Source: Flavobacteriales bacterium UBA4466
GTDB taxonomy: Bacteria; Bacteroidota; Bacteroidia; Flavobacteriales_D; Crocinitomicaceae
Direction of reading: 5' to 3'
Length of the DNA stretch: 64,000 nucleotides
Assembly: GCA_905182335.1 (NCBI GenBank)
Contig: CAJJBE010000006.1
Coordinates: forward strand, 62,001-126,000
Below, piece after piece: positions 1 through 64,000 of the stretch (position 1 is the stretch's first letter; every line of letters begins with the position of its first letter). Under the pieces are notes generated by a model that was not told the DNA's origin, did not search any database, and worked only from the letters and a program-made list of their open reading frames with translations. The position numbers and the translations under genes were made by a program.

Positions 1-171
1 GAGTCAGAATCAATAGAGCTTAAAAGAGAATTAAATATAACCTTTGATTTACTAATGGATGTTTTTAAGCAACAACAGAATAAAATCACATTAACCTGCA
101 GAAATAAAAAATATACGCGTACGTTCCTATACACTGAGCGTAAGCAGTTAATAATAATCGAAAAGAATTAG
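1..171 (+). CDS. DUF6702-like protein, C-terminal fragment (5' end outside window)
   Basis: An open frame runs from the first base to a TAG at 169-171, giving the last 56 residues of a protein whose start lies outside the window. The tail has the pattern FDLLMDVFKQQQNK followed by a basic beta-strand-like end. This resembles the C-terminus of DUF6702 proteins, small exported Bacteroidota proteins of unknown function that are often encoded directly before an M1 peptidase. Here only one base separates the stop from the next ATG, so the two genes are probably one transcript. The family call rests on a short fragment and on gene order, so it is tentative. Confidence 0.5.
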   Translation, partial: ESESIELKRELNITFDLLMDVFKQQQNKITLTCRNKKYTRTFLYTERKQLIIIEKN

Positions 172-172
172 A

Positions 173-2467
173 ATGAAGAAACTTTTACTTTTAGCCGGAT
201 TCATTCCTGCCTTCGCTTTTAGCCAAGAGCAAAACAAATTCGCTCAACTTGGACAAGAGCTACCTACTCCAAACGAATATCGTAATGCCGCTGGCGGACC
301 AGGCCATAATTACTTTCAACAAAAAGCAGATTACAAGATTAAAGTCGAGATTGACGATGAGAATCAAAAGATAATAGGTGAAGAAACAATAACCTATACA
401 AATAACTCCCCAGACAAACTAGAGTATTTGTGGATTCAACTTGATCAAAATGTGCGCGCAGATAATTCTGATTCAAAGCTGATTTCTATAGAACGAATGG
501 AAGACTTTAAATCTATCAGTGATGTTGAGAATAAAATGTTATACTTCGATGGAGGCTTTAAAATTGAAGAAGTAAAAACAACTTCAGGGAAAGAAATTTC
601 TTATTCAATCAATAAAACAATGCTAAGAATAAACCTTGAAAAACCCCTTGACTCTAAAGGTGTTATGTCGTTTAGTGTAAAGTGGTGGTATAATATAAAT
701 GACCGGATGAAAATTGGAGGCCGAAGTGGTTTTGAACACTTTAAGGAGAATAATAATTACCTATACACGATAGCTCAGTGGTTCCCAAGAATGTGTGTTT
801 ACAGTGATGTAGAAGGATGGCAGAACAAACAATTCTTAGGTCGTGGTGAATTTGCACTTCCCTTTGGAGATTACGAAGTTTCAATCACAGTACCTGCAGA
901 CCACATAGTTGGCTCTACAGGAGAATTACAAAATTTGAGTAGCGTATTGACTACTGAGCAGCGTTCACGACTAAAAAAAGCTAAAAACTCAGACATACCT
1001 ATACTTATTGTTACTCAAGATGAGGCCGAAGTATCAGAGAAAGAAAAATCTAAGAACAAGAAGACATGGCTGTTTAAAGCTAAAAACGTAAGAGATTTTG
1101 CCTTTGCTTCATCTCGAAAATTCATGTGGGATGCCCAAGGTATTGAAATTGGCGGTAAAAACATTATGGCCATGTCTTATTACCCAAAAGAGGGGAATCC
1201 ACTTTGGGAGCGCTATTCAACAAAATTAGTTGCCCACACCCTAAAAGCTTATTCCAAGTATACTGTTGACTATCCCTATCCTGTTGCAATTTCAGTACAC
1301 TCTAAGTGGATTGGAATGGAATATCCAATGATTTGCTTTAATGGTGGTCGTCCTGATGATGACGGCACTTACTCTGAACGTAAGAAATATGGAATGTGGG
1401 GAGTTATTATACACGAGGTAGGACACAATTTCTTTCCTATGATTATTAATTCTGATGAGAGGCAATGGACATGGATGGATGAAGGGCTGAATACTTTTGT
1501 TCAATATCTGACAGAGCAAGAGTGGGAGCGCGGATACCCTTCCCGAAGAGGTCCCGCACATTTAATTGCTGATTATATGCGTGGAGATAAGGATCGTATC
1601 TCTCCTATCATGACTAATTCAGAGTCTATCTGGCAGTTTGGGAATAATGCTTATGGAAAACCTGCGACAGCCTTAAATATATTAAGAGAAACGGTAATGG
1701 GCCGCGAGTTATTTGACCATGCATTTAAAACATACTGTGAACGCTGGAAGTTTAAACACCCTACTCCTGCTGATTTTTTTAGAACAATGGAAGATGCTTC
1801 TGCCGTTGACTTAGATTGGTTCTGGAGGGGATGGTTTTATACAACAAATCATGTCGATATCAGTATTGATGAAGTCAATTGGTTTGAGTTGAATTCTGGA
1901 GACCCTTTAGTGGAAAAAGCTAAATCTAGAACTGCGAATGAAGTGTCTGACAAACATATCGGTGTAGCGAGAAATAAAGAAACAATCAAAGAGACCGTTA
2001 ACGAAAGGGATGCTGATATCGATGATTTCTACGGTAATCGTGATATTTATAAAGTTGATGCTTTGGATAATCAGGATTACGAAACCCTCAAGAAGACCTT
2101 GACTAAAAAGCAATTAGAACTATTGAATTCAGAGAAACAGATTTATGAAGTAAAATTATCAAACATTGGAGGAATACCAATGCCACTAATCCTAGAGTTT
2201 ACGTTTTCAGATAATACTACTGAAGTAATTCGTATTCCAGCAGAAATATGGAGGAGACATGAGAGCAATATTTCAAAAGTATTCATTTTTAATAAGGCAG
2301 TTTCTTCATTGCGTTTAGATCCATTTCTTGAAACAGCTGATACTGATTTAAGTAATAATAATTGGCCTTCGAAAAACACACCATCACGGTATGATTTATT
2401 TAAAAAGAAAAATACTGGAGAAAACCTAATGCAAAGAGATAGGAGATTAAAAGAGATGTCTAAATAG
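173..2467 (+). CDS. M1 family metallopeptidase, secreted
   Basis: A 764-residue zinc peptidase with an N-terminal signal peptide (hydrophobic stretch ending at AFSQ, about residue 18), so it is probably exported to the periplasm or cell surface. The gluzincin motif HEVGH lies at residues 414-418. The third zinc ligand E437 follows after the usual 18 residues, in WMDEGLN. The exopeptidase motif GMEYP at about residue 382 replaces the usual GAMEN-type loop, as is common in Bacteroidota M1 proteins. A C-terminal region of about 200 residues follows the catalytic part. Family members remove N-terminal residues from peptides. The start is the first ATG, one base after the preceding stop. Confidence 0.93.
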   Translation: MKKLLLLAGFIPAFAFSQEQNKFAQLGQELPTPNEYRNAAGGPGHNYFQQKADYKIKVEIDDENQKIIGEETITYTNNSPDKLEYLWIQLDQNVRADNSDSKLISIERMEDFKSISDVENKMLYFDGGFKIEEVKTTSGKEISYSINKTMLRINLEKPLDSKGVMSFSVKWWYNINDRMKIGGRSGFEHFKENNNYLYTIAQWFPRMCVYSDVEGWQNKQFLGRGEFALPFGDYEVSITVPADHIVGSTGELQNLSSVLTTEQRSRLKKAKNSDIPILIVTQDEAEVSEKEKSKNKKTWLFKAKNVRDFAFASSRKFMWDAQGIEIGGKNIMAMSYYPKEGNPLWERYSTKLVAHTLKAYSKYTVDYPYPVAISVHSKWIGMEYPMICFNGGRPDDDGTYSERKKYGMWGVIIHEVGHNFFPMIINSDERQWTWMDEGLNTFVQYLTEQEWERGYPSRRGPAHLIADYMRGDKDRISPIMTNSESIWQFGNNAYGKPATALNILRETVMGRELFDHAFKTYCERWKFKHPTPADFFRTMEDASAVDLDWFWRGWFYTTNHVDISIDEVNWFELNSGDPLVEKAKSRTANEVSDKHIGVARNKETIKETVNERDADIDDFYGNRDIYKVDALDNQDYETLKKTLTKKQLELLNSEKQIYEVKLSNIGGIPMPLILEFTFSDNTTEVIRIPAEIWRRHESNISKVFIFNKAVSSLRLDPFLETADTDLSNNNWPSKNTPSRYDLFKKKNTGENLMQRDRRLKEMSK

Positions 2468-2468
2468 A

Positions 2469-3173
2469 TTATCTATTCATTTGCTGATAGTGCTCAAACT
2501 TATCCTTGATAAACGTTATTAACTCCATTTCTGAGGCAGTTTTTAAGAACGTTTCATCCATATTTAAGAATGAGATGAAAGACTCAAATTCATTGTTCGA
2601 AAGTTCGATGATATCATATGCTGCGTATGTCCTCAATAACTCTTGAAGAATGCGCTGCTGATTATCTATATGCTCTTGCTTGGCGACCCAGCGTTTTGAT
2701 TGCTCTTTCTTAGAGAAAGCCTGATAAAGAGCCGTAATTGGACTCAGAAGCACACCTATCCCTGTAACCATTCGTGTTTCACGCATCGCCAAAGCTTGTC
2801 GCTCTTCCTTGATTTGCTTCAAAGACTTTAAGGGCTTAACGTTAACAGCCTCAAACTCTTGAGCCTTACCTTCAATAAAGTAAAAAGCCTCATGCTGACA
2901 ATCATTATTTCCGACAACAATAACGTTCACAACTGGATACCCCCTTACAGACAAAGAAATCGAGTCGCCCTGACTGACATAAACAGAGAAAGAGCCATTT
3001 GGCTGTCCAAAAACGCCCCTTCCGTTTGACCTATTAATTACCATTAAATTATAAAATGCCTGAGGTCGCAAAGTATCCGAAATACTCCCTGTAAAAAGTA
3101 CCTTGTCGCATTCTTGCGCATGAGACATTGTGATGCATGCTAGAATTAGTGCTATTATAATATTTATTTTCAA
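2469..3173 (-). CDS. Exported protein with carboxypeptidase-like regulatory domain
   Basis: A 234-residue protein with a signal peptide (residues 1-19, ending SHAQ). Residues 20-110 look like a small beta-sandwich of the carboxypeptidase-regulatory (CarboxypepD_reg-like) type, with the pattern GxFGQPNGSFSVYVSQGDSISLSVRGYP. The remainder, about 110-234, is helical and rich in charged residues. Proteins like this are common and uncharacterised in Bacteroidota, and no catalytic motif is visible. It converges on the M1 peptidase gene with one base between the stops and is transcribed away from mnmA. The function is unknown. Confidence 0.7.
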   Translation of the reverse strand: MKINIIIALILACITMSHAQECDKVLFTGSISDTLRPQAFYNLMVINRSNGRGVFGQPNGSFSVYVSQGDSISLSVRGYPVVNVIVVGNNDCQHEAFYFIEGKAQEFEAVNVKPLKSLKQIKEERQALAMRETRMVTGIGVLLSPITALYQAFSKKEQSKRWVAKQEHIDNQQRILQELLRTYAAYDIIELSNNEFESFISFLNMDETFLKTASEMELITFIKDKFEHYQQMNR

Positions 3174-3256
3174 TATTGGCTAATTTACAAAAATAGTGCG
3201 CCATTCCTACTCTAGTAGAGCTTAACAAATGTTAAACTTGATCTTGTGCTTTTTTA

Positions 3257-3286
3257 TTGTGTAGTAGTAAATAAGTGGTAATTTTG
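3257..3286 (+). promoter_or_regulatory. Bacteroidota-type promoter for mnmA
   Basis: TTG at 3257-3259 and TAATTTTG at 3279-3286 are separated by exactly 19 bp, which matches the Bacteroidota consensus. The -7 box ends four bases before the mnmA ATG, so transcription should begin at or next to the start codon and leave essentially no leader. Confidence 0.65.
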
Positions 3287-3290
3287 CATT

Positions 3291-4469
3291 ATGAAACGTG
3301 TAGTAGTAGGTTTGTCTGGAGGTGTCGATTCAAGTGTAACAGCATTGCTCTTGAAGCAACAAGGGTATGAAGTGATTGGTATGTTCATGCGTAACTGGCA
3401 CGATGAAACTGTCACTATATCTGATGATTGTCCTTGGATTGATGACTCTAACGATGCACTCCTAATTGCTCAGCAATTAGACATTCCGTTCCAGGTAATT
3501 GATTTAAGTAAAGAATACAAAGAGCGGATCGTTGACTATATGTTCGGTGAGTATAAAAATGGTCGAACTCCAAATCCTGATATACTATGTAATCGTGAGA
3601 TAAAATTTGATGTTTTTTTAAAATCAGCAATAGAACTTGGCGCTGATTATGTTGCTACAGGACACTACTGTCAAAAAACTGAGCATAAGGATGGTAGCTT
3701 TGGGCTTGTCGCTGGTGCCGACCCTAATAAAGATCAATCTTATTTCTTGTGTCAATTGAGTCAAGAGCAATTATCCAAGGCGCTCTTCCCTATTGGGGCT
3801 ATTTTAAAGCCTGAGGTAAGAAGGATTGCCGAGGAAAATGGCCTCCATACTGCGGACAAAAAGGATTCTCAAGGATTATGTTTTGTTGGAAAAATAAGCT
3901 TACCTATATTTTTACAGCAAAAATTAGATCCCATTCAGGGTGATATCGTTGAGTTACCATCTGATTTAGTTCAGTACAAAAAATACCAAGCCTTAAAGCG
4001 AATAGAGGATAATATTGAATTATTAGCAGCTCCTTTTGTTTACACTCCGGAAATGGGGCAAGTTGTTACTAGTCATCAAGGCGCACATTACTATACCATT
4101 GGGCAGAGACGAGGACTACACATTGGTGGTAGACCAAAACCTTCATTTATTGTTGGATTGAATGTCACTTCGAATACCGTATACTCGGGCCAAACGGATG
4201 AGCATCCAGGATTGAATAAACATGCTCTTAAGATTGCTCCAGAAGATTTACATTTTATTTCAAGTCTTTATAATCACGCTAATATTAATGGATTGAATTG
4301 CAATATTAGAATTCGCTATAGGCAAGAATTACAAAAAGGTAAGATTATAATAAAGGACTCTGGTGTTTATGTTTTATTTGAAGCTATTCAAAGGGGTGTT
4401 ACACCTGGTCAATTTGCAGCGTTCTACATTTTAGACGAACTAATCGCTTCAGGTGTTATTGCTCACTAG
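3291..4469 (+). CDS. mnmA: tRNA-specific 2-thiouridylase MnmA
   Basis: A 392-residue cytoplasmic enzyme that thiolates U34 of the tRNAs for Lys, Glu and Gln, using ATP and sulfur from a relay protein. The ATP-pyrophosphatase P-loop SGGVDSS is at residues 9-15. The two catalytic cysteines are C100 (in TPNPDILCN) and C197 (in SQGLCFVGK), and the tRNA-binding segment GQRRGLHIGG is present. Length is normal, with a longer than usual insertion near residues 205-235. Its last 21 bases overlap, on the other strand, the 3' end of a broken XRE-type regulator. Tandem tRNA-Glu genes, whose products it would modify, lie elsewhere in this window. Confidence 0.96.
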   Translation: MKRVVVGLSGGVDSSVTALLLKQQGYEVIGMFMRNWHDETVTISDDCPWIDDSNDALLIAQQLDIPFQVIDLSKEYKERIVDYMFGEYKNGRTPNPDILCNREIKFDVFLKSAIELGADYVATGHYCQKTEHKDGSFGLVAGADPNKDQSYFLCQLSQEQLSKALFPIGAILKPEVRRIAEENGLHTADKKDSQGLCFVGKISLPIFLQQKLDPIQGDIVELPSDLVQYKKYQALKRIEDNIELLAAPFVYTPEMGQVVTSHQGAHYYTIGQRRGLHIGGRPKPSFIVGLNVTSNTVYSGQTDEHPGLNKHALKIAPEDLHFISSLYNHANINGLNCNIRIRYRQELQKGKIIIKDSGVYVLFEAIQRGVTPGQFAAFYILDELIASGVIAH

Positions 4470-4791
4470 GGGGTTATAAGTTTTAAAACTTCCGTCAGTA
4501 TAAACAATAACAATTCGCTCTATTTCTTTTTGAGGAGCACTGCCTATAATTGTTTTTTCATCCTTTCTTGATGACGATTCAAATTCAACATCTCGCGTTA
4601 CCCCAGTGATTAGCCATGAAGCATTTACGCTAGAATAGGACGAAATAATTTTAGAGAGAAAATCTAGGCTTGGATTTTTTCTTCCACTGATAAAATGCCA
4701 AAGGTTGGATCTTTTTATCTCAATTTTATCTGCAAATGATTATGGGGTCATTAGCTTTGATGATAATCTTTACTCGATCTTGAATTAACAT
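4449..4791 (-). pseudogene. XRE/Cro-CI family regulator, disrupted by frameshift and stop
   Basis: Read on the minus strand, an ATG at 4791 opens MLIQDRVKIIIKAND, the usual first helix of small Bacteroidota XRE regulators. After a frame change the protein continues as TP-stop-SFADKIEIKRSNLWHF, then ISGRKNPSLDFL, VNASWLITG and the family's usual end (EIERIVIVYTDGSFKTY). The stop is TGA at 4449-4451. The helix-turn-helix is therefore complete except for two lesions close together: a loss of a few bases (not a multiple of three) around 4748 and an in-frame TAA at about 4740. Two independent lesions argue for a pseudogene rather than a single sequencing error. It overlaps the mnmA 3' end by 21 bases. 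Confidence 0.75.
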
Positions 4792-4854
4792 TTGTAAATA
4801 GTTTTCGTTTACAATAAAAATCAAAATTTACGTGTTTACAAAAGTAATTAAATC

Positions 4855-4885
4855 AAAAAAAACCACGCGATAATCATCACGTGGC
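4855..4885 (-). terminator. Intrinsic terminator after the small ORF at 4908-5099
   Basis: On the minus strand a CCACG/CGTGG stem (4863-4867 with 4880-4884, extended inside by GAT/ATC) is followed by eight T residues (4862-4855). It lies 23 bases after the stop of the 63-residue ORF and supports that ORF being transcribed. Confidence 0.7.
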
Positions 4886-4907
4886 TATATATAAATCTGC
4901 TGATTAC

Positions 4908-5099
4908 TTAATTTAAAGAAAAGTAGATTGACGTTTCTTGAGTTGATTTTGATTCTTCACCTCTCTTAATTGCATCCATTAATTTAGCTACTTGAAAAAT
5001 AGTCAAGTTACTACTTTGTCCCTCTACTTTATGTTGCGATAATTTATATTTCGCTGTCTTCATTGTATTACTCATTATATCTATCCCTGTTAATTGCAT
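4908..5099 (-). CDS. Small hypothetical protein (up to 63 aa)
   Basis: A short ORF whose product I do not recognise. Two ATG codons are possible: 5099 (63 aa) or 5075 (55 aa, starting MSNTMKTAKYK). The protein is polar, with a basic N-terminus and one amphipathic stretch (LTIFQVAKLMDAIKRG), and has no signal peptide or membrane segment. Support for it being real comes from a good intrinsic terminator just downstream (4855-4885) and non-coding sequence on both sides. It stands alone between the XRE pseudogene and the DUF3820 gene, so it could once have been regulated by, or partnered with, that broken regulator. This last point is speculation. Confidence 0.45.
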   Translation of the reverse strand: MQLTGIDIMSNTMKTAKYKLSQHKVEGQSSNLTIFQVAKLMDAIKRGEESKSTQETSIYFSLN

Positions 5100-5274
5100 A
5101 TCTGATAAAATATTAATTACAAGGGCGTTTACGGCGCCTAGTTCTAGAATGTTACAAAATAATTAAAAAAAAGTTTTTCAGTAAACAAACATCTAACTAC
5201 ATAAATGATATTATATATTGTAAAGTACTGTTAATCAAATTATTAACAATATGTTTGTGTGAGGTCATAGAATG

Positions 5275-5490
5275 TTATCTTTTCTCTATTAACGGGTATA
5301 TTAGATCTTCTAACCCGTTAATTTTAATCTCTAATATTAATCCTAACTGCCTTCCTAGCATTCCTGCAGGAAAGCCTTTATTCTTATACCAAACGAGATA
5401 TGGCTCAGGGATATAGATCAGATGCTTCCCTATGTACTTACCATAAGGCATTCGCGCATTCGCTAAAACAACCAATTCATGTCTACCCAC
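5275..5490 (-). CDS. DUF3820 family protein
   Basis: A 71-residue protein matching the DUF3820 pattern: MPYGKYIGKHL, then IPEPYLVWYKNKGFPAG, then a leucine-rich stretch ending EIKINGLEDLIYPL. The function of this widespread family is unknown. The ATG lies 7 bases after the pepD stop, so it is probably the last gene of the ettA-VF530-pepD unit. Confidence 0.85.
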   Translation of the reverse strand: MGRHELVVLANARMPYGKYIGKHLIYIPEPYLVWYKNKGFPAGMLGRQLGLILEIKINGLEDLIYPLIEKR

Positions 5491-5497
5491 CCCTATC

Positions 5498-6955
5498 TTA
5501 TTTAGTTGGAATTTGCTCTAATACAGCCAATAGGTAGCCCCAATATTTCTGTACAGAGGAAATTTGACATTTTTCATCAGGTGAATGTGCCGCCCTTATA
5601 TTTGGCCCAAATGAAATCATATCCACATCTGGTAGATGCTTCAATAGAATCCCACACTCTAATCCTGCATGACACGCTTTCACTTTTGGCTCTTCATTAT
5701 ATCGCTCCCTATAAAGATTCGCCATGATATCTAAAATCACAGAATCTTTATTTGGCTGCCACCCTGGATAATCGCCTGATTGAACTACTACACAACCTAT
5801 AGATTCAAAAGCTGCTCTAATGGTATTTGCTAAATCATCCTTTGTGCTCTCCACGCTACTCCTTTGTAGTGATTGAGTATCAAATGATCCATTGTGAAGA
5901 ATAACACGCGCTAAGCTTGAAGATGCTTCTACAAGCCCCTCAATATCAGGGCTCATTCTGTAAACACCATTCTGTAATGAGTAGATAGCATTTAGAATTT
6001 TATATAGTTCCCCGTGCTCAACAGCGTAATCAACTTCAACTGAAACTTCATTAATAGTACATTTTAGCTCAAACTCAATCGATCTAAATTCAGTAGATAT
6101 AATATCACTAATCTTTTGAAATTCAGCTATTAGTGGTGTAACAGCATCTTTGTCAACAGCAATTATTGCAACAGACTCTCTAGGTATTGCATTACGTAAG
6201 CTGCCACCATCAATTGAAATTAATTGGTATTCAACAGTTGAAAATAAATGGTATAAAGTTCGATTCATAAATTTATTTGCATTACCCCTGCCTTTATCGA
6301 TATCCATTCCTGAATGGCCTCCCATTAGTCCTTTTACCGATAACTCAAGTATAACCGCATCACTATTTACAGGCTCTTTTTTATACTTGTACGATGTATT
6401 CGTATCAATTCCACCGGCACAACCAATAGATAACTCATCATCATCTTCAGTGTCTAAATTCAAAAGAATTTCTCCAGAAAAATTTGAAGGGTCTAATTGA
6501 ATAGCACCAGTCATACCTGTTTCTTCATCAATTGTAAACATTGCTTCAATCGCTGGATGATCAATATCCGTGGACGCTAGCATAGCCATAATAGTTGCTA
6601 CACCAATTCCATTATCAGAACCCAAAGTAGTTCCGCTTGCTCTTACCCAATCACCTTCTACAATCATATCAATCCCTTGATGGTCAAAATCAAAGATAGT
6701 ATCACTATTCTTTTGATGCACCATGTCTAAATGGGATTGAAGGATGATTGTTTTTCGAGTTTCCATTCCAGAAGACGCAGGCTTCTTGATAACAACGTTT
6801 CCTATTCCATCTTTAATGACTTCAAGTCCTAATTCAAACCCAAAGTTCATCATGAACTCAATCACTTGCTCTTCTTTCTTAGATGCTCTAGGGACAGCAT
6901 TTAAATCCGCAAAGTGATTCCACAATGCCTTAGGTTCTAAATCTCTTACACTCAT
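5498..6955 (-). CDS. pepD: Aminoacyl-histidine dipeptidase (M20 family, PepD type)
   Basis: A 485-residue cytosolic metallodipeptidase that cleaves Xaa-His and a broad range of other dipeptides. M20 metal-site motifs are present: SHLDMVH early, SDNGIG, the catalytic region DEETGMTGA, and AHSPDE near the C-terminus. A longer frame begins at 6994, but I chose the ATG at 6955 (MSVRDLEPKALW). It aligns with the usual PepD N-terminus and shares one base with the stop of the upstream VF530 gene (TAATG), a junction type repeated in this window. Its place after ettA and VF530 suggests translational coupling. Confidence 0.92.
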   Translation of the reverse strand: MSVRDLEPKALWNHFADLNAVPRASKKEEQVIEFMMNFGFELGLEVIKDGIGNVVIKKPASSGMETRKTIILQSHLDMVHQKNSDTIFDFDHQGIDMIVEGDWVRASGTTLGSDNGIGVATIMAMLASTDIDHPAIEAMFTIDEETGMTGAIQLDPSNFSGEILLNLDTEDDDELSIGCAGGIDTNTSYKYKKEPVNSDAVILELSVKGLMGGHSGMDIDKGRGNANKFMNRTLYHLFSTVEYQLISIDGGSLRNAIPRESVAIIAVDKDAVTPLIAEFQKISDIISTEFRSIEFELKCTINEVSVEVDYAVEHGELYKILNAIYSLQNGVYRMSPDIEGLVEASSSLARVILHNGSFDTQSLQRSSVESTKDDLANTIRAAFESIGCVVVQSGDYPGWQPNKDSVILDIMANLYRERYNEEPKVKACHAGLECGILLKHLPDVDMISFGPNIRAAHSPDEKCQISSVQKYWGYLLAVLEQIPTK

Positions 6956-7188
6956 TATTTGTCTTTCGAAAATTGATAAATTCTTTCTATCCATAGGTTT
7001 TCCACTTTAGCTCTAGCCCATGGAGTTTTCCTTAAGAATGTCAAGCTACTCTTTAGTGTTGGGTTGTTTTTAAAACAATTAATATTGACTAAATACCCCA
7101 TGTGATCCCATCCAAACTCTGACTCAAGTTCTTCCACGATAGACTTAAGTGTTTGACCATGAAGAGGATTGTTGGGTTGTTCAGCCAT
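6955..7188 (-). CDS. VF530 / DUF2132 family DNA-binding-like protein
   Basis: A 77-residue protein with the signature NNPLHGQTLKSIVEEL, then GW, INCFKNNPTLKSSLTFLRK and TPWAR. This is diagnostic of the VF530 (DUF2132) family, small helical proteins with a SAP-like or HTH-like fold and no established function. Both ends overlap neighbours by one base in TAATG junctions: its ATG with the ettA stop at 7188, and its stop with the pepD ATG at 6955. The three proteins are therefore probably made in a fixed order from one mRNA. Confidence 0.88.
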   Translation of the reverse strand: MAEQPNNPLHGQTLKSIVEELESEFGWDHMGYLVNINCFKNNPTLKSSLTFLRKTPWARAKVENLWIERIYQFSKDK

Positions 7189-8873
7189 TATTTCATTAAT
7201 TTCTTGTAGCGAATTCTTTTTGGTGCCTTATCACCTAAACGTTTTTTACGATTCTCTTCATATTCTGTATATGAACCCTCGAAAGAGTACACTTCAGAAT
7301 CACCTTCAAAAGCAAGTATATGAGTGCAAATTCGATCTAAGAACCATCTATCATGGGAAATAACTACAGCACAACCTGCGAAGTTCTGAATCCCCTCCTC
7401 TAGTGCTCTTAAAGTGTTAATATCAATATCATTTGTAGGCTCATCAAGTAAAAGAACGTTTGCCTCGATTTTTAATGTCATAGCTAAGTGAAGCCTATTT
7501 CTCTCACCACCGGATAAAACACCTACTTTTTTATTTTGATCTGAACCGCTAAAATTGAATTTAGATAGATAAGCACGAGAATTTATTTTTTGATTCCCTA
7601 TCTCTACAAACTCTAACCCGCTTGATACAACATCAAAAACTGTTCTTTCTGGCTTAATGTCATCATGAGTTTGATCCACATAGCCTAATTTAACGGTATC
7701 TCCCACTTTGAACTCACCAGAATCTGGCATCAATTCATTCATAATCATTTTAAATATTGTTGTCTTACCAGCACCATTAGGCCCAACAATACCAACAATA
7801 CCTGCAGGAGGTAAACTAAAGCTTAAATCACCATAAAGTAATTTATCACCAAATGCTTTTGAAACATGCTCTGCATCAATTACATTATTACCCAAACGAG
7901 GTCCGTTTGGAATAGGCATCTCAAGAACATCTTCTTTATCCTTAATGTCTTGAGATAGCATTTTGTCATAATTAGCAATACGCGCTTTGTTCTTCGCATG
8001 CCTTCCTTTTGGATTCATTTTAACCCATTCTAGCTCACGAGCAAGCATTTTCTGACGCTTAGATTCAGTTTTTTCTTCTGATTTCAAACGATTTCCTTTT
8101 TGCTCTAACCAAGACGAATAATTTCCCTTCCAAGGAATACCCTCTCCACGATCAAGTTCTAGTATCCAGCCAGCAACATTGTCAAGGAAATACCTATCGT
8201 GTGTCACTGCAATTACAGTTCCTTTATATTGCTGTAGATGTTGTTCTAACCACTCAATTGACTCAGCATCTAAGTGATTGGTAGGCTCATCTAATAGTAG
8301 AATGTCAGGGTTCTTAAGTAGTAATCGACATAGAGCAACTCTTCTGCGCTCACCTCCAGACAAAGTCCCAATCAACTGATCATCTGGTGGACATCTTAGT
8401 GCGTCCATTGCACGCTCAAGTTTAGTATCTAACTCCCAAGCATCTTGGGAGTCAATGATATCTTGAACCTCACCCTGTCTAGCAATTAACTTATCCATTT
8501 TGTCTGGGTTATTTATAATATCCTCATCCATAAATGAATTATTGATTTGTTCGAATTCTGCTAAAATATCAACAGTATCCTGAACACCTTCTGTAACAAT
8601 TTCTTTTACTGTTCTGGTTTCATCTAATTCTGGTTCCTGAGAAAGATAGCCGACCGAATAGCCATCCGAGAAAACAACATCTCCCTTGTACGACTTATCT
8701 AAACCAGCTATAATCTTCATCACTGTTGATTTACCTGAACCATTTAAGCCAATTATGCCAATTTTAGCACCATAGTAAAATGAAAGGTAAATGTTTTTGA
8801 TAATTTGCTTTCCTTGTGGAGTATCTTTAGATACTCCAACCATTGAAAATATAATCTTCTTATCGTCTGCCAT
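7188..8873 (-). CDS. ettA: Energy-dependent translational throttle protein EttA (ABC-F ATPase)
   Basis: A 561-residue protein with two ABC ATPase domains and no membrane segments, typical of ABC-F factors. In the EttA group these bind the ribosomal E site and gate entry into elongation according to the ATP/ADP ratio. The first domain shows GLNGSGKST, LSGGERRR and DEPTNHLD. The second shows GPNGAGKT, LSGGERNR and DEPTNDID. The linker between them carries the charged ABC-F interdomain helices. The frame is open up to 8963, but the ATG at 8873 (MADDKKIIFSM) gives the family length and N-terminus. The stop shares one base with the start of the VF530 gene. Confidence 0.94.
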   Translation of the reverse strand: MADDKKIIFSMVGVSKDTPQGKQIIKNIYLSFYYGAKIGIIGLNGSGKSTVMKIIAGLDKSYKGDVVFSDGYSVGYLSQEPELDETRTVKEIVTEGVQDTVDILAEFEQINNSFMDEDIINNPDKMDKLIARQGEVQDIIDSQDAWELDTKLERAMDALRCPPDDQLIGTLSGGERRRVALCRLLLKNPDILLLDEPTNHLDAESIEWLEQHLQQYKGTVIAVTHDRYFLDNVAGWILELDRGEGIPWKGNYSSWLEQKGNRLKSEEKTESKRQKMLARELEWVKMNPKGRHAKNKARIANYDKMLSQDIKDKEDVLEMPIPNGPRLGNNVIDAEHVSKAFGDKLLYGDLSFSLPPAGIVGIVGPNGAGKTTIFKMIMNELMPDSGEFKVGDTVKLGYVDQTHDDIKPERTVFDVVSSGLEFVEIGNQKINSRAYLSKFNFSGSDQNKKVGVLSGGERNRLHLAMTLKIEANVLLLDEPTNDIDINTLRALEEGIQNFAGCAVVISHDRWFLDRICTHILAFEGDSEVYSFEGSYTEYEENRKKRLGDKAPKRIRYKKLMK

Positions 8874-8944
8874 AACTTGAAAAAAATGAATTTTACCAAA
8901 GTTAACAAAAGAGATAATAAAATCTTTAAGAAACGACCAAGATA

Positions 8945-9235
8945 TTAATGAAAAACACCACACTGTGATAGCTTAATCGCATAATTCACTAAAATCAATA
9001 ATACGGTAAGGCTAAAAAGGAAAACAATAACCTTTGCTCCATTTTCAAATTTAAAAATTAAATGCAGAACAAGAGTAAAAACCATTATTATAAATGGAAT
9101 TAATGCAGGAAACAAAACAAAACTACCTAGTAACTCCCCCTCAAATAACAATTCAAGTGAACGCTGAAAACCACAGGTTAAACAGTCGATACCGAAACCT
9201 TTTTTCCAACTACATTTTATATAGTAAAGAGTAAT
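8945..9235 (-). CDS. DUF2752 membrane protein with apparent ATT start
   Basis: The minus-strand frame open from 9259 to 8945 encodes the DUF2752 signature GIDCLTCGFQRSLELL, then GELLGSFVLFPALIPF and a second membrane segment. A gene caller restricted to ATG, GTG or TTG would begin at a TTG (9151), after the cysteine motif, and lose the family's defining part. No ATG, GTG or TTG exists upstream in frame. An ATT at 9235-9233 shares its A with the stop of the preceding gene (TAATT), exactly where other junctions here have TAATG, and gives a normal length of 96 residues. It may be a genuine non-canonical start or a recently mutated ATG. Two transmembrane segments are likely. The function of DUF2752 is unknown. 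Confidence 0.7.
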   Translation of the reverse strand: MTLYYIKCSWKKGFGIDCLTCGFQRSLELLFEGELLGSFVLFPALIPFIIMVFTLVLHLIFKFENGAKVIVFLFSLTVLLILVNYAIKLSQCGVFH

Positions 9236-9981
9236 TATGAGTAATATGTTGTTGGTGAATCATAAAAAACATCAGATGCCGTTGATATTGCAAATATGAT
9301 AAATATTAATGCGAAAATGAGATATAGTGCAGAGATGGAAACACCAATTACAGCACATACATGTCCAGCTTTAGAGTTCTTCCAAGACGCTTCGTAAAAC
9401 TGAGGGTTATGGGAATATATAAATTTATTTTTTTGATGTAAAACAAGTGCAATTATTCCGCAAATAAGTCCGGGTATTCCATAGAATACACATCCTACAA
9501 TTGAAATAATACCAAGAACAAGAACTGCTGTTGCATTCGGCAAGACCTTCGCTTCTCCTTCATTCAAATTACTGCTTGACAAATCTGGATCAAGGCTACT
9601 ATCTTCAGGGATTAGCTCATCTATATATTTAGCACTGCTAAATCCTAATATCATAATAAAAATAGGGCTTAAAAACACAAGTCCAAGTGCAAACCCTATA
9701 TCTTTCCTAAATACCTTGGCTAGCTCAATATAAATAATTATTAAAATTACAAAGTTAGCAAAGGGGATAAAAAGTAATGCTATCCACCAGATAGGCTTCT
9801 TGACTATTTCTAATAATACAATCGCATTATAAACAGGCACGATAGATGCCCATCCTGGTTTTCCCGCCTTTTCATAGATTTTCCATTGGGCAATAATCAT
9901 AAACACGACTAATGGTATTAATACTAACATTGTCAATATTGACAATTGAATTGGCCCAAAGGCAGCTAAACTTAAATTCAT
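9235..9981 (-). CDS. Membrane protein with DUF5684 and CCC-motif/DUF4190-like domains
   Basis: A 248-residue integral membrane protein. Residues 15-115 match DUF5684: several membrane helices around KAGKPGWASIVPVYN and PIWWIALLFIPFANF. A polar linker (about 120-145) leads into a second module, LPNATAVLVLGIISIVGC then YGIPGLICGIIALVL, a cytoplasmic loop, and CAVIGVSISALY. This second module resembles the small CCC-motif membrane proteins common near DUF2752 genes in flavobacteria. The cysteine triplet that names that group is reduced to one Cys here. The stop overlaps the putative ATT start of the DUF2752 gene. The second module is a close paralog of the protein at 10209-10556. The function is unknown. 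Confidence 0.75.
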   Translation of the reverse strand: MNLSLAAFGPIQLSILTMLVLIPLVVFMIIAQWKIYEKAGKPGWASIVPVYNAIVLLEIVKKPIWWIALLFIPFANFVILIIIYIELAKVFRKDIGFALGLVFLSPIFIMILGFSSAKYIDELIPEDSSLDPDLSSSNLNEGEAKVLPNATAVLVLGIISIVGCVFYGIPGLICGIIALVLHQKNKFIYSHNPQFYEASWKNSKAGHVCAVIGVSISALYLIFALIFIIFAISTASDVFYDSPTTYYS

Positions 9982-10116
9982 AACTTTTTAATTAATTCAA
10001 GTTACTAATGTATAGAAAATAATCTTTGATAAACATCAAGATACTAGACTTACTATTTAATATATTGATACCTTGAGCTTTCTGTGTAGAAGGATAAATA
10101 ATAAAAACAGCACCCC

Positions 10117-10200
10117 TTACTCAGTACTTAAGCATAAAGAAGCTTTCTGGAAACTTCTCCTTAAACAATCAATTCCACCACTCTCGTTCCGGCTACAGCT
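10117..10200 (-). pseudogene. Degenerate DUF2752 remnant
   Basis: Directly after the stop of the CCC-motif gene, the minus strand reads CSRNESGGIDCLRRSFQKA and then a stop at 10117. This lines up with CSWKKGFGIDCLTCGFQRS of the intact DUF2752 gene at 8945-9235, sharing CS, GIDCL, FQ and a following basic residue. The second cysteine of the CxxCG motif is lost and the protein ends before any membrane segment. The position matches the intact copy, directly downstream of a CCC-motif gene, which suggests that a two-gene unit was duplicated and one DUF2752 copy decayed. The similarity is short, so confidence is moderate. Confidence 0.45.
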
Positions 10201-10208
10201 AATCAAAA

Positions 10209-10556
10209 CTATAATACAGTTGAAACCACCGCTATTGCTATAAAGAATACGATCATAAAATAGATGAAATACAATGCTGAAATGGACACTCCAATAATAG
10301 CACACACATATCCTGCTCTTGCATTTTCCCAAGAAGCAGCGTACTTAAGAGGGTTTGTCGCGTAAACTTCTTTATTCCTCTTGTGTAAAATAAGAGCGAT
10401 CACTCCACAAATCAATCCAACTACACCATAGAATAGACATCCTACAATTGACATGATACCAAGAACTAAGACAGCTGTAGCATTAGGTAACGTTTCTTTT
10501 TCATTTTGATTATCATTACCCAAATCTACGCTAGACACATTATTAGATTCACTCAT
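10209..10556 (-). CDS. CCC-motif/DUF4190-like small membrane protein
   Basis: A 115-residue protein with a polar N-terminus (residues 1-22), two membrane helices in TLPNATAVLVLGIMSIVGC and FYGVVGLICGVIALIL, a charged loop (KRNKEVYATNPLKYAASWENA), and a third helical stretch from CAIIGVSISALY. It is a paralog of the C-terminal half of the 248-residue protein at 9235-9981. The conserved NATAVLVLGI, CAxIGVSISALY and asparagine-rich loop point to recent duplication. The family's usual Cys triplet is reduced to a single Cys. Its function is unknown. Confidence 0.75.
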   Translation of the reverse strand: MSESNNVSSVDLGNDNQNEKETLPNATAVLVLGIMSIVGCLFYGVVGLICGVIALILHKRNKEVYATNPLKYAASWENARAGYVCAIIGVSISALYFIYFMIVFFIAIAVVSTVL

Positions 10557-10692
10557 TCTTTAAGTAATTATAGTTAAAAAAATCGCAACTAAACAAAATC
10601 AAAACTAAGAGAATAAATTCAATTTAAAAACTAACCTTGAAATAAATAGTAACCTATAATCAAATTACTACACACATGACAATTTTGATAAG

Positions 10693-10733
10693 CAAAAAAA
10701 AAGCCTCTGCAAATAAATACAGAGGCTTTTTAA
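10693..10733 (-). terminator. Intrinsic terminator after the DUF4190-like gene
   Basis: GCCTCTG (10703-10709) and CAGAGGC (10720-10726) form a 7-bp GC-rich stem with a 10-base loop, flanked by A and T runs. It follows the stop of the gene at 10746 by about 20 bases on the minus strand and could also work in the other direction. Confidence 0.85.
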
Positions 10734-10745
10734 AGTACGAAATGA

Positions 10746-11153
10746 TTAATTTCCGTAAATATCCTCAAGGTCTTTAAGAGCATCCATGCTTTCATTCACG
10801 CCATCCACAATATCTGTATAGTTATCTGCAGCTGCATCCACAGCAGACAAGCCTGCAGATAGCATTAAGCAATATATCACTGATATGATACCGATAACCA
10901 AACCAGCTATCGCAAGTCCTTTCTTACCACCAGTCTTACCTAATTTAGACATTCCCATTGCTGAGAATACTACACCAGCAATAGCAAGTACTAACCAGAA
11001 ATACATTAACCAAGGACTACCTCCTGCGATCATTGATGCCGTAGCAATAACGGCGATCCAAGATGAGAATAATAAAGTTACAAGTGATAAAATAAAACCA
11101 GCAACTCCCATTGATTTTCCTTGAGGTTGTGATAAATTGTTTTCTTCAGACAT
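10746..11153 (-). CDS. DUF4190-like membrane protein
   Basis: A 135-residue protein starting at MSEENNLSQPQG (ATG 11153). The longer frame to 11231 adds residues unlike the family and is rejected. After a polar N-terminus come three or four hydrophobic segments. One carries the pattern KGLAIAGLVIGIISVIYC, typical of DUF4190 or small Bacteroidota membrane proteins. The tail is acidic (VDGVNESMDALKDLEDIYGN). It belongs to the same neighbourhood of small membrane proteins as the two CCC-motif genes but ends at its own strong terminator. The role is unknown. Confidence 0.72.
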   Translation of the reverse strand: MSEENNLSQPQGKSMGVAGFILSLVTLLFSSWIAVIATASMIAGGSPWLMYFWLVLAIAGVVFSAMGMSKLGKTGGKKGLAIAGLVIGIISVIYCLMLSAGLSAVDAAADNYTDIVDGVNESMDALKDLEDIYGN

Positions 11154-11272
11154 AAGTTTTTTTTTTAAGTTAGTTGATAAATATACAAATAAAATATTAA
11201 TGTTTAAATCTTCCAAAATGGATAGCGTCAAAAAAATAAAAAGGATTACATGCTTTATTTTATCACTTGAAT

Positions 11273-12196
11273 CTACTCACCTTTTTTAGGGGTATTCTTC
11301 ATGGATTCGCCAATTTGGTTACTTGCCGTAAAGCTTGCTACCATATCATTTAGCATATTACTACCTGCTTGAGGTGAGTTTGGCAACAATATAAGATTAC
11401 TGTTTGTATGCTGACCTACAGACTGAAGCGTATCATAATGTTGCGTAACAACAATTAAAGCCGACGCTTCTTGCGAATTAATCCCTACCTTATTTAAAAC
11501 CTCTACAGATTCCTCAAGACCACGAGCAATTTCACGTCGCTGGTCAGCAATACCCTGTCCTTGAAGGCGCTTACTTTCAGCCTCTGCTTTTGCTTTTTCA
11601 ACAATTAAAATACGTGCAGCATCCCCTTCAAATTGAGCGGCAACTTTTTCTCTTTCAGATGCATTTATTCGGTTCATGGCCTCCTTAACCTGTGCGTCTG
11701 GATCAATATCAGTCACTAAGGTTTTTATAATGTCATACCCATAATCCATCATAGCTTCGTTAAGCTCAGTCTTTACTGCAATTGCGATATCATCTTTTTT
11801 AACAAAGACATCATCTAGCTTCATTTTTGGAACCTCTGCCCTTACTACGTCAAACACATAAGAGGTGATTTGATCGTGTGCGTAGTCTAACTTATAAAAA
11901 GCATCATAAACCTTGTCTTTAGCAACTTTAAATTGAACAGAAACCTTTAATCGAACAAAAACATCATCTAGTGTTTTTGTTTCAATTAAGACATCAAGTT
12001 GTTGGATCTTTAGGCTCAAACGGCCAGCAATTCGGTCTATTAATGGCACCCTCAATTGCAGACCCGACTGTCGGACGCTTTGATACTTTCCGAAACGCTC
12101 TACAATAGCTGCAGACTGTTGTTTGACCGTGAAAAATAAAGAGTACAACAGAAAAAAAACAAGAAATACAGGAATGATTACAGTAACTAAACTCAT
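11273..12196 (-). CDS. SPFH/Band 7 (stomatin-like) membrane protein
   Basis: A 307-residue protein with one N-terminal membrane helix (residues 3-22) and an SPFH/Band 7 domain. Typical stretches include QQSAAIVERFGKYQSV, the GLQLRVPLIDRI segment and RAEVPKMKLDDVF. A long coiled coil follows (AAQFEGDAARILIVEKAKAEAES), with a C-terminal tail ending in charged residues. It belongs to the QmcA/stomatin-like group, which forms membrane microdomain scaffolds. No NfeD partner gene is next to it. The start is the ATG directly before the hydrophobic segment. Confidence 0.9.
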   Translation of the reverse strand: MSLVTVIIPVFLVFFLLYSLFFTVKQQSAAIVERFGKYQSVRQSGLQLRVPLIDRIAGRLSLKIQQLDVLIETKTLDDVFVRLKVSVQFKVAKDKVYDAFYKLDYAHDQITSYVFDVVRAEVPKMKLDDVFVKKDDIAIAVKTELNEAMMDYGYDIIKTLVTDIDPDAQVKEAMNRINASEREKVAAQFEGDAARILIVEKAKAEAESKRLQGQGIADQRREIARGLEESVEVLNKVGINSQEASALIVVTQHYDTLQSVGQHTNSNLILLPNSPQAGSNMLNDMVASFTASNQIGESMKNTPKKGE

Positions 12197-12369
12197 AAAA
12201 TAAACGTTTTAAATTAAACTAAAATATATCAGATATAATAGACATTGTTTCTCTTACAATATACTAATTATAAAGCACTGTTAATAAATATTAACTAATA
12301 GTATTATATAATATATCTATTCATCTTATGAACATAACATTTGTTCACAGAAATATATAAATTAGTACC

Positions 12370-12990
12370 ATGAAAATAATGGTTGCTTTATTGATAGCTA
12401 TAATAGGTACCTCTTCATGTAAGAAAGGTAAAGCTGAAGTTACACTTAAAGGAATTATTTCTGACACATCCTTCGGTCTACCACTCTCAAATGCAACAAT
12501 TGTAATTCATCAAATAGAATCTGGTATTTCAGATGAATTAATAGGACAGACTACAACAAATGTAAATGGCGAATACTCCTTTTTATTTGACAGAGACCAA
12601 ACAGAATCTTACCTTATAACGTCAAGTAAAAGTAATTATTACGACTTAAATGAGTCAATATCATTTTCAGACATAACAATAGAAAATGACAATATTTACA
12701 ACTTCTCTACTTCCGCTCAATCATGGGTAGAATTAAATTTCATCAATACAGCAGGCCAGGCATCTGACGCATTAAAATATATTAAGCAAGAAGGAAGGTC
12801 AGGGTGTAATAATTGCTGTCCAGATACACAACAATCACTAAATGGAATAATTGACACCACTGTCATATACGCTAATGACGGAAATGCTGTTTTTTCCTAT
12901 CAATATTTCGTTGTTGGAACATCTAACCAAGGGCTTAAGTCTATAACAACTGTGGCTTTTGATACAACAACAATAAATTTAGTGTACTAG
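12370..12990 (+). CDS. Putative lipoprotein with Cna-B/carboxypeptidase-regulatory-like domain and a Cys cluster
   Basis: A 206-residue protein with a signal peptide and lipobox IGTSSC (Cys at residue 17), so it is predicted to be lipid-anchored in the cell envelope. Residues 24-120 look like a regulatory beta-sandwich: VTLKGIISDTSFGLPLSNATI, then TTNVNGEYSF. Near residue 145 a cysteine cluster CNNCC lies in a loop that could form disulfides or bind metal. I do not recognise the C-terminal part. The gene stands alone, converging on the helicase gene with 12 bases between stops. Confidence 0.65.
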   Translation: MKIMVALLIAIIGTSSCKKGKAEVTLKGIISDTSFGLPLSNATIVIHQIESGISDELIGQTTTNVNGEYSFLFDRDQTESYLITSSKSNYYDLNESISFSDITIENDNIYNFSTSAQSWVELNFINTAGQASDALKYIKQEGRSGCNNCCPDTQQSLNGIIDTTVIYANDGNAVFSYQYFVVGTSNQGLKSITTVAFDTTTINLVY

Positions 12991-13002
12991 AATGTGCGAG
13001 TA

Positions 13003-14511
13003 TTAATCTTCTAGATTCGCTCTTAGTTTCTGTCGAAGTTGTCGATTATAAGTCTCAATAATGTATTTATAATAATTTGGGGTACTCTTAGTAATACACT
13101 TTGTGTAATGCTTTAAACGATGCTCTATATGGTCTTTTAAAATATCTAGGAGATCAAGTCCATGAAAATAATCTTCCGCTGCCTCATGGATTACTTCATA
13201 ATGATTTTCTAAAGATCTATTTACAGCATCCTTTCCTTTAAGCCCACTATCAATACAATCATAGTATATCTCTTTTATATTGAATCCTTCGAGTTTCTCT
13301 AATTTCATAATATCAGCTGACCCTCTTGGGAATTCAAATTTCGCCACAAATTCAACATCTTCTACCTCTGTTAAACGTGCTTCTAAAAAGCGATCAGGAA
13401 ACTTAAAGGCATCTTGCCAATTAATAAAGTCTTGCCAGATTCCAAATCTCCTAACATTATTACCAAGGTCAATCAACTTAAACTGGTGCTTATTCGGTAG
13501 TTTACGGGATCCACGACCAATCATTTGATGGTAAAGCGTTAACGATCTAGTTGCTCTATTTAATATAATTGTATTTACTGTAGGCTCATCAAACCCAGTT
13601 GTCAATATACCCACAGAAGTAAGTATAGCATCCGGAGTCTCCTTAAACCAGCGCAATACTTCTTTCCTATCCTTGTCGCTAAATGTAGAATCTAAGTGTC
13701 GTATTTTATACCCACGCTTCTTGAATGTCTCCTCAACACGCATTGAGGTATCGATTCCAGAATTAAAAATCAATGTCTTATCTCCTAGTCCAACCTCTTC
13801 ATATGCAAAGAGTAATTTTTCTTGCATGAAATAGTTCCCATAGACCACATCAGAACTACTTACTGTAAAATCACCATTTGTACCAATCTTAAGACCATGA
13901 AGATTAACATCATATGTATAGGTTTCAGCGTCAGAAAGATACCCTGATTCAATCAAGGACTTAATGCTTTCTCCGACGATTAACTCATCGTAATTGTCAT
14001 TTAATGGTAGTGCTTTATTACTACTCAATGGTGTTGCTGTCACACCAAGTATATTTGCTTCTTTATAGAATTGAAATATTTTCCTAAAACTATTATAATG
14101 AGCCTCATCGACAATAACTAATCCTATGTTCTCAAGAAAATTTTTATTGTCATTCAAGCGATTGTTAAGTGTTTCAACCATTGCAATAAAACATTGGTAG
14201 TCATCTGGGCTATCAATCTCCTTAACTTCGCTATTAATTACTTTATTATTAACATTTATTGCCGCCAATTGCTTTGACGTTTGAACAGAAAGCTCAATTC
14301 GATGAGTTAGAATCAAAACTTTATCACCTGATTTTTCTATATGTCTTTTTGCTATTTCAGAGAAAATAACAGTTTTTCCACCTCCCGTTGGAAGTTGAAA
14401 TAACAAGTTGAATTTCTTACCATTAGCACTAAGCTTGTCTAGTATAACTTTAACTGTATCCTCTTGAAAAGGATACAATGTTTTAGCCTGATATAGTTCT
14501 GTATCTATCAT
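13003..14511 (-). CDS. DEAD/DEAH-box helicase (SSL2/RadD-like superfamily 2)
   Basis: A 502-residue SF2 helicase. Walker A is PTGGGKT at residues 41-47 and the DEAH box is VDEAHYN at 134-140. Motif III-type VTATP follows, and motif VI is QMIGRGSRK at about residue 340. The layout matches the SSL2/RadD-like group (COG1061), ATP-driven DNA or RNA translocases. A C-terminal region of about 120 residues has no recognised domain. No restriction or phage genes lie nearby, so this looks like a stand-alone housekeeping or repair helicase. The substrate cannot be told from sequence. Confidence 0.85.
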   Translation of the reverse strand: MIDTELYQAKTLYPFQEDTVKVILDKLSANGKKFNLLFQLPTGGGKTVIFSEIAKRHIEKSGDKVLILTHRIELSVQTSKQLAAINVNNKVINSEVKEIDSPDDYQCFIAMVETLNNRLNDNKNFLENIGLVIVDEAHYNSFRKIFQFYKEANILGVTATPLSSNKALPLNDNYDELIVGESIKSLIESGYLSDAETYTYDVNLHGLKIGTNGDFTVSSSDVVYGNYFMQEKLLFAYEEVGLGDKTLIFNSGIDTSMRVEETFKKRGYKIRHLDSTFSDKDRKEVLRWFKETPDAILTSVGILTTGFDEPTVNTIILNRATRSLTLYHQMIGRGSRKLPNKHQFKLIDLGNNVRRFGIWQDFINWQDAFKFPDRFLEARLTEVEDVEFVAKFEFPRGSADIMKLEKLEGFNIKEIYYDCIDSGLKGKDAVNRSLENHYEVIHEAAEDYFHGLDLLDILKDHIEHRLKHYTKCITKSTPNYYKYIIETYNRQLRQKLRANLED

Positions 14512-14707
14512 ATTTCGTTCTGCAAAAAAGCGGCTACAAAGCTACGGTCTTTTTCTTGAATTGCAAAGTTTAATTCAATGTAATAATGCAAGTGACTGAT
14601 TGTACTCCTAGTGTAAATCATAACTATTCAACAAAACCTATGAAATGAGGAATAAAGAATTATTTTTGCAACATAAAACTATCATATTAATAGATACACG
14701 AAATACA

Positions 14708-15658
14708 ATGAGTGAGATTGAGAAAATAAACTGTCTTATTATCGGTTCAGGGCCAGCAGGTTATACTGCGGCTATTTATGCTGCGCGTGCAGAAATGCAT
14801 CCAGTAATTTATCAAGGGATGCAGCCTGGCGGTCAATTAACAACAACAAATGAGGTTGAAAACTTCCCTGGATACCCAGAAGGAGTTACTGGGCCAGATA
14901 TGATGCTACAGCTGGAATCACAGGCAAAAAGGTTTGATACAGATGTTCGTTTTGGATTCATTACTAAAGTTGATTTTTCCGGAGACATTCATAAGTGCTG
15001 GGCAGATGACGGTAGAGAAATTCATGCGGAAACAGTTATTATATCTACAGGAGCATCTGCGATGTACCTAGGGCTGGAGAGTGAGCAGTACTATCTTAAA
15101 AATGGCGGGGGTGTTTCTGCCTGTGCTGTGTGTGACGGGTTCTTTTACAAAGGCCAAGAAACTGTAATAGTTGGCGCTGGAGACTCCGCATGTGAAGAAG
15201 CCCATTATTTATCAAAACTATGTACAAAAGTAACTATGCTAGTTCGTAGGGACGAATTTAGAGCATCTAAAATCATGGTTGATCGAGTTAAAAAAACTGA
15301 AAATATTGAAATCCTTTTCAATACAAATACAGTTGAGGTATTAGGTGATGGACAAGGCGTAACTGGCACATTAGTTAAAAATAATGTTACTGGAGAAGAA
15401 AAAACAATTCCTTGCACTGGGTTCTTTGTTGCAATTGGACATAAACCGAATACAGACATTTTTGAAGAGTACATAAACCTGGATAGTACTGGATATATTG
15501 AGTATGCTCAACCAGGCACATCTAAAACAAATGTTTTAGGCGTATTTGTTGCTGGAGATGCTGCTGACAAAACATACCGACAAGCTGTCACTGCCGCAGG
15601 AACGGGGTGTATGGCTGCTCTAGATGCAGAAAGATATCTTGCCTCTAAAGGACATTGA
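14708..15658 (+). CDS. trxB: Thioredoxin-disulfide reductase
   Basis: A 316-residue NADPH- and FAD-dependent enzyme that reduces thioredoxin in the cytoplasm. It has the FAD motif GSGPAG at residues 13-18, GGQLTTT, the redox-active pair C139/C142 in ACAVCDG, the NADPH motif VGAGDSACEEA, and GVFVAGDAAD near the end. The frame opens at 14645, but I chose the ATG at 14708. It gives the family length, and a -7-like box TATTTTTG lies at 14661-14668, inside the longer frame. A terminator follows. Confidence 0.95.
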   Translation: MSEIEKINCLIIGSGPAGYTAAIYAARAEMHPVIYQGMQPGGQLTTTNEVENFPGYPEGVTGPDMMLQLESQAKRFDTDVRFGFITKVDFSGDIHKCWADDGREIHAETVIISTGASAMYLGLESEQYYLKNGGGVSACAVCDGFFYKGQETVIVGAGDSACEEAHYLSKLCTKVTMLVRRDEFRASKIMVDRVKKTENIEILFNTNTVEVLGDGQGVTGTLVKNNVTGEEKTIPCTGFFVAIGHKPNTDIFEEYINLDSTGYIEYAQPGTSKTNVLGVFVAGDAADKTYRQAVTAAGTGCMAALDAERYLASKGH

Positions 15659-15679
15659 TATTAGGTTGATATTCGAATT

Positions 15680-15714
15680 AAATGGGATAGCGGAAGTTAT
15701 CCCATTTTTTTTTT
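15680..15714 (+). terminator. Intrinsic terminator between trxB and pcm
   Basis: AAATGGGATA (15680-15689) pairs with TATCCCATTT (15698-15707) around an 8-base loop and runs into a T tract up to 15714. It serves trxB. The T tract overlaps the end of the convergent pcm gene. Confidence 0.82.
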
Positions 15715-16357
15715 ATTTTGCTCTTTTTTCGAGCATCGGTACAAAACTAAAAACACCAAACTCTTCAATTTCTAACTCTGTTTCTGAAGTTTTAGTAATT
15801 CGTTTCATTTGTTGCTTCTCACCTTCTCCAATAGGAATAATCATGATACCTCCTGTTTTTAATTGGTCAATCAAATCTTTAGGGATTTTTGGTGCACCAC
15901 ACGTAATGATCACTTTATCAAAAGGAGCAAGTAATGGAAGACCTTTATATCCGTCACCAAAACTAAGTCGAGGTGTAAAGTGAAGTTTTTGAAGGATTAA
16001 TTTTGCTTTTAAATGTAATGGTTTATGCCTTTCAACACTGAACACCTTGGCACCTAAAGAGCACAGTATTGATGTCTGAAAACCTGACCCAGTACCAATT
16101 TCAAGAATCTTATCTCCTTGCCTAACATCTAGTAATTGTGTTTGAAATGCAACCGTGTATGGATGGCTTATTGTTTGTCCAGATCCAATTTGAAAAGGCA
16201 TGTTTGAATAAGCTTGCTCAGCAAAAGCATTATCCAAAAAGTAATGACGAGGAACACAATCAAAAGCTTCTAAAATAGACTCTTGACTTATTCCTTTCTC
16301 TCTCAATTCATTAATGAGCTTTTTTCGCATTCCTTTATATTTAAACGTGTCTTTCAT
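15713..16357 (-). CDS. pcm: Protein-L-isoaspartate O-methyltransferase
   Basis: A 214-residue SAM-dependent repair methyltransferase that marks L-isoaspartyl residues in damaged proteins for reversal. The substrate-side motif GSGQTIS lies at residues 58-64. SAM motif I is ILEIGTGSG at 84-92, and KVIITCGAPKIP is the post-motif strand. Length is normal. The ATG at 16357 lies only four bases after a -7 box and under a long perfect inverted repeat, so the mRNA may be leaderless and regulated. Confidence 0.94.
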   Translation of the reverse strand: MKDTFKYKGMRKKLINELREKGISQESILEAFDCVPRHYFLDNAFAEQAYSNMPFQIGSGQTISHPYTVAFQTQLLDVRQGDKILEIGTGSGFQTSILCSLGAKVFSVERHKPLHLKAKLILQKLHFTPRLSFGDGYKGLPLLAPFDKVIITCGAPKIPKDLIDQLKTGGIMIIPIGEGEKQQMKRITKTSETELEIEEFGVFSFVPMLEKRAK

Positions 16358-16361
16358 ACGT

Positions 16362-16390
16362 CAAATATAACTCAATTATGAGTTATATTT
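16362..16390 (-). promoter_or_regulatory. pcm -7 box within a perfect inverted repeat
   Basis: On the minus strand TATATTTG (16369-16362) is a consensus -7 box ending four bases before the pcm ATG. It overlaps an inverted repeat with perfect 12-bp arms (16363-16374 and 16379-16390) and a 4-base spacer. No clear TTG is seen at -33. The symmetry and position suggest an operator for a dimeric regulator, which is an inference. Confidence 0.5.
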
Positions 16391-16471
16391 AAGTATATTC
16401 TCATAACAATAAGCTGCTGAATATTCTTATGTATTGGAACAAAAGATATTTTAAATCCATTAAGAAATCAC

Positions 16472-16479
16472 TATATTTG
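16472..16479 (+). promoter_or_regulatory. Putative -7 box (TATATTTG) for the acyl-CoA carboxylase gene
   Basis: TATATTTG matches TAnnTTTG and lies 23 bases before the ATG at 16503. A good TTG at the expected -33 distance is not seen, so this is a moderate prediction. Confidence 0.4.
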
Positions 16480-16502
16480 AATGACTTTATGATAGATTAA
16501 AT

Positions 16503-18146
16503 ATGAATGCTTCAAAGAAAGAACTAGAATTCAATAAGAATGAGGATGCCATGCGCCTAAAGATTTCTGCGCTGAACCGAGAGTTAGAACTCATTTATGA
16601 TGGTGGAGGAAAAAAAAGAATAGAAAAATTACATGCAAAAGGAAAGCTTACAGCACGTGAGCGAATAGATTTATTATTAGATAACGGAACAGAGCGCTTT
16701 GAAATGGGTGCAATTGCTGGTTACGGCATGTACAAGGAACATGGCGGCTGCCCCGCTGGCGGTGTTGTTACCGTAATTGGATATGTTTCAGGGAAGCAAT
16801 GCATTATTATTGCTAATGATGCTACAGTAAAAGCTGGTGCTTGGTTCCCTATAACGGGTAAGAAAAACTTAAGGGCTCAGGAAATTGCAATGGAAAACAA
16901 GCTTCCGATTATCTACCTTGTAGACTCTGCTGGTGTTTATCTTCCAATGCAAGATGAAATTTTTCCGGACAAGGAGCATTTTGGACGTGTTTTTAGAAAT
17001 AATGCAGTAATGAGTTCAATGGGTATAATTCAAATAGCAGCTGTAATGGGCAGCTGCGTTGCTGGCGGGGCCTACTTACCCATTATGTCTGACGAGTCTT
17101 TAATTGTGAATAAAACAGGGACGATTTTCTTAGCTGGTTCATATCTAGTAAAGGCAGCGATTGGAGAATCTATAGATAATGAAACGCTAGGTGGTGCAAC
17201 GACACATACTCAGATATCAGGTGTCTGTGATTATAACACTGAGAATGATGAGGACTGCCTAGGAACAATTCGTGATTTAATGGATAAAGTTGGGCACTCT
17301 GAAAATGCTGGTTTTAATAGAAAAGAATCAATTGAACCCGCTAGAAGCCCAAAGGAAATCTATGGCATCATGCCTAAGGATCGATCTAAGCCGTACAATG
17401 TAAGGGATATTATCAAATGTATCGTCGATGATTCAAAATTCACAGAGTACAAGGCAGACTACGGTAGGTCTATCGTTTGTGCATATGCTCGTATAGATGG
17501 TTGGAGTGTTGGCATTGTGTCTAATCAAAGAGAGATTGTGAAAAATGCCAAAGGAGAAATGCAATTTGGTGGTGTAATATATTCTGATTCTGCAGATAAA
17601 TCTGCTCGGTTCATTATGAATTGTAATCAAAAGAATATTCCATTGGTTTTTCTTCAAGATGTTACAGGGTTTATGGTAGGATCGAAAAGTGAGCATGGAG
17701 GGATTATTAAGGATGGGGCAAAAATGGTTAGCGCCATGGCGAATTCCGTTGTTCCAAAATTCACAATTATAATGGGGAATTCATACGGAGCTGGTAACTA
17801 CGCAATGTGCGGGAAAGCATATGACCCAAGATTAATTGTAGGGTGGCCTACAGCTGAAATGGCTGTAATGAGTGGTGCTGCAGCGGCTAAAGTGTTACTT
17901 CAAATCGAAGTAGCCTCACTCAAGTCTCGTGGAGAAGAAATTACTCCCGAACGTGAAAAAGAATTATTCGACACTATTAAAAACAGGTATGATGAGCAAA
18001 CATCTCCTTATTATGCCGCAAGTAGAATTTGGATTGATGCCATTATTGACCCGGCTGATACACGAAAAGTAATTTCAATGGGTATTGAGATGGCGAATCA
18101 TAAAAAAGCAGAAAAAGCTTATAACGTAGGTGTGATTCAAGTATAA
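16503..18146 (+). CDS. Acyl-CoA carboxylase beta subunit (methylcrotonyl-CoA carboxylase type)
   Basis: A 547-residue carboxyltransferase of the biotin-dependent acyl-CoA carboxylase family. It shows GKLTARERIDLLLDNGT, then ITGKKNLRAQEIA, the MCC-like segment MQDEIFPDKEHFGR, and MGSCVAGGAYLPIMSDE. The C-terminal crotonase-like half has FLQDVTGFMVG and GNSYGAGNYAMCG. These stretches resemble the leucine-degradation enzyme (MCC beta) more than propionyl-CoA carboxylase. No biotinylated alpha subunit is adjacent, so the partner must be encoded elsewhere. Substrate assignment is therefore provisional. Confidence 0.88.
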   Translation: MNASKKELEFNKNEDAMRLKISALNRELELIYDGGGKKRIEKLHAKGKLTARERIDLLLDNGTERFEMGAIAGYGMYKEHGGCPAGGVVTVIGYVSGKQCIIIANDATVKAGAWFPITGKKNLRAQEIAMENKLPIIYLVDSAGVYLPMQDEIFPDKEHFGRVFRNNAVMSSMGIIQIAAVMGSCVAGGAYLPIMSDESLIVNKTGTIFLAGSYLVKAAIGESIDNETLGGATTHTQISGVCDYNTENDEDCLGTIRDLMDKVGHSENAGFNRKESIEPARSPKEIYGIMPKDRSKPYNVRDIIKCIVDDSKFTEYKADYGRSIVCAYARIDGWSVGIVSNQREIVKNAKGEMQFGGVIYSDSADKSARFIMNCNQKNIPLVFLQDVTGFMVGSKSEHGGIIKDGAKMVSAMANSVVPKFTIIMGNSYGAGNYAMCGKAYDPRLIVGWPTAEMAVMSGAAAAKVLLQIEVASLKSRGEEITPEREKELFDTIKNRYDEQTSPYYAASRIWIDAIIDPADTRKVISMGIEMANHKKAEKAYNVGVIQV

Positions 18147-18163
18147 CTATTAAAATAAGCTCA

Positions 18164-18616
18164 ATGAATTTAAATTGGCAGGTAAAACATTACAGAGATT
18201 TGACACTGAATGAATTTCACGATTTAATAGCACTTCGTATGCGTGTATTTGTTGTAGAACAGGACTGTGCATATCTTGATTTAGACGGAAAAGATAAGAA
18301 ATCTTATCATTTATTATGTCGTGACGGCAAAGGTAATGTGGTTGCTACAGCACGCATACTCCCTCCTGGTCTTTCTTACCCAGATTGTGCTATAGGAAGA
18401 GTTGTCATTGAAAGTGAAGTGCGTGGCAATGGAGTTGGCCATGAATTAATGTCTTTTGTAATTAAATTCGCTTTACAAGAATTTGGATACTCTCCGATTG
18501 TGATCTCTGCGCAAAAACACCTAAAAAATTATTATGGGAAACATAATTTTCTATCTACAGGTAAAGAGTACCTGGAAGATGGTATTCCACATATTGAAAT
18601 GAGATATAAAAAATAA
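18164..18616 (+). CDS. GNAT family N-acetyltransferase, ElaA-like
   Basis: A 150-residue protein matching the ElaA branch of GNAT acyltransferases: ALRMRVFVVEQDCAY near the N-terminus, RILPPG, and the acetyl-CoA loop IGRVVIESEVRGNGVGHELM. A final SAQKHLKNYYGKHNF segment completes the pattern. It would transfer an acetyl group from acetyl-CoA to an unknown amine. It starts 17 bases after the carboxylase gene and ends 4 bases before the M13 peptidase, so the three probably share a transcript. Confidence 0.88.
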   Translation: MNLNWQVKHYRDLTLNEFHDLIALRMRVFVVEQDCAYLDLDGKDKKSYHLLCRDGKGNVVATARILPPGLSYPDCAIGRVVIESEVRGNGVGHELMSFVIKFALQEFGYSPIVISAQKHLKNYYGKHNFLSTGKEYLEDGIPHIEMRYKK

Positions 18617-18620
18617 GAAT

Positions 18621-20684
18621 ATGAAATTTTTAATACTAGCTATATCAATAGCATTAATATTTGTCTCGTGCGACTCATCTAAAAAAATTACTGAGAGTAG
18701 TATTGAAAACGTGGATCACACTAAAGACTATGGAATACCCCAAACAATTGAAGCGGAATATTTAAACTTAAATGTTAGTCCGCGTAAAGATTTCTTTAAT
18801 TACGCAAATGGAAAATGGCTAGCTAATAATCTTGTCCCTGCATCAGAATCTCGTTGGGGAAGTTTTAATGAACTAGATCAAAGTAACAAAAAGAAATTAG
18901 CGACAATACTAGATGAGGCTAAGAACGCAAAAGCGCCGAAAGGGACAATAATGCAAATACTAGGTGATTACTATGCTTCCTATACAGATATGAATCGTAG
19001 AAATACAGCTGGAATAGAAGTTGTAAAAAATGAACTTGCTAAAATAGATGGACTAAAGTCTAAAGAGAGATTAGCCCATTTAATTTCTGAACATCATAAA
19101 AGGGGTATTTTTTCTTTTTTCTATTTTGGTGTTGGGCAAGACTTAATGAATGTAGATTATTATTCTGTTAATTTCTATCAATCGGGCATTGGACTACCTA
19201 ATAAAGACTATTATCTTGAAAGTGACAAGGCTGATATTTTAGATCAGTATCAAGATCATTTAATCACAATGTTTTCAAAGATAGATTCAAGAGGTTCTAG
19301 GGCTATAATTGTTAATGATATTCTAACCGTGGAAAAACAATTAGCAAAGGCTATGATGTCTAGAGCGGAACTTAGAGTACCGGAAAAGACATATAACAAG
19401 TTCTCTCGTGAAGATTTCATTGCAAGTGCAGGAGAATTAAACATCGAGGAATACATTTCAAATATCGGAATTGAGAGTTTTGATTCTATAATTGTAGGTC
19501 AACCAAAATTCTTAAAGCAATTAAATTTTTTAATTCAGAACACTGAATTAAAAGTAATTAAGAATTACCTAAAATGGAAAGTGGTAAATCACTATGCTGG
19601 CCATCTTTCTGATGAATTTGTTCAAGCAAACTTTGACTTCTACGGAAAAGTGTTGACTGGTAAGAGCGAAATGAAGCCAATTGATGATCGCGCTATTGAA
19701 GAAATAACGAAGATGGAGTTTGGTGAGTTATTAGGAAAAGTATTTGTGGCGCGTCATTTTTCTGATGCGGCCCAATCAAGAGTTAATATAATGGTTGATA
19801 ATTTACTAGTTGTTTTTCAAGAGCGTATCGATGGACTAGATTGGATGTCAAATGAAACAAAGACACAAGCGACAATAAAACTAGATGCGATTGGAAGAAA
19901 ATTAGGATTTCCTAATAAATGGGAGGATTTTAGTGATTTGACATTTACTGCTACTGATTATATTGACAATATAAATAAGGCGGCTATTAGATCACATAGA
20001 AAAAACATCGCTAAATTCGGTGAGAGGGTGGATAAAGAGGAATGGGGAATGCCAGCTCACATGGTCAATGCATATTACCATCCTCTATTAAATGAGATTG
20101 CCTTCCCTGCTGGAATTATGCAAAAACCATTCTTTAGTAACACCTACGAAGACGCTGTTAACTATGGAAGAATTGGAATGGTTATCGGTCATGAATTTAC
20201 ACACGGTTTTGATGATATTGGATCTAAGTTTGCTGCTGATGGAACATTTAGAAACTGGTGGACAGAACAAGACCTCACTGCTTTCAAAGAGCGTACGGAT
20301 AAGCTAGGTCAAACATTTGCTAGCTTTTGCCCTATTGAAGGTCATTGTGTGGACCCTGATTTAACAATGGGTGAAAACATTGCCGACTTGGGAGGATTAA
20401 CTATGGCATATCATGCATACACTAAGACTGCTGGATTCAAGTCAAATATAACAAGAAATGGATTTACTCCAGCGCAACGCTTCTTTATTGCGTATGCACA
20501 GTTATGGAAAATAAACTATACAGAAGAAGAGTTAAAAAACAGAATAGCGAACGACTCCCATTCCCCAGGAATGTATCGTGTAAACGGACCTCTTATGAAT
20601 TGCCCAGAGTTTTTTGATGCTTTCGGTGTTAAGGAAGGTGATGAGATGAGAATCTCTGAAGATAAAATCTCAAAAATATGGTAG
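18621..20684 (+). CDS. M13 family metallopeptidase (PepO/neprilysin type), lipoprotein
   Basis: A 687-residue zinc endopeptidase. The N-terminus has a signal peptide with lipobox IFVSC (Cys about residue 16), so it is probably a membrane-anchored envelope protein. The N-terminal M13 domain begins with SPRKDFFNYANGKW. The catalytic domain has HEFTH at residues 524-528 and the third zinc ligand E585 in ENIADLGG. The substrate-binding strand NAYYHPLLNEIAFPAGI is present. Members cleave oligopeptides. A strong terminator follows the stop. Confidence 0.95.
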   Translation: MKFLILAISIALIFVSCDSSKKITESSIENVDHTKDYGIPQTIEAEYLNLNVSPRKDFFNYANGKWLANNLVPASESRWGSFNELDQSNKKKLATILDEAKNAKAPKGTIMQILGDYYASYTDMNRRNTAGIEVVKNELAKIDGLKSKERLAHLISEHHKRGIFSFFYFGVGQDLMNVDYYSVNFYQSGIGLPNKDYYLESDKADILDQYQDHLITMFSKIDSRGSRAIIVNDILTVEKQLAKAMMSRAELRVPEKTYNKFSREDFIASAGELNIEEYISNIGIESFDSIIVGQPKFLKQLNFLIQNTELKVIKNYLKWKVVNHYAGHLSDEFVQANFDFYGKVLTGKSEMKPIDDRAIEEITKMEFGELLGKVFVARHFSDAAQSRVNIMVDNLLVVFQERIDGLDWMSNETKTQATIKLDAIGRKLGFPNKWEDFSDLTFTATDYIDNINKAAIRSHRKNIAKFGERVDKEEWGMPAHMVNAYYHPLLNEIAFPAGIMQKPFFSNTYEDAVNYGRIGMVIGHEFTHGFDDIGSKFAADGTFRNWWTEQDLTAFKERTDKLGQTFASFCPIEGHCVDPDLTMGENIADLGGLTMAYHAYTKTAGFKSNITRNGFTPAQRFFIAYAQLWKINYTEEELKNRIANDSHSPGMYRVNGPLMNCPEFFDAFGVKEGDEMRISEDKISKIW

Positions 20685-20705
20685 TAATAAGTTAAACACG
20701 AATAT

Positions 20706-20737
20706 AAAAAAGGTGGGCTCATTTAGCCCACCTTTTT
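20706..20737 (+). terminator. Bidirectional intrinsic terminator
   Basis: AAAGGTGGGCT and AGCCCACCTTT form an 11-bp stem with a short loop (CATTT is central). An A run precedes it and a T run follows it. It can end both the M13 gene on plus and the 49-residue ORF on minus. Confidence 0.88.
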
Positions 20738-20749
20738 TATATGCTTAGA

Positions 20750-20899
20750 TTAATTTAATGAAATGAGTATTTTATTTATACTCTTTGTTTTTTTCACTTC
20801 AACAGACTTACTGTAACTTAATACTGCTTGTATTGTTGAGTTACTTGGGGTGAATTTAAACTCTTCACGAGGAGCAATTGGAGTGTATTTTTTTAACAT
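20750..20899 (-). CDS. Small hypothetical protein (49 aa)
   Basis: A short minus-strand ORF from ATG at 20899 to TAA at 20750. The product begins MLKKYTPIAPREEFKFTPS, contains TIQAVLSYSKSVEVKK, and ends IN-KILISLN. I recall similar 40-50-residue peptides (threonine/proline-rich start, then ILxYSKSLxVKK) in other Bacteroidota, but no function is known to me. There is no signal or membrane segment. The clean terminator just downstream and clear coding character support it. It lies 73 bases after (downstream of) the end of the VWA gene and may be co-transcribed with it. Confidence 0.6.
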   Translation of the reverse strand: MLKKYTPIAPREEFKFTPSNSTIQAVLSYSKSVEVKKTKSINKILISLN

Positions 20900-20972
20900 A
20901 GGCGCTTATCATTTGTTTAAACTAAATAACGCCTAAGTTTTTAAATTATTGCAAAGAGTCTTTTGAAAAAAA

Positions 20973-23045
20973 TCAGTACACCCCAGAATACCTTCGAATA
21001 AGCCACTCAGCACTCAATAAGCACGCAATAATAAACAGTAAAATTCCCCAGTCGATAAGATCTAAAAACTTAGATTCTTGATAACTAACATTAGCAATGT
21101 CTTTACGCTTTCTTATGTCATTAATTAGTTGATCAGTCTTATTCAGCTGATAAAATAAACCATTTGATTTAGTTGCTATCTGCTCTAGTATATTATGGTC
21201 AGCATGAGTCGTTAAATCTTCAATTGAACTAATCTCCACTATGAATGAACCCGATTTAACATAACTCTTCCCTGAATGTTTCGCACTAGCCAGCCATTGA
21301 TATACGCCTTCTTCTAATGACCCTAAATCTATCGTATAGTCCTTGCTATTTTTGCCAAACGTATATTCAGTAGCTACTCCATCATTATAAGTAAGGCTAA
21401 ACTTTATTTCTGGCCCTGTAATTGGATCGAATAAAGAATTGTAAAACTCAGCATTAATAATAACTGGTTCTTTTGATATTAATCGTTTAGGTAAATTAAT
21501 ACGAAGGGGATCTAGGTTAGTCTTAACAGTGAGGTATTGGGTTGATTTTTGAATCAACTCATTGAATAAGTTATTACTTCCAGATTGTAAGTATTCAGAT
21601 AGTTTCCATTTCCAAAGCCCCTCTCCAATTAAAACACCTCGTTTGATACCTTGACTTAAATTAAAACAAAGTATCGGAGTGTCTTTAACAGCACCTCCAA
21701 CTTTCTGCTTAATAAGTACATTGTTTCCGTTTTGATTTAAATCACCAAATGGCACTGTTAAAGGCTGCCAACGTTTAGCAGCACTCTTTAATTCATCTGA
21801 TATATCAAAGAGTTGAAATTCATCTGCGAAAGTTCCTTGAACTTGATCTGTAGAATTTGACACTGGTAAACTTACGCCAATACTCATTTTGTCTACAAAA
21901 GATTTCGATGAATTCATTCCTAACAGATATAAAGTGGGAGTCTTTGTAGAGTTTATGATATTAAATAGCGATGCTCCATTCTCCGTAGGGTTATGCCAAA
22001 CAACTAATGAGTAGCCAGCAATTTCTCCGTCCCATTCATTCAATAAGACTGTCGAAACCTCCATATTGTCATCCTTGTCTAATTCTTGTTTGATTGCGGA
22101 AACATCTGGATGTGGAGCATTTACAATCATCAGCACCTTACTCCGTGAGTCAATAATCTCTACATACACCGTACGTGAATTGTTTTCGTAAGATGATTCC
22201 TTAGATTCTTTTTTCAATTTAACTGTATAACCAACAAAACCAACATCTTTAGCATCAACCATAAAATTGACATTGATAAAGTCTAAATTTCCATCCGTAT
22301 AGTTTATCGTTTTTGAATCAATTCTTTGTTGACCTTTCCAAAGAGAAATCTCGGTATTCCCTACACCCATTTTATGCCCCTCCACACTAACTTCAATTGG
22401 GAATTTATTTTTGTAAAATGCGATGTCGTTTGCCGAAATATTTCTCAGTAATTGGTCTCGTTTAGCGATCGTGTCACCGACTCCAATTGTGAATATAGGT
22501 GTGAAATTTATTTTCTCAGAACCATATATTGGACTGAGACCTTCATTGAAGTTTCCATCACTTACAAAGCATATTCCACCAATATTCCTATTGTAGAATT
22601 CATTATATATAAAATCAAATCCCGCATTTAAGTTTGATACTTCCTCATTAAGTGTAATCGAATCTAAATTGACACTTTCTCCAACCGTATAGTTTCTAAA
22701 TTCAAATCGGTCCTTGAATTGTTCTTGTAATTGTGCATGAATTCCCTCTATACGACTCTTGACTTGACTGCTGTCAGTATAATTCAATAAAGAAGTAGAG
22801 TTATCTGTCAATGTAATAAAAACAGGTTTTTCAACTTTAGTTTCCTTTAGTTCAAATATTACCCCAAATAAAAGTATAACCAATAAAAAAAGTGCTGAGC
22901 CACGAAGAAGAACCAAGCCAAGTCGTGTTACTGTTTTTATTCCTTTTAATTGAGGCTGATTCTTATAATACAAAAATGCCAATCCGAAACAAATAAGTCC
23001 AAATGGGACCAGCCAAAAAAACGATATGTCTGAAAAAAAATTCAT
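20973..23045 (-). CDS. Membrane-anchored VWA-like domain protein
   Basis: A 690-residue protein with two N-terminal membrane helices (about residues 8-26 and 42-64), a large extracytoplasmic region, and a final membrane helix (about 668-685) followed by a short basic tail. Residues 75-210 resemble a von Willebrand type A fold: FITLTDNSTSLLN in place of the DxSxS motif, and GGICFVSDGNFNEG. The remainder includes Ig-like stretches and a Rossmann-like segment (SKVLMIVNAPHPDVSAIKQEL). Similar 650-700-residue proteins are common in Bacteroidota, usually unannotated beyond the VWA domain. The exact role is unknown. Confidence 0.72.
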   Translation of the reverse strand: MNFFSDISFFWLVPFGLICFGLAFLYYKNQPQLKGIKTVTRLGLVLLRGSALFLLVILLFGVIFELKETKVEKPVFITLTDNSTSLLNYTDSSQVKSRIEGIHAQLQEQFKDRFEFRNYTVGESVNLDSITLNEEVSNLNAGFDFIYNEFYNRNIGGICFVSDGNFNEGLSPIYGSEKINFTPIFTIGVGDTIAKRDQLLRNISANDIAFYKNKFPIEVSVEGHKMGVGNTEISLWKGQQRIDSKTINYTDGNLDFINVNFMVDAKDVGFVGYTVKLKKESKESSYENNSRTVYVEIIDSRSKVLMIVNAPHPDVSAIKQELDKDDNMEVSTVLLNEWDGEIAGYSLVVWHNPTENGASLFNIINSTKTPTLYLLGMNSSKSFVDKMSIGVSLPVSNSTDQVQGTFADEFQLFDISDELKSAAKRWQPLTVPFGDLNQNGNNVLIKQKVGGAVKDTPILCFNLSQGIKRGVLIGEGLWKWKLSEYLQSGSNNLFNELIQKSTQYLTVKTNLDPLRINLPKRLISKEPVIINAEFYNSLFDPITGPEIKFSLTYNDGVATEYTFGKNSKDYTIDLGSLEEGVYQWLASAKHSGKSYVKSGSFIVEISSIEDLTTHADHNILEQIATKSNGLFYQLNKTDQLINDIRKRKDIANVSYQESKFLDLIDWGILLFIIACLLSAEWLIRRYSGVY

Positions 23046-23129
23046 TTGTACACGAAAATACTAAACTCAACGATTTATTCGGCATAAAAAAAACGGAAGT
23101 AAAAACTTCTCTCTCAAAACCAAACAATT

Positions 23130-24065
23130 TTATTTTCCATTGAAATTCCTCACCGTGTAAGAAACCCCTAATCCCAATAGAGATTTAAACTGAGTTCTCG
23201 GGCCAATATCCCCATTAATATCTCTGACCTCTATATCATCATCATACAACAAATTCAAATTCAAAGAAGCAGAGAACCAACTATTCACTTTGAAGTTAAA
23301 AATGATTTCGGCAGCAACATCAATGTTACCTGGATTATTCAAGTAATTAGAAAACAATTCCAACTTAGACTTCATATTAATATTCCTTACAATCTCTTTG
23401 TTATACATCAATTTAAAATATGCACCAAACTCACCTCTAAAGCGTTTCCCAGCAGCAATAACATTTCCTAAGCCGTCATAAGTTGCACCTTTAACACCAA
23501 AAGCTCCCGTATTTGACAGAAGCTCATCGTTAACGAAAGTCATTTTTGAGGCAATTGGAGATAAATAAATTGAAACGTACCCTGTTGGCTTGTAGTCAAC
23601 TCCAAAAGCAAATGTTAAGTAACCAGGAGCCATAAATTTAGATGTTATAATTGAATCATTTGGAAAACTATTCCCATCCATGAATTGTGTTTTAAAATTC
23701 CCTAAAATTGCACCATATAAGTGGTTATTAATTTCAAGTCCAAAGTTAGATGTCAAGTCAATTTTGTCATCTGTCTTTTGGAGTGGACTCATGCCACCCT
23801 TGCCTATGTCTTTTATTCCACCTAATGCTAATCCTAAATCATTGCCCCACTTGTAAATTCCTTTAATATAGTTCGCAGAAGCATCTATATAGCCTAAAAG
23901 TGATATATTATTACGACCACCTGCATTCCAGTTAACAAATGATGATTGAGTTCCATTAAATCCATAACTTGCTTTAAGCCTCCAATTATTAGGAAGCGTA
24001 TCTCCTTGCGCCAAAGAATTCCCAATGATCACAAAAGTCAGGATAGAGAGGAATGTATTTTTCAT
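23130..24065 (-). CDS. DUF3078 domain-containing outer-membrane-like protein
   Basis: A 311-residue protein with a signal peptide (ending NSLAQG, about residue 20). It has the DUF3078 pattern: FNGTQSSFVNWNAGGRNNIS, then DDKIDLTSNFG, then GVDYKPTGYVSIYLSPIASK, ending in amphipathic strands with a terminal aromatic region. This resembles a small beta-barrel of the outer membrane. The family is Bacteroidota-specific and uncharacterised. A consensus promoter ends 11 bases before the ATG. Confidence 0.88.
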   Translation of the reverse strand: MKNTFLSILTFVIIGNSLAQGDTLPNNWRLKASYGFNGTQSSFVNWNAGGRNNISLLGYIDASANYIKGIYKWGNDLGLALGGIKDIGKGGMSPLQKTDDKIDLTSNFGLEINNHLYGAILGNFKTQFMDGNSFPNDSIITSKFMAPGYLTFAFGVDYKPTGYVSIYLSPIASKMTFVNDELLSNTGAFGVKGATYDGLGNVIAAGKRFRGEFGAYFKLMYNKEIVRNINMKSKLELFSNYLNNPGNIDVAAEIIFNFKVNSWFSASLNLNLLYDDDIEVRDINGDIGPRTQFKSLLGLGVSYTVRNFNGK

Positions 24066-24075
24066 TTTTTTTATT

Positions 24076-24106
24076 CAAAACTAACTGTTTTTTATCTCTC
24101 AACAAA
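24076..24106 (-). promoter_or_regulatory. Bacteroidota-type promoter for the DUF3078 gene
   Basis: On minus, TTTG (24106-24103), a 19-bp spacer, and TAGTTTTG (24083-24076) match the consensus exactly. The -7 box lies about 10 bases before the ATG, giving a very short leader. Confidence 0.7.
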
Positions 24107-24214
24107 TAAAATGTAAGGTGATCACTTTATTAGTAATATTTGCTAAAGAGCACGAATAACTGCAATATCTGATAAGAATTTATTAATTTCGAACCGAAAT
24201 AAATAATACTAGAA

Positions 24215-25393
24215 ATGAGCAAAGAAGTATACATAGTATCAGCAGTAAGAACTCCAATGGGTAGTTTTGGAGGGGCATTGTCAACCGTTCCAGCTACACA
24301 GCTAGGCGCTACTGCAATAAAAGGAGCAATCGATAAATCAGGTGTTTCCGCAGACATCGTAGATGAAGTCTTTATGGGAAATGTTCTTCAGGCTAACTTA
24401 GGCCAAGCCCCCGCACGTCAAGCAGCAGTGTTTTCTGGTCTATCTAACAGTGTTCCTTGCACTACGGTAAATAAAGTGTGTGCTTCTGGGATGAAAGCCT
24501 TGAGCTTAGCTGCTCAATCTATCCTTTGTGGTGATAACGACGTTGTTATTGCCGGCGGAATGGAAAATATGAGCATGGTTCCCCACTATTACAATGCTCG
24601 TATTGCAACTAAACTAGGTGATGTTAAAATGCACGACGGAATGGTTAAGGATGGCCTAACTGATGTTTATAATGATACTCACATGGGTGTATGTGCTGAT
24701 AAATGTGCTGCTGAGCACAATATTTCAAGAAAAGATCAGGATAATTTCGCAATTGAGTCATATAGCCGTGCAGCTGCAGCATGGAGTGATGGTAAATTTG
24801 ACAATGAAATTGTCCCAGTGGAAGTTCCTCAAAGACGTGGAGATGCTGTTATCGTTTCTAAAGATGAGGAGTATTCCAATGTTAGAATGGAAAAGATACC
24901 TGGATTAAGAGCAGTATTCACGAAAGAAGGAACCGTTACAGCTGCAAATGCTTCTACCCTAAATGATGGTGCCTCTGCCCTAGTTTTAATGAGTAAGACA
25001 AAAGCTGAAGAGTTAAAGATTAAGCCAATTGCTAAAATAATTGGCTATGGAGATGCTGCACATGAGCCTGAGTGGTTCACGACTGCACCCTCAAAAGCGG
25101 TCCCCGTTGCTTTGAGGAAAGCGAAATTAACTATTGCTGATATTGATTATTGGGAATTAAACCAAGCATTTTCTGTTGTTGGACTATACAATATGAAAGC
25201 GTTAGGATTAGATCCTGCGAAAGTAGATGTTAATGGTGGAGCTGTTGCGTTAGGCCATCCTCTTGGAAATTCTGGATCACGTATCATTGTTACCTTAATT
25301 AATGTTTTAAAACAAAACGGAGGTAAATATGGTGCTGCAGGAATATGTAATGGCGGCGGTGGCGCTTCAGCAATGGTTATTGAAAATATATAG
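24215..25393 (+). CDS. Acetyl-CoA C-acetyltransferase (thiolase)
   Basis: A 392-residue thiolase that condenses two acetyl-CoA to acetoacetyl-CoA or cleaves 3-ketoacyl-CoA. The acylated cysteine is C89 in NKVCASGMKA. The general acid-base pair is H348 in GHPLGNSGSR and C378 in GICNGGGGAS. The covering loop and tetramer segment are of normal length. It stands alone with its own terminator, so it is not in an obvious beta-oxidation operon. The sequence fits the biosynthetic PhaA/AtoB branch best. Confidence 0.93.
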   Translation: MSKEVYIVSAVRTPMGSFGGALSTVPATQLGATAIKGAIDKSGVSADIVDEVFMGNVLQANLGQAPARQAAVFSGLSNSVPCTTVNKVCASGMKALSLAAQSILCGDNDVVIAGGMENMSMVPHYYNARIATKLGDVKMHDGMVKDGLTDVYNDTHMGVCADKCAAEHNISRKDQDNFAIESYSRAAAAWSDGKFDNEIVPVEVPQRRGDAVIVSKDEEYSNVRMEKIPGLRAVFTKEGTVTAANASTLNDGASALVLMSKTKAEELKIKPIAKIIGYGDAAHEPEWFTTAPSKAVPVALRKAKLTIADIDYWELNQAFSVVGLYNMKALGLDPAKVDVNGGAVALGHPLGNSGSRIIVTLINVLKQNGGKYGAAGICNGGGGASAMVIENI

Positions 25394-25415
25394 TTAGAGT
25401 AATATTATATAACTT

Positions 25416-25453
25416 AAAAAGTTCTTAACTGAAAATAGTTAGGGACTTTTTTT
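25416..25453 (+). terminator. Intrinsic terminator after the thiolase gene
   Basis: AAAAAGT-T-CTTAACT pairs with AGTTAGG-G-ACTTTTT around a 6-base loop and ends in a T run. It is the only structure between this gene and convergent bshA. Confidence 0.72.
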
Positions 25454-25473
25454 ATGTTTTTATTGTGAATATT

Positions 25474-26598
25474 TTATTTTTTTAAAACGTCATAGTATAA
25501 GTCTTCGTATTGTTTAATGATTTTTTCAATATCAAATTCTTTTGTTCGTTCAATGGCATTTTTCTTAAATGTATTCAAGGTAACTTCATCTCTTAATATA
25601 TGAAGTGCATTCTTCGCCATATCATCAATATCACCAACATTAGACAAGAAGCCCGTGACACCATGAACATTAACTTCAGGAATACCGCCAGTATTTGATG
25701 ATATAACAGGTACCCCAACAGCCATTGCCTCAAGCGCTGCCAGGCCAAAACTTTCAGTATCAGAAGGTAGTAGGAATAAATCAGCCAATTCAAGTACCTG
25801 TCTTGTGTCACGAACCTTCCCTAAAAAAATAACTCGATCACCCAAATTCAACTCTCGACACAATTCTTCGAGTGAATAGCGTTCAGGCCCATCTCCTACT
25901 AAAAGGATTCGTGACCTCTTCAGATTATTTACTTTAGCAAAAACTCTAAGTACATCTTTTACACGCTTGACCTTTCTAAAATTAGAAATATGACAAAATA
26001 CTGGTTCATCATCTGAGGCATACCTTCTCCGTAAATCCAAATTATTTTCAGGCTGTTTATTCTGGATAGCAATAAAATTAGGGATTACCGTAATCTCTCG
26101 CTCTGTAGAAAAGTGCTTGTAAGTATCATTCCTTAAGCTCTCTGATACAGCTGTAACAGCATCAGATTCGTTTAAACAAAATGTAATTACTGGCTCAAAA
26201 GAAGGGTCTTTTCCTACCAAAGTAATATCCGTTCCGTGAAGTGTAGTTACAAATGGAATATTGATTCCTTGTGATTTTAATATTTGACGCGCCATAAAAG
26301 CTGCAGAGGCGTGTGGAATTGCATAATGCACATGTAGAATATCTAACCCCTCATGCTTAACAACATCAACCATTTTACTTGCCAACACAGTTTCATAAGG
26401 CTCATATTCAAATAAAGGATAGTTCGACACCGACACCTCATGATAAAATAAATTCTCTCTAAATGAACCTAATCGAACGGGTTGTGAATATGTAATAAAA
26501 TGTATTTCATGACCTCTGGCTGCCAATGACTTGCCTAGTTCTGTAGCAACAACTCCACTCCCACCATAAGTTGGGTATAATACAATTCCTATTTTCAT
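25474..26598 (-). CDS. bshA: N-acetyl-alpha-D-glucosaminyl L-malate synthase BshA
   Basis: A 374-residue GT4-family glycosyltransferase, the first enzyme of bacillithiol synthesis (UDP-GlcNAc plus L-malate). Diagnostic stretches are MKIGIVLYPTYGGSGVVATE, then HGTDITLVG, ISNFRKVKRV, and the donor-binding end PSDTESFGLAALEAMA with GVPVISSNTGGIPEV. The frame extends to 26649, but a TATTTTTG box lies inside it at 26629-26636, and the ATG at 26598 gives the family N-terminus. The other bacillithiol genes are not in the window. Confidence 0.94.
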   Translation of the reverse strand: MKIGIVLYPTYGGSGVVATELGKSLAARGHEIHFITYSQPVRLGSFRENLFYHEVSVSNYPLFEYEPYETVLASKMVDVVKHEGLDILHVHYAIPHASAAFMARQILKSQGINIPFVTTLHGTDITLVGKDPSFEPVITFCLNESDAVTAVSESLRNDTYKHFSTEREITVIPNFIAIQNKQPENNLDLRRRYASDDEPVFCHISNFRKVKRVKDVLRVFAKVNNLKRSRILLVGDGPERYSLEELCRELNLGDRVIFLGKVRDTRQVLELADLFLLPSDTESFGLAALEAMAVGVPVISSNTGGIPEVNVHGVTGFLSNVGDIDDMAKNALHILRDEVTLNTFKKNAIERTKEFDIEKIIKQYEDLYYDVLKK

Positions 26599-26628
26599 GT
26601 TTTGATTTCTTAACAGTTTTCGCTTACT

Positions 26629-26636
26629 CAAAAATA
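26629..26636 (-). promoter_or_regulatory. Putative -7 box for bshA
   Basis: TATTTTTG on the minus strand, 30 bases before the chosen ATG. There is no good TTG at -33, so support is limited to the -7 match and position. Confidence 0.35.
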
Positions 26637-26649
26637 AAGTTTTAATCAT

Positions 26650-26982
26650 TACCTACGCACATAGACGTAAAGTATTCTTTGACTCTTATACTCATATAAA
26701 CGAAAGGGAAGGCCGTGATAACATAAATGAGATCGTGAGTACTTTACTTTATAAGTATTAAGTCAAGTATTACTTCTAAAACAAGGAATGAAAGAATTTC
26801 ACCATAGCAATTGTTAAAATATAGATTGTATAATTGACTTTTAGAAAGGAGGTAAATGCAGGGAAGTTGGAATCCCACTAAAAAAAATATCTAGCCTCAG
26901 CCCATGAAGATCTAAAACCGAACAGCTCCAAACAGTAAGTCTATTATGCTAATATTGTTAAAAATAGATGTGCGTTTATTCT
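26650..26982. other. Intergenic stretch with no recognised gene
   Basis: This stretch of over 300 bases between bshA and the GH3 gene has no ORF of convincing length on either strand, and no tRNA or familiar RNA motif. It contains a purine-rich AGAAAGGAGGTAAATG (26842-26857) that looks like a ribosome-binding site, but the frame after it is not open for long. I cannot assign a function. Confidence 0.5.
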
Positions 26983-29928
26983 CTATAAATCAGCCTCTAT
27001 AAGAGCTGTGTATATGACTTTTTGAATGTCGGTACGAATATTCATTTTAACTATCTTCCAGTTCTCTGCATCTGGATATACACGATTAGAAAGGAATACA
27101 TAATTTATTTCGTGTACTGGATCGGCCCATACAAGGGTTCCCGTAAATCCAGAATGACCAAAACTAGCAAGGCTTACCATGTCGCATGTAGGCCCACCAT
27201 TTAGACTTCTTGTTGGCTTATCAAATCCTGCACCTCTCCTGTTGGACGGACAATATTGACACTCAGTATATCTATCAATCACATCAGGGCTGATATATGA
27301 AATACCTCCATAATCTCCTTTATTTAGAAATAACTGCATCAAACTAGCTAAATCACTTGCGTTTGAAAATAAACCGGCATGCCCTCCTACACCTCCCATC
27401 ATTGCAGCCCCCTGATCATGTACGTACCCATGAACTTGTTCCTTCCTGAAAATAATATCATTTTCAGTTGGTAAAATCTGACTGAGCGGGAAGTGCTTTA
27501 TTGGATTATACTTCAAATAATTTAACCCCATCGGCTTGTAGAAGTTGTCCTCAACATATCTATCTAAAGTCATCCCAGATTTCTTCTCGACGATTTGTTT
27601 AACAAAATAATATCCAACATCCGAGTATTTATAACGTTTTGTATTCAGTGGTGTCTCTAGTATTTGCTTGTAAATCATTTTTGTATATCCGTCAACAATC
27701 CAAAGGTTCGTAGATACTTGTGTTGAAAACGAATCACTTATAGCCTTTTGGTAAAACTCAGGTTTAGGTTTGTAATCCTTCAATGTTTTAATGTAAAAAG
27801 GAATCCATGGTTTTAAGCCTGCTTGATGTGACATCATAGCTTTTAGTCTAACATCCTTATATGGTGTTCCTTTGGTAAGCTCAGGAAGGTAGTCAGACAG
27901 CTTACCATCAAGATTGAATTCATTATTACTTTCCATATGCATTAAAGACAATGTAGATGATGCAATTTTAGTTATAGAAGCAATGTCATAAATATCAGTA
28001 TTAGTGACTTCATTGTCATTTTTGTAAGTATGGTGACCGAATGATTTTCTATAAATCACCTTTCCTTTTACAGCTAAAACAATTTGACATCCAGGAAAGG
28101 CACCGGCAAGGATACTTTTTGCAACAATAGAATCAATTTCAGATAGTTTATTAGGAGAAACACCCAATTCTTCAGGTTGTGATTCCTTGAGTCTTCCACC
28201 GCTTTTTATTTTCATCCCTACACCTCTTCTGAATATTGAATTCAGAGTTAATGGGAGTTTCCCCGCACTTGCATAAGTACCCATTAATAATTGTCCTGCT
28301 CTATCAAGTGCTATCGCATTGTTTTCATAACCTATTATGATAGTATTGACAGCCCCTAAATTGATATTTCTTGTTAGTGCCAATGGATTTCCAAAAACAA
28401 GTAATACATTTTCTTTTGAAGTATCTTGTGATTTAATCCAGTCTCTCCAGCCTTTCGGCATTCCATAATCGTCTCGAGTTTTTAGTGAGCTAGCGTGAAC
28501 AGAGGTGATTACCATGTCATATTCGGGTAGTTTCGAAGTGAATATACGTTGTGCTTCTTCACCAGTATAAAAATAAAAATGATCTACTTTACTAATTAAA
28601 TCGATAGATGCATTTAATACACCCGTGTATGACCCTATAGAAACATGAGCAATACGTTTATCAAAACGTTTTATTGGAAGCACTTCATTTTCATTCTTTA
28701 AAACAGTTAGCGCTTTTTCGTATACCCGTCTCTTAGCTAGTTGAATTTCCCCTTCTGTATATAATTTAAACTTCTTAGGATTAATAATACTCTTGTATTT
28801 AGCTTTTAATACTTTTCTACAACGACTGTCAATTTCATTACGTGTGATTTCTCCTGACTCGACCTTATTTAGTATAGCATTAATAGCATTCCCTAAACTT
28901 TCTGGGAATAATAAAATATCACATCCAGCCTGAAATGCCTTCACACAAACATCCGTTTCACCATACCTGTCTGCTACGGCCTTCATCCCAAGATCATCGC
29001 TGATTATGAGGCCTTTAAATCCTAATTCACCTTTCAGGTAATTATGAATAGTAGGTCTTGATAAACTACTTGGAGTTCCAGAAGAGTCTAAAGCAGGAAC
29101 GTTAAGGTGACCTACCATAACCGAAGATGCCCCGGCACGAATACCTGATCTAAATGGGAAGAAATCAATCGCATTAATGTGCGTGTATGTATTATTTACA
29201 ACAGGAAGTTCGAAATGAGAATCAGTATCTGTATCACCATGACCTGGGAAGTGCTTCATACTTGTCAATACACCTTGTGACTCCATACCTTTTACGGTCG
29301 CTTCTACATGCTGAGCGACTTCCTTTGGATCTTCTCCATACGATCTAAAACCAATTCCTGGATTTAGAGGATTACTATTCACGTCTGCAACTGGTGCAAA
29401 ATTAAGATGAATGCCTAACACCCTACATTCTTGCCCAATCATTTCAGCAATACGTCTGGTTAGTTCAAGGTCGTTAGCAGCACCTAAAGTATAATTGCAA
29501 GGGAAAGGTTCTTCTTCAGGTAAGCACAGCCCCGAACCCCATTCAGCATTCATTCCAATCAACAATGGTGTCTCTGCTTCTTTTTGAAAACGATCAATAG
29601 ATGTCATTAATTTACCTCTTTTCCCTTGAAAGAAAATGATACCTCCAACTTTCTCATTCATGACAAACGAATCGATTTCCATTAAATGTGACTCCTCTTT
29701 GTTAGAATAAGCTGCAACCATAAAGAATTGACCAATTTTCTCTCGTAATGATAACCCATCTAATTCCTTTTCTACCCAAGAATTTGATTCCACTAGAAAT
29801 GTGGATGACTGATAGACGTGGTTCGTTTTTGTATAATGCTCTGCAACAGAAAAAGAAGATGCAAAAAGGTATATGACAATCAAAAATGGAAGCATTATAA
29901 CTAATTTCACGGTAAAGAGTTGTTTCAT
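26983..29928 (-). CDS. GH3 beta-N-acetylglucosaminidase fused to a beta-lactamase-type serine hydrolase
   Basis: A 981-residue two-domain exported protein with an N-terminal signal or anchor helix. Residues about 50-390 are a GH3 (NagZ-like) domain with KHFPGHGDTDTDSH, which carries the catalytic His-Asp loop, and the nucleophile region IISDDLGMKAV. A linker region (about 400-590) precedes a class-C beta-lactamase/DD-peptidase-like domain with SITK (the SxxK motif), YSDVGYYF (YxN-like) and GHSGFTG. It probably acts on peptidoglycan or muropeptides. This fusion is common in Bacteroidota. I chose the ATG at 29928 because a -7 box lies just upstream. Confidence 0.92.
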   Translation of the reverse strand: MKQLFTVKLVIMLPFLIVIYLFASSFSVAEHYTKTNHVYQSSTFLVESNSWVEKELDGLSLREKIGQFFMVAAYSNKEESHLMEIDSFVMNEKVGGIIFFQGKRGKLMTSIDRFQKEAETPLLIGMNAEWGSGLCLPEEEPFPCNYTLGAANDLELTRRIAEMIGQECRVLGIHLNFAPVADVNSNPLNPGIGFRSYGEDPKEVAQHVEATVKGMESQGVLTSMKHFPGHGDTDTDSHFELPVVNNTYTHINAIDFFPFRSGIRAGASSVMVGHLNVPALDSSGTPSSLSRPTIHNYLKGELGFKGLIISDDLGMKAVADRYGETDVCVKAFQAGCDILLFPESLGNAINAILNKVESGEITRNEIDSRCRKVLKAKYKSIINPKKFKLYTEGEIQLAKRRVYEKALTVLKNENEVLPIKRFDKRIAHVSIGSYTGVLNASIDLISKVDHFYFYTGEEAQRIFTSKLPEYDMVITSVHASSLKTRDDYGMPKGWRDWIKSQDTSKENVLLVFGNPLALTRNINLGAVNTIIIGYENNAIALDRAGQLLMGTYASAGKLPLTLNSIFRRGVGMKIKSGGRLKESQPEELGVSPNKLSEIDSIVAKSILAGAFPGCQIVLAVKGKVIYRKSFGHHTYKNDNEVTNTDIYDIASITKIASSTLSLMHMESNNEFNLDGKLSDYLPELTKGTPYKDVRLKAMMSHQAGLKPWIPFYIKTLKDYKPKPEFYQKAISDSFSTQVSTNLWIVDGYTKMIYKQILETPLNTKRYKYSDVGYYFVKQIVEKKSGMTLDRYVEDNFYKPMGLNYLKYNPIKHFPLSQILPTENDIIFRKEQVHGYVHDQGAAMMGGVGGHAGLFSNASDLASLMQLFLNKGDYGGISYISPDVIDRYTECQYCPSNRRGAGFDKPTRSLNGGPTCDMVSLASFGHSGFTGTLVWADPVHEINYVFLSNRVYPDAENWKIVKMNIRTDIQKVIYTALIEADL

Positions 29929-29934
29929 ATACAT

Positions 29935-29942
29935 CAAAAATA
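29935..29942 (-). promoter_or_regulatory. Putative -7 box for the GH3-beta-lactamase gene
   Basis: TATTTTTG on minus, six bases before the ATG at 29928, with a TTG 16 bp further upstream. It lies inside the longer open frame and so supports the shorter start. Confidence 0.45.
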
Positions 29943-30096
29943 CAATAGTATCTATAAGCAATTTACATGCCGTTTATTAGTTATAAACATTAGGGAATCC
30001 AAAACTTCCTGATTCTCAAACGGACACTTTATCAGAACTAATGGAAAGTCACAATAATTGAATTAAAAGAGACGTAGAAAACAGGATATAATTTGC

Positions 30097-30104
30097 TAAA
30101 TTTG
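30097..30104 (+). promoter_or_regulatory. Putative -7 box for the mutL operon
   Basis: TAAATTTG matches TAnnTTTG and ends seven bases before the ATG at 30112, so the operon mRNA would have almost no leader. The -33 element is not clear. Confidence 0.45.
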
Positions 30105-30111
30105 TAATCCA

Positions 30112-30435
30112 ATGAAGTTTAGATTTTTAAATAAAACGATTGAGAATCAACGATTCAACTATTCCCCAATGTATTACGATGATCGTAAGCAACGTCTTGA
30201 GCGTAAGAAGATTCAATATCAGGAGCTTGCAAAAGAAGATGTGTCTGAGTATAAGCGAAAAGAAATATTCAGAGATACTATTAAAGAAGGCTGGAATCGC
30301 TCTGAATATAGGCAGAATGCGAATAAGAGTTCGAATATTCGAGTTTTAATCTTAATTGTAATTATTGTAGGATTAGGGTATTTCATATTTAATGGTGTTG
30401 ACGAAGTCGATACTGTAGTCACTAAAATCTGGTAA
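30112..30435 (+). CDS. Small single-pass membrane protein upstream of mutL
   Basis: A 107-residue protein. Residues 1-70 are basic and polar (FNYSPMYYDDRKQRLERKK, then RDTIKEGWNR), and residues 78-95 form one membrane helix (VLILIVIIVGLGYFIF). Short proteins with FNYxPxYYDD and a C-terminal helix precede mutL in many flavobacteria and are sometimes misnamed as a riboflavin synthase subunit. No enzyme motif is visible. The stop is 6 bases before mutL, so they are co-transcribed. Confidence 0.8.
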   Translation: MKFRFLNKTIENQRFNYSPMYYDDRKQRLERKKIQYQELAKEDVSEYKRKEIFRDTIKEGWNRSEYRQNANKSSNIRVLILIVIIVGLGYFIFNGVDEVDTVVTKIW

Positions 30436-30441
30436 ACACTA

Positions 30442-32298
30442 ATGAGTGATATTATAAAGCTATTACCCGCTAACATAGCGAATCAAATTGCAGCTGGCGA
30501 AGTGATCCAAAGGCCTGCCTCTGTAGTTAAAGAACTCTTGGAAAATGCTATTGATGCTGGTGCTATGGCCATTGATGTAAACATCAAAGATGCGGGAAAA
30601 ACATTAATTCAAGTCGTAGATAATGGTAATGGAATGAGCCCTAGTGACGCTTTATTTTGTTTTCAGCGTCACGCAACGAGTAAGGTTAGCACTGCAGAGG
30701 ATTTGTTTTCATTAACAACAAAAGGTTTTCGTGGAGAAGCCCTCGCTTCTATTGCCGCAATTGCTCATGTTGAAATGAAAACGAGAATAGCAAGTAATGA
30801 TGTTGGACAAGCTATATTAATCGAAGGAAGTGAAATTAAACGAAAAGAAGATGTTGTCTGCCCTATTGGAACTTCGTTTGAAGTAAAAAACTTATTCTAT
30901 AACGTTCCTGCTAGACGTAACTTCCTCAAAAGAGAATCTACAGAATTTAAACATATTCAAGATGAGTTTGATCGTATCGCTCTCGCTCATCCAGATTTAT
31001 ATTTGACATTAACTCACAACGGATCTGAAATATACAATTTACACCCTGCCGTTTTACGTAAGAGAATAGTAAATATTTTTGGTGTAAATTCGAATGACCG
31101 GCTAGTACCAATAGAAGAGTCTACAGAGATTGTTTCACTGAAGGGATTCATACTTAAGCCTGAACATGCACGTAAAACGCGTGGAGCTCAGTTTTTATTT
31201 GTAAATAATCGATTTTTTAAGAGTTCTTTCTTCAATCATGCTGTAACAAAAGCTTTTGATGGTCTACTCAAGCAAGGTGCTTTCCCAGGATACTTTTTGT
31301 ACCTGAGTGTTGATACTCAAAAAATTGACGTCAATGTGCATCCTACAAAAACAGAGATTAAATTTGAGGAGGAAAAATTCATCTACTCAATACTATTAAG
31401 CAGCATCAAGCAAGCGCTTGGGAAATACAATATTGCTCCAACACTAGAGTTCGAGCAAGAAACCAGTTTTGACATTCCTCATACAATGAGGTCGAAACAT
31501 ACTGTTGAGCCAACGATTCATATAGATACAGGGTTTAACCCTTTCAAGACTACTAGTCGTCCTAATTCAGCTAACTCTGGCACCGGAAAAACCAAAGAGA
31601 ATATCACTAAGGGTATTGAAGAACAAGGGTTTGGATCAGTTGACACCTCTAATTCGGACTGGGAAAACTTCTATACAATTGAAGAAGAATCGGATAATAT
31701 TAAAGAGGGTTACCCACCAATCAATATGGACGACACAATGGAAAACATCTCTACATTTATTGTAAAAGGTAGCTACATTATCACACCTAGCAAGTCTGGA
31801 TTAATGATGATTCACGTAAGAAGAGCAATTGAACAAATTGTTTACTCAAGTATACATAGGTCGTTTATAATAAAGCCTATAGATTCTCAGAAATTACTAT
31901 TCCCCCTTGAAAGAGAAGTTTCAATTAATGAAATAAATCTTTGGAATGAAAACTCCTCAATCTTAAAGCAGCTGGGCTATCATGGTGAGATTAAAGATAA
32001 CCTTTTAAAGGTTAATTCTGTTCCTGCTGTAATTCAAGAAGAATCGATTTCAAATTCTTTAGATGAAATATTTCAAGGAATTGGATTTAAAGAACTTGAG
32101 AAAGGTGATATTGCACACACACTGGTTTTAGCGATTGCAAAATCTGCTGCAATGAAAAAAATTAACATGAACACAAATGAGTCTATACAAGCATTGATTA
32201 ATCAGTTATTTCAATGTGAGAATCACACCTACTCACCGAGAAACAAGAAAATCATAGAGACAATTACTCTTGATGAAATTCAGTATAAATTTAAATAG
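30442..32298 (+). CDS. mutL: DNA mismatch repair protein MutL
   Basis: A 618-residue protein with the GHKL ATPase core: AAGEVIQRPASVVKELLENA, DNGNGMS, and ATSKVSTAEDL with TKGFRGEAL. NVHPTKTEIKF marks the end of the N-terminal half. A variable linker (about 350-430) leads to the dimerisation domain. It couples MutS recognition to strand excision. The classic endonuclease motif DQHAxxER is not visible in the C-terminal half; at the expected place the sequence reads MIHVRRAIEQ. It may therefore lack or have altered intrinsic nuclease activity. Confidence 0.95.
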   Translation: MSDIIKLLPANIANQIAAGEVIQRPASVVKELLENAIDAGAMAIDVNIKDAGKTLIQVVDNGNGMSPSDALFCFQRHATSKVSTAEDLFSLTTKGFRGEALASIAAIAHVEMKTRIASNDVGQAILIEGSEIKRKEDVVCPIGTSFEVKNLFYNVPARRNFLKRESTEFKHIQDEFDRIALAHPDLYLTLTHNGSEIYNLHPAVLRKRIVNIFGVNSNDRLVPIEESTEIVSLKGFILKPEHARKTRGAQFLFVNNRFFKSSFFNHAVTKAFDGLLKQGAFPGYFLYLSVDTQKIDVNVHPTKTEIKFEEEKFIYSILLSSIKQALGKYNIAPTLEFEQETSFDIPHTMRSKHTVEPTIHIDTGFNPFKTTSRPNSANSGTGKTKENITKGIEEQGFGSVDTSNSDWENFYTIEEESDNIKEGYPPINMDDTMENISTFIVKGSYIITPSKSGLMMIHVRRAIEQIVYSSIHRSFIIKPIDSQKLLFPLEREVSINEINLWNENSSILKQLGYHGEIKDNLLKVNSVPAVIQEESISNSLDEIFQGIGFKELEKGDIAHTLVLAIAKSAAMKKINMNTNESIQALINQLFQCENHTYSPRNKKIIETITLDEIQYKFK

Positions 32299-32300
32299 AC

Positions 32301-33047
32301 ATGTTTAAGAACCTACCACCTGTAACGAAAAACCTACTTATATTGAACGTATTATTTTACGTTATATCGTTGTTTTTAGCATCGAATGGGATTGAGATTA
32401 GTCAAAAATTAGGCTCACATTATTTTAACTCAGTTTTGTTTGAGCCATACCAGATCGTTACACACATGTTTATGCATAGTTTAACAGACTTCTTCCACAT
32501 CTTGTTTAACATGCTTCTATTGATAATGTTTGGTGCTCATTTAGAAAGAACTTGGGGCGCAAAACGTTACTTTGTTTTCTACTTCGCTTGCGGCTTAGGT
32601 TCAATCCTGATGTATAATACTATTGGGGTATGGCAAATCATGGAATTGAAACAAGCTCTAATTAATGATGGCTACGATATTTCTATTTTAAATAACAAAG
32701 TTCTACAAGGCCAATTTCAATATTTACCTCACTCCAATCAATCGAAAAGTTTGATTGATGCTTATACAGGAATGACATATAGTACAATGGCAGGTGCCTC
32801 AGGAGCCATTTTTGGTTTATTAGCAGGATTCGCATTGCTCTTCCCTAATACACAGCTTCAATTATTATTCCCCCCTATCCCTGTAAAAGCAAAATATTTA
32901 ATCGGAGGATATCTCGCATTTGAAATTTACAGTAGCTTTTCACGCCCTGATGATCAAATTGCTCACCTAGCACATGTTGGAGGAGCAATTGTTGGAGCTA
33001 TATTCATTCTAGTTTGGCGTAGAATCGATAGGCAAAACTTTTACTAA
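32301..33047 (+). CDS. Rhomboid family intramembrane serine protease (1)
   Basis: A 248-residue integral membrane protease. The catalytic serine is S167 in AGASGAIFG and the catalytic histidine H225 in AHLAHVGGA. The HILFN motif (N70) contributes to the oxyanion site. Six membrane helices are likely. It starts two bases after mutL and is followed without a gap by a second rhomboid. Substrates are unknown. Confidence 0.93.
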   Translation: MFKNLPPVTKNLLILNVLFYVISLFLASNGIEISQKLGSHYFNSVLFEPYQIVTHMFMHSLTDFFHILFNMLLLIMFGAHLERTWGAKRYFVFYFACGLGSILMYNTIGVWQIMELKQALINDGYDISILNNKVLQGQFQYLPHSNQSKSLIDAYTGMTYSTMAGASGAIFGLLAGFALLFPNTQLQLLFPPIPVKAKYLIGGYLAFEIYSSFSRPDDQIAHLAHVGGAIVGAIFILVWRRIDRQNFY

Positions 33048-33959
33048 ATGGAAAGGAATTTCATGGATGAATTAAAATATCAATATAAAAATGGTGGTGT
33101 TGTGGTTCAACTTATATTTATTAATGTAAGTTTATTTCTTGTTATACGGATTATCGATGTATTCTTTGGACTGATAACGGGTAGCGAAGGTGTCTTTATC
33201 AATAATTATGCAAGCCACATAGTTGGCTTACACACAAGGTTTATCACTTTTATTAAGCATCCTTGGGGTTTATTCACCAGTATATTTACACATTACAGTT
33301 TTATGCATCTCCTGTTTAACATGGTGTTCTTGTATTTCTCTGGTAAAATGTTTCTTCAACTATTAGATGGCCGTAGGTTAGTCTTTACTTATATCCTCGG
33401 CGGTATTACTGGCGGACTGTTAGAAGTGATTGCACACAGCCTTTTTCCAAAATTACAAATATTTAACGATGTCGTGATTGGGGCTTCTGGGGCAATAATG
33501 GCTATTTTTGTGGCTATCGCTTTTTACAAACCTCAATTAAAGGTCAATTTATTTGGGATACTTCCTGTTCGAATTATAGTTATTGCTGGAATATTCATTT
33601 TAGTTGATCTATTAGCTTTAGGTAAAGTAGATGGAACTGCGCATTTTGCACATTTAGGAGGTGCTATTATTGGCATGATTTCAATTCAGAACCTTCATGC
33701 TTCAAGCAACATTGTTAATTGGTCACAAAAACTGTGGAATACTGTTGTCGTATTGTTTAAAAACAACCCTAATAAGATGTGTGTTAAGAAAGGTGGGAAA
33801 GTCAATAATCGCTTTAAAACAGACGAGGAATACAATGCAGACGAAAAGTCTCGACAGGCACAAGTTGATAAGATCTTGGATAAGATTTCAAAATCAGGGT
33901 ATGAATCCTTAACAAAAAAAGAAAAAGACTTTTTGTTTAATCAAAGTAAGAATGGGTAA
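33048..33959 (+). CDS. Rhomboid family intramembrane serine protease (2) with C-terminal cytoplasmic domain
   Basis: A 303-residue rhomboid with S147 in GASGAIM, H202 in FAHLGGA and HLLFN at residues 87-91. After the last helix a basic tail (about 220-303) ends with ILDKISKSGYESLTKKEKDF. This matches the short C-terminal domain often attached to this second flavobacterial rhomboid (DUF6576-like). The ATG follows the previous stop directly (TAAATG). ATG at 33063 is a second possible start. Its last 8 bases overlap the next gene. Confidence 0.92.
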   Translation: MERNFMDELKYQYKNGGVVVQLIFINVSLFLVIRIIDVFFGLITGSEGVFINNYASHIVGLHTRFITFIKHPWGLFTSIFTHYSFMHLLFNMVFLYFSGKMFLQLLDGRRLVFTYILGGITGGLLEVIAHSLFPKLQIFNDVVIGASGAIMAIFVAIAFYKPQLKVNLFGILPVRIIVIAGIFILVDLLALGKVDGTAHFAHLGGAIIGMISIQNLHASSNIVNWSQKLWNTVVVLFKNNPNKMCVKKGGKVNNRFKTDEEYNADEKSRQAQVDKILDKISKSGYESLTKKEKDFLFNQSKNG

Positions 33960-35079
33960 ATTACTTAAGGGTTTATTCAGATTTCGGACTATTCTCACAT
34001 TATTGACTCTGGTAGCATTATTGTCTCTTGTTTTTTCTTACTTAACCCCATACATACATCCGAATTCAATACCGCTACTACCCTTCTTTGGTCTGGCTTA
34101 CTGGATAATAGTGCTAGCTAATATTACGCTACTCATTTTTTGGGTCATAAATAAATCTAAATGGTCTATTGTAATTTTGTTCGTACTTGTTTTTGGAGGC
34201 CGATTGCACTTTAGAACTTATGCCCTTGGGTCTAATGAAGAGAATTCAACTCAGACTGAACTTCGAGTTATGAGCTACAATGTTCACTTGTTCGACCGAT
34301 ATAATGCTGATCGCAATAAAAGCTATAAAACCAAAAGCAAAATTCTAGAATACCTTAAGGATCGAAATCCTGATATCGTTTGTTTTCAGGAGTTTTATAA
34401 TCAGGACCCTCCTACCTCATTTATTACTAAGGATACTATTCTTAAGTTAATGGGCACGAAGTATTATCACGAGCGTTTAGCGCACAAGCTTTCAGGTAGA
34501 CAAAACTTTGGGGTAGCAATTTTTTCAAAACATCGCATTATCAATAAGGGAAATATCAATTTTGAAGGCCATAAAAGAGATTACAACTACTGTATTTATA
34601 CTGATATAGTAAAAGGGATTGATACTTTTCGAGTGTACAATGTTCATCTGCAATCAATTCGACTAAAAAAAAATGATTATGCTATTTTTGATACTAAAAA
34701 GAGATCTGGCAGCAATAAGTCCTCCAACTTTATTAATTTGATTTCTAAGATTAAGAACGCATATCCGATACGCGCTGAACAAGCAATGCTTGTTCAGAAG
34801 CATATGGTAAAGTCTCCTTATAGCATAATCGTTTGTGGTGATTTTAATGATACACCACTTTCTTATTGCTATAATAAATTCAACTCTACTTTAGTCGATG
34901 CTTTTAGAAACACTTCAAGTGGAATTGGAGCTACTTATGCCGCGAATATTCCAGCAATGCGAATAGATTATATCTTTCACTCCAAAAACCTTGGATCACT
35001 TGATTTCACAATTCAACAGGAAAAGTTAAGTGATCATTACGCGATCGATTGTAAGGTGTTTGTTAAGGATTTGGAATAA
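33952..35079 (+). CDS. Endonuclease/exonuclease/phosphatase family protein, membrane-anchored
   Basis: A 375-residue protein with two or three N-terminal membrane helices (residues 12-90) and an EEP-fold catalytic domain: RVMSYNVHLFD, DIVCFQEFYN, NVHLQSI, CGDFNDTPLSY and the final LSDHYAIDC. These are the metal- and phosphate-binding motifs of DNase I-like phosphoesterases. The substrate (nucleic acid, lipid or sugar phosphate) cannot be told. It overlaps the preceding rhomboid by 8 bases, in the conserved mutL-rhomboid-rhomboid-EEP order. Confidence 0.9.
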   Translation: MGKLLKGLFRFRTILTLLTLVALLSLVFSYLTPYIHPNSIPLLPFFGLAYWIIVLANITLLIFWVINKSKWSIVILFVLVFGGRLHFRTYALGSNEENSTQTELRVMSYNVHLFDRYNADRNKSYKTKSKILEYLKDRNPDIVCFQEFYNQDPPTSFITKDTILKLMGTKYYHERLAHKLSGRQNFGVAIFSKHRIINKGNINFEGHKRDYNYCIYTDIVKGIDTFRVYNVHLQSIRLKKNDYAIFDTKKRSGSNKSSNFINLISKIKNAYPIRAEQAMLVQKHMVKSPYSIIVCGDFNDTPLSYCYNKFNSTLVDAFRNTSSGIGATYAANIPAMRIDYIFHSKNLGSLDFTIQQEKLSDHYAIDCKVFVKDLE

Positions 35080-35094
35080 CAGTATCTTTATGAC

Positions 35095-35712
35095 ATGATT
35101 ATAGAGATAAATGAAGAAAATATTGATGAACGACTTATTGAGCAAGCTGTCATAACCTTAAAAAAAGGCGAGGTAATAATATTTCCAACAGATACAGTTT
35201 ATGCAATGGGGTGTGACTTATTCAATAAGAAAGCTCTCAATGCTTTAGCTACATTGAAAGGTTTGAAACTAAAAAAAGCAAACTTCTCTATTATCTGTTC
35301 AGATTTGAGTAATCTATCTGACTATGTAAAGCCTATCGATCGTCCTACCTATAAATTATTGAATAGGTCATTGCCTGGACCTTTCACCTTTATTTTAACT
35401 GCAACAAATGAAATTCCAAGATTGTTTGACACTAATAAAAAAGAGGTTGGAATTCGTATACCCGACAATAAAATTGTTAGGCGAATTGTCGAAGTTTTGG
35501 GGAATCCAATCGCAACAACATCACTTAACAATAACGAAGATGAAATACTAGAATACTTCATTGATCCATATACTATTTATGAAAAGTTTGATCGTAAAAT
35601 TGAATTGATTATTGATGGTGGCCTAGGAAAACTAGAAGCTTCAACATTAGTAAACTGTGTAAATGGTGATATGGAAATTATTCGACAAGGAATAGGGAGA
35701 GTAGAATTATGA
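35095..35712 (+). CDS. Sua5/YciO/YrdC family protein (YciO type)
   Basis: A 205-residue protein with the YrdC-like dsRNA-binding fold: FPTDTVYAMGCDLFNKKAL, then KKANFSIICSDLSNLS, LPGPFTFILTAT and VGIRIPDNK. The family includes L-threonylcarbamoyladenylate synthases that act in tRNA t6A37 formation. The length and the sequence after VYAMGCD fit the YciO branch, whose in vivo function is not settled. The stop overlaps the next gene by 4 bases (ATGA). Confidence 0.88.
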   Translation: MIIEINEENIDERLIEQAVITLKKGEVIIFPTDTVYAMGCDLFNKKALNALATLKGLKLKKANFSIICSDLSNLSDYVKPIDRPTYKLLNRSLPGPFTFILTATNEIPRLFDTNKKEVGIRIPDNKIVRRIVEVLGNPIATTSLNNNEDEILEYFIDPYTIYEKFDRKIELIIDGGLGKLEASTLVNCVNGDMEIIRQGIGRVEL

Positions 35713-36281
35713 TATTAGTAATTGACTGCGGAAGCAATAAATCAAAGTATATTAAGCAAATCATTGATGAATTTATCGATGTTAAGCAATGTAAACTATT
35801 AGATTTTAATTTAGATGACTTAAACGATGTGAAGGGAGTAATTATTTCTGGTGCCCCTATTCTCATTACTGATATTGATCCAAGACCATATGTTCAAATG
35901 ATTGCTTGGGTAAAAACGATTTCTATTCCTATATTAGGGATCTGTTTCGGTCATCAAATTATCGGACTACTCCATGGTGCTTTTGCTCAAAAAATGACAC
36001 CTACCAGAGACTGGGAAGAAATAGGTTCATTTGAAGCCAGCCCAATATTAAACCGCCTTCCTATCGACTTTGAAATGATGCAAGATCATTGCGAAACAAT
36101 CTCGATTCCACCAGGTTTTACACTTTTAGCATCATCAGACAGTTGCGTTAATGAAGTCATGCAAAACAAGGAGCAAAGAGTTTTTGGCGTGCAGTTCCAC
36201 CCTGAAGTATCAGGTAATTTCGGGCGTATTCTACTCGAAAACTTTGTTGCAATTTGCTCTCCTGCTGAAGATTATCATTAA
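35709..36281 (+). CDS. Class-I glutamine amidotransferase (GuaA-N-like)
   Basis: A 190-residue stand-alone GATase domain. The catalytic triad is visible: C79 in GICFGHQ, H164 and E166 in QFHPEVS. It lacks the GMP-synthetase ATP-PPase and is too short for CarA or GuaA, so it resembles the GATase-like proteins acting on unknown substrates (gamma-glutamyl hydrolase or GMP synthase-like). Its 4-base overlap with the YciO gene implies coupled translation. Confidence 0.85.
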   Translation: MILVIDCGSNKSKYIKQIIDEFIDVKQCKLLDFNLDDLNDVKGVIISGAPILITDIDPRPYVQMIAWVKTISIPILGICFGHQIIGLLHGAFAQKMTPTRDWEEIGSFEASPILNRLPIDFEMMQDHCETISIPPGFTLLASSDSCVNEVMQNKEQRVFGVQFHPEVSGNFGRILLENFVAICSPAEDYH

Positions 36282-36345
36282 TGGACTGTTAATAGTTCGT
36301 TTAACTTTTATTATAAACACTGTTCAATAATATTGATATTTGTGT

Positions 36346-37590
36346 ATGTTATTAAATAGAATTTGGATAGGAATGTTTGTTATTGCGATGATTGTTGCGA
36401 TGAGTAAACTCCTTTTTTGGCAAGACTTGGATGTGTTCAATAATCTTGTTGATTCTCTTTTCTCTGCCGCTAACACTGGCTTCACGCTTTCATTATCTCT
36501 AACAGGAATACTTTGTTTTTGGATGGGAATAATGAAAATCGGTGAAAATGGTGGAGCTATAAAACACCTAACAAGGTTTGTTTCTCCTTTATTTTCTAAA
36601 CTCTTTCCTGAAGTTCCCAAAGACCACCCTGCAAACGGTGCAATGATGATGAATTTTAGCGCAAACATGCTGGGTTTAGACAATTCTGCAACCCCACTAG
36701 GGCTAAAGGCTATGAAAGAATTACAGTCTTTAAACCCAGAAAAGGACAGAGCTTCAAATGCTCAAATCATGTTCTTAGTTTTGAATACATCAGGATTAAC
36801 ATTAATTCCTGTGTCTATATTTGCTTTACGCGCTGATTCAGCATCTCCAACTACGGTTTTCCTTCCAATTCTTATTACTACATTTATTTCCTCTATTTTT
36901 GGGTTAATCTTTGTTTCAATTCGTCAGAAAATTAATTTATTTCAGCCTGTTATTATTGCTTACTTAGGTAGTATTTCCTTATTAATTGGTGCTCTTTTAT
37001 ATTACGTAATTAATAATCCTCAGAATACAGATGTTATATCGAACATAGCAGGTAATTTTATTATCTTTTTGGTTATCGTCCTTTTTATGTTGCTTGCTTG
37101 GCGAAAAAAAGTCAATGTCTATGAGTCTTTTATTGATGGCGCAAAGGAAGGCTTCGGGGTAGCAATCTCGATCATTCCATACCTAGTTGCTATGCTTGCT
37201 GCAATTGCTGTTTTCAGAGCTTCTGGTTCACTTAATGTTATTACAGACGGAATTAAGGAGCTTGCTGTGATTTTTGGAGTGACAGTGCTTGAATGGGTTG
37301 ACGCGTTACCGGTTGCCTTTATGAAACCCTTAAGTGGGGGGGGGGCACGAGGTGCTTATGTTGAAGTAATGAATCATTTTGGTGTTGACTCAATGCAAGA
37401 GAAGATTGCTGCAACCATGCAAGGATCCACAGAAACAACGTTTTATGTATTAGCTGTATATTTTGGATCAGTAAACATAAAGAACACAAGATATGCAGCT
37501 GGCGTTGGACTTCTATGTGACTTTGTCGGTATAATTTCGGCGATAATTATTTCATATTTATTCTATACAAATGGCTATTTGGTTCAGTAA
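36346..37590 (+). CDS. Nucleoside-recognition/spore maturation (SpmA-SpmB fusion) membrane protein
   Basis: A 414-residue membrane protein in which SpmA-like (GIMKIGENGG, FPEVPKDHPANGAMMMNFSA) and SpmB-like (LPVAFMKPLSG, GSTETTFYVLAVYFG) halves are joined, as in other non-sporulating Bacteroidota. Around nine membrane helices are likely. The segment SGGGARG (about residue 332) is encoded by a run of ten G residues at 37336-37345. The function is probably transport or membrane scaffolding. The frame also opens at 36340, but ATG 36346 fits the family start. It overlaps the next gene by 20 bases. Confidence 0.88.
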   Translation: MLLNRIWIGMFVIAMIVAMSKLLFWQDLDVFNNLVDSLFSAANTGFTLSLSLTGILCFWMGIMKIGENGGAIKHLTRFVSPLFSKLFPEVPKDHPANGAMMMNFSANMLGLDNSATPLGLKAMKELQSLNPEKDRASNAQIMFLVLNTSGLTLIPVSIFALRADSASPTTVFLPILITTFISSIFGLIFVSIRQKINLFQPVIIAYLGSISLLIGALLYYVINNPQNTDVISNIAGNFIIFLVIVLFMLLAWRKKVNVYESFIDGAKEGFGVAISIIPYLVAMLAAIAVFRASGSLNVITDGIKELAVIFGVTVLEWVDALPVAFMKPLSGGGARGAYVEVMNHFGVDSMQEKIAATMQGSTETTFYVLAVYFGSVNIKNTRYAAGVGLLCDFVGIISAIIISYLFYTNGYLVQ

Positions 37591-38050
37591 AAAGCGAAAG
37601 CATAAGGTTAATGAATTAACGAAACATGAAGTTAAACCAATCAACTATTCTGCTAAAATAATCATTGCTTGGAGTAAGGCGATTGAAGGAAGTGATGAGT
37701 TTATGCTTTGGCTAAAGGATAATGGATATATTGAATTAGTGATGGCTACCTATGCAATTTACTTAAAAGATGATGCTAGAGCCTGGCTTCCAAAAAATGG
37801 TTATCCTCACTTATTAGCCATGATTAATGGTACTGAAGGAAACGAAAGCGCACAACATTGGTTAAAAACTCATGGGTTCGATATCCTATATCATATTGCA
37901 CTTGCCGTAGAAGATGAGCAGGAAAGCTTCCTTTGGCTAGGTGAAAATACACCTGCAGACATCTTTATGCTCGCTAAATCAATAAAAAAAATCAAAGATC
38001 AAATCGAAGAAAACCATAATGACATTCATTCCTTTAGACAAGATGTATAG
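37571..38050 (+). CDS. Hypothetical protein with four exact 25-residue repeats
   Basis: A 159-residue soluble protein of unknown function. Tryptophans at 47, 72, 97 and 122 are spaced exactly 25 residues apart, each followed by Leu. The first three are followed by xxNGY, xxNGY and xxHGF, and the last by GEN. Each repeat ends in a hydrophobic helix-like stretch (IELVMATYAIY, LLAMINGTE, ILYHIALAVE, IFMLAKSI). The remainder is a basic N-terminus (SKKRKHK) and a charged C-terminal helix. The ATG lies 20 bases inside the upstream SpmAB gene, so the two are probably made together. A small alpha-helical repeat scaffold is the likeliest structure. Confidence 0.72.
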   Translation: MAIWFSKKRKHKVNELTKHEVKPINYSAKIIIAWSKAIEGSDEFMLWLKDNGYIELVMATYAIYLKDDARAWLPKNGYPHLLAMINGTEGNESAQHWLKTHGFDILYHIALAVEDEQESFLWLGENTPADIFMLAKSIKKIKDQIEENHNDIHSFRQDV

Positions 38051-38088
38051 CTAAGGGAATATTCCGTTTGCATAAACGTGTAATTTAA

Positions 38089-38649
38089 CTAATCGTGGTT
38101 GTGATACATTTTTATTGCTGTAGCACCTTTCCCGTATTCTCTGAAATCAGCATCATAGAATTCAATTCCATCAATACAATCTAAATAAAGCCGTACCTCT
38201 TCCTTTAAAACTCCTTCACCAACACCGTGTATGACAATTACTTTTCGAATTGATTTGGCACGTGCTTTATTAAAAAAAATCTTAAAAGCACTCATTTGTT
38301 TCGATAGAATTTGAGAATTAGATAGACCACGATTTGAATCAGTTATCTCTTCAATGTGCAAATCGATTTCCCAAACATCAATTGGACGCCTCCGGCCTGT
38401 TAACTGCTCTTTTAAAACAACATGATTTACTTTTGTAAATGACGCTTCTTCGTGCATTAATGCGATATGATCATCGTCAATCTTGTAATCTTCACAATGA
38501 ATTCTCCCAAGATCAATAGCACGGTGCTTTCGCTCAAAACCACTATCATCCTCAACGAAATAAAGGTTTCCTTTAATAAATGATCTAATAATTCCACCCC
38601 CGGCCTCATTTAGAAAAACAACTTTTTCACCTACATTAAACTGCATCAA
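38089..38649 (-). CDS. Smr/DUF2027 family protein
   Basis: A 186-residue protein. Residues 1-60 match the DUF2027 N-terminus of Bacteroidota Smr proteins (FNVGEKVVFLNEAGGGIIR). Residues 95-186 form an Smr (small MutS-related) domain with IDLHIEEI and VIVIHGVGEGVLKEEVR, the motifs of Smr endonuclease-like folds. It may bind or nick nucleic acids. The ATG overlaps the end of the site-2 protease gene by 14 bases. Confidence 0.85.
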   Translation of the reverse strand: MMQFNVGEKVVFLNEAGGGIIRSFIKGNLYFVEDDSGFERKHRAIDLGRIHCEDYKIDDDHIALMHEEASFTKVNHVVLKEQLTGRRRPIDVWEIDLHIEEITDSNRGLSNSQILSKQMSAFKIFFNKARAKSIRKVIVIHGVGEGVLKEEVRLYLDCIDGIEFYDADFREYGKGATAIKMYHNHD

Positions 38650-39577
38650 AATACCACTTTAGGTCTAAGTAAAAAAATAATAGTACTGGAGTTATAAATG
38701 AAATCACCCATAAAAGTAAAACGCTTATTTTAAAGGTTATAGATGCATCACGATTAAGAGGCACATCTAACACATTGTTAACTTGATTTGCTATAACATC
38801 TCCGCTTTCATCTTGAGAAACTTGTTCAATGTATTGACGAAGAGTTGGAGTGTTTTCTATTAAAACATTCTTGATTTTAATAAAATCACCATAGCTCAAT
38901 AACTTGTATGTTGTTGTATAATTTACATCAACCTCTTTTAATTCTTTGTGCATTTGATAACGCTTTTGCATTGCTCTAACGCGGAAAGCCATAAAAAAAC
39001 CAAAAACCATAATAATAGAGCTGCTCATCATCCAACCTACACCAATCATAAAAATTGAAGAAATAAAAGCAAAAATCATCAAAAACAGTTCATGATTTCT
39101 CCTAAAAAACAATTTGAACATTTGCCCACCATCAAGAGGGTCAAGAGGAAGAAGGTTGATAACATTTAACATTAAAAAAAGTCCACTTAATTCCATCATC
39201 CAAATTGAATGGAAAACTGTTCCACACCACATCAGAATGACGCCAATTAGTATGCCTGGAAATGGCCCAGCAACAGTAACTAGAAAGCTTTGTTTCTGAG
39301 AGTATATTTTCTTTGAGCCTTGAACAAACGCACCCATTAAAGGAACGAATAGCATTCTTACGTTTTCATATTTAAATACTTTCATGGCAATAAAATGTCC
39401 TGATTCATGTACCAGCAAAACAGTCAGGATGAAAATAATAAAACTCAATTCATCACCTAAAACCACTATAAACACAAGAACAAATAAAGCAATTGAAAAT
39501 ACAGTCAATGATAGTCCAGTCTTAGGCTTATGATCAATTAGTTCCGGTTTCTCTTGAGAGAAATTGTAGTCCTCCAT
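38636..39577 (-). CDS. Site-2 protease family protein (M50)
   Basis: A 313-residue intramembrane zinc protease with six or more membrane helices. Zinc motif HESGH is at residues 57-61 and the third ligand is D149 in LDPLDGGQ. No PDZ domain is present. Family members cut membrane-embedded regulators. The Smr gene overlaps its 3' end, so the pair is probably co-transcribed. The start is the first ATG (39577). Confidence 0.9.
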   Translation of the reverse strand: MEDYNFSQEKPELIDHKPKTGLSLTVFSIALFVLVFIVVLGDELSFIIFILTVLLVHESGHFIAMKVFKYENVRMLFVPLMGAFVQGSKKIYSQKQSFLVTVAGPFPGILIGVILMWCGTVFHSIWMMELSGLFLMLNVINLLPLDPLDGGQMFKLFFRRNHELFLMIFAFISSIFMIGVGWMMSSSIIMVFGFFMAFRVRAMQKRYQMHKELKEVDVNYTTTYKLLSYGDFIKIKNVLIENTPTLRQYIEQVSQDESGDVIANQVNNVLDVPLNRDASITFKISVLLLWVISFITPVLLFFYLDLKWYFDAV

Positions 39578-39612
39578 ATCTTTTAAATATATCTAAAATA
39601 TAGCAGTAAAAA

Positions 39613-40584
39613 TTACTTATTTACTAAAGAGGCGAAATCTTTAGCGAAATAGGTTAAAATACCATCAGCTCCGGCTCTTCTTATACTTAAAAGCATTTCA
39701 GACATCGCAGAATCATAATCTAACCATCCATTTTGACTCGCTGCGTAAACCATTGAATACTCTCCACTTACGTTATATGCTGTAATTGGAATTTTAAAAT
39801 TTTCTTTTAACATATGAATAATATCCAAGTAGCAGGTGGCAGGCTTAACCATTAGCATATCCGCACCTTCGTCAAAGTCCAATTGAGCCTCAAGTAAAGC
39901 TTCGCGTTTATTAGCAGGATTCATTTGATACGATTTTTTATCACCACTTTTAGGAGTAGAGTTTAAAGCATCTCTAAATGGACCATAAAAAGCACTTGCA
40001 TATTTAGCTGAGTATGACATAATACTTACGTCTATGAAGTCATTGCTGTCCAAAACTTCACGTAAATAACCTACCCTGCCATCCATCATGTCACTGGGGC
40101 CTAAGACATCAATTCCTGCTTGAGCTTGAGCAAGTGACATTTGACCCAATACAGGAAGTGTTTCATCATTAAGAATAATCCCATCACGAACTAAACCATC
40201 GTGTCCATCCGAGGAGTATGGGTCCATGGCAACATCACTCATTAAAGAAATATGAGGAAATACTTCTTTAATCTTCCGAATAGCATCTAAATAGAAGTTG
40301 TCATGCGCATAACTATAAGATGCAACTGTATCTTTTAATGAATCATTTACGGCAGGAAACAGTACAAATGAGTTAATACCAAGCTCTATACACTTTTCCA
40401 TCTCTGGCAACAATGTATCAAGGGACCAGCGAAAGTTATTTGGCAAGGATTTAATTTCAGTTTTTACCGAAGCACCATCCTCTATAAACAAAGGATAGAT
40501 TAAGTTTTCTGTCCCCAATTTTGTCTCTTCAACCATAGCTCTTATCGCGCTATTCTTTCTATTTCTTCTTGGTCTAATATTCAT
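39613..40584 (-). CDS. hemB: Delta-aminolevulinic acid dehydratase (porphobilinogen synthase)
   Basis: A 323-residue cytoplasmic enzyme that joins two 5-aminolevulinate molecules into porphobilinogen in heme synthesis. It shows RPRRNRKN, SDVAMDPYSSDGHDG, the lysine-bearing YSAKYASAFYGPF, and the Schiff-base strand MLMVKPATCYLD. The frame extends to 40659, but a -7 box lies inside it. ATG at 40584 (MNIRPRRNRK) fits the family start. ATG at 40599 is a second option and would begin within three bases of that box. Confidence 0.95.
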   Translation of the reverse strand: MNIRPRRNRKNSAIRAMVEETKLGTENLIYPLFIEDGASVKTEIKSLPNNFRWSLDTLLPEMEKCIELGINSFVLFPAVNDSLKDTVASYSYAHDNFYLDAIRKIKEVFPHISLMSDVAMDPYSSDGHDGLVRDGIILNDETLPVLGQMSLAQAQAGIDVLGPSDMMDGRVGYLREVLDSNDFIDVSIMSYSAKYASAFYGPFRDALNSTPKSGDKKSYQMNPANKREALLEAQLDFDEGADMLMVKPATCYLDIIHMLKENFKIPITAYNVSGEYSMVYAASQNGWLDYDSAMSEMLLSIRRAGADGILTYFAKDFASLVNK

Positions 40585-40602
40585 GTTTGTCAAGTGCATA
40601 GA

Positions 40603-40610
40603 CAAAAGTA
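40603..40610 (-). promoter_or_regulatory. Putative -7 box for hemB
   Basis: TACTTTTG on the minus strand matches TAnnTTTG. It lies three bases before ATG 40599 and 18 before ATG 40584. A GTG stands where TTG would be expected 19 bp upstream. Confidence 0.45.
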
Positions 40611-40746
40611 ATAATTCAACTTTGATTTTCACTATTTTCTCTATTTTTACAATAGACACGACTTAATGATATGCTAAATTATTATCAGAAAACGAATACT
40701 ATCCATAGTCGCACTAATCACACTTATAATTGTTTTCAGAAGGGGA

Positions 40747-40899
40747 ATGAATACGTTTATTGCCAATGTGATTGTAATTTGGATATTAAGTATAATCGCC
40801 TATCTCGCTCTTTACTTTGATATACTAAAAAAATGTATACTGTTTATCATGGAGTTATTGAATCGCTTCAATATAAAAAAGGCTCCTAATGAAAACTAG
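40747..40899 (+). CDS. Possible small membrane peptide (50 aa or longer)
   Basis: A plus-strand ORF from ATG 40747 (after GGGGA) to TAG 40899 encodes one membrane helix (ANVIVIWILSIIAYLALYF) and a basic tail. The same frame stays open upstream to 40680 and would encode another hydrophobic helix (LSIVALITLIIVF), but has no standard start. Its 3' end overlaps the fabG terminator. It could be a small two-helix protein with a damaged start or a chance ORF. I do not recognise it. Confidence 0.3.
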   Translation: MNTFIANVIVIWILSIIAYLALYFDILKKCILFIMELLNRFNIKKAPNEN

Positions 40900-40907
40900 A
40901 AGCCTTG
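40874..40907 (-). terminator. Intrinsic terminator after fabG
   Basis: On minus, AAGGCT-T-CTA pairs with TAG-G-AGCCTT around a GTTTTCAT loop and is followed by a T run. It starts about 20 bases after the fabG stop. Confidence 0.8.
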
Positions 40908-40928
40908 TATTATTTTAATTACTCTATT

Positions 40929-41675
40929 CTACATTAACATCCCACCGCAAACATTGATTGTTTGACCTGTAATATAAGTCGACATATCCGACCCTAAAAA
41001 CACAGTTAAATCAGCAACGTTCTTTGGAGAACCACCTCTTCTTAGAGGAATAGATTTTCTCCATTCATCCACAACTGTTTCATCTAGTGCAGCAGTCATC
41101 TCAGTCTCAATGAAACCTGGGGCAATTGCATTACAACGAATACTTCTTGATCCAAGTTCTTGTGCTATTGACTTTGTAAAACCAATTAGTCCTGCTTTGG
41201 ATGCAGCATAGTTTGACTGTCCACCATTACCACTAATACCAACTACAGATGACATGTTAATTATAGAACCTTTTTTTGCTTTTAACATCGGTCGCTGAAC
41301 AGCTTTAGTCAAGTTGAATGCCGACTTTAAGTTCGTATTCATAACTTCATCCCATTGCTCTTCAGTCATTCGCATCAACAAAGTATCTCTTGTTATTCCT
41401 GCGTTATTAACCAAAACATCTATCGTCCCAAACACATCAAGCACTTGATCAACCAATGTTTGAGCTTCATCAAATTTAGAGGCATCAGATTTAAAACCTT
41501 TAGCAATACCACCTAAGGCTTCAAGCTCTTTCTCTAAAGCCTGTGCTTTTTCAACGGACGAAAGGTATGTAAATGCTACTTTAGCTCCCTGACGAACACA
41601 TTCTTCAGCAATTGATTTACCAATACCTCTTGATGCACCAGTAATAAGAATGACTTTATCTTCTAGTAATTTCAT
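40929..41675 (-). CDS. fabG: 3-oxoacyl-[acyl-carrier-protein] reductase
   Basis: A 248-residue short-chain dehydrogenase that reduces beta-ketoacyl-ACP with NADPH in fatty-acid synthesis. The cofactor motif TGASRGIG is at residues 12-19 and NNAG at 90-93. The catalytic set is Ser 142/143, Y156 and K160 (NYAASKAG). PGFIETEMTA is typical of FabG. It is transcribed alone, with a terminator immediately downstream. Confidence 0.95.
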   Translation of the reverse strand: MKLLEDKVILITGASRGIGKSIAEECVRQGAKVAFTYLSSVEKAQALEKELEALGGIAKGFKSDASKFDEAQTLVDQVLDVFGTIDVLVNNAGITRDTLLMRMTEEQWDEVMNTNLKSAFNLTKAVQRPMLKAKKGSIINMSSVVGISGNGGQSNYAASKAGLIGFTKSIAQELGSRSIRCNAIAPGFIETEMTAALDETVVDEWRKSIPLRRGGSPKNVADLTVFLGSDMSTYITGQTINVCGGMLM

Positions 41676-41779
41676 TTGTCAGTTTTTTTTTTTGTAAATA
41701 TAGTGAAAGGTGTTAAAAAACACACTATTATCTATATTAGAATAGCTATAAATATGTGTCTATTCTTAGTAAAGGCTAA

Positions 41780-41830
41780 ATGAAACATACCTTAATATTC
41801 ATCATACTATCAATCTCTTGCAATAGATAA
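41780..41830 (+). CDS. Possible micro-ORF: 16-residue lipoprotein-like peptide
   Basis: ATG 41780 to TAA 41828-41830 encodes a 16-residue peptide with a basic start, a hydrophobic core and a lipobox-like LSISC, then two residues. It is exactly a lipoprotein signal peptide with no mature part. A plus-strand terminator lies 50 bases downstream. It may be a truncated lipoprotein gene, an entericidin-like micro-lipopeptide, or chance. Confidence 0.3.
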   Translation: MKHTLIFIILSISCNR

Positions 41831-41882
41831 ACTTTGAAGGTGTTTTTTGTATTAGGCTTAGTTTAAATGGTAGGTTAGGTAT

Positions 41883-41920
41883 AGAGCGATGAACCTTGTT
41901 TCGTCGCTCTGCTTTTTTTT
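41883..41920 (+). terminator. Intrinsic terminator (plus strand)
   Basis: AGAGCGA (41883-41889) pairs with TCGCTCT (41904-41910), and the stem extends inward with a G-U pair. GC and eight T residues follow. It implies a short plus-strand transcript from the region around 41740, where only the 16-residue micro-ORF is visible. Confidence 0.7.
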
Positions 41921-43646
41921 AATTAAAAAAGTCCCAAGTAATTCCAATTCTCATTCTTGTTCCAGCGATTGGATAATTCAAGACCTCCTGACTTAAGTTA
42001 TTATTCCAGAAGTACCCTATATTTTCATAACGAAGAAATAATCTAAATTCAGAGATTCCTATTGAAACAAAAGCATGCAGGTTCGTAACAGGATTAGAGT
42101 TCACTTCTACACCACTCCACTCATACGTATCCATGTATGATATGTATGTTTTTAAGCGGTATGATGATACGTATGAAGCATCAATACCTATCATAGCTTC
42201 TAGTTTCTTTGCTTTAAACAAATTACCCTTAACATAAACCCTACCTAGAGCTTGTACTCCTGGTAAGTAACCATTTCCAGAAACTGAATAAATAAATTTT
42301 GGATTGATATGCAATGGACCAAACTTAATTGCTCCCTTTACTCCTAAATAAGCGAGATTGAAATCAATTGAGTCATTTCTCCAATTTGAACCGTTATATA
42401 AAAATGGATTACTAACAGTTGTAAAACCACCCAAAAAACCCACACTGTATTTTTGAGCGAGAATATCAACGTCTAATAATGTATTAATACCCATTGAAGT
42501 TTGTTTACTCAAGGTATTAGAATACGAGGTATTATTGGAAAAATAATTTCTTTGAAGCGGAGATTGCGTTTTACTTTCAATGAAGTAATTTACCGAAAAA
42601 TTCATTTTTTTAAACCTGTAGCTCGCAGCTATCTGATTTTCAAATTCATTTGCTGCTCCAATAAGGTTGAAATGTAAATAATTATTAATTTTTAGCTCTT
42701 TTGCGAAAAAACGAATATTAGATCTAACACCAATTTCTGTAGTGTCGGAATGATTTCCCAAATTCTGAAAGTTCCAATAGCGATAATCTAGAACACCATC
42801 AATAGATAGGTGTTTCGATGCGAAATACACTCCTGCACCATTCGTTATAGACGCTAAATTAGATTGATCTCGTGTAGAATCTGAATTGATGTTAATAATT
42901 GAGTATAGCTGTGATAAAGTGTCTGAGTACTCTGTGTATACGCGATTTTGAATTGTATATTTATGGAAAGATTTAAATCCTAATTGTTTTATCGAGTCTT
43001 GCAAGAAATTGAAGTAGTTTTCCCATTGAATCTGTCCATTCTTATTTTTACTATCAGCACTTCCTTTTTGGACAGTCGAGAATTCTAGACCAAATTGTTG
43101 GATGGTAGAATCGATAGACAATATACCCCCAGAATGAGATACTGTATTAAGTATAAATCCACCTTTCAAACATGTAGAATAGTGTTTCCCTGAACGAATT
43201 AGTTGTAAACCAAGATCATTAAGATTAAAATCAGATTCTCTAATCACGCCACCTCCACTAGACTTTTTATAATCTACGTCAAGCATTAATTTATCAGTAA
43301 ACGCATGATTGTATTTTGCATGAATGAACTGAGTTCCTTGTGCACCAAATGAATATGCAAAACCTAAATGTGGTAATGAAGAATACTCTATCGTTGAGAA
43401 TTTGTGTAACCTTTGAAAATTAGGCTGTATAATTGTTTTGTAAAGGATACTTGCCAGAACTCCTCCTGAAGAATAAGTAACTATGCCACCATCAAAAGTA
43501 GAAGGCAGATCTCCACTATTCACATCGATAGAATCAATTGAGCCATCAATTCTATCTGCATAATACAAGGTATCAATATTGTAGAAAACTTGTCCAAAAG
43601 ACAATTGGCTAATTACAATAAAAAGAAAGCTAGCTAATAACTTCAT
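41919..43646 (-). CDS. Putative porin (Bacteroidota beta-barrel)
   Basis: A 575-residue outer-membrane-like protein. ATG 43646 begins a clear signal peptide (ending QLSFGQ). The longer frame from 43691 adds residues before it and is rejected. The mature part is made of alternating short amphipathic strands, with many aromatic and serine/asparagine residues, and ends in a terminal aromatic residue (WDFFN), typical of beta-barrels. It resembles the Bacteroidota putative-porin family. The permeating solute is unknown. Confidence 0.8.
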   Translation of the reverse strand: MKLLASFLFIVISQLSFGQVFYNIDTLYYADRIDGSIDSIDVNSGDLPSTFDGGIVTYSSGGVLASILYKTIIQPNFQRLHKFSTIEYSSLPHLGFAYSFGAQGTQFIHAKYNHAFTDKLMLDVDYKKSSGGGVIRESDFNLNDLGLQLIRSGKHYSTCLKGGFILNTVSHSGGILSIDSTIQQFGLEFSTVQKGSADSKNKNGQIQWENYFNFLQDSIKQLGFKSFHKYTIQNRVYTEYSDTLSQLYSIININSDSTRDQSNLASITNGAGVYFASKHLSIDGVLDYRYWNFQNLGNHSDTTEIGVRSNIRFFAKELKINNYLHFNLIGAANEFENQIAASYRFKKMNFSVNYFIESKTQSPLQRNYFSNNTSYSNTLSKQTSMGINTLLDVDILAQKYSVGFLGGFTTVSNPFLYNGSNWRNDSIDFNLAYLGVKGAIKFGPLHINPKFIYSVSGNGYLPGVQALGRVYVKGNLFKAKKLEAMIGIDASYVSSYRLKTYISYMDTYEWSGVEVNSNPVTNLHAFVSIGISEFRLFLRYENIGYFWNNNLSQEVLNYPIAGTRMRIGITWDFFN

Positions 43647-43674
43647 TTCAAGGGTTAATTTCGAAAGTAAAGGT

Positions 43675-43700
43675 ATAAAAAAAGGGGGCAAAGCCCCCTA
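43675..43700 (-). terminator. Strong intrinsic terminator after rpsT
   Basis: GGGGGC (43684-43689) and GCCCCC (43693-43698) form a perfect 6-bp stem with a 3-base loop. On the minus strand it is followed by a T run. It ends the tRNA-Glu/rpsT unit. Confidence 0.92.
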
Positions 43701-43720
43701 ATACTTTCTATAAGTGATTC

Positions 43721-43972
43721 TTACAAGTTGTTAACTTTAACCTGAAGACCAGATTTGATGTTAGCAGCTTTATTCTTGTGAATAACATTTCTCTTAGCTA
43801 ATTTATCTAACATACCGAAAACTGAAGGAATAGCTTTTGCAGCTTCTTTCTTATCAGTCATCTCCCTAAGCTTACGAACTGCGTTACGCGTAGATTTATG
43901 TTGGTACTTATTACGTAGTCTTTTTGACTCGTTAGATCTAATTCTCTTTATTGCTGACTTGTGATTCGCCAT
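43721..43972 (-). CDS. rpsT: 30S ribosomal protein S20
   Basis: An 83-residue basic protein with the S20 pattern [20 protein letters not shown], then [15 protein letters not shown] and [18 protein letters not shown]. It binds 16S rRNA in the small subunit. It lies after two tRNA-Glu genes and before a strong terminator, so all three are probably one transcript. Confidence 0.97.
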
Positions 43973-44017
43973 TTTATTTCTTTTTATTTATATATAATTT
44001 CTAAACAAATTATTCTG

Positions 44018-44089
44018 TAGCCCATAGGAGAATCGAACTCCTGTTACCAGGATGAAAACCTGGCGTCCTAACCACTAGACGAATGGGCC
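44018..44089 (-). tRNA. tRNA-Glu (anticodon TTC), copy 2
   Basis: The minus-strand sequence folds as a full cloverleaf: GGCCCAT acceptor paired with ATGGGCT, CCAGG/CCTGG anticodon stem around TTTTCAT with anticodon TTC, and GGTTCGATT-type T-arm (AGTTCGATTCT). CCA is not encoded. It is identical to the copy 22 bases upstream. Confidence 0.97.
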
Positions 44090-44111
44090 AATATCAACTA
44101 TTCAAACTTAG

Positions 44112-44183
44112 TAGCCCATAGGAGAATCGAACTCCTGTTACCAGGATGAAAACCTGGCGTCCTAACCACTAGACGAATGGGCC
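44112..44183 (-). tRNA. tRNA-Glu (anticodon TTC), copy 1
   Basis: The same cloverleaf as the second copy: GGCCCAT acceptor, anticodon TTC, standard T-arm, no encoded CCA. It is the first gene after the consensus promoter at 44217-44247. Confidence 0.97.
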
Positions 44184-44216
44184 GATTTAAATTTTTCACC
44201 TCTTGTTTTGGGAGTG

Positions 44217-44247
44217 CAAATATAAAGTGAAATTCTGTAACTACAAA
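44217..44247 (-). promoter_or_regulatory. Consensus promoter for tRNA-Glu/rpsT
   Basis: On minus, TTTG (44247-44244), a 19-bp spacer and TATATTTG (44224-44217) match the Bacteroidota consensus exactly. It is the best promoter in the window. Confidence 0.82.
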
Positions 44248-44264
44248 CAGAAAAGAACTTTTTT

Positions 44265-44951
44265 TTAAATTATTTTTTGGTCTTCTGAACTAAACTTAAA
44301 TCCAAGCGATTTCCTAGTAGATAGCTGGATATCAGAACTAATAGCCTGAACTTGACCTAATGGAACTTCCTTGTCTATTTCGTATGGCGGTGTAATCAGA
44401 TCAAAATCAATTGCATGCATGATTGTCGCCTGGATAATCTGCCTAATTACACTGTCTGAAATGTAACCGTTTTCAAGGTCTGTAAACAAGGAACCCAATT
44501 GCCCTTTACCCTCCACCATAAAGTGGTGGTCATGATTCATTAAGATCCTTCCAATTAAATGTCCAGTGTCATTGTAGCGATTATTCTCGTATGATTCAGC
44601 TAGGAAATTATAAATGTTAATCATCCCAAAATAACCATTAGCTCCATTAGATTCAATATATTTCGTTTTCCATGAAGGGTCATCATCTGGCAGTCTAAAT
44701 ACATTAGTATGCAATTGAAAAATAATAACATCACTCCCAACAAACAGCCTGAAAACGTGCCTTCCCTTCTCTTCAAACCTTAATCGAATACGTTTATCAT
44801 TGATTGATTTCTTAATTTCAGTAATCTCATCTTGAATAATACGCTTGAAGGCAATAAATACTTCTGCTGAATAATCAGCTATATCCTGCTTCATTGCAGC
44901 TTTATTAATCAAAAGATCAATAATACCTGCTCTCTTCTCTTCTTTTTTCAT
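44265..44951 (-). CDS. Conserved hypothetical protein downstream of proS
   Basis: A 228-residue soluble protein that I do not recognise. It is helical at the N-terminus (about residues 1-60), with a middle region of mixed strands (HVFRLFVGSDVIIFQLHTNVFR) and a conserved-looking SNGANGYFGMINIYNFLAESY. No catalytic motif is obvious. ATG 44951 lies one base after the proS stop, and the alternative at 44969 overlaps proS. Co-transcription with proS is likely. Confidence 0.65.
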   Translation of the reverse strand: MKKEEKRAGIIDLLINKAAMKQDIADYSAEVFIAFKRIIQDEITEIKKSINDKRIRLRFEEKGRHVFRLFVGSDVIIFQLHTNVFRLPDDDPSWKTKYIESNGANGYFGMINIYNFLAESYENNRYNDTGHLIGRILMNHDHHFMVEGKGQLGSLFTDLENGYISDSVIRQIIQATIMHAIDFDLITPPYEIDKEVPLGQVQAISSDIQLSTRKSLGFKFSSEDQKII

Positions 44952-44952
44952 T

Positions 44953-46431
44953 TTAATATGCTTTAGCAAAAACTACGCGACCGGAAGATTTAGCTCCGGT
45001 AACCATGCAAAATCCTTCTTCCTTTTTTCTATCTAAGGGAATACAACGAATTGTAGCTTTTGTTTCATCTTTGATCTTTTGTTCCGTTTCTTTGGTACCA
45101 TCCCAATGCGCTAATAAGAAACCACCGTCAGACTCAAGTTTTGTTTTAAACTCTTCATAAGTATCAATCTCTTGTGTTTTCTCTGCTTTATAGTTATTCG
45201 CACGTTCATAAAGATTCTCTTGGATTTCATTTAAAAGGTTCTCGATGTAAACATCAACATCATCAAAAGGAACAACTTCTTTTGTTTTCTCATCACGGCG
45301 AGCAACTTCGATATTGCCGTTTTCAAAATCTCTCATACCCATAGCCAAACGAATCGGGACACCTTTCGCTTCGTATTCTGCAAATTTCCATCCTGGTCTG
45401 CGATTATTGTCATTATCGAACTTAAATGAAATCCCTTTTGCTTTTAGTTTTAAACCTAGTTCATTGATTCTTTCAGAAATTACGGCTAAATCTTCCTCAG
45501 ACTTACAAATAGGAATTGCAACAACCTGAATTGGAGCAAGAGCTGGAGGTAACACTAAGCCTTCATCATCAGAGTGAGTCATAATTAACGCTCCCATTAA
45601 ACGGGTGGATACACCCCAAGAAGTAGCCCAAACATATTCCTGCTTACCTTCTTTGTCTGCAAATTTAACTTCGAACGCTTTTGCAAAGTTCTGCCCTAAG
45701 AAATGTGATGTCCCAGCCTGTAACGCCTTACCATCTTGCATCATCGCTTCAATACAGTACGTATCATCTGCTCCTGCAAAGCGCTCACTTTCAGTTTTTA
45801 CACCTTGAATCACTGGCATCGCCATGAATTTTTCAGCAAAATGAGCATAAACTTGATTCATCTGTATCGTCTCTGATATCGCCTCTTGCTTAGTAGCATG
45901 AGCAGTGTGTCCCTCTTGCCATAAGAATTCAGCAGTACGCAAAAATAAACGGGTTCTCATTTCCCAGCGAACAACATTAGCCCATTGGTTTATTAAAATA
46001 GGTAAATCTCTATATGATTGAATCCAACCTCTGTAAGTATTCCAAATTATAGCTTCTGATGTAGGCCTTACTATTAACTCTTCTTCGAGCTTTGCCGTTG
46101 GGTCAACAACTAATTTTGTCGAGTCGTTAGGGTCTGTCATCAAGCGATGATGAGTAACAACAGCACATTCTTTTGCAAATCCTTCAGCATTTTTTTCTTC
46201 TGCCTCAAAAAGACTTTTCGGTACGAATAATGGAAAATAAGCATTTTGATGTCCTGTTTCCTTGAACATAATATCTAATTGCGCCTGGATCTTTTCCCAA
46301 ATAGCAAATCCGTAAGGTTTTATAACCATACATCCACGAACACCTGAGTTCTCAGCTAAATCAGCACGATCTATTGTTTCGTTATACCACTTTGAATAAT
46401 CTTCTGCTCTTGTTGTATGCTTTTTCGCCAT
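44953..46431 (-). CDS. proS: Prolyl-tRNA synthetase
   Basis: A 492-residue class-II synthetase that charges tRNA-Pro. Motif 2 lies around [20 protein letters not shown] and motif 3 around [19 protein letters not shown], with an anticodon-binding domain after about 285 and a C-terminal zinc-type tail. It belongs to the shorter archaeal/eukaryotic-type ProS, without the editing insertion of the E. coli enzyme, as is usual in Bacteroidota. Confidence 0.95.
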
Positions 46432-46499
46432 TCAATAATCGATTGAGTCATTATTTTGTTGATGTAAAAATACGAATTTCAATGACTAAAAGAAAGAAA

Positions 46500-48032
46500 C
46501 TACTCCTTAATAGAGTCTTGAATTACCTTTTCAAAACTAAGCTTCTGAATCTTGCTTTTCACCCAAGCTTCAATATTGAAATACTCTAGCACTACTTGTT
46601 CATTATGGTCCTTTAAAAGGGTATGAATATCATTGTTTAGACTCTTGAATATTTCAATTCTATTAACTTCTACTGGTGTTTTTGAAAGTTTTCGAATTTG
46701 CTTAATGCATGCGTTTTCTATTTCGTAGTTACGCGCTTGTTTGTTCAAATAACGATTTGTTGATTTCACAACATATTCTAAAAATTCGTAATTACCTAAT
46801 TCATAATGAATAACAAGATTGAACAACCTAGCGAAGCTGTAAATGTCTTGTCTTAACTTTTGCTCATTATCATTCAATACGTCATTTAAATAGAGTAACG
46901 CTCGCTTAAAATCACCAATCCCAAAACAACTATAGGCTTTATTATAAGTAAGGATCAACTCCATCTCTTTACTGACTTTACCTTTGTATATCTCTTGCTT
47001 TTTTTCAATTTTAGGAATTAAAGCAACGCTTTTTTGGAACTCCCCTTTCGCGTGTAACATGACCAGTTCTTGATTGTAAGAATTAGCAAATATCCTAACA
47101 GATATATCAACAGATTTAAAGCCTTTATTATACTGCAGCGCACGTATGTCTGAAATCAAATTTTTCGCTTGATCAAATTCCTTATTATCAATATAACACC
47201 TAAGCAAGTGAAATAACGTCATCACGTATCTAACTCCTGTATCTGATTTAATGTGTGGGTTTTCATCTAAAATCTCTCTTGCTCTATTGAAAAACTGAAA
47301 ACTATCATCATAATTTCTATTTGTTGCAGCACAAAGACCTTTTATATAATAGCAAATAGAAGCAGCCTTAGTAGAAAGCGCCGTGTTTTTTCCCTTGATC
47401 AAATGATAATCAGCGATATCCTCAACAACCTTTCGCTCTGTTTCGTTTCGGGTAAATCCTCCACTCCTAAAAACCAAGTTTATTTTTGAGTAGATAACAG
47501 TATACTCGGCCAAATTTCTAAGTTTCGCTATTACAATTTCTTCCTCTTCAATTAGTTTATCGAGGTTAATTGAGAATACTCCAGCTTCATACGCTGAGTC
47601 TAACAGCTTTTTCTCCCAATTAATTAATTCAACCCAATAATAAAACTTCTCATGCTTTTCGGCAATTTGCTTTGCTCGACTTACAAATTTCTCGCACTCC
47701 CGATACAGAGCTTTATTATAAAGTATTTCAACATTTTTTATATCTTGTTTCAAGATGCTATTTACTGACTGTTCACTATAATAAGAGCGCAAACTTTTTA
47801 AAATCAGCTTGTACACGTGATTTTTTTCAGATGGTAAATGTTTAATGAATGTTTCATTTTTAAAATGCAATTTCAATTCAGACTCATTGTACTCATTTTT
47901 TTTTTCAATATAATCGAAAATCTTCAAATAGTTCTTTTCTCCTGACTGTAAAGAAGATGAAAGCTTAAAAAATCGTTTTTCAGATTTAGTTAGCGACTTA
48001 ATAAGTTTAAATAGTTCAGTAGATGGCTTCAT
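46500..48032 (-). CDS. Conserved hypothetical helical (TPR-like) protein
   Basis: A 510-residue, almost wholly helical protein without signal or membrane segments. It starts LFKLIKSLTKSEKRFFKL and has repeated stretches of 30-40 residues with TPR-like spacing, such as CYYIKGLCAATNRNYDDSFQFF and NKAYSCFGIGDFKRALLYLN. Proteins with the LIKSLTKSEKRFFKL start are common in Bacteroidota, but I know no function. It probably binds protein partners. Confidence 0.65.
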   Translation of the reverse strand: MKPSTELFKLIKSLTKSEKRFFKLSSSLQSGEKNYLKIFDYIEKKNEYNESELKLHFKNETFIKHLPSEKNHVYKLILKSLRSYYSEQSVNSILKQDIKNVEILYNKALYRECEKFVSRAKQIAEKHEKFYYWVELINWEKKLLDSAYEAGVFSINLDKLIEEEEIVIAKLRNLAEYTVIYSKINLVFRSGGFTRNETERKVVEDIADYHLIKGKNTALSTKAASICYYIKGLCAATNRNYDDSFQFFNRAREILDENPHIKSDTGVRYVMTLFHLLRCYIDNKEFDQAKNLISDIRALQYNKGFKSVDISVRIFANSYNQELVMLHAKGEFQKSVALIPKIEKKQEIYKGKVSKEMELILTYNKAYSCFGIGDFKRALLYLNDVLNDNEQKLRQDIYSFARLFNLVIHYELGNYEFLEYVVKSTNRYLNKQARNYEIENACIKQIRKLSKTPVEVNRIEIFKSLNNDIHTLLKDHNEQVVLEYFNIEAWVKSKIQKLSFEKVIQDSIKE

Positions 48033-48120
48033 ACTATTTGATTTTCACAGTAAGATTATGCGTTAAATTTACAAATAAGAATACAAGAAACTAAAAAACC
48101 TCACACAGTGCCTTCACACA

Positions 48121-49089
48121 CTATCTAAGGGTTATTTTTTCTCCTTCAGCAATAATTCTATTACTGTCAGGAAAATGATTTAACCTTCTTAATGATTTAA
48201 GATTTACAGCATTACTTTGAGAAATATCAACCAATGACATTACTCTTGTTAGCGTAATCACTTCTTTTTTGAATACTTTCCTCCTTAGTTTTGGTTCTAT
48301 ATAAATAACATCCCCCTCAGTTAGAATATCTTTCTCCTTGTAAAAACTGTTGTATCTATACAATTGAGACAACTTCAAGCCAAACTCTTTTGAGATTGAG
48401 AAAAATGTGTCTCCTGCTTCAGTAATGACATAATTCACTCCCCTAGTATGCGTCTGAATTTCATGTTCATTAGTTTCTTGTACTAAAACTCTCGTAGGAC
48501 CCTCTAATATTTCAACCTCTTGTTCATTCGCTGAATTCTTTTTATCCTTAAAAATTTTAAAATTCCTTCTTATATAAGGCTTAGAACAAGCATCGTATTT
48601 ATCTAACCCCATATCCTCTATAATATCTATAAGTAGTTGTGGATATTTAGGGTTAGTAGCATAACCAGCCTTCTTTAAACCTCTTGCCCATGACTTATAA
48701 TCACCAGATTCATATTCAAACAGAAAAGTATAGCGATTATTTTTAGTTAAAAACTCACTGTGATCCGAATATGACTCTTCTACTGTTTTATAAACACGAA
48801 AGCACTCATCTTCTTCATCGTCATCAAGATATATCTCCCCCCCCTTCCAGCCGTGACATTTAATCCCGAAGTGATTCTTTCCTTTTACAGCTAAATAAGA
48901 ATTCCCACTCGCGCTTTCTAAAATAGCTTGCGCCAATTTAATACTTGCAGGGATGTTAAACTGAGTCATTTGTTTAATAGCCAGAGAGCTCCATGCTTCC
49001 GCATACTGATCTCTTGAAATATTTGACTTTGTACTAGCGAAAGTTGAAGTCGTGAGTATAATCCAGATTAATATTATTAGTACTTTCAT
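48121..49089 (-). CDS. Glucosaminidase (GH73) with LysM domains
   Basis: A 322-residue exported peptidoglycan hydrolase with a signal peptide (ending TFAST). A GH73/FlgJ-type domain (about 25-165) has IPASIKLAQAILESASGNS with the catalytic Glu, and NHFGIKCHGWKG. Two LysM-like modules follow (about 219-265, with ITEAGDTFFSISKEFGLKL, and a degenerate second one to the end). It cleaves glycan strands and binds peptidoglycan. Confidence 0.9.
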   Translation of the reverse strand: MKVLIILIWIILTTSTFASTKSNISRDQYAEAWSSLAIKQMTQFNIPASIKLAQAILESASGNSYLAVKGKNHFGIKCHGWKGGEIYLDDDEEDECFRVYKTVEESYSDHSEFLTKNNRYTFLFEYESGDYKSWARGLKKAGYATNPKYPQLLIDIIEDMGLDKYDACSKPYIRRNFKIFKDKKNSANEQEVEILEGPTRVLVQETNEHEIQTHTRGVNYVITEAGDTFFSISKEFGLKLSQLYRYNSFYKEKDILTEGDVIYIEPKLRRKVFKKEVITLTRVMSLVDISQSNAVNLKSLRRLNHFPDSNRIIAEGEKITLR

Positions 49090-49258
49090 TTGATTGGTGT
49101 TCTAAATAATTTTACGAGAAACTTATACTTAGGTTACAGAACCTGCTAACAGCATAATATATTCAACGTGTTGTTACAAGCTTTTATAATGCGGAATCCA
49201 ACTCTGTCTGTGTATTTTTATACCCAATAATTTATTAGAAAAAGATTAGTTTTAGAAT

Positions 49259-49765
49259 ATGAAAACGCTAAGAACTATGTTAAGCATCTTTATCGTCTTA
49301 TTGGTCATAGGCATAATCTACACATATATAAATATAACAAGTGTTAGTTTTGATTGGCTAGGTGAAGGAAAAATACTTTCTACTTTTTGTTTAATCACAC
49401 TTAGCTTAATTTTATTTCTATTCTCTTTAAAAGATGACGATAAAATGAATTTAATCAATTTAGCACTATCGGTAATCACAATGTTTACAACTATTTATTG
49501 TATTCAAAATTCAATGTCTTTTTTTAGTATCTGGAATTACCTACTCCTATTTTTTCTTATGCAGAGTACATTTGTTCTTTGGACTAGGTTGAAGTTAAAT
49601 CAATTGAACTTATTTCAAAAAATACTTTTCTTAACAGGACCTATCTTAATCGGATTTTGTCTTGTTACAGGCTGGCTTCAAAGTTTTGGGTCCCTAATTA
49701 GGGTTTCGTTATTCACAACAACAATTGTCAGTATAAGCACTTTATTTCGCAAACAGGCTACTTAA
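49259..49765 (+). CDS. Hypothetical integral membrane protein
   Basis: A 168-residue protein with five predicted membrane helices (about residues 8-28, 42-58, 66-82, 90-106 and 120-160) and short loops. I do not recognise the family. It begins after a 169-base gap from the glucosaminidase gene on the other strand, and its last 8 bases overlap the 3' end of the convergent NlpC/P60 gene. Confidence 0.55.
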   Translation: MKTLRTMLSIFIVLLVIGIIYTYINITSVSFDWLGEGKILSTFCLITLSLILFLFSLKDDDKMNLINLALSVITMFTTIYCIQNSMSFFSIWNYLLLFFLMQSTFVLWTRLKLNQLNLFQKILFLTGPILIGFCLVTGWLQSFGSLIRVSLFTTTIVSISTLFRKQAT

Positions 49766-50639
49766 CAAAAGTTCCGAAGCCATGCAGTAGCTTTAGCCAA
49801 TATTCAGACTTATCTATTTCCGTTAGAATAATTCCTTTGCTTGAGCTTGAGTGAATCATTGATAATGGCTGTCCTAATTCAGACACAATCATCCCAACAT
49901 GCGAAACACCTGAGCCATTACTAAAAAAAATGAGATCTCCCATAGAAACATTTTTACGATTTAATTTCCTGCTCTCATTATACTGATCCTCGGCTCTTCG
50001 TGGCAAGTCTATTTTATTCTCATTCATTATGTATTTGGTAAATCCACTACAATCAAATCCTGATGGAGAGTTTCCTGCCCAAACATAAGGTATACCAATA
50101 TGCTTCTTCGCGGACAAGACCAATAATGCTCTAATATCACTCCCATTTGGTGATTCAATTAAGTTAATATCCGCTAATCCATCTGCAGTACCTTCTGGTA
50201 AAACACCAAATATCATTAGCGTCAAAGACTGCACCTCTTCAAAACCTGAGATGTAACCACTATCCCTTAAGCCAGAAGCCCAATTTTCCATGTTATCCTT
50301 TAACTGATTAAGTTCATACATGTGTGCACTAAATAATGCTTCTGAATGCTCTGACTTTTTAATAGAAAGGAAAAATTCTTTCACAGATTCTAATGCGTTA
50401 GAATGGCGTTCTTTCCAAAAACTATTTTGTGCCAATTTTATTATACTTAGACTTCGATAATATGAAGGTATCATGGAATAATTGTATTCAGAATTATCTA
50501 ATAAACGCCCAGATTTACGATATACATTTTTATAATGTCGCTGTGAAAAAAGCATCTCCAATTTATCAAACTCAGAAACCTGAGCCTGAACGTGAGAACC
50601 AATAAAAATAAATGTAAATAATAGGGCAGACTTTTTCAT
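49758..50639 (-). CDS. NlpC/P60 family cysteine peptidase (C40)
   Basis: A 293-residue exported protein with a signal peptide (ending HVQAQ). Residues 20-165 form a helical domain that I do not recognise. The C-terminal NlpC/P60 domain has the catalytic Cys C197 in GFDCSGF, H247 in VSHVGM and polar residue H263. It cleaves peptide cross-links in peptidoglycan stems, a role complementary to the nearby glucosaminidase. Confidence 0.9.
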   Translation of the reverse strand: MKKSALLFTFIFIGSHVQAQVSEFDKLEMLFSQRHYKNVYRKSGRLLDNSEYNYSMIPSYYRSLSIIKLAQNSFWKERHSNALESVKEFFLSIKKSEHSEALFSAHMYELNQLKDNMENWASGLRDSGYISGFEEVQSLTLMIFGVLPEGTADGLADINLIESPNGSDIRALLVLSAKKHIGIPYVWAGNSPSGFDCSGFTKYIMNENKIDLPRRAEDQYNESRKLNRKNVSMGDLIFFSNGSGVSHVGMIVSELGQPLSMIHSSSSKGIILTEIDKSEYWLKLLHGFGTFVK

Positions 50640-50845
50640 AGAAATACAATCTATTGCGAAGTAACAAATATTCTATTACGTATTTTGAGCATCACGCATA
50701 ATTCATTCCACACTCAATTGTTTATTTCAAATTACACACACATTAACATAAATTGTATAATTTGTATCTTCGCAAAACGTTTAAATCGCGTTATTGTATC
50801 TGTATGTACTTTTTTGAAAAAAAAAAGTATTAAAATCAAATAATA

Positions 50846-52435
50846 ATGAAAATTTATATATCGCTTATATCTCTACTATTTATTGGGACAACTTTCGCGC
50901 AGCAAGACGAAAAAGCCTTGTCAGTAAGCAAATTCAATGAAGTAATTACTTATATCAACAATATGTACGTTGATGATGTTCAAAATAAATTATTAACTGA
51001 TGCTGCAATCGTAGCGTTAATGCAAAAGCTTGACCCCCACTCAACTTATATATCAAAGGATGATGTTGATGATGCAAATGAGCGTATTAATGGTAATTTT
51101 GTTGGTATAGGTATTCGTTTTCAAATACTAAAAGACACATTAAATGTAGTTGCTACAATTCCTGGAGGCCCATCTGAAAAGTTAGGTATACTTGCAGGCG
51201 ACAAGATTGTTATGATCGAAAATCAACTAGTTGCAGGAATTGGTTTGAAGAATAGTCAAGTGCGAAAGAAATTACTAGGCGACAAAGGAACAAAGGTTAA
51301 TGTTAGCATTAAACGTAAAAACAAACATACGCCACTCAACTTCACTATAACCCGTGACGTCATACCTGTTAACTCAGTGGATGCAGCATACATGATCACT
51401 GAAGAAACTGGCTATATAAAACTTAATACATTCTCTAGATCTTCACATGAAGAAGTTGTAGGTGGCATTAAGAAATTAAAAGCGTTAGGAATGAAAAATC
51501 TAATATTTGATCTGCAAGGTAATGGTGGTGGACTTCTTTATGCAGCAAAATATCTTGGAGATGAGTTTTTATCTGACGACAAGCTTATCGTTTACTCAGA
51601 GGGTCGTGCTCAACCAAGGATGGATTTGAATTCCGAAAAAAAAGGACTTTGGGAAAAAGGACGATTGATCCTACTGACTGATGAATATTCTGCTAGTGCC
51701 AGTGAAATCCTTTCAGGAGCCGTGCAAGATTGGGATCGTGGTTTAGTTGTAGGGAGAAGGACTTTTGGTAAAGGACTAGTACAGAGACCTATTAACTTAA
51801 CCGACGGGTCTCAGATTCGATTAACTATAGCACGTTACTACACGCCAAGTGGGCGTTTTATCCAAAAACCATATGATGATGTTGATTCTTACAAAAAAGA
51901 CTTATTGAACCGTTATGAAAACGGAGAATTCATGAATCAGGATTCGATTAAATTCCCAGACTCACTAAAGCGTAAAACGCTTATCACACAAAGAACTGTT
52001 TATGGTGGAGGTGGAATTATGCCAGATTATTTTGTACCATTAGACACTAATGGAGTATCTAATTACTTTACCTCCATTATTCGTGGAGGCCATCTAAATA
52101 GCTACATCCTAACATACGTAAATCAAAACAGATCTATTTTGACTAAAAAATATCCTGTTTTCGAAAAATTTAAAACTGATTTCAATATGGACAAATCTTT
52201 CATGGATACATTTTTTGAATACGTAGAAAACGAAGATCCTGAGCTTGTTTTTGACGAAAAGGAATACCAAGAAAGTGAAGGCCTTTTAAAGCTTAGAATT
52301 AAAGCTATGTTTGCTCAAAACATTTGGGGATATAGCGAATTCTATCAGATTTATAACGATTCAAACGAAATACTTCAAAGAGCACTTAAAATTATTGAGT
52401 CCAATCAATATAATAAAGCTGATTTAGCTAAATAG
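50846..52435 (+). CDS. S41 family C-terminal processing peptidase
   Basis: A 529-residue exported serine protease with a signal peptide (ending TFAQQ). A PDZ domain (about 85-165, with GIGIRFQILKDTLNV and GPSEKLGILAGDKIV) precedes the catalytic domain. The Ser-Lys dyad is S284 in SASASEI and K309 in FGKGLVQ, 25 residues apart as in CtpA. It processes or degrades envelope proteins. A short AT-rich hairpin lies in the leader (50807-50829). Confidence 0.94.
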   Translation: MKIYISLISLLFIGTTFAQQDEKALSVSKFNEVITYINNMYVDDVQNKLLTDAAIVALMQKLDPHSTYISKDDVDDANERINGNFVGIGIRFQILKDTLNVVATIPGGPSEKLGILAGDKIVMIENQLVAGIGLKNSQVRKKLLGDKGTKVNVSIKRKNKHTPLNFTITRDVIPVNSVDAAYMITEETGYIKLNTFSRSSHEEVVGGIKKLKALGMKNLIFDLQGNGGGLLYAAKYLGDEFLSDDKLIVYSEGRAQPRMDLNSEKKGLWEKGRLILLTDEYSASASEILSGAVQDWDRGLVVGRRTFGKGLVQRPINLTDGSQIRLTIARYYTPSGRFIQKPYDDVDSYKKDLLNRYENGEFMNQDSIKFPDSLKRKTLITQRTVYGGGGIMPDYFVPLDTNGVSNYFTSIIRGGHLNSYILTYVNQNRSILTKKYPVFEKFKTDFNMDKSFMDTFFEYVENEDPELVFDEKEYQESEGLLKLRIKAMFAQNIWGYSEFYQIYNDSNEILQRALKIIESNQYNKADLAK

Positions 52436-52475
52436 AATGAATAGATTTTATATTTTTGACTTAATAAATAAAATA

Positions 52476-52973
52476 ATGATTAAAACATATTTTACAATTG
52501 GAGTACTATTAATAGTAAGTGCTTGTGTGGAAAACTCTTTAGAAATTAAAACTCAAGATGGAGAGGTTACCTCATATATATCTGCAGGCAATAAAACTGA
52601 CAAAGAACTTAAGGAATCACTCGCGCAAGTCCTTAAAGACGGAAGAGATGAACTTTCAAGCGTCACTACTATCAGCTTTGATAAGTTAAATCATGATTTT
52701 GGAGATGTTGTAGCTGAAAAAGAAAACAGAGCTGAATTCATTGTCAAAAACACAGGTGATACCCCACTAATTATATCGAAGGTTTCAGCAAGCTGTGGAT
52801 GTACAACACCTAAGAAACCGAATGGACCTATCCTTCCTGGAGAAACTGATGTCATTGAAGTAGTTTTTAAATCAAAAGCTGGTCAGAAAAATGAAATAAA
52901 GAAAACAGTTACTGTAACAGCAAACACTGTTGAAAAGGTACACATGCTTCAAATTAGAGCGTTTATAAAATAA
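52476..52973 (+). CDS. DUF1573 lipoprotein
   Basis: A 165-residue lipoprotein. ATG 52476 begins a signal peptide with lipobox LIVSAC, and the frame upstream to 52437 is rejected. Residues about 60-165 are a DUF1573 (Ig-like) domain with HDFGDVVAEKENRAEF and VSASCGCTTPKK. The family is common in Bacteroidota envelopes and has no known function. It follows the S41 protease by about 40 bases. Confidence 0.9.
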   Translation: MIKTYFTIGVLLIVSACVENSLEIKTQDGEVTSYISAGNKTDKELKESLAQVLKDGRDELSSVTTISFDKLNHDFGDVVAEKENRAEFIVKNTGDTPLIISKVSASCGCTTPKKPNGPILPGETDVIEVVFKSKAGQKNEIKKTVTVTANTVEKVHMLQIRAFIK

Positions 52974-53018
52974 TTATGACCCGGTTAGCTTAGCTTTCCG
53001 AGTAATTGAAAGATAGAA

Positions 53019-53714
53019 ATGGCAGGTAAAGCGCAAGTCGAAAATTTTTACGATGATTTTGTTAAAACACAAACAAAAATCGGAGTATCCGTCCGTCATC
53101 AATTAATGCACAAAGCACTTAAAACCATAGGCCTTAGAAGTGATTCTAATGTACTAGAAATTGGTTGTGGTATTGGCACAGCGAGTAGCTTAATCATTAA
53201 GTCAACTCCAAAAGGTAAATTCTTAGGGTGTGACATTTCACCAAACAGTATTAAATTGGCTAATGAACTACACAAGAGTAATTCTGTACAGTTTAGAGTA
53301 GACGATATGACTTCTTTCAGATCAGACCTTAAATTTGACTTTATTGTTTTTCCTGATGTACTTGAACATATACCTATTGAACAGCATTCAAATCTATTCA
53401 AGAATGTCGCTAGTGTTTGCAAACCAAACACAAAAGTGCTCATTAATATTCCCGAACCGAATGCATTAAATTGGACAAGAGAAAATCGCCCAGAGGTTTT
53501 ACAGATTATTGATCAATCCTTGTCTATGCAAGATTTATTAAATAATACTTATCCTTACGGCTTCCAAGTTCAAAGTATCCGCCCTTACGCCATCCATACC
53601 AATGTCGATAATTATTTATCTATCGTTTTAATTCGTGACACAAAAACTAAATCAATTGTATTAAAAGGAAAATTCATTCAGCTTATTCAGAATATTAAAG
53701 CTAAATATCTTTAA
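53019..53714 (+). CDS. Class I SAM-dependent methyltransferase
   Basis: A 231-residue methyltransferase. Motif I is VLEIGCGIGTA, the acidic strand 2 is FLGCDISPNSI, and motif III-like DFIVFPDVLEHIP is present. A cap domain follows. The substrate is unknown. The stop shares one base with the next gene, a glycosyltransferase, in a TAATG junction, so both may modify the same glycan or lipid. Confidence 0.88.
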   Translation: MAGKAQVENFYDDFVKTQTKIGVSVRHQLMHKALKTIGLRSDSNVLEIGCGIGTASSLIIKSTPKGKFLGCDISPNSIKLANELHKSNSVQFRVDDMTSFRSDLKFDFIVFPDVLEHIPIEQHSNLFKNVASVCKPNTKVLINIPEPNALNWTRENRPEVLQIIDQSLSMQDLLNNTYPYGFQVQSIRPYAIHTNVDNYLSIVLIRDTKTKSIVLKGKFIQLIQNIKAKYL

Positions 53715-54760
53715 TGGCTAAAAAGAATCTTATCTATATCCACATTGGACTTTCATCATTTGTGAGAAAGGATATAGAAATTCTTTCAAAGGAGTACATA
53801 CTAAATATTCATGAGTTCGATTTAAAGCAAAAGAAGCGACTTCCATTAACTTTCTTTAATCAACTTTGGATGTTATTGACATCTCTTCGGAAATCTGAAG
53901 GAGTCATTATCCAATTTGCAGGATATCAATCTTACCTCCCTACTATATTAGCTAAGCTATTTAATAAGAAATGTATTCTCGTTTTAGGCGGTACAGATAC
54001 CGTTAGCTTTCCTTCTATTAAATACGGAAATTTTTACAAAAAGTATTTAAGATTTGTTACTCTAAAAAGTCTAGAACGGGCCGATTTACTTGTGCCTGTT
54101 TCAGAAACCTTAATTGAATATGACTACACATATCAAAACAACGATTTTAACAAGCAAGGCTACCTTTTTCATGCACCTTCTATAAATACGCCGGTAAAAA
54201 CGATTTATAACGGATACAACTCGTATAAATGGATTGTTTCGGATACAAAGGAACAGAACTCCTTTGTAACTATAGCAGCAGATCTAGGAAGTCGTTTTGG
54301 AATTGAATTAAAGGGAATTGATTTAATATTAAATATCGCACAAAACTTTAACGACTGTAATTTCTACATAGTTGGTGGAGACAAAATCAACGTTGAAGTT
54401 CCTGAAAATATAATCCTTGTTGATAATATACCTCACGATGAATTGCCTGCTTTTATTTCGACTAAACAATTTTATTTACAATTATCTATAAGTGAAGGCT
54501 TTCCTAACGCCTTGTGTGAAGGAATGTTATCAGGATGCACGCCTATTGTATCTAATACTGGAGCAATGCCTTACATTATTGGTGAAACAGGTTATCTATT
54601 AAAAGAAAAAGATCAACATCAATTAATCTTAATCATAGAAAAAGCAATATCAAATTATTCTATTGAGCTTGGTATTAAGGCTAGAAATAGAATCGCTTCT
54701 GAGTTCAGTATAGAGCGAAGAGAGAAAGAAATCCTTGCCCTTATCTCTAAGTCTTTGTAG
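53714..54760 (+). CDS. Glycosyltransferase (GT4-like)
   Basis: A 348-residue GT-B fold protein. The N-terminal domain has an acceptor region with VIIQFAGYQSYLP and a nucleotide-fold strand. The C-terminal domain shows LQLSISEGFPNALCEGMLSG, the donor-binding EX7E-like motif, followed by GCTPIVSNTGAMP. The donor and acceptor are unknown. The start is coupled to the methyltransferase stop. Its last 14 bases overlap the 3' end of the convergent YfhO gene. Confidence 0.86.
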   Translation: MAKKNLIYIHIGLSSFVRKDIEILSKEYILNIHEFDLKQKKRLPLTFFNQLWMLLTSLRKSEGVIIQFAGYQSYLPTILAKLFNKKCILVLGGTDTVSFPSIKYGNFYKKYLRFVTLKSLERADLLVPVSETLIEYDYTYQNNDFNKQGYLFHAPSINTPVKTIYNGYNSYKWIVSDTKEQNSFVTIAADLGSRFGIELKGIDLILNIAQNFNDCNFYIVGGDKINVEVPENIILVDNIPHDELPAFISTKQFYLQLSISEGFPNALCEGMLSGCTPIVSNTGAMPYIIGETGYLLKEKDQHQLILIIEKAISNYSIELGIKARNRIASEFSIERREKEILALISKSL

Positions 54761-57700
54761 GCAACTCTTTTTCATCTGTATCATAAAGAGGGATTTTCCA
54801 AAATCCAACTCCAAAGCAAAGTACTAAGAATACTGTACCTAAAACAGCAATTGTATTTGATGTTCTAATCTTAGGGATATCAAACGAAAATTCAATCACG
54901 TGATTTCCTCCATCTAATTCTAATCCCCTTAACAAGTAATTCACTTTTAGAATCTCCACATCTTCCCCGTCCACTTTAGCGCCCCAGCCTTCAGGATAGT
55001 ATATTTCGGAGAATACAGCTAACTGCTTGTCATCGATTTCAGCATCATAAACAATTTTATTAGGAGCATAAGACTTCATTTTAATCGTGCCAATACCGGT
55101 ATAATTTTGTTTTGACAACTTCTTAGATTCTGATGATAGCATTATGACTTCTTTCGAAGGAATAAATTCTTCTATCTTCTCAATAGAAACCATAGAAGTA
55201 AAAGAATTAGCTGTATCTAACCTTATTGTTTGTTCAGGAACCAAATTAGTACGTCCATTAATATCGGCAACGAATAACACTTTTAATCCTATCGCTAATC
55301 CATTAGACAATGGGATTTCCAAAGTATCACCTAGCAATGAAATGTAAAGCATTTGTTCAGAGCCATAAACTACAGACGATTGTTCAGTCTTTCCATTAAT
55401 TATCATTTTACCTTTACCAAAATTACTCAATTGATACTTACCTCCTAACGCTCTAATTTCATCATCAGGAGTTTCAAATGATCTGATATCTTTTACTAAC
55501 CAAGCATTTCCAAGTGCTCCTAAATTTGGATTTACTGCTCCACCTTGAATGAAGTATTTTACGTTCAACATATTCAATACTGCTGAATTTGATTTCGCAA
55601 TCTGGAATTCAAACAAGTTTTGAATGTTTCTCAATTTCGCACCATGATACCCACCTAATGATTTATGGAAATATGAAGCACGAGAACTACCCCATCCTCC
55701 ATTCATATCAAATACGCGATAATTAGTATTCATATTTAACGCTGAAAATATATATGAATCAATAACTCTACGTTTATCTTTCCCTGAATATTCTAATTCA
55801 GCTGCTTTCTTTTCTCCTCTAATCTTTCCTTCATTGATCGCTATGGCTAAAGTCGGATTCTGATTAATTTCAGTATCTAAAATTATCAAATCAGTTTCTT
55901 GAGAACTAATTGGATATGCAATTTCAGCTTTTGGCACCCAATGAACGTAATTGTCAGAAGCATCTTTATCGCTCCCTAAGTACATTCGATTAACAGGCAC
56001 AAGATCAATTAAGACAATAACAACTAGACCTCCAACAATTGAAATTGAAGAAATATCTGTAAAGAAAAATAAAGCAATTATAATAATTGAGAGAATTAAG
56101 AACCCCACTGAACGTAACATTGAACTCGTAAACAATTCAGAACGAAATGACTTCAACTCTTTATATGACTCTTCATATTGATTCACTTGGGATTCAATAA
56201 CACTTTGCATTTGAGACTGATTATTTACATCAATTCCATATTCCGATAACTCCTGAGGATTAGTAGTGTAGATGTCTGTTCTTGCGTAAGACTCAATATC
56301 ACGCATGCTATTTACCTCCGTAGGGTTTGTGAAGTTATCCCCGATTCCGATTACAGTAATCCCCAACATAACAAATAGAAATGAAGTTGATGAAATAATG
56401 TACAATTTCTTCTTTGCCTTAAACTCTTCACGGTTTTGATATATCTTTTGAAGAAAGAGAACTCCCATTAACGGAATACACAATTCAATTAACACATTGA
56501 TAATCGTTACAGTTCTGAACTTGTTATATCCTGGTATGTTGTCTACAAAAAATTCTGTAAGCCACATAAAGTTTTTTCCCCATGAAAGCATTAACGCTAA
56601 GACTGTAATTACGAAAAACACCCACTTGATCTTATCTTTCAAAAAGACCAATGAAAGCATTGCTAAAAATAATACAGCGATTCCTAGGTAGAAAGGACCA
56701 GATGTAATTGGTTGCTCTCCCCAGTAAAGTAAAAATGGTCTTGCTTGAACACCTCCACGACCATCAGCTTTTAAATAAGAAGCGCTAAGAGCAGACTTAA
56801 CCTGTGCAGAACTTCTACCTGAAATCTCTAGCTTTTCTCTAAACGGCATATTGGCTAAAATGTTCGAATGTGAACCTTTAACATAAGGAGATAAAAAGGT
56901 AAATGACTCACCTATTCCATAGCTCCAATTTGTAATGTAATCGATATCTAAACCACCTGTATTTTTAGCTTCTGAGCCATCTGGATTAATCGTTAAATCG
57001 TTTGCTCCACGAATGGTATGTTTTGCATAATCATTGGTTGCAGTGATGTTTCCGTAATTAATCAACAAAGCCAATACATAAGCCCCAGCCAAAGCAACAC
57101 TTGTAATTGAAAACTGCTTAAGTTCTTTTGTTTTAAGCGCTTTAGCCAATTCGTAAAGGCCAATTGCAAAAAGCAACATTCCTAAGTAATACGTTACTTG
57201 TAAATGATTTGAAGACAGCTCAAAAGTCATAAATAACGCTGAAAGAATCACTCCCCATTTCCAACTATTACGATACGACATTATAAATGCACCAACTACA
57301 GGGGCCATAAAAGCGACAGCAATAGCTTTGGAATTATGCCCAGCCTGTAAAATTAGAATCTCATAAGTAGATAAAGCAAATGCTAGTGCCCCAAAAAGAG
57401 CAATCAAAGGTTTAACTCGTAAGCACAATCCAAGAATATAAAACCCGATTAGATGTAATAAAAAAATGCCGGCAGGTACACCTATGGATCCCAAAAACCA
57501 TATAGTTATCTTTTGAAATACATTTCCGTTGTATAGTGTCGAAATCTGAACAGTTGGCATTCCACCAAACATCGAATTCGTCCAAAAGGGTTCCTCTCCA
57601 GTGGCTTCACGGAAATGTTGCGTCTCATTGGACATCCCTTTATGTTGCTCAACATCGTGCTGTTTCAATCCGAAACCATCAAACTCTGGAGAAAAATAAG

Positions 57701-57776
57701 CAACAGTAACAATAACAAATACAGCAAGAATTGCAAAATGTTTCCAGTTCTTTGTGAGAAAAGACTTAATATCCAT
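54747..57776 (-). CDS. YfhO family membrane protein
   Basis: A 1009-residue integral membrane protein with about 12-14 membrane helices in the first two-thirds and an extracytoplasmic C-terminal region, followed by a last helix (about 980-1000). Early residues include GLKQHDVEQHKGMSNETQHF and a FWTNSMFGGMPTVQ loop, which suggests the GT-C/YfhO fold. Members are thought to act in envelope glycan transfer. ATG 57776 begins a natural cytoplasmic start before the first helix, and 57791 is a possible alternative. Confidence 0.88.
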   Translation of the reverse strand: MDIKSFLTKNWKHFAILAVFVIVTVAYFSPEFDGFGLKQHDVEQHKGMSNETQHFREATGEEPFWTNSMFGGMPTVQISTLYNGNVFQKITIWFLGSIGVPAGIFLLHLIGFYILGLCLRVKPLIALFGALAFALSTYEILILQAGHNSKAIAVAFMAPVVGAFIMSYRNSWKWGVILSALFMTFELSSNHLQVTYYLGMLLFAIGLYELAKALKTKELKQFSITSVALAGAYVLALLINYGNITATNDYAKHTIRGANDLTINPDGSEAKNTGGLDIDYITNWSYGIGESFTFLSPYVKGSHSNILANMPFREKLEISGRSSAQVKSALSASYLKADGRGGVQARPFLLYWGEQPITSGPFYLGIAVLFLAMLSLVFLKDKIKWVFFVITVLALMLSWGKNFMWLTEFFVDNIPGYNKFRTVTIINVLIELCIPLMGVLFLQKIYQNREEFKAKKKLYIISSTSFLFVMLGITVIGIGDNFTNPTEVNSMRDIESYARTDIYTTNPQELSEYGIDVNNQSQMQSVIESQVNQYEESYKELKSFRSELFTSSMLRSVGFLILSIIIIALFFFTDISSISIVGGLVVIVLIDLVPVNRMYLGSDKDASDNYVHWVPKAEIAYPISSQETDLIILDTEINQNPTLAIAINEGKIRGEKKAAELEYSGKDKRRVIDSYIFSALNMNTNYRVFDMNGGWGSSRASYFHKSLGGYHGAKLRNIQNLFEFQIAKSNSAVLNMLNVKYFIQGGAVNPNLGALGNAWLVKDIRSFETPDDEIRALGGKYQLSNFGKGKMIINGKTEQSSVVYGSEQMLYISLLGDTLEIPLSNGLAIGLKVLFVADINGRTNLVPEQTIRLDTANSFTSMVSIEKIEEFIPSKEVIMLSSESKKLSKQNYTGIGTIKMKSYAPNKIVYDAEIDDKQLAVFSEIYYPEGWGAKVDGEDVEILKVNYLLRGLELDGGNHVIEFSFDIPKIRTSNTIAVLGTVFLVLCFGVGFWKIPLYDTDEKELPTKT

Positions 57777-57868
57777 AGTGTGAAATTTCAAATAATTAAA
57801 GGATGAATATAATAAAATTGTCGTTAAAGAAATAGCTTAACAACAATCAAAGCAGTAAAGTTTTTTGG

Positions 57869-58129
57869 TTAATCTAACTCTTCAAAATCAACATCTTGAA
57901 TATCACTCTTGTTTGATATGTTTTCCCCTAAAATCTTTATCTTTCCTTCAGATTTCTTTTTAGATCGCTTTTCAGTATCAAAATTTTGCTGATTTTGATT
58001 GTGCTTTCGCTCATCTTCCATATTACGTTTAGCAATCATAAATTGGCCTAAAAAGCGTAAAACAAAGAGCACTCCACCAATTACGAGAAGTGTTCTGAAT
58101 AATCCGGTAGCACTGGATTCAATAACCAT
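57869..58129 (-). CDS. DUF4834 family protein
   Basis: An 86-residue protein with one N-terminal membrane helix (residues 9-28: LFRTLLVIGGVLFVLRFLG) and a charged tail that ends DVDFEELD. This matches the DUF4834 family of flavobacteria, often found after carB. The function is unknown. The ATG shares a base with the carB stop (TAATG). Confidence 0.86.
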   Translation of the reverse strand: MVIESSATGLFRTLLVIGGVLFVLRFLGQFMIAKRNMEDERKHNQNQQNFDTEKRSKKKSEGKIKILGENISNKSDIQDVDFEELD

Positions 58130-60945
58130 TATTTAGATAAATGCATGTTACGCTCAGAGTATATTTTTAAGAAGTAAGGATCTTTCAATGTATCAATAAA
58201 AAGGATTCCTTCCCCCGTAGATTTCATTTCTGGGCCAAGTTCTTTCTTAACTTCTGGAAATTTCTCGTAAGAGAATACTGGGATTTTAATTGCGTATCCA
58301 TTTTTCTTAGGCTGGAAGTTGAAATCTTTAATTTTCTTCTCACCTAACATTACTTTTGTTGCGTAGTTTACATATGGTTCATCGTATGCCTTAGCAATAA
58401 AGGGAACTGTTCTAGAAGCTCTAGGATTGGCCTCAATGACATAAACAATATCATCTTTAATAGCGAATTGGATATTCATTAAACCAACTGTTTTTAATTC
58501 CACAGCAATTTTGCGCGTAATATCGTCAATCTGTTGCATCACAAAATCACCTAAATTATACGGAGGAAGTAAAGCAAATGAATCTCCAGAGTGAATCCCA
58601 GCGGGTTCAATATGTTGCATTACACCAATAATATAAACATCTTCTCCATCACAAATTGCATCTGCTTCTGCTTCAATTGCTCCTCCTAAGAAGTGATCCA
58701 AAAGAATCTGATTACCTGGCATCTCATTTAAAATATCAACCACATGATGCTCGAGCTCTTCACGGTTAATTACAATCTTCATCTTTTGTCCACCAAGAAC
58801 ATAAGAAGGTCTAACCAATAATGGAAAACCTAAATCATTTGATAACACCAATGCTTGCTCAGCACTTTCGACTATTCCATACTTAGGAAAAGGAATGTTG
58901 TTTGCTTCTAACACCTTAGAAAATCGCCCTCTATCTTCAGCTAAATCTAATGCATCATAACTCGTTCCAAAAATTTTAATTCCGTAGCGCTCTAATTTCT
59001 CTGCAAGCTTCAATGCTGTTTGGCCACCTAATTGAACAATAACACCATCGGGTTTTTCATGCTTGATTATATCATAAATATGCTCCCAAAAAACAGGTTC
59101 GAAGTATAACTTATCCGCTGTATCAAAGTCAGTTGAAACAGTTTCTGGATTACAGTTAATCATTACTGTTTCATAACCACATTCTTTAGCCGCTAAAACA
59201 CCATGAACACAGCTGTAATCGAATTCAATTCCTTGGCCAATTCTATTTGGACCAGAGCCTAAAACAACTACCTTTTTTTTGTCTGAAACAACACTTTCGT
59301 TCTCGTATTCAAATGTTGAATAATAATATGGCGTTTGCGCTTCAAATTCGGCAGCACAAGTATCAACTAATTTATAAACACGATTAATTCCAAATTCTTC
59401 ACGTTTTGAATAAACCTCTGACTCGAGACACCTCAATAAGTGGGCAACTTGCCTATCGGCGTATCCTTTTTGTTTTGCTTCGAACAATAAATCTTTAGGA
59501 AGTGTGTCTAAACGGAATTTCTCAATATCTCTTTCCATTTTAACCATCTCCTCAATTTGTCTTAAGAACCAGTTGTCAATTTTTGTTTTCTCTTGAATAC
59601 GCTTGAAAGGAATACCTAATTTCATTGCATCATAAATATGGAATAAACGATTCCATGATGGATGCTCTAAACTATGTAAAATTTCATTCTGATTCGTAAG
59701 TTCTTTTCCATCTGCCCCAAGACCATTTCTACCAATCTCTAATGATTGACAAGCCTTTTGCAATGCCTCTTGAAAAGAACGTCCAATTCCCATAACCTCC
59801 CCAACAGATTTCATCTGAAGTCCAAGCTCTCTATTTGCACCAGGAAATTTATTAAAATTCCAACGTGGTATCTTCACAATTACATAATCCAACGTTGGCT
59901 CAAATAAAGCTGACGTTGTTTTTGTAATTTGATTTTGTAATTCATCTAAATGATAACCAAGTGCCAATTTAGCGGCAATCTTAGCAATAGGATAACCCGT
60001 TGCTTTTGACGCTAACGCTGAAGACCTTGATACACGAGGGTTAATCTCAATTGCGATAATATCCTCCTTTTCATCTGGAGAAACGGCAAACTGCACATTA
60101 CATCCACCTGCAAAATTACCGATTGAGCGCATCATTTTGATCGCCATATCCCGCATTCTTTGGAATGTCGTATCTGATAATGTCATTGCTGGCGCAACAG
60201 TAATTGAATCTCCTGTATGTACTCCCATTGGATCAAAATTCTCAATCGAACAAATGATAACAACGTTATCATTTAAATCTCTTAACAACTCTAATTCATA
60301 TTCTTTCCACCCTAAAAGAGCCTTGTCAATCATCACCTCATGTATTGGTGACAGCTTTAAACCTCTCTCTAATAAGGTGTCAAAATCAGCTGGATCATGA
60401 ACTATTGAAGCTCCTGCACCACCCAATGTATAAGAAGCCCTTACACATAAAGGGAAACCAAACTCTTGGGCAATTTCTTTTCCTTGCAAGAATGACTTTG
60501 CAGATTTCTGAGGTGCCATTGGAATATCAATTGATAACATCAAATCTCTAAAAGCCTCTCGATTTTCAGTGATTTCAATTGCGTTGATATCTACTCCAAC
60601 AATTTTCACATTATGATCTTCCCAAATGCCCATTTCGTCACATTTGATACATAAATTCAACCCTGTTTGCCCACCCATCGTTGGTAAAACAGCATCTATA
60701 TTATGTTTTTCAAGGATTTCCAAAATACTTGCAGGCTCTAAGGGTTTTAAATAGACATTATCAGCTACAACCTTATCCGTCATTATTGTGGCGGGGTTAG
60801 AGTTAATTAATGTTACTTCAACGCCTTCTTCTCTAAGAGATCTTGCTGCTTGTGATCCAGAATAATCAAACTCACAGGCTTGACCTATCACAATTGGTCC
60901 GCTACCTATAATTAGTATGGACTTAATCGAATTATCTTTCGGCAT
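58129..60945 (-). CDS. carB: Carbamoyl-phosphate synthase large subunit
   Basis: A 938-residue ammonia/ATP-dependent synthase for arginine and pyrimidine precursors. Both halves show the ATP-grasp pattern: GGQTGLNL, LGGAGASIVHD and ALGYHLDELQ in the first, GSGPNRIGQGIEFDYSC and HIEPAGIHSGDS in the second. It ends at YSERNMHLSK, about 130 residues before the E. coli end, so the MGS-type allosteric domain is absent, as in other flavobacterial CarB. UMP and ornithine control may therefore differ. carA is not in the window. Confidence 0.95.
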   Translation of the reverse strand: MPKDNSIKSILIIGSGPIVIGQACEFDYSGSQAARSLREEGVEVTLINSNPATIMTDKVVADNVYLKPLEPASILEILEKHNIDAVLPTMGGQTGLNLCIKCDEMGIWEDHNVKIVGVDINAIEITENREAFRDLMLSIDIPMAPQKSAKSFLQGKEIAQEFGFPLCVRASYTLGGAGASIVHDPADFDTLLERGLKLSPIHEVMIDKALLGWKEYELELLRDLNDNVVIICSIENFDPMGVHTGDSITVAPAMTLSDTTFQRMRDMAIKMMRSIGNFAGGCNVQFAVSPDEKEDIIAIEINPRVSRSSALASKATGYPIAKIAAKLALGYHLDELQNQITKTTSALFEPTLDYVIVKIPRWNFNKFPGANRELGLQMKSVGEVMGIGRSFQEALQKACQSLEIGRNGLGADGKELTNQNEILHSLEHPSWNRLFHIYDAMKLGIPFKRIQEKTKIDNWFLRQIEEMVKMERDIEKFRLDTLPKDLLFEAKQKGYADRQVAHLLRCLESEVYSKREEFGINRVYKLVDTCAAEFEAQTPYYYSTFEYENESVVSDKKKVVVLGSGPNRIGQGIEFDYSCVHGVLAAKECGYETVMINCNPETVSTDFDTADKLYFEPVFWEHIYDIIKHEKPDGVIVQLGGQTALKLAEKLERYGIKIFGTSYDALDLAEDRGRFSKVLEANNIPFPKYGIVESAEQALVLSNDLGFPLLVRPSYVLGGQKMKIVINREELEHHVVDILNEMPGNQILLDHFLGGAIEAEADAICDGEDVYIIGVMQHIEPAGIHSGDSFALLPPYNLGDFVMQQIDDITRKIAVELKTVGLMNIQFAIKDDIVYVIEANPRASRTVPFIAKAYDEPYVNYATKVMLGEKKIKDFNFQPKKNGYAIKIPVFSYEKFPEVKKELGPEMKSTGEGILFIDTLKDPYFLKIYSERNMHLSK

Positions 60946-61276
60946 ATCATGCTCAAATTATGGTGTTCAACTACTACGCTAAGTTAGCGCCAAATTGAAG
61001 GCGAATTTAGGTAAAAAATGGCATTGCTTAAACCGTTTTTTAATTGTTTTTATAGATGTTGTTAACAATAATCGTGAATAACTTTCACACACTAGCTATT
61101 AGAAGAGCTCTTCTAATAAAAAAAAGAGGTTATTTTTGATGTAATAAATTAACAAGCTGGTAATTATATTCCACCATTGAAACACTGTGAAAAAGTATTA
61201 ATAATTGATTCGACAAACACATGTCTCAAAGAGGAATATTCTTAAATTATCATCTGTTTTACTAACAAGTAATATT
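60946..61276. other. Divergent intergenic region with several palindromes
   Basis: Between carB (minus) and the phosphoribosyltransferase gene (plus) there is no convincing ORF. It holds a 22-bp perfect palindrome at 61097-61118 (arms TATTAGAAGAG), a TTGTTAACAA palindrome at 61059-61068, and a GTGAA/TTCAC inverted pair (61074-61088). No consensus promoter could be fixed for either gene. It is probably regulatory. Confidence 0.45.
61097..61118. repeat. 22-bp perfect palindrome, possible operator
   Basis: TATTAGAAGAG is followed immediately by its exact reverse complement, with no loop. It lacks a T run directly after it, so it is unlikely to be a terminator. The position, about 150 bases from both starts, suits a regulatory site. 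Confidence 0.55.
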
Positions 61277-61771
61277 ATGCAAGAAATACTTTCAAATCAA
61301 GAGATTGAACAAAAAATAAATCGTTTAGCACATCAAATTATCGAGAACTCCTTCGAAGAAAATGAAATTCACATTGGTGGAATTGTTGGTAACGGCGTAC
61401 TGCTTGCAAGTAAACTTTCATTAATAATCACAAAACATTCTAATTTAAAAGTAAATCCGTTTGAAATCATAATGAATAAGTCAGAGCCCTGGTCAGAGCC
61501 CATTACACTTTCTTCTGAAGTTGATTCATTAAAAAATGGTTTCATCATTCTCGTGGATGATGTTTTAAATTCGGGAAAGACAATGCAATATGCTCTTACA
61601 GAAATCTTAAGGTTCCCAACGAAAGCAATAAAAACTGTTGCGCTTGTCGACAGGAAACACCGTAAATTCCCAATTAAAGCAGATTTTGTAGGGCTTGAAT
61701 TATCAACAACATTAAAAGAACGCGTAGAGATTATTTTTAAAGAATCAGAACAAAAAGCATATTTAGTATAA
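61277..61771 (+). CDS. Phosphoribosyltransferase family protein (PyrR-like)
   Basis: A 164-residue type-I PRTase. The PRPP-binding loop is FIILVDDVLNSGKTMQYAL and the rest has the PyrR-like layout with VALVDRKHRKFPIKADF. ATG 61277 (MQEILSNQE) is chosen over the long frame from 61205, which adds a non-family N-terminus. Known PyrR proteins regulate pyrimidine genes or make UMP. The divergent carB gene makes this attractive, but no PyrR leader structure is visible. The stop shares a base with murQ. Confidence 0.85.
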   Translation: MQEILSNQEIEQKINRLAHQIIENSFEENEIHIGGIVGNGVLLASKLSLIITKHSNLKVNPFEIIMNKSEPWSEPITLSSEVDSLKNGFIILVDDVLNSGKTMQYALTEILRFPTKAIKTVALVDRKHRKFPIKADFVGLELSTTLKERVEIIFKESEQKAYLV

Positions 61772-62577
61772 TGAAAGTAACTGAATCATCATCAAATCAC
61801 GATAACCTCGATTTAATGTCGACAAAGGAGCTATTAAACGGAATCAACACTGAGGATAGTACAGTTGCTAATTCAGTTCAAAAAATCATTCCTTCAATTG
61901 AATTATTCATTAATGCTTGTTATGAGAGAATGCAAAAAGGCGGACGCTTATTCTACATTGGAGCTGGAACAAGTGGACGACTAGGGGTTGTAGACGCTAG
62001 TGAATGCCCCCCAACTTTTGGCGTAGACCATGGGGTTGTTATTGGAGTTATCGCTGGTGGAGATTGTGCAATACGAAAAGCCGTTGAATTTGCCGAAGAC
62101 GATACGAATCAAGCATGGAAAGATCTTGCAGAATTTAACACTACAAAATTAGATACGGTTATTGGGATTGCAGCATCAGGTAGCACACCGTACGTAATTG
62201 GTGGATTAAAAAACGCAAATCAAAATGGATTATTAACTGGGGCCATTACATGCAACCCTAATAACCCGATTGAATCAGAAGCTGAATTTCCAATGACAGC
62301 AATTGTAGGACCTGAATTCGTGACTGGAAGTACGCGAATGAAGTCAGGTACAGCTCAAAAACTAATTCTAAATATGATTAGCACGAGCTTAATGATTAAG
62401 CTCGGAAAAGTAAAAGGAAACAGAATGGTTGATATGCAACTGAGTAATCAGAAGCTAGTGGATCGTGGAGTAAGAATGATTCAAGATTCTATCGATACTA
62501 CATACGAGGAAGGAAAATTGCTACTAGAGAAACATGGCAATGTAAGGAAAGCAATTGATGCTTTCAACTGTAAATAA
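61771..62577 (+). CDS. murQ: N-acetylmuramic acid 6-phosphate etherase
   Basis: A 268-residue SIS-fold lyase that splits the lactyl ether of MurNAc-6-P to give GlcNAc-6-P and D-lactate in cell-wall recycling. It has GAGTSGRLGVVDASECPPTF, IGIAASGSTPYVIGG and VTGSTRMKSGTAQK. It is shorter than the E. coli enzyme (298) but of usual Bacteroidota length. No murP, anmK or nagA gene is adjacent; the GH3-beta-lactamase protein at 26983 is a possible upstream step. Confidence 0.94.
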   Translation: MKVTESSSNHDNLDLMSTKELLNGINTEDSTVANSVQKIIPSIELFINACYERMQKGGRLFYIGAGTSGRLGVVDASECPPTFGVDHGVVIGVIAGGDCAIRKAVEFAEDDTNQAWKDLAEFNTTKLDTVIGIAASGSTPYVIGGLKNANQNGLLTGAITCNPNNPIESEAEFPMTAIVGPEFVTGSTRMKSGTAQKLILNMISTSLMIKLGKVKGNRMVDMQLSNQKLVDRGVRMIQDSIDTTYEEGKLLLEKHGNVRKAIDAFNCK

Positions 62578-62592
62578 TTCAAAACATTACAC

Positions 62593-62626
62593 CATAAAAA
62601 AAGGGAAGCTACCCCCCCTTTTTCTT
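62593..62626 (+). terminator. Bidirectional intrinsic terminator between murQ and clpC
   Basis: AAAAAGGG (62597-62604) and CCCTTTTT (62616-62623) form a stem, with A and T runs on either side. It suits both convergent genes. Confidence 0.72.
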
Positions 62627-62651
62627 CTAATCAATTTCAGTAAAAAAATAA

Positions 62652-64000
62652 TCATCTTTTCTTTTTCGCAGGCTTTTTCTTGCCTTTCTTAACATCAACG
62701 ATTAACTCAGTCAACCCTTCTTTCATATCAATCTTTATGTCATCACCTTCTTTCAAACGAGACCTTACAATCTCTTCTGCTAAAGGGTCTTCAATGTATT
62801 TTTGTATTGCTCTTTTTAATGGTCGAGCACCAAACTTCTCATCATATCCTTTCTCTGCGATAAAGTCTTTTGCAGCCTCAGTCATTTCAATAGAATAACC
62901 AAGATCAACAATTCTTCCATATAGCTTAGATAATTCAATATCAATGATTTTATGAATACCTTCTCTAGAAAGAGAATTAAACATAATCATATCATCAATA
63001 CGATTTAAAAACTCAGGAGCAAAGGCCTTTCTAAGTGCATTTTGAACAACTGCTTTAGAGTGCTCTTCTTTTTGATCAGACTGTGCTTTAGTTCCAAAAC
63101 CGACACCCGTTCCAAAATCAGACAGTTGACGCGCCCCTATATTTGAAGTCATAATCAAAATCGTATTCTTAAAATCAATTTTCCTTCCTAGACCATCTGT
63201 CATATGGCCATCATCTAACACCTGAAGTAAAAGATTAAAGACGTCTGGATGGGCTTTTTCAATCTCATCTAACAAGACTATAGAATATGGCTTTCTACGG
63301 ATTTTCTCCGTTAATTGCCCCCCTTCTTCATAACCTACATATCCTGGAGGTGCGCCTACCAAACGAGAGATGGAGAACTTCTCCATATACTCTGACATGT
63401 CAATACGAATAAGTGAATCTTGTGAATCAAACAAGTACTGAGCAAGAACCTTAGCTAATTGTGTTTTACCTACCCCAGTTGGCCCTAAAAAGAAAAAAGA
63501 CCCAATTGGCTTGTTTGGGTCTTTTAACCCAGCGCGATTACGCTGAATAGCTTTGACTACTTTGTCAACAGCAACATCTTGACCAATAATTTTTGCTTTA
63601 ATATCATCAGACATTGTAGCTAAACGGCCAGTCTCAGATTCAGAAATACGTGTCACAGGAACACCACTCATCATTGAAACCACTTCTGCAACATGCTGCT
63701 CAGTAACAATTACACGATTTAATTTATAATCTTCTTCCCACTTATTCTTCGCAGCTTCAAGCTCCTCAATTAATTTACGCTCAACATCACGAAGTTCCGC
63801 AGCCTTCTCGTACTGTTGTGATTTAATTACTTCATTTTTCTCCGCTTTTAAATCCTCTATTTTTTTCTCAACATCCAAAATCCCTTGAGGGACGTTCATG
63901 TTAGTTAAATGAACACGAGATCCAACTTCATCCAATGCATCAATTGCCTTGTCCGGAAGGTGCCTATCAGTAATGTATCGCTCTGTCAAAGTAACACATG
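62652..64000 (-). CDS. clpC: ATP-dependent Clp protease ATP-binding subunit ClpC (5' end outside window)
   Basis: The last 449 residues of a ClpC-type AAA+ unfoldase, open through the window edge. It begins inside D1 (RYITDRHLPDKAIDALDEVG), then a UVR-like middle segment (SQQYEKAAELRDVE), and the full second AAA+ domain: GPTGVGKTQLAK, LLDEIEKAHPDVF and RPLKRAIQKYI. The C-terminus is basic (KKGKKKPAKKKR). It feeds substrates to ClpP. A TTG at 63989 is internal and not the true start. Confidence 0.93.
   Translation of the reverse strand, partial: CVTLTERYITDRHLPDKAIDALDEVGSRVHLTNMNVPQGILDVEKKIEDLKAEKNEVIKSQQYEKAAELRDVERKLIEELEAAKNKWEEDYKLNRVIVTEQHVAEVVSMMSGVPVTRISESETGRLATMSDDIKAKIIGQDVAVDKVVKAIQRNRAGLKDPNKPIGSFFFLGPTGVGKTQLAKVLAQYLFDSQDSLIRIDMSEYMEKFSISRLVGAPPGYVGYEEGGQLTEKIRRKPYSIVLLDEIEKAHPDVFNLLLQVLDDGHMTDGLGRKIDFKNTILIMTSNIGARQLSDFGTGVGFGTKAQSDQKEEHSKAVVQNALRKAFAPEFLNRIDDMIMFNSLSREGIHKIIDIELSKLYGRIVDLGYSIEMTEAAKDFIAEKGYDEKFGARPLKRAIQKYIEDPLAEEIVRSRLKEGDDIKIDMKEGLTELIVDVKKGKKKPAKKKR

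Follow-up and report, generated by a model that had tools for sequence, protein, structure and literature searches.

A DUF2752 gene lacking a canonical start codon at its junction with a CCC motif membrane protein gene in Flavobacteriales bacterium UBA4466

The DUF2752 locus and its neighbors

The window is the whole stretch of DNA analyzed here, 64,000 nucleotides of contig CAJJBE010000006.1 (positions 62,001 to 126,000) from the Crocinitomicaceae genome Flavobacteriales bacterium UBA4466, a relative of Fluviicola. On its minus strand, a gene for a membrane protein with a CCC motif is followed directly by a small DUF2752 gene and then by the gene for the ABC-F protein EttA. The DUF2752 frame is open from 9259 to its stop at 8945, and its family identity is supported by a PF10825 match of 39.9 bits (gathering cut-off 27). 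The features at and around the junction, all on the minus strand, are as follows.

10209..10556, minus: second CCC motif membrane protein (NF040945, 75.2 bits)
9235..9981, minus: upstream DUF5684 and CCC motif membrane protein, ending in TAA at 9237-9235 (PF18936, 91.8 bits; NF040945, 83.2 bits, cut-off 65)
9260..9262, minus: in-frame TGA closing the DUF2752 frame upstream (sequence)
9236..9238, minus: candidate start ATA, whose ATAA makes a 4-base overlap with the upstream stop (sequence)
9233..9235, minus: candidate start ATT, with a 1-base overlap with the upstream TAA and an A at -3 (sequence)
9221..9223, minus: TAT where relatives carry a start codon, TTG or ATG (alignment of starts)
9218..9220, minus: candidate start ATA, at the place of the GTG start of relative G017 (sequence, alignment)
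8945..9235, minus: DUF2752 gene of 96 codons plus stop, if ATT is the start (PF10825, open frame)
9158..9214, minus: conserved CxW...CxxCGFQRS segment, in which columns invariant in 28 relatives are kept (alignment)
7188..8873, minus: downstream EttA (ABC-F; TIGR03719, 912.6 bits)

The initial annotation reported that the DUF2752 frame holds no ATG, GTG, or TTG ahead of its CxxCGFQRS motif, and direct reading of the codons up to the first cysteine (TTC ACC AAC AAC ATA TTA CTC ATA ATT ACT CTT TAC TAT ATA AAA) confirms this. The first canonical codon of the frame is a TTG at 9151, which lies 3' of the motif; a start there would delete the conserved segment and was ruled out. The shared base of the ATT at 9235-9233 and the stop of the upstream gene (TAATT at 9237-9233) is likewise present in the sequence, as are the five TAATG junctions described elsewhere in the window (at 61771, 53714, 58129, 6955, and 7188). 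The TAATT is unsurprising when taken alone, because TT follows 11.6% of the window's TAA triplets, and the chance that 15 random codons of this DNA include no ATG, GTG, or TTG is 0.48. The presence of ATT and ATA candidates is also weak evidence of their use, since the two codons make up 6.4% of triplets in this AT-rich DNA. The oddity is the lack of a start in a conserved gene, as against an in-frame start in 46 of the 46 other homologues that were read.

RNA folding of the junction gives similar pairing for every start candidate and does not separate them. The structure predicted by AlphaFold for the DUF2752 protein is helical (mean pLDDT 82), which agrees with the family's conserved CxxCG.QR motif and the helices expected after it, with low confidence over the N-terminus, and a PDB search with this model returned no match at E <= 0.001. 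Searches of a paper library on DUF2752 and on “CCC motif membrane protein” found no paper under either name, and PADLOC, run on three proteins, gave no match. Elsewhere in the window, two tandem tRNA-Glu (ttc) genes lie on the minus strand at 44017-44183.

Start codons in relatives

A family search with the window protein matched 45 of 240 genomes at 48 places, and start codons were read in 47, the second copy in G023 (L002) and G080:C519 (L111), which showed no motif, being left out of the reading. The named records among the matches are Crocinitomicaceae, Fluviicola, and other Flavobacteriales or Bacteroidetes assemblies. The window homologue is the only one of the 47 without an in-frame canonical start. 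In 33 of the 36 homologues of the CxW type, the codon exactly three positions before the first cysteine is TTG (13) or ATG (20), and a canonical start lies three (or two) codons before that cysteine in 34 of the 35 CxW homologues other than the window's own, which reads TAT ATA AAA TGT. G017 has TCG at the usual place and GTG one codon on; G088 (L097) has TAT at the usual place, with in-frame TTG and GTG only further upstream, inside the CCC gene. Within the genus, the 20 genomes with a DUF2752 gene use TTG (13), ATG (5), or GTG (1), with none in the remaining one. Neither the ATT nor the ATA codons are conserved among relatives, which use TTG, ATG, or GTG.

These comparisons bear on the history of the junction. 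Ten of the 13 genus members with a TTG start form a TTGA overlap with the upstream TGA. A start coupled to the upstream stop is therefore likely to be the ancestral geometry, and the ancestral junction was most likely this 4-base overlap, not a TAATG at the position of the window's ATT. Three relatives (G012, G021, and G119) do have TAATG, and the ATG there occupies the place three codons before the cysteine. The initial annotation had framed the locus as either a near-cognate start or a newly silenced gene, the latter after a single mutation had destroyed the ATG of a TAATG. That choice still stands, but the one-mutation history does not, as the start in relatives lies 12 bases 3' of the window's ATT. 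Their different, conserved start weakens the case for ATT, and an ATT start would also add four residues found in no close relative. Because the relatives' start is absent from the window, however, ATT at 9235 stays a candidate, together with ATA at 9238 and ATA at 9220.

Conservation and partnership with the CCC gene

Apart from its start, the frame is undamaged. Among alignment positions that do not vary across the 28 other relatives, the start is the only one at which the window protein differs, and 16 of 16 non-start columns are kept; no stop was found over the 89 codons from the first cysteine, and a search of the frame and the invariant columns for a disabling lesion besides the missing start found none. 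If the gene has been silenced, a test on stops and the 16 invariant columns limits (P=0.05) the neutral divergence accumulated since then to less than about 0.066 per site. The window branch has an omega of 0.034 against a background of 0.059, and omega=1 is rejected (LRT 8.55) with synonymous change saturated; the estimate fits purifying selection on this branch. A broken copy of the gene served as a control: the DUF2752 gene of G007 (L034 1498-1770) has an internal TAG after CGFQRSL, and its omega is 0.106, with omega=1 not rejected (LRT 1.99). The omega test is weak: synonymous change has reached saturation, constraint is also apparent in the broken G007 copy, and the test is blind to recent loss.

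DUF2752 is present in 20 of the 34 genus genomes and absent from 14. CCC proteins over the cut-off occur in the identical 20 genomes, neither gene ever being found alone (Fisher P 7e-10, uncorrected for kinship); at a looser E-value, CCC is found in 26 of 34 (P 1.7e-4). The window matches the NF040945/PF10825 gene pair of the genus in order, adjacency, and domain matches, with DUF2752 directly downstream of an intact CCC partner over the cut-off, yet it is the only member of the set without a canonical DUF2752 start. The exact co-occurrence suggests that the two proteins work together, likely as a functional pair, and makes a CCC gene without its mate unusual.

Canonical starts elsewhere in the genus and genome

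The idea that ATT starts are habitual in this genome is weak. In the genus, infC, a classic example of a near-cognate start in other organisms, has an ATG start at each of the 29 loci that could be read (30 fetched), and no other accepted non-canonical start was found among 110 homologue-supported frames sampled from the window and 400 kb of contig C2. Four of the 110 have no canonical start close to where the alignment begins: the DUF2752 gene, window 4911-5162, a gene at about 4800-4451 on the minus strand, and L131:10349-10655, which is perhaps antisense.

The frame at 4908-5162 (minus) encodes a small protein (MQLTG...) that is conserved, with matches in 31 of the 34 genus genomes. G000 and G015 share strong conservation just 5' of its ATG, but stops interrupt the match in many other relatives, so this stretch is perhaps conserved 5' regulatory DNA. 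The gene at about 4800-4451, which we take to be HTH/XRE-like, is frameshifted relative to an intact homologue in G023 and is either a pseudogene or the product of an assembly indel.

Near-cognate initiation or recent loss

It is observed, then, that stop and start overlap tightly in the genus and that in the window the old start is gone from an otherwise intact gene. Two explanations are near balance. The reading given slight preference, at close to an even chance, is that DUF2752 is still made, from a near-cognate start tied to termination of the CCC gene. Ribosomes just ending that upstream gene would restart on DUF2752 at one of three codons: the ATT at 9235, which overlaps the stop by 1 base and has A at -3; the ATA at 9238, with its 4-base overlap; or the ATA at 9220, where G017 carries GTG. 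The DUF2752 protein would be made at a low level, and the two small membrane proteins would act together. The retained invariant columns, the omega estimate, the co-occurrence of CCC and DUF2752, and the intact CCC partner count in its favor; the loss of DUF2752 in relatives, as with the internal TAG of G007, and the ATG starts of infC in the genus count against it.

The other explanation, somewhat less probable but a serious contender, is very recent silencing: the start would have been lost when the junction was remodeled (TTG or ATG to TAT, with a longer tail on the upstream gene than relatives have), and the frame has yet to decay. The TAT at the usual start place agrees with this, as do the absence of DUF2752 from 14 of 34 genus genomes and its breakage in G007, the blindness of the omega test to so recent an event, and the frameshifted HTH-type gene, which lies on the same strand at a distance of about 4.4 kb; the G007 TAG and this frameshift show that decay, or base errors, do occur. 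Point start losses also make up about 16% of start-loss plus stop-gain changes. Against silencing, a change from TTG to TAT needs two substitutions, yet every other column invariant in relatives is unchanged, and no other genus genome has a CCC partner over the cut-off without a DUF2752 gene.

An assembly error masking a normal start is improbable. The genome is in 7 contigs at 91.92% completeness, and the frameshifted HTH gene could itself be such an error, but no homopolymer longer than four lies between the in-frame TGA and the first cysteine, and only one split-looking case occurs among the 96, 66, and 78 reference frames of G023, G015, and G014 that match this genome's own DNA. By our reading, that single case lies antisense to minus-strand frames; also by our reading, a one-base change in an AAAA run would give access to an upstream ATG, but with a long N-terminal extension unlike anything in relatives. 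Expression of DUF2752 as a frameshift fusion with the CCC protein is more improbable still. The open frames do overlap, at 9259-9235, with DUF2752 read at -1 relative to the upstream gene, but the overlap contains no XXXYYYZ heptamer, and the fusion was rejected. A TTTTTTA run at 9269-9263 is out of phase, a shift there would meet the TGA at 9262-9260 immediately, and relatives initiate DUF2752 separately.

Comparison with known near-cognate and coupled starts

The pcnB gene of E. coli reportedly begins at a near-cognate AUU/AUA codon. In S. aureus, a working AUU start is described for cvfC1, which likewise encodes a small protein, and AUA starts for ccpN and infC, with AUU/AUA site reporters giving roughly 10-30% of AUG levels (PMC13009471). 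These are the codons proposed here, but the S. aureus examples, as described in that source, rely on extended Shine-Dalgarno pairing, with measured initiation and a conserved odd codon. The window differs on each point: Bacteroidia ribosomes do not use Shine-Dalgarno pairing (PMC9976891), which counts against the near-cognate reading, the start is predicted from sequence alone, and relatives use TTG or ATG. Also against it, a reconstruction of start switches has only 2 of 68,906 ancestral starts turning into AUU (our sum from PMC5622118), although annotation would hide AUU switches of this kind.

For the coupling itself, -4 and -1 overlaps are described as the commonest, coupling as requiring overlaps or very short distances, and overlap coupling as well supported in other prokaryotes (PMC10666635). 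The same co-directed stop/start overlap is seen here, as TTGA in relatives and as TAATT or ATAA in the window; the junction forms named in that source's account of overlaps use ATG or GTG (TAATG, TGATG, TAGTG, ATGA, GTGA), and ATT and ATA are not among them. An A at -3 aids initiation in F. johnsoniae (PMC6847099), and the window's ATT candidate has one. A stronger version of the near-cognate reading, which we consider unlikely, is that, in a phylum that makes no use of Shine-Dalgarno pairing, the TTG start of a coupled gene pair was swapped for AUU (or AUA) on the upstream stop and that stop-directed reinitiation alone would pick the start, so that the codon itself would hardly matter.

Implications

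Both readings are phenomena of already known kinds. A silenced gene would make the window an example of ordinary gene loss, caught at its onset. Production of the protein would make the junction a natural test of near-cognate restart by a terminating ribosome unaided by Shine-Dalgarno pairing, and genes of this sort would escape gene finders limited to ATG, GTG, and TTG.
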